From: an uncultured Caryophanales bacterium
Lineage (GTDB): Bacteria > Bacillota_I > Bacilli_A > RFN20 > CAG-826
Assembly (NCBI GenBank): GCA_937873795.1
Contig: CALMWE010000303.1
Coordinates: forward strand, 1-41,440
DNA length: 41,440 nucleotides
Direction of reading: 5' to 3'
Positions 1 to 41,440 of the stretch are shown in pieces. Within the stretch, counting starts at the first letter, position 1; every line of letters begins with the position of its first letter. The notes beneath the pieces are model-generated. The model was given only the letters and a program-made list of their open reading frames with translations. It had not been told where the DNA came from and searched no databases. Position numbers and translations under genes: made by a program.

Positions 1-1
1 G

Positions 2-673
2 ACGATGATGTACTACTGCCATTCCCGGTATTATGTCCCTGAGTGGTGCCGATGGTTGAACGCCGATAGCCCCAAGTATCTCACAGTTGATTCACCTGAA
101 GGAATAAACCTTTTTTCGTATTGTTGGAATAATCCAATAATGAAGGCAGATATGACTGGAAAGAATCCCGAATGGTGGAATCCCTCAACTTGGGATTGGG
201 CAAAAATTGGAATGATAGCCGCTTCTTCACTTGAAATCATTGGTGGCGTTGTCCTAATAGCTATCGGTGTTGGTGGGCCTATAGGAATGACACTGATTGG
301 AATGGGAACCGGTTCATTAATTAACGGATTTATGAATGAAAGGTCTGGAGGGACATTCGTTGCTGGTTGGGTAGGAGGGCAAATTAGTGGCGCACTGGCT
401 GGGTTTGTCCCAGTTGTTGGAGCCACTTTGGGTGGTTTTATCGGCTCAGTCACCACCGATTTTATTGATAAAGGTTGGAATGGCATAAACTGGAAAAAGG
501 CTAGTTGGTGTGCCGTATTTGCATTTGCAACAGATATACTTCCTGGAGTTGCTATGAAAGCTATGGGGGAAAGTTTATTTAAGTCAGTTACTTTGCAACT
601 GCTTCTATCATATCGAGGTGCATTTGTGGGTGCGATAATAGGAACGATAGGTTCGTTTTATAAAAACGAATAG
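2..673 (+). CDS. Rhs repeat-associated core domain protein, C-terminal fragment (5' end outside window)
   Basis: YYCHSRYYVPEWCRWLNADSPKYL..DSPEGINLFSYCWNNPI..ADMTG matches the Rhs core signature (YYx.RYY.P..GRF...D....NLY.Y..NNP....D.TG); frame is open to the window edge; followed by a Gly-rich hydrophobic tip. Confidence 0.85.
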   Translation, partial: TMMYYCHSRYYVPEWCRWLNADSPKYLTVDSPEGINLFSYCWNNPIMKADMTGKNPEWWNPSTWDWAKIGMIAASSLEIIGGVVLIAIGVGGPIGMTLIGMGTGSLINGFMNERSGGTFVAGWVGGQISGALAGFVPVVGATLGGFIGSVTTDFIDKGWNGINWKKASWCAVFAFATDILPGVAMKAMGESLFKSVTLQLLLSYRGAFVGAIIGTIGSFYKNE

Positions 674-682
674 GAGTTTGTT

Positions 683-1132
683 ATGAAGAATGGAAAAAAG
701 ATGATCAAATGGTATAAAAACATTGGCATTACGCTTTTAATTCATCTCGTTGTTCTTATATTCGATCTTTCCTACCTTTTCTACGGTAAATTTGAAAGCC
801 ATTATCTGGTTCCGTTTTTAGCATTACTGTTGGTCATAATTTTTTCATTCATATTTTCTTTGGTCACTTGGAATTCCGCAGTTTACATTGATAAAAACAA
901 GTTTTGGACTAAGAATAAAGGCAAAATTACGGAATGGAAATTTGAACAGATTATTCAATGCAGGGTATCGAAACGTTGGTATGGAAGACCCCATTTTTTC
1001 AAAATTGAAATAACTTCTAGCGCGAATCCAAATCATCTTGTTTTTGAATATAGTGCCTTTAGAGAAAGAATGATTCTTAATCTTGTGAAAGGCACTCAAG
1101 CAGAAAAAGTCTTTAGCGATGCTTTCAAGTGA
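683..1132 (+). CDS. Small membrane protein with two predicted TM segments, candidate Rhs immunity protein
   Basis: Starts 9 nt after the Rhs stop; two hydrophobic stretches (ITLLIHLVVLIFDLSYLFY, LVPFLALLLVIIFSFIFSLV) then a soluble C-terminal region; AT-rich. Confidence 0.6.
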   Translation: MKNGKKMIKWYKNIGITLLIHLVVLIFDLSYLFYGKFESHYLVPFLALLLVIIFSFIFSLVTWNSAVYIDKNKFWTKNKGKITEWKFEQIIQCRVSKRWYGRPHFFKIEITSSANPNHLVFEYSAFRERMILNLVKGTQAEKVFSDAFK

Positions 1133-1374
1133 TTATCGGCAAATTGTTTTTCTTTCATTGTTTTCAAGTATTGAGCACAGCATAGTAACAAAGAAGGTTC
1201 CTAAAGGTTTCGATACCCCACCTTTTTAGTTCTCTTTTGAATTGGAAAAATGTGAAAAGGATTTTAAAAAAAATTATTGATAAAATATACGGGTTTCATT
1301 TGCAAACGGAAAAACCAGTTTCATTTATTGGCTTTTTCTTTACGAAATATCTTCTTCGGTGTTAAACTACTTAT

Positions 1375-1571
1375 GACAAAGAAGCACTAATCGTTGACGT
1401 GTTTTATAGAAAGTCGCGGATGTGATGCAAAGCGATAAACACAAAACGAATCTCAGCTTTACGGTTTGTTCCGCAGTCCCGCGTTAAAGGCGTTGAGCGT
1501 ACATCATGGGATGTAAATTAAGGTGGTACCGCGCGCAAGCGTCCTTACAGAGGGCGTTTTTATTTTTTTAG
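1375..1571 (+). promoter_or_regulatory. T-box riboswitch (leuS leader)
   Basis: AAGGTGGTACCGCG at 1520-1533 followed by terminator GCGTCCTTacagAGGGCGTTTTT; candidate CTC specifier in AACGAATCTCAGC; directly upstream of leuS. Confidence 0.9.
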
Positions 1572-1582
1572 GAGGAAAACTT

Positions 1583-3988
1583 ATGGGTTATGATTATCTG
1601 ACGATTGAGAAGAAATGGCAAAAAGTCTGGGATGAGAAAAAAGCGTTCAAATGCGATACGCATGATTTTTCCAAGCCCAAATACTACGTCCTTGATATGT
1701 TTCCCTATCCTTCGGGCCAAGGCCTCCACGTGGGACACCCGGAAGGTTATACCGCCAGCGACATCGTCGCCCGCATGAAACGGATGCAAGGGTTTAACGT
1801 CCTTCACCCCATCGGTTGGGATGCCTTTGGTTTGCCCGCCGAACAATACGCAATCAAAACCAACCAACACCCTGGAACGTTCACGAAGAAAAACATTGAT
1901 CATTTCCGTGACCAAATCAAAATGCTTGGTTTCAGCTACGACTGGGACCGTGAAATCGCGACCACGGATGTCGACTATTACAAGTGGACCCAATGGATCT
2001 TCTTGAATCTCTACGATATGGGCCTGGCTTATGTCGAAGAAAAGCCCGTCAACTTCTGTCCCGCTTTGGGCACGGTTTTGTCTAACGAAGAAGTTATCGA
2101 CGGAAAATCCGAAGTCGGTGGTTTCCCCGTCATCCGTAAACCGATGAAACAATGGGTACTCAAGATTACCGAGTACGCCGACAAACTGCTCAAAGGTTTG
2201 GAAGGTTTGGACTGGCCGACCTCGACGCTTGAAATGCAAAAGAACTGGATTGGCAAAAGCGAAGGTTGCGAAATCACTTTCAAAGTAGCCAAAAACAGCC
2301 ATGAATTCACTGTTTTCACTACCCGTCCGGATACACTTTTTGGATGCACGTACTGCGTCTTGGCGCCCGAACATCCCTTGGTGAATGATCTCGTCACGCC
2401 CAAACAAAAAGCCGCAGTGGATGCTTACATTGCGATGACCGCGGTCAAATCCGATATGGAACGGACCGAACTCAATAAAGATAAAACCGGCGTCTTTACC
2501 GGTGCTTTCGCCATTAACCCCGTCAACGGCAAAAAGGTCCCGATTTGGGTCGCCGATTATGTCCTTGCCTCGTATGGCTCCGGCGCCGTGATGGCGGTTC
2601 CCGCTCACGATGAACGCGACTATGCGTTTGCCAAAAAGTATGATCTTCCGATGATTCAAGTCCTCGAAGGCGATATTTCTCAAAACGCATTCGTCGATGA
2701 TGCCAAACACATCAACTCCGAATTCATGAATGGCTTGAACGTGGCCGATGCCAAAGAAGCGATGATCAACCATTTGGAAAAAGAAGGACACGGAAAACGC
2801 AAAATTAACTTCAAGCTCCGCGATTGGCTCTTCAGCCGTCAACGTTACTGGGGTGAGCCCATCCCGATGGTGGCGATTGATGAAGACCACAAAGTCTATC
2901 CGCTTGCCAAAGAAGATTTGCCTTTGGTCCTTCCCGAATTGGAAGAATATAAACCCAGCGGTACTGGTGAATCACCCTTGGTTCACGCGACCGAATGGTT
3001 GCATACGACCTATGACGGAAAACCTGCGACCCGCGAAACCAATACGATGCCGCAATGGGCGGGTTCGTGCTGGTATTACATCCGTTATCTGGATCCCAAA
3101 AATACCGAAGCCATTGCCGATCCCAAGTTGATCGAACACTGGTTGCCGGTTGACCTCTACATCGGTGGTGCCGAACACGCTGTCTTGCACTTGCTCTATG
3201 CCCGTTTCTGGCACAAAGCGCTCTACGATCTGGGTGTTGTCAAAACACCCGAACCGTTCCAACGCCTGTTCCATCAAGGCATGATTCTCGGTTCCAACGG
3301 TGAAAAAATGAGCAAATCCCGCGGTAACGTCGTCAATCCCGATGATATCGTCCAAAATTACGGCGCTGATACGTTGCGTCTTTATGAGATGTTTATGGGA
3401 CCTTTGGAAGCCTCGCTACCGTGGTCCGATAGCGGTCTCGACGGTTCGAAACGTTTCCTTGACCGTGTGTACCGGATTTTCACCGAACCCGAATTCACAT
3501 CCAAGTTCAGTCCGACCTCCAGCGGTGAACTCGATTACGTTTATCACTACTCCGTGAAGAAAGTCAGCGATGACTACGAACATCTCCAATTCAATACAGC
3601 GATTTCGCAAATGATGATCTTTACCAACGAAGTCTACCGTGCCAAATCCATCTGTATTCCGTATCTTGAAGGCTTTGTGAAGATGCTCTCCTGCATCGCG
3701 CCGCACCTCGGTGAAGAACTGTGGTCCATGCTCGGTCATAAAGATTTGATCGTCTATCAACCCTGGCCGAAATACGAAGAAAGCAAGCTGATCAAGTCCG
3801 AAATCGAAATTGCCCTGCAAGTCAACGGTAAATTGCGCAATTCCGTGAAAGTTCCCTCGGACATTTCCGAAGCGGACATGGAAAAAGTGGCATTAGCCGA
3901 TGAAGCAGTGCAACGGCATACTGCAGGGAAAACGATTAAAAAGGTCATTGTCGTTAAAGGCAAAATCGTCAATATTGTCGCAATCTAA
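1583..3988 (+). CDS. leuS: Leucyl-tRNA synthetase
   Basis: [22 protein letters not shown]..., HIGH-like [28 protein letters not shown] before ATG; the ORF-track start at 1523 lies inside the T-box. Confidence 0.97.
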
Positions 3989-3994
3989 GCAAAC

Positions 3995-4030
3995 AAAAAG
4001 GAGCGGTGGCGAACCGCTCCTTCTTTTTTA
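3995..4030 (+). terminator. Rho-independent terminator after leuS
   Basis: GGAGCGG-tggcga-CCGCTCC followed by TTCTTTTTT. Confidence 0.85.
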
Positions 4031-4035
4031 ATGGA

Positions 4036-5037
4036 TTACTTTAATTCATTGGAAACTTCAACGTAGTCATCAAGGTCATCCGGGAAAGTCACGGCGACCG
4101 TTTTGTTGACGTCGGTCAGATCGATGTGAACGAATCCCGCAATCGAGATTTCGCTGGTTGCATAAGCAACGTAAGAACCGGCGCTGTAATCGTATTCGGT
4201 CGCTTCATTGGTGATATCGAGGTCGACATCCACGTAGAACTTATTGAAGTAGCCGTCGGCGGAAATGCCTAACACGATTTGGAGCTTGGTTAAGGTCAGC
4301 ATCGATTCGATTTCGCCTTGGAGCGAAGACATGATTTCATCGAGTTGAGAAGAAGTGTAGCTGGTTAAATCAACACCTTGCATCTCCATCATGTCAACGT
4401 AGAGATTGACGATGTCATCGATCGTAATGTTGTAGGTTACGGTCAAATCGCCGTTTTTCTCAGTGGCTTTGGTATCGGCAATGTCGGTTAAGAAGGGCAG
4501 AAGTTGTTCCATATCGAAGACTTCTTCGGAAATAGAAGTGACTTCAGACGAAATTCCTAACGCTTCGGCTAAGTTGCCAACGAAATATTTGACTTGTGTC
4601 TCATCACCGGAACTGATTTCAAAGATTTCAGTCGCTTGTGAGCCATCCGCGTAAACATAGCCATCTTTCAAATATCCATTGACTGTTTGGGTCATGGACA
4701 TCGAAGACCCAGGCTCGCTTTCGGTAAAGCTGACCTCGGCATGGAGTGACGCTTCTGCTTCGCCCCAGATGTCATTCGCGCGAAGTTCCAATGACGCGGA
4801 ACCGGACGCGGTGAATTCTTCATCCGTTTCGCCTTCATCGATATAATCGAAGGATTCCGAAACACTGGCTTCTGCTTCAATCGAAAGGACAAAGGAAGCC
4901 ATATCGGTACTCGTCATTTTCGACATCGCGGCGATGACGCGATCATTGGCAGCCGCGGCATCCACTGGGGTCGTGCCACAACCCACTAAACCAAATGCAG
5001 CTAATGTAAGTAATGATAATGTAATTAACTTTTTCAT
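4036..5037 (-). CDS. Putative secreted lipoprotein of unknown function
   Basis: Signal peptide with lipobox MKKLITLSLLTLAAFGLVGCG; Ser/Glu-rich exported body. Confidence 0.7.
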   Translation of the reverse strand: MKKLITLSLLTLAAFGLVGCGTTPVDAAAANDRVIAAMSKMTSTDMASFVLSIEAEASVSESFDYIDEGETDEEFTASGSASLELRANDIWGEAEASLHAEVSFTESEPGSSMSMTQTVNGYLKDGYVYADGSQATEIFEISSGDETQVKYFVGNLAEALGISSEVTSISEEVFDMEQLLPFLTDIADTKATEKNGDLTVTYNITIDDIVNLYVDMMEMQGVDLTSYTSSQLDEIMSSLQGEIESMLTLTKLQIVLGISADGYFNKFYVDVDLDITNEATEYDYSAGSYVAYATSEISIAGFVHIDLTDVNKTVAVTFPDDLDDYVEVSNELK

Positions 5038-5185
5038 TCAAACAACCTCCTGGACATATTTTAGCATAAATTCGGAAACATATACGATTAAAGTAAGAAT
5101 CAGGATTCTTGCGGAAGCGCGCGCGGAAAGACTATAATAAAGACGCACGATACTCGGTGAACGAGATTGTAGCGGAGGAAAATCT

Positions 5186-5965
5186 ATGATTTTATGTGTC
5201 GACATGGGAAACACCGATATCAAAATCGGGGTATTCAAAGATGACAAAGTGCTTTCGACGTTCCGAACCGCGACCGATAAGAAGAAAAGTTCTGATGAAT
5301 ACGAACTTATCCTGAGTTCGTTCATGAGTGATAAAAAGTACAAAAAGGAAGATTTCAGGGGCGGCATCCTTGCCAGTGTAGTCCCTTCTTTGACCATTGC
5401 CTTAAAAGAAGCCATTGAAGCTTCCTTTGGAGTCACCCCGTTGATTGTCGGCAAAGGATTGAAAAACGGTCTTTCCATCCGTATCGATAACCCCAACGAA
5501 TTAGGCGCGGACCTTGTCGCTGATGCGGTGGGTGCGATCCATCAATTTGGTTATCCTGTCCTCATTGCGGACCTTGGGACTGCGACCAAAATCTGCGTCG
5601 TGGACAAAGTCGGTGCGTTCGTCGGATGCGTTTTCGCTCCCGGACTCAAACTCTCCGTTTCGGCCCTCATCGGCGGAACCGCACAACTGCCTGAAATTAC
5701 TTTAGAACAACCCAAAAAGATTATCGGCAAGAATACCCCCGACTCCATGAACAGTGGGGCCATCTACGGTACTTCGGCCATGATCAAAGCGTTATCCGAA
5801 GACATTGAAAAAGAACTCGGTTATCCCTGCAAACGGGTATTGACCGGTGGTTATGGTCGTTTCTTCAAAGATTCCTTGAAAGATAGTTTCAACTTTATCC
5901 CTGATTTAGCGCTTCAAGGCCTTTTAAAAATTTACCAAAAGAATGAGGGAACCAAAAATGCGTAA
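5186..5965 (+). CDS. coaX: Type III pantothenate kinase
   Basis: MILCVDMGNTDIKIGVF, ADLVADAVGA, DLGTATKICVVD, FVGCVFAPGL motifs. Confidence 0.93.
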   Translation: MILCVDMGNTDIKIGVFKDDKVLSTFRTATDKKKSSDEYELILSSFMSDKKYKKEDFRGGILASVVPSLTIALKEAIEASFGVTPLIVGKGLKNGLSIRIDNPNELGADLVADAVGAIHQFGYPVLIADLGTATKICVVDKVGAFVGCVFAPGLKLSVSALIGGTAQLPEITLEQPKKIIGKNTPDSMNSGAIYGTSAMIKALSEDIEKELGYPCKRVLTGGYGRFFKDSLKDSFNFIPDLALQGLLKIYQKNEGTKNA

Positions 5966-6563
5966 CAAGAAAATTCGCAGCATGGTCCTGACGGCCATGT
6001 TTATCGCCCTGATGACGTTAATGACCTTTGTTCCTCAAATCGGCTTCATTCAAATTACGCCGGTCATCGCGTTTACGTTGCTTCATATTCCCGTTCTGGT
6101 CGGTGCTTACCTCTATGGCTGGAAATACGGTTTAGTCCTCGGCTTCGCCTTTGGCGTTTTGTCTTTTTTAAGAGCGTTAATCTCGCCGACCACCGTTTTG
6201 GACGCGATGTTCGTCAACCCGTTAATCTCCATTGTTCCAAGGATTCTCTTCGGTTTAGCCGCGGGATTCTTCTTTGAACTGCTTCGGAAATTCAAAAGCA
6301 TTTATGTGCGTTGGATTTTCGTCGCTCTGTCCTGCGCCGTCTTAACGATTTTTCACAGCACTTTAGTCTTAACGATGTTAGGTTTATTCGAAGGTCCTGG
6401 CATCGCGGCCGGCAGCGGGAGCACTTACTGGGCCCTGATGGGCACCATCATCGGCACCAACGGTGTTTCTGAAGCGGTTGTGGCTTTTATCCTCGTTCCC
6501 CTGATCTGTTTTGCTTTAATGAAAGCAAGTGGTCAGAAAACCATCGAAAAAAGAGCAAAATAA
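5958..6563 (+). CDS. ECF transporter S component (candidate pantothenate-specific PanT-like)
   Basis: About 6 TM, small hydrophobic protein; TAMFIALMTLMTFVPQIGFIQITPVIAFTLLHIPVLVGAYLYG typical of S components; overlaps the coaX 3' end. Confidence 0.75.
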   Translation: MRNKKIRSMVLTAMFIALMTLMTFVPQIGFIQITPVIAFTLLHIPVLVGAYLYGWKYGLVLGFAFGVLSFLRALISPTTVLDAMFVNPLISIVPRILFGLAAGFFFELLRKFKSIYVRWIFVALSCAVLTIFHSTLVLTMLGLFEGPGIAAGSGSTYWALMGTIIGTNGVSEAVVAFILVPLICFALMKASGQKTIEKRAK

Positions 6564-6590
6564 GCGTAATATTTTTTTGGGAGAATCTCT

Positions 6591-7946
6591 ATGAAAATCA
6601 ACTACTCGAAAATCACCGAAGGCAACTACGAAAGAGCTAAGGCCGAACTCTCAAAATGGGTTCAAATCAATTCCATTCATGACGATAAGACCGTGGCTCC
6701 CGGAAAACCGTTCGGAGAAGGCGTCTATCAAGCACTCCGCTTTATCGGCCACCTCGCCGAAAGCGAAGGTTTTAAAGTCGATTATTGCGATGGCTATGCC
6801 ACCGAAATCAGTTATGGCGAAGGACCCATTATCGGGATTTATTCGCACTGCGACGTCGTACCCGTGTCCGGAGAATGGAAACATTCACCGTTCAGCGGAA
6901 TCATCGAAGGCGATCAAATGTTTGGTCGCGGTACCAGCGATGACAAAGGTCCCGGCCTCGCCGCGTTCTTTGCCCTCAAAGCTTTGAAAGACCAAGGCCT
7001 CATCAAGGGCTTTCAAGTCCGTCATGTCGTCGGCGGAAACGAAGAAAAAGGTTCCCGTTGCCTCGATTACTATTTCCACCATTTGGGCCGTCCAAATCCC
7101 AAATACGGATTCACTCCCGATGCCGATTTCCCTTTAATCTACGGTGAAAAAGGCATTTCCAACTACCAAACCCGCTTACAATCCAAACTCGGTCCGGTGC
7201 TCTCGATTGAAGCCGGTGTGGTGGCAAACTCCGTCATCGACCTCGCCAAAGCCACCCTTTCTGAAAAAGGAACACTTGAAGAAGTCCTAAAGAAGTATGG
7301 CTTTGTTTACACTCTTGAAAAAGAAAAAGACCACTATGTGGTGACCCTCAAAGGCAAAGCCGCTCACGGTTCGATTCCCGAATTCGGGATCAACGCCGGG
7401 GTTCAACTCATCAAAGCCTTAGGCGAAGCGTTCGACCTAGCCCCTTTAACCACCCTCGCCAATCTTTATGCTGATCCCAGCGGCAAGTCCCTCAACGAAT
7501 TCTATGAATCCAAATTACTACACGCCACGACCTATAACGTCGGCTTGATTTCTTACGATGGAAAAGAATTCTCACTCATTTGCAACTTCCGTTATCCCGA
7601 AACCGTCAATCCTTTGGATGTCATCGCCCGTATCGGCGATAAATCTCCCGGTGAGACGCGCGTTTTATCGACTTCCCGATCGCTTTTGATGGATCCGGAA
7701 AGCCCAATGATCAAAACCTTGTTGGGTGTTTATCAACAAGAAACCGGCGATACGACTACGCCAATCATGGCCATCGGTGGAGGCACCTACGCCAAGGAAG
7801 CCCAAAACACCGTGGCTTTCGGCAGCAAATTTCCCGATAAGAATGACCATATCCACGAAGCCAACGAAAAAATCGATCTCGAGGACTTCAAAAAGAGCAT
7901 GGCTATCTACGCTCACGCCATCCACGCTTTGGGAAATCTCCAATGA
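6591..7946 (+). CDS. pepV: M20 family dipeptidase, PepV-like
   Basis: GIYSHCDVVPVSGEWKHSPF, GRGTSDDKGP, GGNEEKGSRCLDYY, YGFTPDADFPLIYGEKG. Confidence 0.9.
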   Translation: MKINYSKITEGNYERAKAELSKWVQINSIHDDKTVAPGKPFGEGVYQALRFIGHLAESEGFKVDYCDGYATEISYGEGPIIGIYSHCDVVPVSGEWKHSPFSGIIEGDQMFGRGTSDDKGPGLAAFFALKALKDQGLIKGFQVRHVVGGNEEKGSRCLDYYFHHLGRPNPKYGFTPDADFPLIYGEKGISNYQTRLQSKLGPVLSIEAGVVANSVIDLAKATLSEKGTLEEVLKKYGFVYTLEKEKDHYVVTLKGKAAHGSIPEFGINAGVQLIKALGEAFDLAPLTTLANLYADPSGKSLNEFYESKLLHATTYNVGLISYDGKEFSLICNFRYPETVNPLDVIARIGDKSPGETRVLSTSRSLLMDPESPMIKTLLGVYQQETGDTTTPIMAIGGGTYAKEAQNTVAFGSKFPDKNDHIHEANEKIDLEDFKKSMAIYAHAIHALGNLQ

Positions 7947-8617
7947 GAATGAAACATAAGCCTTGGGCGGAACCCTATTTGGCCGCACATCCCGACGTTG
8001 TCTTGACCCCTTCCGAAATCACTTCCGATCGCGGCAAGACCTTTCTGCATTTGACGCCGCTCTATTTGGAAATCGGCACGGGCAAAGGCGACTTCATCGT
8101 TGGCATGGCCCAAAAGTATCCCGATGCGTATTTCCTTGGTATTGAAAAATCTTCAACCGCCCTTGCCATCACGGCCAAAAAAGTGGTGGAAGCCAAGTTA
8201 ACCAATGTCATGCTGCTCAATGACGACGCCCTCTTGATTTTGGATTTATTCCCCGAGCAAACGATCCAAGCCATCTTCCTCAACTTCTCCGACCCGTGGC
8301 CCAAGAAAAAACATTCCAAACGCCGCTTAACCAACGAAAAAGTTTTAGGAACCTATTACCGGCTGCTGAAAAAGCTCGGGAAAATCTATTTGAAAGCTGC
8401 CAATCCTGGCGTATTCGAATTCAGTTATGAAAATTTTTCCAACATGGCCTACGATATCTTGGAATACACGCATGATTACGATGGCCTTGATGCCTTTGAT
8501 TATCCCACCGAATATGAAACCAAATTCCGCGCGCAACATATTGCCATCAATCGCTTGATTGTCCAAAAAGGAGAACACACCCATGAAACTAACCCCACGT
8601 CAACGGAAGCTGTTTAA
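7943..8617 (+). CDS. trmB: tRNA (guanine-N7-)-methyltransferase
   Basis: LEIGTGKGDFIVGMA, NFSDPWPKKKHSKRRL motif; ATGA overlap with pepV. Confidence 0.95.
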   Translation: MRMKHKPWAEPYLAAHPDVVLTPSEITSDRGKTFLHLTPLYLEIGTGKGDFIVGMAQKYPDAYFLGIEKSSTALAITAKKVVEAKLTNVMLLNDDALLILDLFPEQTIQAIFLNFSDPWPKKKHSKRRLTNEKVLGTYYRLLKKLGKIYLKAANPGVFEFSYENFSNMAYDILEYTHDYDGLDAFDYPTEYETKFRAQHIAINRLIVQKGEHTHETNPTSTEAV

Positions 8618-9671
8618 GACTCTGAGCGAACTCAACGGCGTCTCCGGCCAAGAAAACGAGATCGCCGCGTATTTACGTGCCGCTTATCGCGATCTTGGTT
8701 ATCCCATCGTCACCGATAATTTAGGCAGTATTTTTGCTTATAAGAAAAGCAATCTTGCCAACGCTCCCAAAGTGATGGTCGTGGGCCATATGGATGAAGT
8801 CGGTTTCATCGTTCTCAGCCTCGAGAAAAACGGTATGCTCAAAGGCCACCCCATCGGTGGTTTGAATAACCAAACCTTGACCGCTCAACGCGTATGCTTA
8901 AAAACCCGATCCGGGGAGTATCTCCACGGCGCTATTGGCGCGGTTCCGCCCCATTTATTAACGGAAGCCGAACGTGAAAAACCCACCGAAATCAAAAACA
9001 TGCTCTTTGATTTTGGTTTCCGCTCCCGTGAAGAAGCCGAAAAAGCCGGCGTCTATGTCGGCGCCATGATGGTGGTCGAAGGACCTTTCCAAGAAATCAA
9101 TGGCGGCGAACGCATTTTGGGCAAAGCCTTCGATGACCGTTACGGCATTATCCTCGGTCTCGAAATCCTCATCGACTTCAAAGACATTGACCTTCCGTTT
9201 GACCTTTATGTCGGCGGTTCCGTCCAAGAAGAAGTCGGCTGCCGCGGTGCGATTACCTCCAGTTATTTCATCAACCCCGATATGGCGATTGTCCTTGACT
9301 GCTCACCCTCGCGTGACAGCAGCGGCGACAAGAAAGAATTCGGCCAATTGGGCGAAGGCGTCTTGCTCCGTTACATCGACGGCACGATGATTGCCCGTCC
9401 CGAACTTTTAGCCTTCCAACGCCTCTGTGCCGAAAAGGCCCATGTCAAATGCCAATACTTTGATTCTCCGGGTGGCACCGATGCGGGACAAATCCATAAG
9501 AACCGCGAAGGTGTTTTGACCCTCACGCATTGCCTCTGCGCACGCAGCATCCACACCAATTCCACGATCCTAGATGTGGAGGATTACAACGCGGCCAAAA
9601 AGTCGCTTGTCTACATGCTCAAACATTTGGATGAAAAGAAAATCGCCGAATTACGAGGAGACGTTCAATGA
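8583..9671 (+). CDS. M42 family aminopeptidase (glutamyl aminopeptidase / YsdC-type)
   Basis: GHMDEVGFIV, KAFDDRYG, GSVQEEVGCRGA, GGTDAG motifs; start trimmed to MKLTPRQRK. Confidence 0.9.
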   Translation: MKLTPRQRKLFKTLSELNGVSGQENEIAAYLRAAYRDLGYPIVTDNLGSIFAYKKSNLANAPKVMVVGHMDEVGFIVLSLEKNGMLKGHPIGGLNNQTLTAQRVCLKTRSGEYLHGAIGAVPPHLLTEAEREKPTEIKNMLFDFGFRSREEAEKAGVYVGAMMVVEGPFQEINGGERILGKAFDDRYGIILGLEILIDFKDIDLPFDLYVGGSVQEEVGCRGAITSSYFINPDMAIVLDCSPSRDSSGDKKEFGQLGEGVLLRYIDGTMIARPELLAFQRLCAEKAHVKCQYFDSPGGTDAGQIHKNREGVLTLTHCLCARSIHTNSTILDVEDYNAAKKSLVYMLKHLDEKKIAELRGDVQ

Positions 9672-10297
9672 AAGCTCATCTGTTCTATAATTTCCACACC
9701 ATCGGGGATGTCTTGATGATCGTCATCGATGCAAAAGTCAAACCCACCCGCGTGGAGAAAAAAGAAAATGTCGTTGCCTTATACCAAGAAGACCGTCTCA
9801 TCGGGGTCAACATCCTTTCCTTTTCCGAAATCGTGAAAATGAAAAGCACGGGGCTGATCCTGCTCCCGCCCAAGCAACTCATCGATGTGATTAATCACAT
9901 CCTTCGTAACGCTCAACTCGAAACGCTCGATGCCATCGACGAAAGCGGATTTAAAATCGGAAAAGTTTTATCCTGCGAAGAACATCCTGACAGCGACCAT
10001 CTTCATGTTTGTAAAGTCGACGTGGGCGACAAGGTTCTGGATATCGTTTGTGGCGCTCCCAATGTCGTCGAAGGTATGAAAACCGTCGTGGCGATGCCCG
10101 GTACGATGATGTTTGACGGCAGCGAAATCGTTCCTTCCGAACTTCGTGGCGTTGCCTCTTCCGGCATGCTTTGTTCCCCGCGTGAACTGCATTTAGAAAA
10201 TGCCCCGCAAGTTCGCGGCTTGATTGTCCTCGATGCGAATGCCCCGGTGGGGCAAGACTTCTTTAAATATATAGGAGAAACCACCCATGGAAATTGA
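9668..10297 (+). CDS. ytpR: YtpR family tRNA-binding (EMAP/OB-fold) protein
   Basis: GKVLSCEEHPDSDHLHVCKVDVGDKVLDIVCGAPNV tRNA-binding domain; N-terminus YtpR-like. Confidence 0.88.
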   Translation: MKAHLFYNFHTIGDVLMIVIDAKVKPTRVEKKENVVALYQEDRLIGVNILSFSEIVKMKSTGLILLPPKQLIDVINHILRNAQLETLDAIDESGFKIGKVLSCEEHPDSDHLHVCKVDVGDKVLDIVCGAPNVVEGMKTVVAMPGTMMFDGSEIVPSELRGVASSGMLCSPRELHLENAPQVRGLIVLDANAPVGQDFFKYIGETTHGN

Positions 10298-11384
10298 AGT
10301 GAAATTGAAAGAGCAAGGTAAGATTTCGCGCTTAACGAATCGGACCTTCCAATTCGACGATAAAGTCGCCTCGAATTTCTATACTGCCAACTACTTCTTG
10401 AAGACCAACGAAATCGTCAAACGCTATGTCCCCGGACACACGGTGACGTTACAATTCTTCCAACGCAAAGATGATGTCATGCTCTGTGGCGTGGATGAAG
10501 CGATTGCCTTAGTCCATACTTTTGCCAAACATCCCGAACAACTTCAAATCTGGGCGCTTCATGATGGCGACATCATCCAAGCCAACGAACCGGTTTTGAA
10601 AATCATCGGCCGTTATGAAGACTTCGGCTTTTTGGAAAGCATGATCGATGGTATTTTGGCTCGCCGCAGCAGCGTTGCCACCAATGTCCGTGAAGTCTTA
10701 AAAGTCGCCAACGGAAAACCTGTGTTCTCAATGGCTGACCGTCAAGACGATTACCATACCCAAGTGGGTGATGGTTATGCGACCTATGTGGCCGGCATCA
10801 ACTGCGTCAGCACCGACGCCCAAGGCGCTTGGTGGGGCGGAAAAGGGATGGGCACGATGCCGCATGCGCTGATTCAAGTGTGTGATGGCGATATCATCAA
10901 AGCCTCTGACTTCTACCATTTGACCTATCCGGATCAAAAAGTCACCGCGCTCATCGACTATAACAACGATGTCGTCGCGGATTCCCTAAAATTGGCCCGT
11001 CATTTAAAGGAAACTTTAGCCGCTGTCCGTATCGACACCAGCAAAGCGTTGATTGACCATTACTTTGATGGCAAAGACACCTCGGGTTTCGATCCTCACG
11101 GCGTCTGCAAAGAACTCGTGTTCGCGCTTCGTGAAGCCCTGGATAAAGAAGGCTTCCATTATGTCAAGATTGTCGTCAGCAGTGGCTTTACCGCCGAAAA
11201 GATTGCCGACTTTGAAAAACATCATACCCCGGTGGATATTTACGGAGTCGGTTCGACCTTCATCACCGTGTGCGTTGGCTTCACCGGCGACCTCGTGATG
11301 CTCGATGGCAAACCGCAGGCTAAAGAAGGCCGCGCGGATTATCCGAATCCTCGTCTTGAAAAAGTTTCTTATCCTATTTACTAG
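10287..11384 (+). CDS. Nicotinate phosphoribosyltransferase family protein
   Basis: SNFYTANYFLKTNEIV, VTLQFFQRKDDVMLCGVDEAIAL, GMGTMPHALIQ, FIDYNND-like and VSSGFTAEKI..YGVGS motifs. Confidence 0.85.
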   Translation: MEIEVKLKEQGKISRLTNRTFQFDDKVASNFYTANYFLKTNEIVKRYVPGHTVTLQFFQRKDDVMLCGVDEAIALVHTFAKHPEQLQIWALHDGDIIQANEPVLKIIGRYEDFGFLESMIDGILARRSSVATNVREVLKVANGKPVFSMADRQDDYHTQVGDGYATYVAGINCVSTDAQGAWWGGKGMGTMPHALIQVCDGDIIKASDFYHLTYPDQKVTALIDYNNDVVADSLKLARHLKETLAAVRIDTSKALIDHYFDGKDTSGFDPHGVCKELVFALREALDKEGFHYVKIVVSSGFTAEKIADFEKHHTPVDIYGVGSTFITVCVGFTGDLVMLDGKPQAKEGRADYPNPRLEKVSYPIY

Positions 11385-11400
11385 ATTTTTTCAGAAAATG

Positions 11401-11430
11401 AGACGCCCGAGAAACTTTCGGGCGTTTTTA
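11401..11430 (+). terminator. Rho-independent terminator
   Basis: ACGCCCGA-gaaact-TCGGGCGT followed by TTTTT. Confidence 0.85.
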
Positions 11431-11472
11431 TTGGCATTTGAAAGCCCTTTTGAAAATGACAATGTAAATGAA

Positions 11473-11502
11473 TTGACACATGAAAAAATTTTCATATATA
11501 AT
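11473..11502 (+). promoter_or_regulatory. Sigma-A type promoter of the CcpA-like gene with embedded cre-like palindrome
   Basis: TTGACA (11473-11478), 18 nt spacer, TATAAT (11497-11502); spacer carries ATGAAAA-AA-TTTTCAT. Confidence 0.8.
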
Positions 11503-11534
11503 GGTGCCGAGGCCATAAACCTAGGAGGAACAGT

Positions 11535-12530
11535 ATGAACAACATGAAAGATCGCGTAACGATCTATGAAGTCGCCAAAGCCAGCGGTTATTCGTTAGCC
11601 ACAGTCTCGCGCGTTATTAACAAACAAAGCAACGTCACCGAAGAAACTCGTAAGAAAGTCGAAGCCACGATTGCCCGGTTAGGCTATAAACCCAGCGCTC
11701 TTGCGCAAGCGTTAGCCACCAACAAAACGACGAACATCGGTATCGTCATTCCCAGTGCCAACTACGTTTACATCGCCAACATGCTCAACGGCATGACCGA
11801 AGTCGCCAAAGCCAAAGGTTACGTTTTAACCTTATTTGTCACGAACCATTCCCGCGAAGACGCTCTCAGCGTCGTGGAAAAGGTCATCACCTCGCACGTC
11901 GATGGCGCGGTCATTTTCGATGATGAACTCGATGTCGAAGATATTAATAAGATCAGCTCGTATCAAGTCCCGGTCGTGGTGGTCAACAACACCATCGTCG
12001 GCGACAAAGTCGCGTCGATCAACTTCGGTTACGAACACAAAATCAAAGAAATCATCAAGAATTACTTCAAATCCGGCGACAAGAAAATGTATTTCTTGCA
12101 CGTTCACAATTCCGGCCGTTTGCTCGAACGCATCGAAAAAGCGTTCATCGAATCGCACTTGGAAGAAAAACGTTCCTATGGCATCTTGAGCTGTGATGAT
12201 TCCTATCGTCAAACCTATCAAGATTTCATCTCGTTCTTCAAGAACACGCATCAAGGTTACTTCTTAGCCTACCGCGACTCCATCGCGATGGCCGTGACCA
12301 ATGCCGCGCTCGACAGTGGTCTTTCCGTCCCGGGCGACGTCGAAGTCCTTTCCATCATCGGCACCAAATATGCCTCGATGGCCCGTCCGCAACTTTCCGC
12401 GATGCACATCGATATGAAACAAGTCGGCATGAAAGCCATGGATATGATGACGGATCTGCTCAATGGCGGACTTGACGAAAAGTCCTTCAAATTCGAAAGC
12501 AACTACCTGCCGCGCGTTTCCACGAAATAG
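11535..12530 (+). CDS. LacI/GalR family transcriptional regulator, CcpA-like
   Basis: N-terminal HTH VTIYEVAKASGYSLATVSRVINKQSNVTEETRKKVEATIARLGYKPSALAQALA plus periplasmic-binding-like domain; SD AGGAGG. Confidence 0.92.
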   Translation: MNNMKDRVTIYEVAKASGYSLATVSRVINKQSNVTEETRKKVEATIARLGYKPSALAQALATNKTTNIGIVIPSANYVYIANMLNGMTEVAKAKGYVLTLFVTNHSREDALSVVEKVITSHVDGAVIFDDELDVEDINKISSYQVPVVVVNNTIVGDKVASINFGYEHKIKEIIKNYFKSGDKKMYFLHVHNSGRLLERIEKAFIESHLEEKRSYGILSCDDSYRQTYQDFISFFKNTHQGYFLAYRDSIAMAVTNAALDSGLSVPGDVEVLSIIGTKYASMARPQLSAMHIDMKQVGMKAMDMMTDLLNGGLDEKSFKFESNYLPRVSTK

Positions 12531-12579
12531 TCGCTTCTTACATTTGTAAAAAAAGGTTTTGTTTGATACACTAGTAATG

Positions 12580-12778
12580 CTTTGAACAAGTCAAGTACCC
12601 TAAATCCAGAGAGTTATGGTTTGGTGCGACATAACACACGGGGAAATACCCTTGGGAGCATCTTCTTAATAGAAGCGGGCTGCGCCGTTATCCGCTCTCG
12701 AGTGGCTTTGAAAATTTCAAGGCAACTAAGGTGGTACCACGTTACATGAGCGTCCTTAGCCAAGGGCGCTTTTTATTT
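12580..12778 (+). promoter_or_regulatory. T-box riboswitch (tyrS leader)
   Basis: AAGGTGGTACCACG at 12728-12741 then terminator GCGTCCTTagccAAGGGCGCTTTTT; candidate TAC specifier in GGGGAAATACCC. Confidence 0.9.
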
Positions 12779-12794
12779 AGGAGGAAAAAAACGT

Positions 12795-14048
12795 ATGGAA
12801 AACATCATTGACGAACTGAACTGGCGGGGACTGATCAAAGATTATTCGGACCAAGCCTTGATTCGCGACTTATTCAGCACACCCAATACCATTTATTGCG
12901 GTTTTGACCCCAGCGCCAAAAGCATGCACATCGGCAACTTCGTGATGATTGCCATTTTGATGCGTTTACAAAAAGCCGGACACCGCGTCATTGCCGTCGT
13001 CGGCGGGGGCACCGGGATGATCGGCGATCCCAGCGGAAAATCCAAGGAAAGAAACCTTTTGGACGATGAAAGCATCAAGGCCAACACCGAATCCATCCGC
13101 GCCCAACTCGGCCGCTTCATCGACCTAAAAGACCCCAAAAAGGGCATCTTGGTCAACAACTATGATTGGCTCAGCAAGCTTTCGATGATCGATTATTTAA
13201 GAGACTACGGCAAGTTCTTCCCGATCAACTACATGTTGGCGAAAGATATCGTTGCTTCGCGTCTGGAAGCCGGTATTTCCTACACCGAATTCAGCTACAT
13301 GATCCTTCAATCGATCGATTTCCTGCACCTTCATAAAACCTACGGTTGCAACGTGCAAATCGGCGGTTCCGACCAATGGGGTAATTTAACCTCGGGCTTG
13401 GAACTCATCCGCAAAGTCGAAGGCAACGAAACCAAAGTCGGTGTCATGACCTCCCACCTCATTACCAAAAGCGATGGTAAGAAATTCGGCAAATCCGAAG
13501 ACGGTGCTCTGTTCTTAGACCGTAAGCTCACCTCGCCCTACAAACTCTATCAATACTTCATTAATACCTCCGATGAAGACGCGATCAAATACCTCAAAGT
13601 CTTTACCTTCCTGACCCGCGAAGAAATCGAAGCCATCGCCGTCGCCCACAGTGCCAATCCGGGAGACCGCCTGGCGCAAAAACGCTTGGCCTTTGAAATC
13701 GTCAAGGTCGTCCACGGCGAAGAAGCCGCGGAACGCGCCATCAAGATGACCGAAGCCCTCTTCGCCGGCGACATCCGTGCCTTAAGCGAAGACGAACTTC
13801 AAGATACCCTCGGCAGCCTGAAGAAAGAAGTGGAAGGGGATTCGCCCTTGATTGACCTGCTTGTTTCCATCGGTGCCGCCTCTAGCAAACGCGAAGCCCG
13901 CGAATTCATCACCGGTAACTCCGTGATGATCAACGGCGAAAAAGTCAACGACGTCAACTTCGTCGTCGAAAAGAAGAATGCTTTATACGACCGCTTCAGC
14001 GTGATCCGCCGCGGCAAGAAAAACTACTTCCTCGTCGACCATCGCTAA
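12795..14048 (+). CDS. tyrS: Tyrosyl-tRNA synthetase
   Basis: YCGFDPSAKSMHIGNFV, GGSDQWGNLTSG, KFGKSEDGA; C-terminal S4 domain. Confidence 0.97.
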   Translation: MENIIDELNWRGLIKDYSDQALIRDLFSTPNTIYCGFDPSAKSMHIGNFVMIAILMRLQKAGHRVIAVVGGGTGMIGDPSGKSKERNLLDDESIKANTESIRAQLGRFIDLKDPKKGILVNNYDWLSKLSMIDYLRDYGKFFPINYMLAKDIVASRLEAGISYTEFSYMILQSIDFLHLHKTYGCNVQIGGSDQWGNLTSGLELIRKVEGNETKVGVMTSHLITKSDGKKFGKSEDGALFLDRKLTSPYKLYQYFINTSDEDAIKYLKVFTFLTREEIEAIAVAHSANPGDRLAQKRLAFEIVKVVHGEEAAERAIKMTEALFAGDIRALSEDELQDTLGSLKKEVEGDSPLIDLLVSIGAASSKREAREFITGNSVMINGEKVNDVNFVVEKKNALYDRFSVIRRGKKNYFLVDHR

Positions 14049-14063
14049 ATCAAAGAAAGCAAC

Positions 14064-14092
14064 AAAAAAGCCCGGATAGTCCGGGCTTTTCG
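14064..14092. terminator. Bidirectional terminator between convergent tyrS and rpsD
   Basis: AAAAAAGCCCGGA-tag-TCCGGGCTTTT. Confidence 0.85.
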
Positions 14093-14116
14093 TTTCTGTG
14101 GGGGAGACGGTTTGTC

Positions 14117-14722
14117 TTACAACAAACGGTTGTAGTATTCGACGATTTGGGCTTCGGTGATGTCTTGAGCCAATTCGCCGCGTTCGGGTAAACGAACATA
14201 GACGGCGGACATTTTTTCTTTGTCGGTGCGGACATAACCGAGGGTGCTGGCGACGCCTTCAAGCGAAGCCTTCACGACGACCATGTTTTTCGAACCTTCT
14301 TTGATGGCAACAACATCATTGACGCTGCAGAGGTAGCTCGCGATGTCGACCTTCTTGCCGTTGACGGTAACGTGACCGTGATTGACAAGTTGGCGAGCGG
14401 CCGCGCGGGTTCTGGCAAATCCCATCCGGTAGACTAAGTTGTCTAAGCGGGATTCAAGAATGCGCATGAAGGCGAGACCGGTGACGTCTTTGCTTTCCTT
14501 GGCCATGGCGAACAAACGACGGAATTGACGTTCATTGACACCATATAAGTGGCGCAATTTTTGTTTTTCGATCAATTGTTTTCCATATTCGGAAGGTTTT
14601 CTTTTACGATCGTTTCCGTGTTGGCCAGGACCGTAAGCACGTTTGGCAAGTTCCTTCCCCGTTTCGAGGGTGGAGAAGCCAAGGTGACGTGAACGTTTCC
14701 AGCTGGATCCAGTGTATCTCAT
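14117..14722 (-). CDS. rpsD: 30S ribosomal protein S4
   Basis: MRYTGSSWKRSRHLGFSTLETGKELAKRAYGPGQHG; S4 RNA-binding domain; start trimmed from ORF track. Confidence 0.97.
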   Translation of the reverse strand: MRYTGSSWKRSRHLGFSTLETGKELAKRAYGPGQHGNDRKRKPSEYGKQLIEKQKLRHLYGVNERQFRRLFAMAKESKDVTGLAFMRILESRLDNLVYRMGFARTRAAARQLVNHGHVTVNGKKVDIASYLCSVNDVVAIKEGSKNMVVVKASLEGVASTLGYVRTDKEKMSAVYVRLPERGELAQDITEAQIVEYYNRLL

Positions 14723-14917
14723 GATATTTTCCTCCTTTTCTTTATTCGCAAAATAAAGCAATAGGTGCAAACCCCTAACTCCGGGTGTTCAGATCATTAT
14801 TTCACCATTGAGCATCGGTTACTTTAAGCCACAGGTTTCTGAACGTCGGACGAGCCGTGTTTACATGCTGCATTTACATGCAGTAACAAATATATCGGCT
14901 TTCGCCCCATAAGTCAA
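14723..14917 (-). promoter_or_regulatory. Long rpsD 5' leader with sigma-A type promoter; candidate S4 autoregulatory leader
   Basis: Minus-strand TTGACT (14912-14917), 17 nt spacer, TATATT (14889-14894), about 160 nt from the -10 box to the rpsD ATG. Confidence 0.55.
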
Positions 14918-15078
14918 ATAAAACCATCCTTTCAGGATAAGTTTTTCCGGTTGGCCGAAAACTAGTAGAGATTTAGTAGCTATCAAGCCGGTTTTGAAAA
15001 AACAAGTCAATTTGCCTTAAGGCAATTTACACGCGGATGATTTATGTTATACTAATTTTTAATGAAAGGGCACTCTCC

Positions 15079-16827
15079 ATGATCTTGATTACACTGTTTG
15101 ATTTTACGCCCGGAAATATTATCCTCATCGTTGTCCTCGGAGCCTTCGTGCTTTTTGATATTTATTATTTGCTCACCCGCTTCGTCTTAACCACCCGGAA
15201 ATATCGCCGGTTAACCCGCGAACTTGAAAAGAAATATGAATATTTGCATGCCCTTTTGATCGGCCAAGACGGCCAATACATCAAACGCATCGAAATCATT
15301 TCCCGCAGCAACCTGCTCTACGTCGAAATCCATGAAACTTTTTTCAAACGCCTCAAGGATATCCGCGACAATTACGATAAAAATGCGATTCTCGCCATCA
15401 GCTCGTTGAAAGATATGCTCGCCGCCAAGAAAAAACGCGGATTACGTGATGTCTATGCCAAAAACAAATCGGTCGTTGCCGCGTATGAACAAGCGGTGAA
15501 CGCCCTCAACCGCGACCTCATCAAGGTCATCAAACCCGAAGAAGATTGCCGTCAAGCTTCCCTCGCCCAAAAAGAAGAACTGCGCCGCGTCAAAGAAGAC
15601 TTCCGCAAACACCAATCTGAAATCAAACTGGTCGAAGCTTCGTTCGAAAAAGCCTTTGCCGGTATCGAGAATATTTTCCAAGACTATGAAAGCCATGTCG
15701 AATGCGCCAACTACGAAGAAGCCATGGCGATGCTTCCCAAAGTCACCAAGATTTTGGGCCTTTTGGATAATGTTCTTGTCGATTTACCTTCGCTTTGCGT
15801 CATGGTGCAAACGATTCTTCCTCAAAAAATCGAAAAACTCAAAAACGAATTTGATTCGATGGCCAAGCAAGCCTATCCCTTACATCACTTGATGGTCAAC
15901 GGCGGTATCGATGACATGAAGGTGCAACTTTCGAAAATCGCGCTCCGGATGCAACAATTGGATACCAGCGGCATCGCCGGGGAACTCACCGCGATGAGCG
16001 AACGGATCGATGAATTCTTCCAAAACTTCGACAAAGAACGCGAAGCCCGTACGGTCTTCAATGCCGAATTCGAACCAATTTACAACAACGTCAACGGATT
16101 GCAACAACGCTTCATCCGTTTATCCAACAATCTTCCCTCCGTCAAGAAGATTTATGTGGTCGATCCGATTTACGACAAAAAAGTGGTGGAAATCCAAACC
16201 GACATCAACGCCGTCGGCAACATCAAACGGACGTTGGATACCTTCATCCACTCCGCCACCAAACAACCGTATACGATCCTCGTCAAAAAGATGCATGAAC
16301 TCAAAGAATCCAGCGAAAAAGTCATCATGGCGATGGATGAATTCCAAAACTATCTCAAATCTCTGAAGACCGATTCCGAAGAAGCCTTCAAGCTCATCAA
16401 TACCTATTATGTCCGCTTGAAGACTTCCGAAAAAATCCTTCGCGACCTCAATGTCCCGGCATATTCGGATACCATCGCTCCCAGACTCAAAGAAAGCTAT
16501 GACAGCATCGACGCCATCGACCGCACCCTCAAAGTTCTCCCGATCGATGTCAAAGTCATTAACGAAAATGTGTTGGTATTGACCGAAAAAGGACAAGTCT
16601 TGCTCGATGAAATCGATTCGCAATACAATCTCAGCGTCCTTGCCGAAAATGCCATCGTGTATGTCAACCGCGACCGTCAACACCTCAGCGATATCCAAAA
16701 ACTCGTTTCCCAAAGCGAAGGTATGTTCTATGAAGGCAACTTTGAGAAATCGTATGTCGAGACCGGCAACATTCTCAAAGAAATTCGGCGCCAAGCCCTT
16801 GAGACCAGCGGCCGTAAGAGACCATGA
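15079..16827 (+). CDS. ezrA: Septation ring formation regulator EzrA-like protein
   Basis: N-terminal TM then long coiled-coil rich protein; followed by nifS and thiI as in Bacilli; start trimmed to MILITLFDF. Confidence 0.8.
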   Translation: MILITLFDFTPGNIILIVVLGAFVLFDIYYLLTRFVLTTRKYRRLTRELEKKYEYLHALLIGQDGQYIKRIEIISRSNLLYVEIHETFFKRLKDIRDNYDKNAILAISSLKDMLAAKKKRGLRDVYAKNKSVVAAYEQAVNALNRDLIKVIKPEEDCRQASLAQKEELRRVKEDFRKHQSEIKLVEASFEKAFAGIENIFQDYESHVECANYEEAMAMLPKVTKILGLLDNVLVDLPSLCVMVQTILPQKIEKLKNEFDSMAKQAYPLHHLMVNGGIDDMKVQLSKIALRMQQLDTSGIAGELTAMSERIDEFFQNFDKEREARTVFNAEFEPIYNNVNGLQQRFIRLSNNLPSVKKIYVVDPIYDKKVVEIQTDINAVGNIKRTLDTFIHSATKQPYTILVKKMHELKESSEKVIMAMDEFQNYLKSLKTDSEEAFKLINTYYVRLKTSEKILRDLNVPAYSDTIAPRLKESYDSIDAIDRTLKVLPIDVKVINENVLVLTEKGQVLLDEIDSQYNLSVLAENAIVYVNRDRQHLSDIQKLVSQSEGMFYEGNFEKSYVETGNILKEIRRQALETSGRKRP

Positions 16828-17948
16828 TTTATTTTGATCATGCCGCAACAACTTCCATTGATTCTGAAATTTTGACGTCCTATGTTTCCCTTCTTTCGAA
16901 ACATTTCGCCAATCCTTCAAGCATCCATCACGCCGGGCAGGAAAGTGCCCGGCTTTTAGCGAAAGCTCGTGAGCAAATCCTGACTCAACTGGGCGTCCCC
17001 GAGGATGAATTGATTTTTACTTCGGGTTCGACCGAAGCCATCAATCTCGCGATTAAGGGTTACGCTTTGGCCAATGCCAAACGCGGCAAGCACATGATTA
17101 CGTCCGCGGTGGAACACGCCGCCGTATTGCAGACGTTACTTCAACTCCGTGATCACTTCGGATTCACGCTCACGGTCCTTCCGGTGACGTCGGAGGGTGT
17201 CATTCGTCTCGACGACCTCAAGAAAGCCATGACTTCAGAGACCATCTTGGTCGCCATCATGCGCGTCAATAACGAAGTCGGGTCGATCTTTCCCACCGAT
17301 GAAATCGCCCAAATCGTGCATCAATATCCCAAAGCCGTGTTCTTCTCGGACACGACTCAGGCGATGGGCAAAATCGAAACGAATTTCCAAGCCCTCGACA
17401 TGTTCGTCATGTCCGCCCATAAGATTTACGGGCTTAAAGGCAGCGGGGCCTTGATCAAACGCAAAAATGTCATGCTCTTACCGCTTCTTTCCGGTGGCGG
17501 ACAAGAAGACGATCTCCGCAGCGGAACTTCGGATTTCCCGGTCCATGTGATGTTGGCCAAAGCCTTGCGCTTGGCGTATGCTTCGCAAAAAGCTTCCTAT
17601 GAGACCGCCTTGAAATTAAACCAAGAAGCGCGTCGCATTCTAAAAAGTCGGGATGATGTCGTTATCAATTCCCGCGAATCCGCCTCACCGTTCATTCTCA
17701 ACTTCTCGCTGAGTCAGAAAAAAGCCAGCGTCGTGGTAGAAGCCCTCTCCTTAAAAGGCATCATGGTATCGTCGGTTTCGGCCTGTTCCAGCAGCCAATT
17801 CAAGGAAAGCGATGTGCTGCTTGCCATGGGCGCATCTTCGCAAATCGCCGGCAATACGATCCGCCTCAGTTTCGGTAAAGAAAACACCCTTGAGGAACTC
17901 CATACGTTCTTCGATGAACTCGACGTAATCTTAAAGAAAATCAGGTAA
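16824..17948 (+). CDS. Cysteine desulfurase (NifS/IscS family)
   Basis: MIYFDHAATTSID, FTSGSTEAINLAIKG, SAHKIYGLKGSGAL, SSVSACSSS loop. Confidence 0.93.
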   Translation: MIYFDHAATTSIDSEILTSYVSLLSKHFANPSSIHHAGQESARLLAKAREQILTQLGVPEDELIFTSGSTEAINLAIKGYALANAKRGKHMITSAVEHAAVLQTLLQLRDHFGFTLTVLPVTSEGVIRLDDLKKAMTSETILVAIMRVNNEVGSIFPTDEIAQIVHQYPKAVFFSDTTQAMGKIETNFQALDMFVMSAHKIYGLKGSGALIKRKNVMLLPLLSGGGQEDDLRSGTSDFPVHVMLAKALRLAYASQKASYETALKLNQEARRILKSRDDVVINSRESASPFILNFSLSQKKASVVVEALSLKGIMVSSVSACSSSQFKESDVLLAMGASSQIAGNTIRLSFGKENTLEELHTFFDELDVILKKIR

Positions 17949-17952
17949 CACT

Positions 17953-19140
17953 ATGTATACATACGATCACATCATGGTCCGCTTCGGCGAACTGTCCACC
18001 AAAGGCAAAAACAAAAAAGATTTCATCAAGCAACTCGCCATCAACATCAAGCATGCCTTGAAGTTTGAGCCGCGTCTCAACTTTTTAGTCATGCACGACC
18101 ATATTTACGTCGGTCTTAACGGCGTCGATCCCAATCCGATTCTTGAACGTCTTCAAGATGTTTCGGGGATCCAATCGCTTTCGTTGGTATGCAAGACCGA
18201 AGCCGAAATGGAAAACCTCAAGAAAGTATCCCTTGAGCTTATCCGTCAAGAAAGCGGTCATACCTTCAAAGTCAAAGCGCGCCGCACTGACAAATCGTTC
18301 CCCTTTGTCAGCGACACGATCAACCGTGAAGTGGCGACCAACATCCTTCGGAACACCGAGTGGAAAGTCAATGTCCATGAACCGGATATCCTTTTATCCA
18401 TCGAAATCCGGCTTGAAGCCGCGTATATTTTCACCAAAACCGTTCTCGGCGCCGGAGGTTATCCGCTTGGCATTGCCGGAAAAGTGATGACCATGGTCAG
18501 CGGTGGCATCGATTCGCCCGTCGCCGCGTATTTATTGATGCGCCGCGGGATCACCGTCCAAGCCATCCACTTTGCCAGTCCCCCTTATACTCAAGAAGCG
18601 GTGATCGAGAAAATCAAAGACTTGCTCCATGTCTTGACCCATTACCAAAGCAAAATCCGTCTTTACGTCATACCGTTTACCAAACTTCAAGAAGCCATCT
18701 ACAAGTATTCGGATGAGAGTTACGCCATCACAATCATGCGTCGGATGATGTACCGCATTGCCGAAAAGATGGCCCGCCGTCATCGTTGCTTGGCTTTAGC
18801 CAACGGCGAATCCGTCGGCCAAGTTGCCAGCCAAACGCTCAATTCGATGGCGGTCATCAACGAAGTCGTCCGTCTCCCGGTCCTTCGCCCGTTAGCGACG
18901 ACCGATAAAATCGAAATCATTAAAACCGCGCGCAAAATCAAAACCTACGAGATTTCCATCCGTCCGTTTGAGGATTGCTGCACGATTTTTACCCCGGTTA
19001 ATCCCAAAACGATGCCCAAATTAGACGAAGTTTTGGCCATCGAAGCCAAGTTCGATTATGCTACCCTCGTCGATGAATGCGTGGCTGAAGCGGAGTCCTA
19101 TTTCTTGTCCTCCGACGACCAAAACGAGGATTTCTTCTAA
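17953..19140 (+). CDS. thiI: tRNA 4-thiouridine synthetase ThiI
   Basis: VRFGELSTKGKNKKDF, THUMP-type domain, MVSGGIDSPVAAYLLMRRG PP-loop. Confidence 0.95.
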   Translation: MYTYDHIMVRFGELSTKGKNKKDFIKQLAINIKHALKFEPRLNFLVMHDHIYVGLNGVDPNPILERLQDVSGIQSLSLVCKTEAEMENLKKVSLELIRQESGHTFKVKARRTDKSFPFVSDTINREVATNILRNTEWKVNVHEPDILLSIEIRLEAAYIFTKTVLGAGGYPLGIAGKVMTMVSGGIDSPVAAYLLMRRGITVQAIHFASPPYTQEAVIEKIKDLLHVLTHYQSKIRLYVIPFTKLQEAIYKYSDESYAITIMRRMMYRIAEKMARRHRCLALANGESVGQVASQTLNSMAVINEVVRLPVLRPLATTDKIEIIKTARKIKTYEISIRPFEDCCTIFTPVNPKTMPKLDEVLAIEAKFDYATLVDECVAEAESYFLSSDDQNEDFF

Positions 19141-19223
19141 TCTTTTCAACTTTTTCCTTTGGAAACATAGACAAGCCCCCTTTTTTTGGTCTAGAATAAC
19201 CGTGTAAGTTTGAGGGCAACCGG

Positions 19224-20660
19224 ATGAGTTTACTCAAGATGCGGAAGCAACGGGAAAATGAACAGAAGCGCGAAGCCATCTCCAAAATGTTCGCTTCTTT
19301 TACCGTCACTGCCGTTGTGACCGTCACCGCGGTCGTCATCCGTGCCAATCCCCCAACCGCCGATTTAACGCTCCGTTCCGTCGGAAATCAACTCATTTAT
19401 CGGGCCACCGTCGCCGACCCCGATCAAAAAATAACGCAAGATTCGCTGGTCTTGACGATTACCACACCCACCATGACCTACGAAGAAGACATGACCCTTG
19501 GTTTGACGATGGGTACTTTTACCATGACCCAAGCCAGCACCGAATATAAAGTCTCCGTGAAGGCCAGTTTAGGGTATGGGCTTGAAACTTTAACTGCCTC
19601 GACGATTACCTCTAACGCCGGACTTTCCGGAGCCATCGCCGAAGTCACCTTGGATCCTTCGATCGATTTAGGAATGGAAGCCAACTACCTGACCTATTTC
19701 ATTCGTACGATTTATGACGACCCGAACGAAGAATTGTCGGATTTAACCTTATATTACGAATATGTTCCCATCGAATATCTCAATGAATCCTCCTCGTCGG
19801 AATCCTCCTGGGAATCGTATTCTTCGCAAATCCCCGCGAACGCGTATGTTCCTTCTTATTATTACAGCCAACCGATCACCGAACTTGATCAAATCACCAC
19901 GATCAGTGAGATTCCCAACTGGAACTATGCGGTCTTCCTTCGCTTAGCCGGAACCAAAGTCGCAGACCAAACGATGGTCATCTTGGACGAAATGATGTTT
20001 ACCACGCCGTATAACATCCAAGCCAGTTTCTATATCTCCGATCTCGGCTCCGATTATGCGACGTTCTATATTTATCCCAGCGAAATGTCTTCCACGCCGG
20101 TCGACTTCACCCTCAATCTCTTCGATGTGGATGAAACCTTGGTCGAATCGATCCCGGTGGTGTTCCAAAGCGAAACCGTGACCGAAGGCGAATGGGAAAG
20201 TTCCGGCATGACCTACACCTATCAATGGGCGGAAATCACGGTCGATGGACTCGATCCGTTAACGTTCTACCGCGCCGATTTATTCGCAGCTTATACCGAC
20301 CCCAATACCACCGAGCATGTGAACCGCGCCCTCCGCACGATTCCGTTCAATACCTTCCCCGAATATTCCGTGGAAGTGGAACGTGTCGATACCGGAACGG
20401 CCTACGAATATACCATCACCGTCAACGACCCGAGCATGATTTTCCAAGATTTCACCTACAACGTTTACGATACGACGACCCAATATGAATATTATGTGGA
20501 TTACGGTTATTTCGTGACCCAAAGCCAAGGCGCTGAAAGAATTTACACGGCGACCATCATGAAACCTACCGTGGCTTCCTTCCGCATCGATATCTTTACG
20601 ACGAAAGCCTATGAAGGCACGTATTACTATGGTTGTTTGCTTGATACCTTTGAAGGGTAA
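19224..20660 (+). CDS. Uncharacterised membrane-anchored extracellular protein
   Basis: 478-aa ORF; N-terminal TM (MFASFTVTAVVTVTAVVI), beta-rich, Tyr/Ser-rich extracellular body, no recognised catalytic motif. Confidence 0.65.
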   Translation: MSLLKMRKQRENEQKREAISKMFASFTVTAVVTVTAVVIRANPPTADLTLRSVGNQLIYRATVADPDQKITQDSLVLTITTPTMTYEEDMTLGLTMGTFTMTQASTEYKVSVKASLGYGLETLTASTITSNAGLSGAIAEVTLDPSIDLGMEANYLTYFIRTIYDDPNEELSDLTLYYEYVPIEYLNESSSSESSWESYSSQIPANAYVPSYYYSQPITELDQITTISEIPNWNYAVFLRLAGTKVADQTMVILDEMMFTTPYNIQASFYISDLGSDYATFYIYPSEMSSTPVDFTLNLFDVDETLVESIPVVFQSETVTEGEWESSGMTYTYQWAEITVDGLDPLTFYRADLFAAYTDPNTTEHVNRALRTIPFNTFPEYSVEVERVDTGTAYEYTITVNDPSMIFQDFTYNVYDTTTQYEYYVDYGYFVTQSQGAERIYTATIMKPTVASFRIDIFTTKAYEGTYYYGCLLDTFEG

Positions 20661-20690
20661 TAAGCAGAGATAAAAAAAGAGGAAACATTT

Positions 20691-21644
20691 ATGACAAAGA
20701 AAAAGCTGACTCGGAAACAAATTCGCATGATTGTCGTGTTATCGACCATTGGATTCATCATCCTTTTGACGATTATCTCGGCAACCTTCTTCCCGAACAC
20801 CACCTTTGGTGGCCTGATCAACGATACCCTCGGGCGGTTTTTCAACGTGTGGAACTTCCTATCGACCAATTATCTGTTGATCCTGCAAACGCTGGGTATC
20901 CTGATCTTCATCTGGGCACTCAACGAAATCCTTGCCCTGGTGATTGGGGCACTGACCCGCAAACGGGATCACAAAGCGACGATTTGGACCATCGTCCGCA
21001 GCTTGTTCAAATATGGCTCCTACATCGTTGGGGTCTTCCTTATCCTAAGCCAATGGGGCGTTGAAACTCCGACCTTGCTAGCCGGCGCCGGAATCTTGGG
21101 CTTAGCCCTTTCCTTCGGTGCGCAAAGCCTCATCGAAGACGTCATCAGCGGTCTATTCCTTATTTTCGAAAAGCAATTCGAAGTGGGGGACATCATCCAA
21201 GTCGGTTCCTTCCGCGGCCGTGTTTTGGACATCGGTATCCGGACCACCTCGTTTGAAGACTTTAACGGCGACGTCATGGTCATGAACAACTCCGATCTCC
21301 GTATGACCATCAATACTTCGATTAATCCTTCACCGTCGATTTGCGATGTTTCGATCGCTTATGAAGAAGACATCGAAAGAGTGGAAAAAATCCTCACCAG
21401 CCATCTCGAGGACATGAAGAAAGCCATTCCCGATATTCTCGAAGGACCTTTCTACAAAGGTGTGCAAACCCTCGGTGATTCCGGCGTTGTTTTAAGACTC
21501 TACGCCAAAGCCGATGAAACCAAGAAATTCCAAGTCACGCGCGATATGAACCGCTACGTCAAAATCCTGTTCGATAAGGAAGGCGTGGAAATTCCGTTCA
21601 ATCAAATCGTCATCAACTACAAGGACGGCAAAAAGAAAGAATAA
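20691..21644 (+). CDS. Mechanosensitive ion channel, MscS family
   Basis: LLAGAGILGLALSFGAQSLIEDVISGLFLIFEKQFEVGDIIQVGSFRGRVLDIGIRTT. Confidence 0.93.
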   Translation: MTKKKLTRKQIRMIVVLSTIGFIILLTIISATFFPNTTFGGLINDTLGRFFNVWNFLSTNYLLILQTLGILIFIWALNEILALVIGALTRKRDHKATIWTIVRSLFKYGSYIVGVFLILSQWGVETPTLLAGAGILGLALSFGAQSLIEDVISGLFLIFEKQFEVGDIIQVGSFRGRVLDIGIRTTSFEDFNGDVMVMNNSDLRMTINTSINPSPSICDVSIAYEEDIERVEKILTSHLEDMKKAIPDILEGPFYKGVQTLGDSGVVLRLYAKADETKKFQVTRDMNRYVKILFDKEGVEIPFNQIVINYKDGKKKE

Positions 21645-21664
21645 CGCTTCTTTTCCAAGCAAAC

Positions 21665-21696
21665 GAAAACCCACGATGATTCGTGGGTTTTTTGTT
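21665..21696. terminator. Terminator between convergent mscS and rplT
   Basis: AAACCCACGA-tga-TTCGTGGGTTTTTT. Confidence 0.85.
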
Positions 21697-21704
21697 GTTT
21701 TGAA

Positions 21705-22064
21705 CTACTTCGCGATCGCTTTTTTAGCGGTTTCGACTAAGGCTTTGAAACCATCGAAATCATGGATGGCCATTTCGCTTAACATCTTGCGGTTGATCGA
21801 GATGTTAACTTTCTTGAGACCGAACATGAATTGGCTGTAGCTGATATCGCACATTCTGCACGCGGCGTTGATACGCTTGATCCACAATTTGCGGAAATCG
21901 CGTTTGACAAGCCGACGGCCAACATAAGCATATTGGCCCGAATGCATCACTTGTTCTTTAGCAGTCTTGAACAGTAAGTGTTTGCTGCCGAAGAAACCGG
22001 AAGCTCTCTTTAATACTTTTTTACGTCTGTTGCGGGTTACGATGCCGCCTTTTACTCTTGCCAT
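21705..22064 (-). CDS. rplT: 50S ribosomal protein L20
   Basis: [51 protein letters not shown]. Confidence 0.97.
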
Positions 22065-22076
22065 TTTGTTTTCCTC

Positions 22077-22271
22077 CTACTTTTGGATCAAGTACTTAAT
22101 CCGCTTGTAATCGGTGGGATGGACGGTACCTGCTTTTCTAAGATGACGTTTTTGTTTGTGGGTTTTGTGCGGGGCTAAGTGAGAAGTGTAAGCAGAGTGA
22201 CGGATTAATTTGCCGCTACCGCTGATCTTAATTCTCTTCATGAGCGCCTTTTTGCTTTTCATTTTTGGCAT
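22077..22271 (-). CDS. rpmI: 50S ribosomal protein L35
   Basis: MPKMKSKKALMKRIKISGSGKLIRHSAYTSHLAPHKTHKQKRHLRK. Confidence 0.96.
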   Translation of the reverse strand: MPKMKSKKALMKRIKISGSGKLIRHSAYTSHLAPHKTHKQKRHLRKAGTVHPTDYKRIKYLIQK

Positions 22272-22283
22272 ACATAGTTCCTC

Positions 22284-22835
22284 CTATTTCTTGACCTTTG
22301 ATGCTAAAACGCCGGATAACCATTTGCCATCGAGAACCGGCTTTTTCTCGACAACAGCGTATTCATCAACCAGGGCGATGAACTTATTCATAACTTCTTC
22401 GCCGACTTCCACGTGGCTTAATTGCCGACCGCGGAAACGGACCCCAACCTTGACCTTGTCGCCGTCTTGGAGCCAACCGATGGCCGCGCGAACTTTTGTT
22501 TCGAGGTCATGAACCCCGATTTGGGGAGTCAATTGGATTTCCTTGATTTCGACGATGTGTTGATTCTTCTTGGCTTCACGTTGCTTCTTTTGCGCTTCGA
22601 AACGGAACTTGCCGTAATCGAGGATTTTGCACACCGGCGGCTTAGCCATCGGGGCGACGCAGAGAAGATCCAGGCCGTAACGATCCGCGGTTTGAAGCGC
22701 GGCATAGCGACCCATGACACCCAAGGATTCACCCTTAGGTCCAATCACGAGGACTTCGGGAAAGCGAATCATTTCATTGACGAGATCGGTGTTTTTGTTG
22801 TCTGGACGGTGGTTGTTTGGGATTGGGCTATTGAT
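22284..22835 (-). CDS. infC: Translation initiation factor IF-3 (probable ATC start)
   Basis: VLVIGPKGESLGVMGRYAALQTADRYGLDLLCVAPMAKPPVCKILDYGKFRFEAQKK; SD GAGGAG (22844-22849) sits 8 nt before ATC (22833-22835). Confidence 0.93.
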   Translation of the reverse strand: MNSPIPNNHRPDNKNTDLVNEMIRFPEVLVIGPKGESLGVMGRYAALQTADRYGLDLLCVAPMAKPPVCKILDYGKFRFEAQKKQREAKKNQHIVEIKEIQLTPQIGVHDLETKVRAAIGWLQDGDKVKVGVRFRGRQLSHVEVGEEVMNKFIALVDEYAVVEKKPVLDGKWLSGVLASKVKK

Positions 22836-23010
22836 AAGTATCACTCCTCGCTAAATAAAAAACGGACGTCCGATGCGCCCATTCCACGAATTGGTTTTGA
22901 CTGTAGCCATGAACCCATTCGGATACCGAATCAGGTGAGAAGCGGGCGCCTCTTCTTTCTACGTATTTTGTTTGCCTGTTTATCTTAGCATCGTAGGTCC
23001 CCCCTGTCAA
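22836..23010 (-). promoter_or_regulatory. infC operon promoter and structured leader (candidate L20-type leader)
   Basis: Minus-strand TTGACA (23005-23010), 17 nt spacer, TAAGAT (22982-22987); leader with complementary GCGCCC/GGGCGC arms and CGGACGTCCG followed by a T-run. Confidence 0.6.
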
Positions 23011-23301
23011 CCAAAATAGCAATTTTCCCTCGGGTGTTTTCCTTATTCTCCTTATTGGGACATTTTCTATAGTCCTAATACGGGCCTTTTGTATCCAAAA
23101 GCGCACACCATCCATGTCCCCGTTTCCAGAGGGTATTCAAAGATTTTTTACTTATCGACTTACAAAAACGAGTAAGCGAAAACGCCATCAAGGTTTTCCC
23201 ACTTTGAACTTTCAAAAAACCGCTTACCATCGAATAAAAAATGCTTTTACTTACATAGATGCTAGGTTATACTTAATAGCGTAAACTCACGGAGAAATAA
23301 T

Positions 23302-25218
23302 ATGAAAATGGACAAAAAAAAGAAGCTGACTTTGGGCGGCATCGCTATTGTCATTATCGGCATTGCGATTGCACTCATTTTGACCCATTGCAAAAATGAT
23401 CAGCCTTCCAGCAGTTCGTCATCCGAAAATAGTTCTTCCGAAATCAGCTCCTCTTCGTCGGAAAGTAGTTCCTCTTCACAATCTTCCTCAGAAAGCTCGT
23501 CTTCCAGCCAAGCCGTCAAACATACGGTGGTTTTCCAAAATTACGATGGTTCAGTCATCCAATCCTCGGAACTTGAAGAAGGAGCCACGATTGTTTTGCC
23601 CGCCAGCGACCCGACTAGAGAAGACGTCGCCGACCTCGGTTATGCTTTCGTTGGTTATTCCGGTTATACCGCCAATATGGTCGTCGGAAACTCCGATGTG
23701 ACCTTTGTTGCCGAGTTTGAACTGTATTCGAACGCCATCGGTTTTGTTAAAAACGGCGCCCATACCATGTTTTTTGAACTCAACGACTTCTCCAGCAACC
23801 GGTTGTTGATTCCTTCCGTAGCGGAAGGTGACCCGGTCACCGAAATCGCTGCCGACGCGGCCAGCAATCAAACAACAATCGACACGGTCATCATCCCTAC
23901 CAGCATTACGTCCATCGGGGCCAATGCCTTTGCGGGATGTTCCAGTATTAAATACGTCTTTTACCTCGGTTCCTCGACGGAATGGTCACAAATCACCATC
24001 GCTTCTGGTAACGAAGCGCTGACGGACAAGGTCTTGTTCTATAGTGAAACCCAAATCGCCCAAGGCTGGCATTATGTGAATGAGGTCCCAACCTTATGGG
24101 ATACCCCGGTTTACTTCACAGCCACGCTCGATGCGACCAACGCTCCCAGCCTTTCGACCACGTCCTTTCAAAATGGTTCCACAGTGATTGATGGATTTAA
24201 AATGAACTATGCAAGCGCAAAATCACTTTCCGATAACCATTGCAAGTTGTCGGGAATGTCACAAGGGACAGTGTCGAACGATTCGACGACTCCCATAACG
24301 TCGATAGTCGCGATAACTGTTACGTTCCCCACCTACGCCGCCGGCCTCACTTTAAAAACCGGAAGTTCGGCGACCGCACTCACCCTGTCACAATCGCTTA
24401 CCTCCGGTGTACGGGTTGAATTACCGTCAAACCCATCGTTCTTTTCAATTAAAGCGGAAATGGATATGTTTTCCATGGATCCGATGAACGCGGGTGCGAC
24501 CATTACCAGCATCGTCATTGAATATACCAACATTCCTGTTCCGGCTTATCCTCTTTATACTCTTGCGGAAGATGAGGCTTCCTACATTGTTTCTTCGTAT
24601 GCCGGAAATGTTGTCGATTTGGTTATCCCGACCTATTTTAACGGTCTTCCCGTGACCGAAATTGGCGATAATGCGTTCAAACAATGCACAACCTTGAAAA
24701 CGATCGCGCTTCCTGACTCCATCACGAAAATTGGCCAGTACGCTTTCCAAGGTTGCACCTCACTCATCGGGTTTGACTTACCTTCGAATCTTGTTTCGAT
24801 TGGAAACTGGGCCTTTGCGCAGTGTACCTCTATCACCTATATGCACTTGCCCGCGAGCGTCGAAAGCATCGGTGAATTCTGCTTTGCTTACTCGAGTGCC
24901 CTCGCTGAAATGACGCTTGCCGAAGGAATCAAACTGACGACCATCACCCGATATGCCTTCATTTATAACGTTTTCTCGACGATTCGGCTTCCGGAAGGAA
25001 TTACGGCCACTGGATTCGATATCTTCCAAAGCAACAATGCTCTTACCACGGTCTACTTCCCGCTGAGTTTGACGACCATCGGTGATTCAACATTCTCCAA
25101 CTGTGCGAATATTAAAGACATTTATTATGCGGGCACCGAAGCCCAATGGAATGCCGTTACGAAATATTCCAATTTCACCTACGATATCGGTTCCGCTGTC
25201 ATTCACTTCGCTGCCTAA
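23302..25218 (+). CDS. BspA-like leucine-rich repeat surface protein with Ser-rich stalk
   Basis: N-terminal hydrophobic anchor, SSSSSSENSSSEISSSSS stalk, InlB-type repeat (VVFQNYDGSVIQSSELEEGATI), LRR_5 repeats (VTEIGDNAFKQCTTLKTIALPDSITKIGQYAFQGCTSL). Confidence 0.85.
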   Translation: MKMDKKKKLTLGGIAIVIIGIAIALILTHCKNDQPSSSSSSENSSSEISSSSSESSSSSQSSSESSSSSQAVKHTVVFQNYDGSVIQSSELEEGATIVLPASDPTREDVADLGYAFVGYSGYTANMVVGNSDVTFVAEFELYSNAIGFVKNGAHTMFFELNDFSSNRLLIPSVAEGDPVTEIAADAASNQTTIDTVIIPTSITSIGANAFAGCSSIKYVFYLGSSTEWSQITIASGNEALTDKVLFYSETQIAQGWHYVNEVPTLWDTPVYFTATLDATNAPSLSTTSFQNGSTVIDGFKMNYASAKSLSDNHCKLSGMSQGTVSNDSTTPITSIVAITVTFPTYAAGLTLKTGSSATALTLSQSLTSGVRVELPSNPSFFSIKAEMDMFSMDPMNAGATITSIVIEYTNIPVPAYPLYTLAEDEASYIVSSYAGNVVDLVIPTYFNGLPVTEIGDNAFKQCTTLKTIALPDSITKIGQYAFQGCTSLIGFDLPSNLVSIGNWAFAQCTSITYMHLPASVESIGEFCFAYSSALAEMTLAEGIKLTTITRYAFIYNVFSTIRLPEGITATGFDIFQSNNALTTVYFPLSLTTIGDSTFSNCANIKDIYYAGTEAQWNAVTKYSNFTYDIGSAVIHFAA

Positions 25219-25240
25219 GACTCTCTCTCTAATAAAAGTC

Positions 25241-25270
25241 GAAACCCCATAGATTATGGGGTTTTTCTTT
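25241..25270 (+). terminator. Terminator after the LRR protein
   Basis: AACCCCATA-gat-TATGGGGTTTTTC. Confidence 0.8.
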
Positions 25271-25282
25271 TGGTTTTACGCA

Positions 25283-25310
25283 AGAAAAAAGCCCACTCGA
25301 TGTGGGTGAG
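25283..25310 (-). terminator. Terminator after thrS
   Basis: Minus-strand CACCCACatcgaGTGGGCTTTTTTC. Confidence 0.65.
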
Positions 25311-25322
25311 CTTTGAAGGAAC

Positions 25323-27233
25323 TTATTCGGCTTTTTGTAACCGTTTTTCTTTGATGTCGGCTTGGATGAGTTTAAGGAACTCGTCTTTGCTGACGGTGAT
25401 TTGATCCTTTTGACCGAACGCACGGTAGGTGACCGTTCCGTCTTTGACTTCGTTATCGCCGATGACGAGAGTGTAAGGAATCTTCATCATTTGCGAATTC
25501 CGTAACCGATAACCGAGTTTTTCTTCGCTGTCATCGATATGGACCCGTAAGCTGTTGTCTTGGAAGAAGTCTTTTAATTCTTCAGTATATGCTTCATGAA
25601 TGGACGGATTGACCGGGAGTAATTGAATTTGAACCGGGGCTAACCAGGTCGGGAACGCACCGGCGAAGTGTTCGGTGATGATTCCGATGAAACGTTCGAT
25701 GCTGCCGAAGATCGCGCGGTGGAGCATGATCGGACGGACTTTTTCGTTGTTTTGATCGATGTAGCTAAGATCGAAACGTTCCGGCAAGTTCATATCGAGT
25801 TGAATCGTACCGCATTGCCAGATACGGCCCATCGAGTCGCGGAGTTTGAAGTCCAACTTCGGTCCGTAGAAAGCGCCGTCACCGGGATTGACCTTGAAGG
25901 TACGGCCCGATTGCGAGCAGGCTTCAGCCAAAATCTTCTCGGATTCGTCCCAAACGGCGATGTCACCGATGTATTTCTTCTCGGGACGGGTCGAGAGTTC
26001 GATGTGGTAATCCAGGCCGAATATGCTATAGATTTTGTCAAATAACTTGAGTAAGCGGATGATTTCGCCGTTGAGTTGTTCGCGGGTACAGAACACGTGA
26101 GCATCGTCTTGCGTAAAGGTACGGACACGGAACAAGCCCGAGAGCGCGCCGGAAGCTTCGTGGCGGTGGACTAAGCCGAGTTCGCCCATCCGGATCGGAA
26201 GGTCTTTATAGGAGTGTAAGGAGTTCTTGTAGACGAGCATGCCGCCGGGGCAGTTCATCGGTTTAATAGCGAATTCCTTTTCGTCGATGGTCGACGTATA
26301 CATGTTTTCTTTGTAGTTGAACCAGTGTCCGGAAACTTCCCAAAGTTCACGGCTGAGCATGATCGGGGTTTGCACGAACACATAGCCTTCTTTGGTGTGG
26401 ATGTCGTACCAGAAATTTTCCAAGGTCTTTCTTAAAACAAGGCCATTGGGGAGCCAGAACGGGAATCCGGGACCGTAATCGGAAATCATGAACAAACCAA
26501 GTTCACGGCCGAGTTTGCGGTGGTCGCGTTTCTTGCGTTCTTCGACGTTGGCCAAGTACTTGGTTAAATCTTCCGCGGAATAGAACGAGGTACCGTAAAT
26601 ACGGACCAATTGTTTATTCTTAGAATCGCCACGCCAATAAGCACCCGCTAACGAAAGCAGTTTGAAGTGTTTGATGAAGCCCACGGAAGGAATGTGCGGG
26701 CCATGGCACAAATCGGTGAAGTCGCCTTGGACATACACGCTGATCGGTTCCTTGATTTCTTTAATCAATTCAAGCTTGTAGGGATTGCCTTTAAAGATTT
26801 CCGCCGCTTGTTCACGGGTGATGTCTTTACGGACAATGGGCTCGTTTTTGCTGGCGATTTTGGCCATTTCGGCTTCAATCTTGGGAAAATCTTCTTCCGA
26901 AAGCGTCACGGGCAAGTCCATATCGTAGTAGAAGCCGTCTTCGATGCTCGGGCCGAAGCCGAACAGCACACCGGGATAAAGGTGTTGAATCGCTTGCGCC
27001 AGCAAGTGGCTGGTCGAGTGGTTCAATAAATCCTTGGCTTCGGGCGATTTGTCGGTAATGATGGCAAAATGGCCATCTCCGGGGATGACGGCGTCGAGAT
27101 CCATCAGGTCGCCTTCAAAGCTAAACGCCAAGGCTTTCTTCTCTAATGAGATGGCGATGGCTTTGGCAGCGTCTCTGCCGCGAATTCCATCAGCGACTTC
27201 GAGAACTTTTCCATCCGGTAAAATCAATTTCAT
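25323..27233 (-). CDS. thrS: Threonyl-tRNA synthetase
   Basis: MKLILPDGKVLEVADG TGS domain, KPMNCPGGMLVYK, RMGELGLVHRHEASGALSGLFRVRTFTQDDAH; start trimmed. Confidence 0.97.
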   Translation of the reverse strand: MKLILPDGKVLEVADGIRGRDAAKAIAISLEKKALAFSFEGDLMDLDAVIPGDGHFAIITDKSPEAKDLLNHSTSHLLAQAIQHLYPGVLFGFGPSIEDGFYYDMDLPVTLSEEDFPKIEAEMAKIASKNEPIVRKDITREQAAEIFKGNPYKLELIKEIKEPISVYVQGDFTDLCHGPHIPSVGFIKHFKLLSLAGAYWRGDSKNKQLVRIYGTSFYSAEDLTKYLANVEERKKRDHRKLGRELGLFMISDYGPGFPFWLPNGLVLRKTLENFWYDIHTKEGYVFVQTPIMLSRELWEVSGHWFNYKENMYTSTIDEKEFAIKPMNCPGGMLVYKNSLHSYKDLPIRMGELGLVHRHEASGALSGLFRVRTFTQDDAHVFCTREQLNGEIIRLLKLFDKIYSIFGLDYHIELSTRPEKKYIGDIAVWDESEKILAEACSQSGRTFKVNPGDGAFYGPKLDFKLRDSMGRIWQCGTIQLDMNLPERFDLSYIDQNNEKVRPIMLHRAIFGSIERFIGIITEHFAGAFPTWLAPVQIQLLPVNPSIHEAYTEELKDFFQDNSLRVHIDDSEEKLGYRLRNSQMMKIPYTLVIGDNEVKDGTVTYRAFGQKDQITVSKDEFLKLIQADIKEKRLQKAE

Positions 27234-27249
27234 AGGTACTCCTCCTTTA

Positions 27250-27480
27250 AATAAAAAAGCGTCCCATATAAGGACGCTTTTGCGTGGTACCACCTTAATT
27301 TGCATTCAATGAATGCACACTTGATACTCGTAACGTGAGCGGCGTCCTATTTATCATAGGAAGCTCGGAAGTGGTTCCGTTATCTCGTCTTTAGAAACCT
27401 TTCACCCATGGTTCCCTCTCTAGAAAATCCGTGATAACGACATGTCTTCTTCGAAGCTATAACTCATTCTAGTCAGTTTA
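27250..27480 (-). promoter_or_regulatory. T-box riboswitch (thrS leader)
   Basis: Minus-strand AAGGTGGTACCACG (27283-27296) followed by AAGCGTCCTTatatGGGACGCTTTTTT; candidate ACC specifier in ATAACGGAACCACTTCCG. Confidence 0.9.
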
Positions 27481-27490
27481 TTGAGTAAAG

Positions 27491-28354
27491 TCAATTATTG
27501 GGCTTTGACTTTTTTACCATTCCGACACCGATGGTTCCGGGACCGGTATGAGCGGCGACATTAATGGACAACGGGGTTACAAACACATCAAATTCGGGCA
27601 AATTACGTTCAATCGCATGTCGCATGATATCTAAGGTTGCGGCGGAGGTATCAAAGATAACAACGTGTAATTCACAAGTATCTTTGGAATACTTTTTGGC
27701 TTTAAGTTTTTTCAAAACATCTTCGATGGAACGCTTGATATTGCGTGTGGCGCCATCTTTTTCAACCGCGCCTTCACGGAATCCGAGGACCGGTTTCAAA
27801 CCGATGAAATTCCCGATGGCGGCAACGGCGGGAGAAATACGTCCGCCGCGTTGAAGATACGTTAAGCTTTCAGGGAAGAAATAAACTTCTTCGCTGGCTT
27901 GCCGTTTCTTGAAAGCTTCAATGACTTCGCTGGTCGGCATGCCGCTTTTCACGTTTTCGATCGTAGCAAGAACGTGGTTGCCCATGAACGAACAAACGCT
28001 CAGGGAATCCAGCACTTTGACCTTATCGCCATAGAGATTCGCGCACGTCAGAGTGAACAAATCAAACATGGACGATAATTTACTAGAAATCGTGAAGTGA
28101 ATGATTTCTTCATAGCCTTGTTCAAAAATGGCATTGAAGAAGGTTTCGATTTCAAAGGGAGTGGGTGTTGAGGTCTTAATGACCGCTCCGCCACGCATGA
28201 CTTTGGCCAGTGTCTCGTTGTCCATGTCGATTCCGTCATGAAATTCACGACCATCGACAATGACATTCAAAGGCAAAATCGTTAAACCTATCTTTTCGGC
28301 ATCTTTACGAGAAATGGCACACGTCGAGTCGGAAGTGACGATTCGTTTAGTCAT
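27491..28354 (-). CDS. DegV family fatty-acid binding protein
   Basis: IVTSDSTCAISRKDAEKIGLTILPLNVIVDGREFHDGID, TSTPTPFEIETFF, FSLTYLQRGGRIS-like. Confidence 0.93.
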   Translation of the reverse strand: MTKRIVTSDSTCAISRKDAEKIGLTILPLNVIVDGREFHDGIDMDNETLAKVMRGGAVIKTSTPTPFEIETFFNAIFEQGYEEIIHFTISSKLSSMFDLFTLTCANLYGDKVKVLDSLSVCSFMGNHVLATIENVKSGMPTSEVIEAFKKRQASEEVYFFPESLTYLQRGGRISPAVAAIGNFIGLKPVLGFREGAVEKDGATRNIKRSIEDVLKKLKAKKYSKDTCELHVVIFDTSAATLDIMRHAIERNLPEFDVFVTPLSINVAAHTGPGTIGVGMVKKSKPNN

Positions 28355-28382
28355 ATGCATCCTCCTGTGAGATATGTATTTC

Positions 28383-29222
28383 TTATTTTACCATGACAAA
28401 CGCATAACAAGCAGCACCAATTAATCCGGCGTCTTGATCAAACAGCGCACGTTTCAAAACAATGTCCGTATTCAACACCTGTAAATCATCGAAAAAGACT
28501 TTGGAAGATTTCATCACGCCACCGGACAAAACGATGACATCCGGTTCAAACGCTTTGTGAATGTATTGGAAAAAGGCAGACATCAAAGCGAGCCAATCAT
28601 GATAAGCCCCAAGATAGAGCTCGTCCTTCGAGGCGACATGGTCAAAGAATTGGTGGGCCGGAAGCACCGGAACGCCATTTAATTCCAAAAGTTGGGCAAT
28701 GCCGTTTCCGGAAGCGATTTTTTCAAACTCGTAATAATTACCACGGTAATTAAAGAGGGTATGTCCGATTTCATAAGAAGAATTTTTTAAGCGGTGGTCA
28801 CAAACCAAAGCGCCACCGATGCCGGTTGAAATCGTGATGAAGAATGAAGACCGGTAATCTTTTCCGGCTCCCGCAATGCCCTCTGCGATGCCTGCGACTT
28901 CGGCATCGTTTTTGACATGGACGGGAATCTTATAGCGGGCTTCCAAGTATTCCTTGAGAGGAATATTGTCGATGTGAATGTTGGGTAAAGCATCAATGAA
29001 TCCGTCCCAACGCACACGTCCAGGGACGCCAGCGGTAATCGCGGAAACATGGAACGTTTCCGGTTCGATTTCATCAATAATGGAACAAACTTGCTCTAAA
29101 AAGAGTTTGATCGAGCCAACCGTCGTTGAACGGCGGATGACCTTGAGAATATTCAAATCTTCGTCGATGACCGCGCACCGGATGTTGGTGCCGCCGATAT
29201 CGAGAGCTAAGACATTTTTCAT
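28383..29222 (-). CDS. ROK family sugar kinase (glucokinase-like)
   Basis: LALDIGGTNIRCAVID, VKNDAEVAGIAEG, ISTGIGGALV, VLSGGVM; canonical Zn CxCGxxGC motif absent. Confidence 0.88.
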   Translation of the reverse strand: MKNVLALDIGGTNIRCAVIDEDLNILKVIRRSTTVGSIKLFLEQVCSIIDEIEPETFHVSAITAGVPGRVRWDGFIDALPNIHIDNIPLKEYLEARYKIPVHVKNDAEVAGIAEGIAGAGKDYRSSFFITISTGIGGALVCDHRLKNSSYEIGHTLFNYRGNYYEFEKIASGNGIAQLLELNGVPVLPAHQFFDHVASKDELYLGAYHDWLALMSAFFQYIHKAFEPDVIVLSGGVMKSSKVFFDDLQVLNTDIVLKRALFDQDAGLIGAACYAFVMVK

Positions 29223-29223
29223 G

Positions 29224-30672
29224 TTAAATATCCCTCAGTTCGTTGATCATCAAAATCTTCATGAAGTTGGTCTTTCCTGCGCCGGTCGGAGTGCCGCCGG
29301 TCAGAATGATATGTTCACCCGGCTTTAATCCGAGTTGACGAGCTTTAAGTAAGGCTAAAACCTCCAACTCTTCGATGAATTGGGGAATGCTGGGAATCAG
29401 CGTGGGGAATAAGCCCCAAACAAGGCCTAAACGAAGGACGGTACGGCGCGAATTCGAAACCGCAATGACGGGAGCACACGGACGGGCTTTGGCAATCCGT
29501 TTCGCGGATTCGCCGGTTTCGGTAAAGCAAACGATGAGTTTGGCACCGATCAATAAAGCGGTGTTGGCAACAGAGTTGGCAATCGCATCGCTGTTGATTT
29601 TCTCACTGGTTTTGTAGGCTTCATCGGCCATTTGTTCGTAGTTGAGTTCGGCTTCCATCGTGGCGGCGATTTTGGCTTGCATTTCGGTGGCTTCAATCGG
29701 GTATTCGCCGGAAGCGGATTCCGCCGAAAGCATGACTGAGTCGGTACTTTCTAAGATAGCGTTGGCAACGTCGCTGACTTCGGCACGTGTAGGACGCGGA
29801 TGCGTTTGCATGCTGTCGAGCATTTGCGTGGCGGTGATGACAGGTTTGCCTTTGACACGGCAAAGATGGGTAATGCGTTTTTGCACCAACGGGACCTTTT
29901 CAGGCGGGATTTCAACACCTAAGTCACCACGGGCAATCATGATGCCATCGGCCAATTCCAAAATCGCCTCGAGGTGATCGACACCTTCGGGGTTTTCGAT
30001 TTTGGCGATGATGCCGATATCGGGACGGCCGTATTTGGCCAAGATTTTCTTGACGTCAATGATATCTTGCGGACGACGGGTAAACGAGGTCGCAATCAGA
30101 TCCACGTCATTTTCGCAGCTGAACTTCAAATCCGCTTCGTCTTTAGCGGAGATATAAGGCATTTGTAAACGGGCAAACGGAGCATTCACGCCTTTGTGGT
30201 TTTTCAGAAGGTGCGTATTTTCGGCACGAACCACTAATTCGCGCTTGGCTTCGTCTTTTTCAATGATCGTCAAATCGAGGTTACCATCATCGATTTTGAG
30301 ATGGTCGCCGACATTGACGTCGTTATAAAGATTGGAATAATTAACGGAGAATTGCGAGGCATTTCCGAGGACTTCTTTCATGCAAACACGCACAAGCGAA
30401 CCGCGTTCGATGACGACTTGGCCATTTTCAAAATTACCGGTACGGATTTCCGGACCTTTCATATCCGTCATGACAGGAATGTAAACACCGTGTTCACGTT
30501 CGTATCGGCGGGATAATTCGATTTTGGCCGCATGGGTTGGATAATCCCCGTGGGCGAAGTTCAGGCGCATCACATTCATGCCTGCGTCGACCAACTGCGA
30601 AAATCTTTCGTAGGTGTCGCTCGCTGGGCCTAAGGTACAGACGATTTTGGTCTTCTTGGTAGTATTCAACAT
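29224..30672 (-). CDS. pyk: Pyruvate kinase
   Basis: TKIVCTLGPAS, MRLNFAHGDY, MIARGDLGVEIPPEKVPLVQKRI, GKPVITATQMLDSM. Confidence 0.97.
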   Translation of the reverse strand: MLNTTKKTKIVCTLGPASDTYERFSQLVDAGMNVMRLNFAHGDYPTHAAKIELSRRYEREHGVYIPVMTDMKGPEIRTGNFENGQVVIERGSLVRVCMKEVLGNASQFSVNYSNLYNDVNVGDHLKIDDGNLDLTIIEKDEAKRELVVRAENTHLLKNHKGVNAPFARLQMPYISAKDEADLKFSCENDVDLIATSFTRRPQDIIDVKKILAKYGRPDIGIIAKIENPEGVDHLEAILELADGIMIARGDLGVEIPPEKVPLVQKRITHLCRVKGKPVITATQMLDSMQTHPRPTRAEVSDVANAILESTDSVMLSAESASGEYPIEATEMQAKIAATMEAELNYEQMADEAYKTSEKINSDAIANSVANTALLIGAKLIVCFTETGESAKRIAKARPCAPVIAVSNSRRTVLRLGLVWGLFPTLIPSIPQFIEELEVLALLKARQLGLKPGEHIILTGGTPTGAGKTNFMKILMINELRDI

Positions 30673-30692
30673 GTGATGCTCTCCCCCTACGC

Positions 30693-31652
30693 TTATTTCA
30701 GCGTGGCGATAACTTTGAGTAACTGCTCGTGTTTATCACGTTGCATCTTCAAAGCTTCGTAAATATCGAAGTCGACGAGCCGGTTGTTGATGATGCCGAC
30801 GCAACGACCGCTTTTGCCTTCTAACAAACATTCAATGGCGTAAACGCCCATCCGAGCCGCAAGAATGCGGTCAAAAGCCGAAGGCGAGCCTCCGCGTTGA
30901 ATACGGCCCAAAACCTCACTACGGGTCTCAAAGCCGGTTTCTTTTTCGATTTCACGGGCAAAGTCTTTCACATCGAAAAGCTTTTCGCTGACGATGACAA
31001 GGGCATGCCGTTTGGATGAAGTCTTCAAATCTCTTAACGTAGTCATGACTTCTTCTTTGGGAACCATGTGGTCCGGAGAAATGATGAGTTCTGCGCCACA
31101 AGCGACGCCGGAATAAAGGGCCAAGTCACCGCAGTGGTTACCCATAACTTCGATGACCGAGCAACGTTGGTGGGAAGAGCTGGTATCCCGCAATTTATCA
31201 ACAGCTTCGACAATCGTGTTTAACGCGGTGTCAAAACCGATGGTGTATTCGGTACACGCCAGGTCGTTATCGATCGTTCCAGGCAAACCAATGCAGTTAA
31301 TGCCCATTTCGGTCAATTTCTTTGCACCCATGTAGGTGCCATCGCCACCGATGACGACCAGTGCATCGATGCCAAACTTTCTTAATTGTTCAACGCCTTT
31401 TTTACGGACTTCGGGATCGGCAAATTCGGGTAAACGGGCAGACCGGATGACAGTGCCGCCCCAGGTAATGATATTCGCGACCGATGTACGGTCGACACGT
31501 TCGATATTGCCTTCGACTAAACCTCTATAGCCATCGTAAATGAAATACATTTCCTTTCCGTGCTTGATCCCGGCACGGACGATAGCTCTAATGGCTGCGT
31601 TCATTCCGGGGGAGTCGCCACCGGATGTCAACACGCCAATACGATTAATCAT
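30693..31652 (-). CDS. pfkA: 6-phosphofructokinase
   Basis: IGVLTSGGDSPGMNAAIRAIVR, VVIGGDGTYMGAKKL, PGTIDNDL, EVMGNHCGDLAL. Confidence 0.97.
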   Translation of the reverse strand: MINRIGVLTSGGDSPGMNAAIRAIVRAGIKHGKEMYFIYDGYRGLVEGNIERVDRTSVANIITWGGTVIRSARLPEFADPEVRKKGVEQLRKFGIDALVVIGGDGTYMGAKKLTEMGINCIGLPGTIDNDLACTEYTIGFDTALNTIVEAVDKLRDTSSSHQRCSVIEVMGNHCGDLALYSGVACGAELIISPDHMVPKEEVMTTLRDLKTSSKRHALVIVSEKLFDVKDFAREIEKETGFETRSEVLGRIQRGGSPSAFDRILAARMGVYAIECLLEGKSGRCVGIINNRLVDFDIYEALKMQRDKHEQLLKVIATLK

Positions 31653-31810
31653 ACGAAAACCTCCACGGTAAAAAATATACCAACATAATATTATCATTAT
31701 AAATGAAATATTAGAAGCAACTTTTAATGCAAATTGACGGTACTTTTTCTACTTAACGACTACCTAAACGGTTCAAAAAAACTAGGCAAAGCCTAGTTCC
31801 TTTGTTCTTT

Positions 31811-32632
31811 TTACTTTAAGATGTTGTCTTTCCAAGCGGAGTTGTAAGCAATGGCTTTCCCGCTGGCGTGGCGGGTATTGGTTCGGTTGGCTTTCAAGAA
31901 CTTGTGTTTGCTTCCGCGGGGAATGACGATATACGATTGCACAGGTCCCCAAGTTTCTTTTAAGAACGGGAGAATGGCCGTATAATCGAACATTTTGCAC
32001 GAGAAGATATCGAAATATATAGCTTTGGTTTTGTAGTTGTAGTGGAACGAGATATGGCTTTCCGCAATCATCACGATGCCGGAGAGGTAACTCGGATTGT
32101 TCATCGAATCTGTCAAGACGTAAGGACGGATAATCGGAGTCATGTTGACTTTGGCAATCAAACCCTCGAGGAACTTGAACACTTCATCCATCGTGGGGAC
32201 GCGGTCAGTGGCCAATTTGGCAAAAATGTGGGGGCCGAAGACTTCAGAACCATCGAATTTCCGTTCATAAGTGACGCCGGAATCGCGGTTTTCGACTTGG
32301 ACCGTGCTTTTTTCATCATCGAACGGGAAGGACTTCTTGAATAAGGCGACGGCTTTCTTTTCGTCATAGACGCCATCGAAAACCATGTCGACAAAGTAGC
32401 ATTCACGAAGCGGAAACGTGTGAATCGTGACATGTCCGCCTTTTAAGAAAAGGAAGGAGCTGATGCCGATATCTTCAGGCTCGACGCCGTAGTAATAAGG
32501 AAGTAAAAACGGTGGGGCAACGGGGATGACACCGAGTTTTTCGGCAATCGCATTCAGTGAGTTATTGATGAATTTGACGTCATTGAGTCGACCTTCGGTG
32601 GCGCCATAAGCGTCCAACATCATGTGTAACAT
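31811..32632 (-). CDS. Tandem SpeD-like pyruvoyl decarboxylase (AdoMetDC family; possibly arginine decarboxylase)
   Basis: N half HMMLDAYG..LNDVKFINNSL...LKGGHVTIHTFPLRECYFVDMVFDG; C half GPHIFAKLA...MIAESHISFHYNYKTKAIYFDIFSCKMFDY with canonical ESH. Confidence 0.82.
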   Translation of the reverse strand: MLHMMLDAYGATEGRLNDVKFINNSLNAIAEKLGVIPVAPPFLLPYYYGVEPEDIGISSFLFLKGGHVTIHTFPLRECYFVDMVFDGVYDEKKAVALFKKSFPFDDEKSTVQVENRDSGVTYERKFDGSEVFGPHIFAKLATDRVPTMDEVFKFLEGLIAKVNMTPIIRPYVLTDSMNNPSYLSGIVMIAESHISFHYNYKTKAIYFDIFSCKMFDYTAILPFLKETWGPVQSYIVIPRGSKHKFLKANRTNTRHASGKAIAYNSAWKDNILK

Positions 32633-33541
32633 CTATTTGTTCTCCTTGTTTTTCTTGGCAAAGGCGATGGCTTCCAAAATAAGTTTTAAGGCGGCCCAGG
32701 AGGTAATGTCGTTCACATCTTTAGGCGGGGCCACTTCGACGATATCCATCGCTTTGATGGGGAGTTGGTCAACGATGCTCTTAACGATCTCTATGAGCAT
32801 GCGCGAGGTTAAGCCGCCGGCTTCGGGTGTGCCCGTTCCGGGAGCATGCGCAGGATCAAGGCAGTCGATGTCGATGGATAAATAAATCGCATCAAACGAA
32901 GCATCGAAAACCTTATGGATTTCTTTGAGAACATACGCTAGGTTCTTTTCAAACAATTCATGAGCGGTGATGACGCGCATCTCAGGGTGTTTCGCATAGA
33001 ATTCCAATTCTTGGATTTCAAACGAGCGAATGCCTACTGCAAGGATATTTTTGCTTTCAAACCCGTCTTCGATTGAACGCGCCGTGACCGAAGCGTGAGA
33101 AAGTTTGTTATTGTCGTAGATATCACAAATATCGGCGTGTGCGTCAAAGTGGATGATGCCGATTTTTTTGCCTTCGTTATGGGTAGCGAATGCTTTCCGT
33201 AAGGGAATGCTGACCGAGTGATCGCCACCGATAAAAACGGAGAATTTACCAAGGGCAAAAATCTTACTGGCTTTCGCGGCGACACGGTTGAAATATTGAA
33301 CCACGTTTTCGTGGTCGCTTTTTTCGACATCGCCAAAGTCGCATACGGTAGTTCCGAGAAGAATTTTTCCTTCTTCCGTGACCGGGGGTAAATAGGCTGA
33401 AAGTTCCCGCATTTTGTTCGGGGCCAACGCGGCTCCGCGACCACACGAAACATTCTCGTCGAAGGGAACGCCCATGATAATCACATCCGCAGTCTCGATG
33501 TTATCGGTGTTCAATTCCCGCCAAGTTTCTTTTGCTGCCAT
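32633..33541 (-). CDS. speB: Agmatinase/arginase family ureohydrolase
   Basis: FIGGDHSVSIPL, IIHFDAHADICD, SIDIDCLDPAHAPGTGTPEAGG; start trimmed to MAAKETWREL. Confidence 0.9.
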   Translation of the reverse strand: MAAKETWRELNTDNIETADVIIMGVPFDENVSCGRGAALAPNKMRELSAYLPPVTEEGKILLGTTVCDFGDVEKSDHENVVQYFNRVAAKASKIFALGKFSVFIGGDHSVSIPLRKAFATHNEGKKIGIIHFDAHADICDIYDNNKLSHASVTARSIEDGFESKNILAVGIRSFEIQELEFYAKHPEMRVITAHELFEKNLAYVLKEIHKVFDASFDAIYLSIDIDCLDPAHAPGTGTPEAGGLTSRMLIEIVKSIVDQLPIKAMDIVEVAPPKDVNDITSWAALKLILEAIAFAKKNKENK

Positions 33542-33566
33542 TGAGGTACTCCTTTTTTGCGCTTTT

Positions 33567-33595
33567 ATACTAGCATTAACCCGCGGTGCTGACAA
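33567..33595 (-). promoter_or_regulatory. Sigma-A-like promoter of the speB-speD pair
   Basis: Minus-strand TTGTCA (33590-33595), 17 nt spacer, TAGTAT (33567-33572). Confidence 0.55.
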
Positions 33596-33755
33596 CAACC
33601 AAAAAAATAAAAATTTAAAATAGGAAAAGTCGATTTTCGTAGACTCATTTTTCCACCAGCGTTTTTTTTCGTTTATATGGGACTTTTTTCCACTTTGGGG
33701 GTTAATTATCCACATACACACGCGAAAAAAGACCGAAAAGAAGCCTCTTTTCCAA

Positions 33756-33785
33756 TGGAATCTCCCATTTTTAGCGTGTTATAAT
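33756..33785 (+). promoter_or_regulatory. Extended -10 promoter of dnaB-dnaI
   Basis: TGTTATAAT extended -10 (TATAAT 33780-33785), weak -35. Confidence 0.55.
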
Positions 33786-33814
33786 AGCCTTACTTTCTGT
33801 GAAGGAGCCCAACC

Positions 33815-35092
33815 ATGGAGTTTTTAAGCCCCGAAGATTATCTCGAGATCCGTCTTGCGTCGATCCTCACCGATTTTGACCGTAAGGTCCTTTGTGAACT
33901 CTACCAACCGCTCGTCGGTTTTTCTGCGACAGCGTTATTTTTTACCCTTTGGAGTGAACGCGAACAAGGTTATTCGGACCTTTCGTCTCATGAACGTTTA
34001 TTTAATATGATGCAAATGAGTGCCGGCCAATTCAGCAAGGCCCGCGCCGCTTTGGAAGCCGTTGGTTTATTGAAGACATTTTTCAAAGAAGAAAACGGCA
34101 TCCGTTTCTTCACCTATGAGCTTTATGCGCCAAAGAGTCCCGCACTCTTTTTTGAAGACGCTTTATTCGCCGGTCTTCTAAGCCAATACTTGGGTGAGAA
34201 AGAAGCCTCCCGTTTGTCCATTGCTTTCCGTGGGGATGACCGCGTTGCCGGCCAAACTGAAATTTCCGCCCGCTTTGCGGATGTCTTCCGTCCCGATTTA
34301 AATGATGCTTCGTTTAAAGTCACCGCCAAAAGCACGGCAAAACGTCGTTCTTTCGGCCATTTGGATACAACCTTCGATTTCAATAGCTTCTTCCAAGTCC
34401 TCGAAACCAAGGGAATGTTAAAGAAAACCGCGTTTTTAAAAGCTCAGCTCGACGAAATCGAACGCGTTGCCGCTTTATACGGAATCGATGAAGAAACGAT
34501 GGCGGAACACGTTCTTTCTGCTTATTCGCCTGAAGCCCCGAAAGAAAGTCGCATCGACTTCTACCGTCTAGGTGATTTATGCCGTGAAGAATCCCGTTAT
34601 CCGTTCTCTCGCAAAAAGGTGAATAACCAGGGGAACCTTCCAACCTCCGCGACCGCTTTGGCGGAAAAAGTCAAATTGATGGAAACGATTTCGCCGAAAG
34701 ATTATCTCCGTGTCAAACAAAACAACACCAGCCCGGCCAAACCCGACCTCATTCTGATTGATGACTTGTCCGGAAAGTTTGCTTTGCCCAACAGCGTGAT
34801 TAACGCCTTAGTTGACTATGTCTTGGCCGTCAATAAAAACGTTCTCTCGCGTGCATTATGCGAAAAAATCGCTGCTTCGTTAGCGCGTGAAAAAATCATC
34901 AGCGCTTTGGATGCGATGAATTACTTAAAGAGCGTCCTCAGCCGTCGCAAAACCCCGAAACCCGAAAACAAAGTTGAGATAAAACCCGAAACCGTTGAAG
35001 ATACCTCAAACGAAGAGAAACCGACCCAACCTTCCGAAAGTCTTGAAGAATTGGAAAAAGTGTTGGCAAAATATAAGAAGAAGGAAGGGTAA
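33815..35092 (+). CDS. dnaB: Replication initiation and membrane attachment protein DnaB (DnaB/DnaD family, Bacillus nomenclature)
   Basis: N-terminal winged-helix-like region and C-terminal DnaD-like motif; immediately followed by dnaI. Confidence 0.83.
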   Translation: MEFLSPEDYLEIRLASILTDFDRKVLCELYQPLVGFSATALFFTLWSEREQGYSDLSSHERLFNMMQMSAGQFSKARAALEAVGLLKTFFKEENGIRFFTYELYAPKSPALFFEDALFAGLLSQYLGEKEASRLSIAFRGDDRVAGQTEISARFADVFRPDLNDASFKVTAKSTAKRRSFGHLDTTFDFNSFFQVLETKGMLKKTAFLKAQLDEIERVAALYGIDEETMAEHVLSAYSPEAPKESRIDFYRLGDLCREESRYPFSRKKVNNQGNLPTSATALAEKVKLMETISPKDYLRVKQNNTSPAKPDLILIDDLSGKFALPNSVINALVDYVLAVNKNVLSRALCEKIAASLAREKIISALDAMNYLKSVLSRRKTPKPENKVEIKPETVEDTSNEEKPTQPSESLEELEKVLAKYKKKEG

Positions 35093-35098
35093 CCATCG

Positions 35099-35992
35099 AT
35101 GGATAAAATCAAAGTCCCGGATATGAAAATCGAAGACCTTTCTTCGTTTATCGAAAAGTCCTTTAATGACCTCAAGGAAGACCCTGAAGTCTACAACCAA
35201 ATCAAAGCCCTCAATGTCACCAACAAAATTGTCAAAGACAATATTGCTGCGTTCTTGGAACTTCAAGAAGACATTCATTACTGTGCAAAATGTCCCGGAG
35301 TGGCCAAGTGCGCGAAAGAACGCCCGCATTTCCAACTTCGTTTGAGCTATGACGGCAAGTTTTTGGAACGTTCGTATGCACCTTGTGAAAAGATTCTGAA
35401 AAAATGGGAACAAGACATTCAATATCCTCTCAGTGATTTCCCCGAAGAGTGGCGCAACGGTTTCTTTGATAATCTCGATAAAGCCGCTGAACGCATGGAA
35501 GTCATCATGGCGGCCGATAAAGTCATTCAAGGAACGTCTAAACGTTGGCTCTTTCTTTCCGGCAATCCCAGAACTGGAAAATCCTATTTGGCGGCAACGA
35601 TCGCCAATGAATTGGTTCGTGCCAAAAAAGGACCTATTTGTTTCTTGAATACTCCCACACGCGTCAAGGAATTAATGGATATGTCTTTTGAGCAAAAAGA
35701 AGTATTCCGCAAAACCCTGGATCTTTACATCAATGTGCCCGTTTTAGTGTTGGATGATTTCGGAAATGAATACAAAAGCGACTATGTGCGCGACACGATC
35801 ATTTTCCCGATTCTTTCTGAGCGTTCCAAACAAGAAAAAATCACTCTTTTCACGAGTGACTTTACCTTCGAAGAAATTGGTAAGATGTATGGGGGAAACG
35901 ATAACGCCCGCATCCGGGCCAATCAACTCAAGCGGTTACTTCAAGCGATGTGCTTAGCGCCCATCGAACTCAAAGGTCTCAGCATTTATTAG
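35099..35992 (+). CDS. dnaI: Primosomal helicase loader DnaI
   Basis: N-terminal Cys region (CAKCPGVAKCAKERPH), LSGNPRTGKSYLAATIANEL Walker A, VPVLVLDDFGNE Walker B. Confidence 0.93.
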   Translation: MDKIKVPDMKIEDLSSFIEKSFNDLKEDPEVYNQIKALNVTNKIVKDNIAAFLELQEDIHYCAKCPGVAKCAKERPHFQLRLSYDGKFLERSYAPCEKILKKWEQDIQYPLSDFPEEWRNGFFDNLDKAAERMEVIMAADKVIQGTSKRWLFLSGNPRTGKSYLAATIANELVRAKKGPICFLNTPTRVKELMDMSFEQKEVFRKTLDLYINVPVLVLDDFGNEYKSDYVRDTIIFPILSERSKQEKITLFTSDFTFEEIGKMYGGNDNARIRANQLKRLLQAMCLAPIELKGLSIY

Positions 35993-37413
35993 AAGCCCTT
36001 CGGGGCTTTTTCTTTTTTAATCTTTTCGCTGACTTCATGGACGCGTTGTTTCAAAGCATCCAGAGTGCTATTGTTTTTGACGACATAATCGGCCTTACTA
36101 ACATATTCAGAGAACTGATTGTTCGCATTTAAAAGCAAGGCTTGGTTAATGTTTTTTGTTCCACGGTTCTTCAAATTTTTCCGTTGTGTTTTTTCAGTCA
36201 CGCTGACCGCGATGACAGCGTCAAAAAGGTATTCCAAATGAGCCTCATATAACAAGGGGACTTCGATGGCCAAATCCCCACGGGAACTATTCTGAATTTC
36301 GTGGATAATGACTTCTTCAACCCATGGGTGAACCATGCGTTCAAGTTTGCGTTTTAATTGGGGTTTGTCTCTGACCACATCGGCCAATGCAGCGCGGTCA
36401 ATGACACCGCCTTTTTCGATACTGGAACCAAAGGCTTTTACTAAACGTTCGACGTATTCTTTTTTGGAATACAAATCATGCACGATAGCGTCGCTTGAGA
36501 GGGCCTTAAAACCTTCTTTTTCAAACAACGACAGAACGGTGGATTTTCCCGATGCGATTTTTCCGGTAATGCCGATGACGAGAGCCCAGGCCCGATTCCG
36601 TTGGCAATGAGGGCAATAAGTGGTTCCGCGCCCGCCGACCATCATTTTTTGAAGTGGCGTTTTGCATCGGATGCACGGTTCTCCGGCTTTTCCATAGGCC
36701 ATTAGATTATTTTGGAACATACCATCGATGCCGTTCATCGCATGATAGGTTCTCACGGTTGATCCGCCTTCTTCAATGGCGTCGGTCAATACCTTTTTGG
36801 AAGCTTCTAAAATCCGTTTTGCATCTTTTTCAGTGAGCAATTTTCCGGGAGTCAAAGGATGCAGTTTCGTTCTGAAAAGAACTTCATCGACATAGATGTT
36901 TCCTAAGCCTGATAAAATCGATTGATCAAGGAGTAATTGTTTAATCGGACGTGAACTCTTCTTTATGCGGTCATAGAGGTAAGAGACACGATGAACATCA
37001 AAGGGTTCAGGTCCCAATTTTGTGAGCGAGGGGACTTTTTTATAGTGGGCTTCGGTCGTCAATTCCATCGTTCCAAAACAACGGGAATCGTCATAGCAAA
37101 GTTTCCGTCCGTCCGCAAAGTGGAAGACTAAGCGGGCAAACCGCGAATTGGGTTCACTTTCGTCCATTTCCATATACCGGCCTTCCATCCGAAGGTGAGA
37201 GACAATGACGAGATTGTCGGATAAGTGAAAAATCAAGAATTTCCCGATCCGTGTCACATCGGTGAAGGTTTTTCCCTGCAAATCGGCTTTAAACGTCTCT
37301 AAATCGGTATGAATCATGGGAAGGTAAAAGACTTCCACACGGGTAATTGTGGCGCCAATCACGACGGGACAAAGCATACGACGGATTGTTTCGACTTCGG
37401 GGAGTTCAGGCAT
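35989..37413 (-). CDS. Fused formamidopyrimidine-DNA glycosylase (MutM/Fpg) - dephospho-CoA kinase (CoaE)
   Basis: MPELPEVETIRR...QSILSGLGNIYVDEVLFR...CIRCKTPLQKMMVGGRGTTYCPHCQ (complete Fpg with Zn finger) continuing in frame into LVIGITGKIASGKSTVLSLFEKEGFKALSSDAIVHDLY...EVPLLYEAHLEYLFD (CoaE). Confidence 0.92.
   Translation of the reverse strand: MPELPEVETIRRMLCPVVIGATITRVEVFYLPMIHTDLETFKADLQGKTFTDVTRIGKFLIFHLSDNLVIVSHLRMEGRYMEMDESEPNSRFARLVFHFADGRKLCYDDSRCFGTMELTTEAHYKKVPSLTKLGPEPFDVHRVSYLYDRIKKSSRPIKQLLLDQSILSGLGNIYVDEVLFRTKLHPLTPGKLLTEKDAKRILEASKKVLTDAIEEGGSTVRTYHAMNGIDGMFQNNLMAYGKAGEPCIRCKTPLQKMMVGGRGTTYCPHCQRNRAWALVIGITGKIASGKSTVLSLFEKEGFKALSSDAIVHDLYSKKEYVERLVKAFGSSIEKGGVIDRAALADVVRDKPQLKRKLERMVHPWVEEVIIHEIQNSSRGDLAIEVPLLYEAHLEYLFDAVIAVSVTEKTQRKNLKNRGTKNINQALLLNANNQFSEYVSKADYVVKNNSTLDALKQRVHEVSEKIKKEKAPKGF
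35990..36018 (+). terminator. Terminator of dnaI overlapping the convergent mutM-coaE 3' end
   Basis: AGAAGCCC-ttcg-GGGCTTTTTCTTTTTT. Confidence 0.75.
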
Positions 37414-37421
37414 AGTTCCAC

Positions 37422-40028
37422 CTACTTTGCTTCATGCCAATTTTTCGCGTAACTGCCTTCGGCAACTAATTTGACTTTCAACTCAATGGCATTCTCCATC
37501 AATCCTTCGATCAATGGGAAAACTTTTTCGACTTCATCATCGGGGACTTTGAATAAAAGTTCGTCGTGGATTTGAAGTACTAATTTGGTTTTGAATTTAC
37601 CTTCGGTCAACGCACGGTCAATCTTGACCATGGCAATTTTGATCAAGTCGGCGGCGGTACCTTGAATCGGAGCGTTCATGGCCGCCCGTTTGGCGAATTC
37701 ACGGACTTGGTAGTTGGCATCATGAAGTTCCCGTAAATAGCGGCGACGTCCGAGCAGTGTCGAAACATATCCATTCTTTTCGGCATCCGCGACGATTTGC
37801 GTGAAATAGGTTCGGACTTCGGGATAAGTGGCGTAGAACGCCGCAATGATTTCTTTGGCTTCAAAGGGGGAAATTTCGAGCTGATCGGCTAAACCCCAGT
37901 CAGAGATTCCGTAGACAATACCGAAGTTGACGGCTTTGGCTTTACGGCGTTGAGCCGATGTGACATCGCCTTCGATATGGAAAACACGCTTGGCGGTTCC
38001 GGTATGGATATCTTCGTCATGGTTAAAAACATCGATGAGATTATGGCAATTGCTTAAACTTGCTAAAACACGAAGTTCGATTTGCGAATAGTCGAAACTC
38101 ATGATGTTCATTTCGGGTTCTTTATAAAAGAATGCTTTCCGGATGAGCTTTCCTTCTTCATCGCGGATCGAGATGTTTTGCAAGTTCGGTTCGCTCGAAG
38201 AAAGGCGTCCCGTTGTGGTCAATGCTTGATTGAAAATCGCATGCAATTTTCCATCGGGATAGATTTGAGTCACCAAACCTTCGATATAGGTCGATAATAA
38301 TTTGGCGTATTTGCGGTGTTCCAAAATCTTGCTTACGATTGGGTGTTTGTCCACCAAAGACTTCAAAACATCGACGGAGGTTGAATATTTTTTGTTCCCG
38401 GCTAAACCGAGTTTATCAAAAAGGATTTCTCCGACTTTTTTTGGAGATGCAATATTGAAACTTTCACCCGCAAGTTCATAGATTTCTTGAGTCAGGGCAT
38501 CCAGCTTTACTTTAAAGTTCGATCCGATATCGACAAGCGTTTTGCGATCAAGCGGGAACCCTTCGAGTTCCATTTTGGCGAGAACTCCTGCTAAGGGAAG
38601 TTCGACCCCATGGTAAAGACCAAGTGATTCGATTTTTTCGAGTTCGGCATTGGCTTTTGCAGCAATCCGTAAACTATGGTAAGCAATCAATGATGTTTGA
38701 TCGACATTACCTTGCGGCAATAAACTCAGAGACTCGGCTCCGGGAACGGTGATATCGACCCCAAAGAACGAGAAAATCGAGGTTGGGGCGTTGTTGAGCG
38801 AGGAATCCAATAAATAAGCCGCTAAGAGGACGTCAAAGACCAAACCTTCGATTTCGATGCCGTGAAGATGCAAAGCGCATTTCAAAGCCTTGTAATCAAA
38901 ACAGTATTTTTCAATCGAAGCATCTGCCAAAGCTTCGAGCAGTTTGGTGTCTTTTCTCAAATCTTCGAGAGCGATGTAGATTAAATCGTGCCCGTTATAG
39001 AGCGACATTCCAAAAATTGCTGCCCGATGGTAATTAGTATCTTCCATATCCAAAGCAACGCCCAATTCATGACCGAATTTGAAGTTTGCTGTAGAGGAAA
39101 CAACAACCGGTGTTAAGAGCTCTTGGGATTTGGCTTCTTTTTTGAAACGAGGATTGATTTTGTTGAGGACAGAGCGCAGTTCGTATTTCTGGCAAAAAGC
39201 ATTTAACTGGTCAAAATCGTAGCCTTCATAGAAGGTCGCTTCGATTTTAAAAGGTAGATCAATATCCGTGCGAATCTCGGCTAAATGGCGCGAAAGACGC
39301 GCGATTTCTTGGTTGGCTTTGATCTTTTCGCCGAGTTTTCCGCTGATTTGGTCGGCATTGGCCGCTGAGATGATGGCTTCCAAGTTTCCGTACTGTTGAA
39401 TGAGTTTAACAGCGGTCACGTCACCGATTCCGGGAACTCCAGGAATATTATCGCTGACATCGCCGCATAAACCTTTGTAATCAACGATTTGTTCGGGTTT
39501 AAGTCCCCATTCCGCAAATAAAGCCGCTTCATCCATCACTTGGATATCGCTGAGGCCTTTTTTGAGAAGGTTGACTTCGACGTTTTTGCCGATGAGTTGT
39601 AAAAAGTCACGGTCGCTGGTATAGAGGCTGACTTGGTAACCGCTGGCCGCACCGACAATGGCGGCAGTCCCGGCTACATCGTCGCCTTCAAAGCCCTCCA
39701 TTTCGGAAACGAAAACGCCCAACGATTTCAAAAACTCGCGGGCAATTGGCATTTGAGAAATTAAATCCAATGGAACAGGTTTTCGGTTGGCTTTATAAGC
39801 TTCCAGTTCTTTGTGACGGAATGTTTTCTTTCCGGTATCAAACGCCACCAAAATATGTTCATCTCCGGATAATCCGGAAATGATTTTGGACATCATATTA
39901 GCAAAAGCAAAAATCGCGTTGGTGACAACCCCGTCTTTGGTCTGCATCAATGTTTTGCCGGGATAGGCCGTCGCGTAGTAAGCACGGAAAAGCAATGAAT
40001 TTCCGTCGATGATCAGCAGTTTGTGCAT
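37422..40028 (-). CDS. polA: DNA polymerase I
   Basis: 5'-3' exonuclease domain (IIDGNSLLFRAYYA), DYSQIELRVLA, RRKAKAVNFGIVYG, LVLQIHDELLF. Confidence 0.97.
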   Translation of the reverse strand: MHKLLIIDGNSLLFRAYYATAYPGKTLMQTKDGVVTNAIFAFANMMSKIISGLSGDEHILVAFDTGKKTFRHKELEAYKANRKPVPLDLISQMPIAREFLKSLGVFVSEMEGFEGDDVAGTAAIVGAASGYQVSLYTSDRDFLQLIGKNVEVNLLKKGLSDIQVMDEAALFAEWGLKPEQIVDYKGLCGDVSDNIPGVPGIGDVTAVKLIQQYGNLEAIISAANADQISGKLGEKIKANQEIARLSRHLAEIRTDIDLPFKIEATFYEGYDFDQLNAFCQKYELRSVLNKINPRFKKEAKSQELLTPVVVSSTANFKFGHELGVALDMEDTNYHRAAIFGMSLYNGHDLIYIALEDLRKDTKLLEALADASIEKYCFDYKALKCALHLHGIEIEGLVFDVLLAAYLLDSSLNNAPTSIFSFFGVDITVPGAESLSLLPQGNVDQTSLIAYHSLRIAAKANAELEKIESLGLYHGVELPLAGVLAKMELEGFPLDRKTLVDIGSNFKVKLDALTQEIYELAGESFNIASPKKVGEILFDKLGLAGNKKYSTSVDVLKSLVDKHPIVSKILEHRKYAKLLSTYIEGLVTQIYPDGKLHAIFNQALTTTGRLSSSEPNLQNISIRDEEGKLIRKAFFYKEPEMNIMSFDYSQIELRVLASLSNCHNLIDVFNHDEDIHTGTAKRVFHIEGDVTSAQRRKAKAVNFGIVYGISDWGLADQLEISPFEAKEIIAAFYATYPEVRTYFTQIVADAEKNGYVSTLLGRRRYLRELHDANYQVREFAKRAAMNAPIQGTAADLIKIAMVKIDRALTEGKFKTKLVLQIHDELLFKVPDDEVEKVFPLIEGLMENAIELKVKLVAEGSYAKNWHEAK

Positions 40029-40030
40029 CG

Positions 40031-41440
40031 TTAGCCCTCCAATAATCGCACTTTATCGGCAATAAAATTGCCTTTTTTCTCACGGTCGGTATGACCCGTA
40101 ATAATCAAGGTGGCATTCTTTTCAAGCATTTGCGCACATTCGGTGAAAACATTGGGGAAGACGACGATTTCCATGTCTCCGGTTTCGTCATAGACGGAGA
40201 GGAACGCCATCGGTTGTCCCTTTTTAGTTTTAATGATTTTCTTGGATTTGAGGATACCGGCGATATTCAGCGTATCGTAACGTTCTTTGACGCTCGACAT
40301 ATCCACGACTTTATACGCCGCTAATTGGTCTTTCTTATAACGTAATGGGGAGCCGCTGACCATCATTCCGATGACTTCGTATTCACGGTTGAGGTTTTCA
40401 AGCGGATCGTCTTTGGCGCGAACTAAGGCCGGTTTCGGTAAGAAGGATAAATCAATCGGCATTTGTCCGTTTTCGCCGTGGCGCATGGAGGCAAATTGGA
40501 ATGCCGCCGGAATCGAAGCAATCAGGGATGCTCTGGATTTTTCCAAACGGTCAAAGCAACCCGCTTCGATTAAGCGTGTGACATGGACGCCGGAAATCTT
40601 ATAAAGTGAAAGCCGATCGACGAAATCGAAGAAATCCCTATAGGGTCCTCTTTGCCGTTCGTCGACAATCGCTTTAACGATGGCATTGGGAACGTTTTTG
40701 ATCGCGGATAAGGGGAATAGCAACGCATCGCTATCCACCGAGAAATACGCTGCTGAGGTATTAATATCGGGAGGCAATAAACGAATGTTTTGTTCCTTAA
40801 TTTCGCTGATGTATTCGCCGAATTTGACATCATTGGAACCACTGGCTGTTTCCAAAATTGCAGCATAGAATTCAGCAGGATAAAACGCCTTTAGGTAACC
40901 CATTTGGCAAGCCAAGATGGCATAGCTCACTGAGTGGGATTTATTAAAGCCATAATCAGCGAACTTATAGATGTGATTAAAGACGCTTTCGGCGTGTTTG
41001 TCGTTATAGCCCTGACGGACCGCTCCGCCGATAAAGGCTTTTTGCAAACCGGAGAGTTTTTCAGAGTCTTTTTTGGAAATGGCGCGACGGAACGAATCGG
41101 CGTCCGCCATCGAGAATCCCGCCATTTTAACGGCGATTTGCATGATTTGCTCTTGATAAACAATGATGCCATAGGTCGAAGACAAAATGTCTTTTAAATC
41201 CGGGTTAATGTAGGTCGGTTTCTCTTTGCCTTCTTTACGAGCGGCATAAGATGGAATGTTGTCCATCGGGCCCGGTCTGAATAACGCCAATAACGCCACG
41301 ACATCGTCAAACGAAGACGGTTTAAGGTCCAAAATGGCTTTTTTCATTCCTGACGTTTCGAGTTGGAATAAGCCCATCGTCCGTCCTGAAGAAATCAACG
41401 AGAAAATCTTCGGATCGGTAAAGGGGATTTCGGTCGCCTT
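40031..41440 (-). CDS. dnaE: DNA polymerase III alpha subunit DnaE, C-terminal part (5' end outside window)
   Basis: ATEIPFTDPKIFSLISSGRTMGLFQLETSGMKKAI..., GIIVYQEQIMQIAVKMAGFSMADADSFRRAISKK, C-terminal OB-fold; frame open to edge. Confidence 0.96.
   Translation of the reverse strand, partial: KATEIPFTDPKIFSLISSGRTMGLFQLETSGMKKAILDLKPSSFDDVVALLALFRPGPMDNIPSYAARKEGKEKPTYINPDLKDILSSTYGIIVYQEQIMQIAVKMAGFSMADADSFRRAISKKDSEKLSGLQKAFIGGAVRQGYNDKHAESVFNHIYKFADYGFNKSHSVSYAILACQMGYLKAFYPAEFYAAILETASGSNDVKFGEYISEIKEQNIRLLPPDINTSAAYFSVDSDALLFPLSAIKNVPNAIVKAIVDERQRGPYRDFFDFVDRLSLYKISGVHVTRLIEAGCFDRLEKSRASLIASIPAAFQFASMRHGENGQMPIDLSFLPKPALVRAKDDPLENLNREYEVIGMMVSGSPLRYKKDQLAAYKVVDMSSVKERYDTLNIAGILKSKKIIKTKKGQPMAFLSVYDETGDMEIVVFPNVFTECAQMLEKNATLIITGHTDREKKGNFIADKVRLLEG

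What the first reader, a model, noticed from the sequence alone, without database searches (positions are those of the whole stretch)
2..1132. Rhs C-terminus with Gly-rich hydrophobic tip and adjacent membrane protein: possible pore-forming toxin/immunity pair
After the Rhs core, the remaining ~170 aa are dominated by glycine-rich hydrophobic segments (IIGGVVLIAIGVGGPIGMTLIGMGTGSLI, GWVGGQISGALAGFVPVVGATLGGFIGSV, LLLSYRGAFVGAIIGTIGSF) with no recognisable nuclease or deaminase motif. The next gene, 9 nt downstream with its SD overlapping the Rhs stop, encodes a two-TM protein, as expected for immunity to a membrane-acting toxin. The immunity candidate and following spacer are visibly AT-richer than the housekeeping genes, consistent with horizontal acquisition.
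Basis: partly seen in the sequence, partly recalled or inferred. Interest (0 to 1): 0.6.

Follow-up and report, generated by a model that had tools for sequence, protein, structure and literature searches.

The report
Rhs membrane-toxin tip and immunity gene
The end of a large bacterial "Rhs" weapon protein carries a greasy, glycine-rich tip that probably punches ion leaks in rival cells' membranes, and the next gene probably makes a small membrane protein that protects the producer; the pair recurs across several bacterial families and looks like a new variety of a known kind of weapon.

Summary
The contig begins inside an Rhs gene. After the Rhs core, 170 hydrophobic, glycine-rich residues end the protein, and a 149-aa two-TM gene follows after 9 nt.

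Relatives show that the tip is bipartite. The N half (tip aa 1-80) is a shared pre-toxin or entry module, also found in front of a GIY-YIG nuclease and two other soluble tips with soluble partners. The C half (aa 81-170) is the swappable part: in ten intact homologues nothing longer follows it, and its best-conserved feature is a GxxxGxxxG glycine zipper. All ten are followed by a two-TM protein; the window's partner has a C-terminal domain predicted to be PH-like.

In 68 Rhs ends of the same taxonomic family, hydrophobic tips go with membrane partners (30/40 versus 5/28, p=5e-6; about 8e-4 after collapsing related tips). Decayed cassettes, an intact partner kept behind a truncated tip, and orphan partner genes fit exchangeable toxin/immunity modules.

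Best reading: a glycine-zipper membrane-depolarising toxin with membrane immunity, working like Tse5/Tsi5, EsxX or CDI ionophores. No function was tested, the tip fold could not be predicted and the delivery route is unknown.

The parts
2..160 (+). C-terminal end of the Rhs repeat-associated core (contig begins inside the gene)
   Evidence: TIGR03696 match aa 2-53, 41.7 bits, above cut-off; place 5-160 in the genome scan
161..400 (+). N half of the tip (tip aa 1-80): glycine-rich hydrophobic pre-toxin / entry module shared with other toxins
   Evidence: HMM of this half also matches tips L051 (8e-14), L098 (3e-9) and weakly L049 (0.0098, GIY-YIG nuclease), which continue for 121-139 aa into other, more charged sequence
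401..670 (+). C half of the tip (tip aa 81-170): proposed membrane-acting toxin domain, GRAVY 0.61, no known domain
   Evidence: Conserved family of ten intact members in several taxonomic families, always the C-terminal end of the protein
419..445 (+). Glycine zipper GATLGGFIG (tip G87-x3-G91-x3-G95), the best-conserved element of the C half
   Evidence: 9/10, 10/10, 10/10 identical in the ten-member alignment
671..676 (+). Rhs stop codon TAG overlapping the SD (GGAG) of the next gene
   Evidence: read directly from the sequence
683..1132 (+). Proposed immunity gene: 149-aa protein, two-TM helical hairpin plus C-terminal beta-rich PH-like domain
   Evidence: AlphaFold2 model pLDDT 73: helices 2-32, 39-64, six strands 67-124, helix 127-135; top PDB fold matches mostly PH domains at weak E-values; homologues behind the family tips

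Best explanation
The region is the 3' end of an Rhs polymorphic-toxin gene with its cognate immunity gene. The Rhs shell carries a C-terminal cargo in two parts. The first is a glycine-rich hydrophobic module (tip aa 1-80), shared with soluble-toxin tips, that probably helps the cargo enter the target membrane (inferred). The second is a terminal ~90-aa helical domain with a conserved GxxxGxxxG zipper that probably inserts in the target's cytoplasmic membrane, oligomerises and leaks ions, dissipating the membrane potential (inferred by analogy). The 149-aa partner sits in the same membrane through a two-helix hairpin and blocks insertion or assembly of the cognate tip, while its PH-like domain may supply recognition specificity (inferred). 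Shown by sequence comparison: the domain boundary, the conserved zipper, the constant pairing, cassette displacement and orphan partners. Not shown: toxicity, protection, pore formation and delivery.
For: (1) Ten intact homologous tips in several taxonomic families plus an uncultured Firmicutes bin each have a two-TM partner directly downstream. (2) Partners of type A and B tips are homologous by profile comparison (68-96% probability; TM-only and soluble-partner controls at most 4%). (3) Among 68 Rhs 3' ends in the family, a partner with at least 2 TM goes with hydrophobic tips in 30/40 versus 5/28 others (p=5e-6); with one tip per cluster the median p is 8e-4, worst 7e-3. (4) The same N half stands before soluble tips with soluble partners, including one with a GIY-YIG nuclease domain. 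(5) The C half ends all ten proteins; G87/G91/G95 are its most conserved residues. (6) L110 holds the last ~57 codons of a tip plus an intact partner, 681 nt 97.65% identical to L006 in another taxonomic family. (7) Partner genes without an adjacent homologous tip occur in seven genomes, as described for orphan exiCD (PMC12744356). (8) Precedents: Tse5/Tsi5, Rhs pore-former with two-TM immunity (PMC9637101); EsxX/TelE glycine-zipper toxins (PMC12744356, PMC10434224); CDI ionophores with an entry domain plus glycine-zipper domain (PMC11630599).
Against: No functional data. The AlphaFold2 model of the tip is uninformative (pLDDT 42, two sequences). Hydrophobicity is partly shared with pre-toxin modules of soluble toxins, so greasiness alone does not prove a membrane target; the association weakens when only the last 70 residues are used (per-cluster median p=0.016, worst 0.07). 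The PH-like assignment rests on fold matches with E above 0.001. Glycine zippers can also serve translocation rather than killing (Tde1, PMC10240207). The N-terminus of this Rhs gene is missing from the window.
Confidence: 0.66

Rival explanations
1. Toxin/immunity pair acting at the membrane, but not by forming a pore: the tip inserts and inhibits a specific membrane protein (for example a secretion, cell-wall or respiratory complex) or perturbs lipids, and the partner shields that target or sequesters the tip.
For: All genomic evidence (pairing, cassette exchange, membrane partner) is equally compatible; the PH-like domain of the partner might bind a target or lipid.
Against: The only strongly conserved C-half feature is a glycine zipper, which in characterised toxins goes with channel formation or depolarisation (PMC12744356, PMC10434224, PMC11630599).
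Confidence: 0.17
2. The whole 170-aa tip is only a pre-toxin / translocation module whose toxin has been lost; the downstream gene is an unrelated or orphan immunity gene.
For: The N half is indeed shared with a GIY-YIG nuclease tip and two other soluble tips; a glycine zipper drives translocation in Tde1 (PMC10240207); the ends of Rhs genes do decay (L110, L113).
Against: The C half ends the protein in all ten homologues, is conserved, and always travels with two-TM partners rather than with soluble ones.
Confidence: 0.1
3. The hydrophobic tip is a membrane anchor or assembly element of the producer's own Rhs surface structure and the partner is an accessory membrane protein, with no toxic role.
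For: Rhs delivery in this group is unknown; full-length relatives show no recognised export or spike domain.
Against: Tips are swapped with nuclease tips on the same core, and partners persist as orphans and behind truncated tips, a pattern of immunity and not of assembly.
Confidence: 0.05

Closest known systems
Tse5 / Tsi5 (Pseudomonas aeruginosa Rhs effector, PMC9637101)
   Same: Rhs protein with a ~150-170 aa C-terminal tip without enzyme motif; immunity is a small protein with two predicted TM segments encoded next door
   Different: Tse5 is a T6SS effector with a PAAR-like N-terminus and a DPXGL-(18)-DPXGL autoprotease motif; the window has DSPEGI...DMTGK instead, full-length relatives show no PAAR match, and the partner here carries an extra PH-like domain. 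Sequence similarity to Tse5 was not measured directly
EsxX / ExiABCD and TelE / TipE (T7SS LXG glycine-zipper toxins, PMC12744356, PMC10434224)
   Same: C-terminal glycine zipper, Gram-positive producers; for EsxX also orphan membrane immunity genes in non-producers
   Different: LXG carrier instead of Rhs; immunity is soluble DUF5085 (TipE, ExiB) plus six-TM proteins (ExiC, ExiD); here one two-TM + PH-like protein without DUF5085
CDI ionophore toxins (CdiA-CT EC93 family, PMC11630599)
   Same: Two-part CT: entry domain followed by a helical membrane domain whose only shared element is GxxxGxxxG; polymorphic cognate immunity
   Different: CdiA carrier in Gram-negative bacteria; sequence similarity was not measured directly
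Tde1 N-terminal glycine zipper (Agrobacterium, PMC10240207)
   Same: Glycine-zipper module in front of a nuclease that permeabilises the target membrane for entry: model for the N half here
   Different: Lies at the N-terminus of a T6SS effector, not after an Rhs core
Tox-WTIP (the pore-forming toxin domain listed by Zhang et al. 2012, PMC3482391)
   Same: Membrane-helix toxin carried by polymorphic toxins including RHS proteins
   Different: Defined by RxxR and Wx[ST]IP motifs, neither of which is seen in this tip

Membership tests
Rhs / YD-repeat polymorphic toxin | Rhs repeat-associated core just before a variable C-terminal tip | tested here: met
   TIGR03696 41.7 bits, above cut-off; tips in the same taxonomic family vary widely
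Rhs / YD-repeat polymorphic toxin | Immunity gene directly downstream, exchanged together with the tip | tested here: met
   Two-TM partner behind all ten homologous tips, different partners behind other tips, displaced cassette in L110; protection itself not tested
Rhs / YD-repeat polymorphic toxin | Full-length protein with YD repeats and an export/delivery signal | tested here: inconclusive
   Window starts inside the gene; full-length relatives (1572-1883 aa) match RHS_repeat, with no export domain in Pfam
Tse5-type Rhs pore-forming effector | Non-enzymatic tip with a two-TM immunity protein | tested here: met
   No toxin domain found; two helices predicted in the partner
Tse5-type Rhs pore-forming effector | DPXGL-(18)-DPXGL autoprotease motif at the core end | tested here: not met
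   Sequence reads DSPEGI...DMTGK
Tse5-type Rhs pore-forming effector | PAAR-like N-terminus, T6SS delivery | tested here: inconclusive
   N-terminus outside the contig; relatives lack a PAAR match
Tse5-type Rhs pore-forming effector | Ion-conducting pores in lipid bilayers | not testable with these tools
   needs electrophysiology
Glycine-zipper depolarising toxins (TelE/EsxX, CDI ionophores) | Conserved GxxxGxxxG in the toxin domain | tested here: met
   G87/G91/G95 conserved 9/10, 10/10, 10/10
Glycine-zipper depolarising toxins (TelE/EsxX, CDI ionophores) | LXG carrier with DUF5085 immunity (TelE/EsxX) | tested here: not met
   Rhs carrier; partner matches no DUF5085 in Pfam
Glycine-zipper depolarising toxins (TelE/EsxX, CDI ionophores) | Membrane depolarisation | not testable with these tools
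   needs a dye assay
PH-domain fold (partner C-terminal domain) | Beta barrel followed by a C-terminal helix, structural match to PH domains | tested here: inconclusive
   Strand/helix order fits; top PDB matches are mostly PH domains (Spt16D/Pob3N, Sin1, SSRP1, Rtt106) but best E 1.8e-3 and TM-scores 0.3-0.4; SIN1_PH in Pfam below cut-off

The most novel reading that the evidence does not exclude
Rhs proteins of a large group of uncultured, small-genome Firmicutes carry a common stock of membrane-depolarising tips, of which this glycine-zipper family is one. The group neutralises them with an undescribed class of immunity protein, a two-TM hairpin carrying a PH-like domain, which also spreads as orphan immunity. 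The shared N half is a general entry module on which nuclease and pore-forming cargos are interchanged.
Probability: 0.4. Interest if true: 0.62.

Novelty: new variant of a known kind. Interest (0 to 1): 0.46.

Why it matters
Membrane-depolarising Rhs tips are characterised in Gram-negative T6SS systems (Tse5); a recurrent, exchangeable family in uncultured Firmicutes with a distinct immunity architecture would extend the principle. The natural swap of nuclease and membrane-toxin C halves on one N-terminal module makes it directly testable whether glycine-rich pre-toxin modules are general entry domains, and gives a family of about ten cognate pairs for mapping specificity.

Tried and rejected
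Looked for a known domain in tip or partner: Pfam, NCBIfam, PADLOC, PHROGs, PDB sequences - nothing above cut-off except the Rhs core; the weak NheB hit to the tip (E 0.007, 15.5 bits against a cut-off of 500) was rejected as hydrophobic-helix similarity. Searched plasmids, phages and viral contigs for the tip: none. T7SS EssC in the own genome: only a sub-cut-off ATPase match, no evidence for a T7SS. dN/dS of the partner between L006, L110 and L125: about 0.6-1.0, too close to neutral to argue for selection. Rejected 'truncated linker' for the whole tip; kept it for the N half only.

Full report
OBSERVATION. The window is the 5' end of contig C303 of a 1.54-Mb, 344-contig genome bin. Frame 2 is open from the first base to TAG 671-673. 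Its first 53 aa match the Rhs core (TIGR03696, 41.7 bits, above cut-off). The next ORF, 683-1132, starts after 9 nt with an SD (GGAG) that overlaps the stop. G+C drops to 0.33-0.35 around it, against 0.47-0.51 in leuS. Four overlapping GxxxGxxxG motifs in the tip exceed shuffles (p=0.015).

RELATIVES. The tip recurs at 55% identity in G217 and 42% in G014 of the same taxonomic family, and at 40% in an uncultured Firmicutes contig (L004). It also recurs in a longer form ('type B', with a ~30-aa insert) in G178, G091 and G141. A profile of the C half found further intact copies in G268, G226 and G453 of other families and decayed copies in G228 and G411. All ten intact copies are followed within a few bases by a gene for a ~130-175 aa protein with two hydrophobic helices. 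Partners of types A and B are homologous by profile comparison (68-96% probability), while unrelated TM-only and soluble partners used as controls score at most 4%. The partners of L109 and L114 share the layout but were not part of that profile test.

DOMAIN BOUNDARY. Splitting the ten-member tip alignment at window tip aa 80 separates two behaviours. The N-half profile also matches three tips of genome G080 (E 8e-14, 3e-9, 0.0098) that continue for 121-139 aa into other sequence; one of these carries a GIY-YIG nuclease (PF01541, 2.3e-7, above cut-off). The genes behind those three tips have no TM segment. The N half is therefore a shared pre-toxin or entry module. The C half ends the protein in all ten homologues, and its only residues conserved in at least nine of ten are G87, G91, G95 (a glycine zipper) and D103. 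Caveat: one soluble-toxin relative (L051) has a partial GxxxG at the corresponding place, so the zipper could still belong functionally to the entry module.

ASSOCIATION TEST. A scan for the Rhs core over 224 genomes of the family gave 86 places. The 3' ends were fetched; 68 had a complete tip of at least 100 aa and a close downstream ORF. Partners with at least two TM segments follow 30 of 40 tips whose last 100 aa have GRAVY of at least 0, and 5 of 28 of the others (Fisher p=5e-6). With one representative per tip cluster (46 clusters) the median p is 8e-4 and the worst 7e-3. Using only the last 70 aa the median is 0.016 and the worst 0.07. TM calls are simple Kyte-Doolittle counts and some chosen ORFs may be spurious, which would dilute the signal. 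Several sequence-unrelated hydrophobic tip families carry such partners, so the case in hand is one of a common class.

CASSETTE HISTORY. In L110 (family f2) only the last ~57 codons of a tip and an intact partner remain, behind other membrane-protein genes; this 681-nt block is 97.65% identical to L006 of family f1, a recent transfer. L113 is a frame-broken tip + partner copy. A partner profile found six partners behind their tips and seven more (E below 1e-8) not directly behind a homologous tip: G020, G127, G128, G193, G005, G021 and G187. Two of these genomes, G020 and G193, were not among those with an Rhs core match. This is what immunity genes do; orphan exiCD genes are the published parallel (PMC12744356). 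dN/dS of three partner copies is near neutral and was not used.

PARTNER STRUCTURE. AlphaFold2 (two sequences) gives pLDDT 73 with two long helices (2-32, 39-64), six strands (67-124) and a helix (127-135). The best PDB fold matches are mostly PH domains (Spt16D/Pob3N, Sin1, SSRP1, Rtt106), but E-values exceed 0.001 and TM-scores are 0.3-0.4. 'Two-TM hairpin plus PH-like domain' is a working description. The tip model is all-helical with pLDDT 42 and carries no weight.

MECHANISM. The best-supported model is an Rhs-carried, two-part cargo: an entry module, then a glycine-zipper helical domain that depolarises the target membrane. The adjacent membrane protein blocks the cognate tip. The precedents are Tse5/Tsi5 (PMC9637101), EsxX and TelE (PMC12744356, PMC10434224) and the two-domain CDI ionophores (PMC11630599). 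Pore formation, toxicity, protection and delivery are all inferred. Full-length relatives (1572-1883 aa) have RHS repeats but no recognised export or spike domain, and no T7SS EssC above cut-off was found in the own genome.

NOVELTY. Rhs pore-formers and glycine-zipper toxins are known kinds. This family, its module exchange with nuclease cargos and the PH-like immunity architecture were not found in the libraries and papers searched. I class it as a new variant of a known kind.

Noticed in passing
L101 (own genome, contig C83) and L076 (G021): A second hydrophobic Rhs tip type in the same genome (last ~190 aa, MPEWAYWLIGG...) with a 138-aa partner with three predicted TM segments overlapping its end; the same tip and partner type occurs in G021, where an orphan partner of the window's family follows.
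   Followed up: partly
L003 / L100 (own genome, end of contig C314): A third Rhs 3' end, interrupted by a frame change inside the core and followed by a different, less hydrophobic tip; the Rhs genes of this bin lie at or near contig ends, probably because the repeats break assembly.
   Followed up: no
L015 (reverse complement 7031-9142): Behind the type B Rhs gene of G091 lies an orphan Rhs 3' cassette: short Rhs core fragment, another hydrophobic tip ORF of 149 aa and a 186-aa membrane protein with a soluble domain, a typical silent Rhs cassette.
   Followed up: partly
L049 1354-1920 (-), genome G080: Rhs tip with a GIY-YIG nuclease domain behind a hydrophobic pre-toxin; G080 has eight Rhs core matches in a 1-Mb incomplete bin, an unusual load.
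   Followed up: partly
window 1388-1572: Apparent T-box leader (GGTGGTACCGCG and terminator 1537-1559) upstream of leuS that does not reach Rfam's gathering score, whereas two other T-boxes in the window (12573-12760 + and 27267-27463 -) do.
   Followed up: no
census loci L018-L101: Several sequence clusters of hydrophobic Rhs tips in this taxonomic family have membrane partners, a number of them with a two-TM + beta-rich C-terminal layout without detectable homology to the window's partner.
   Followed up: partly
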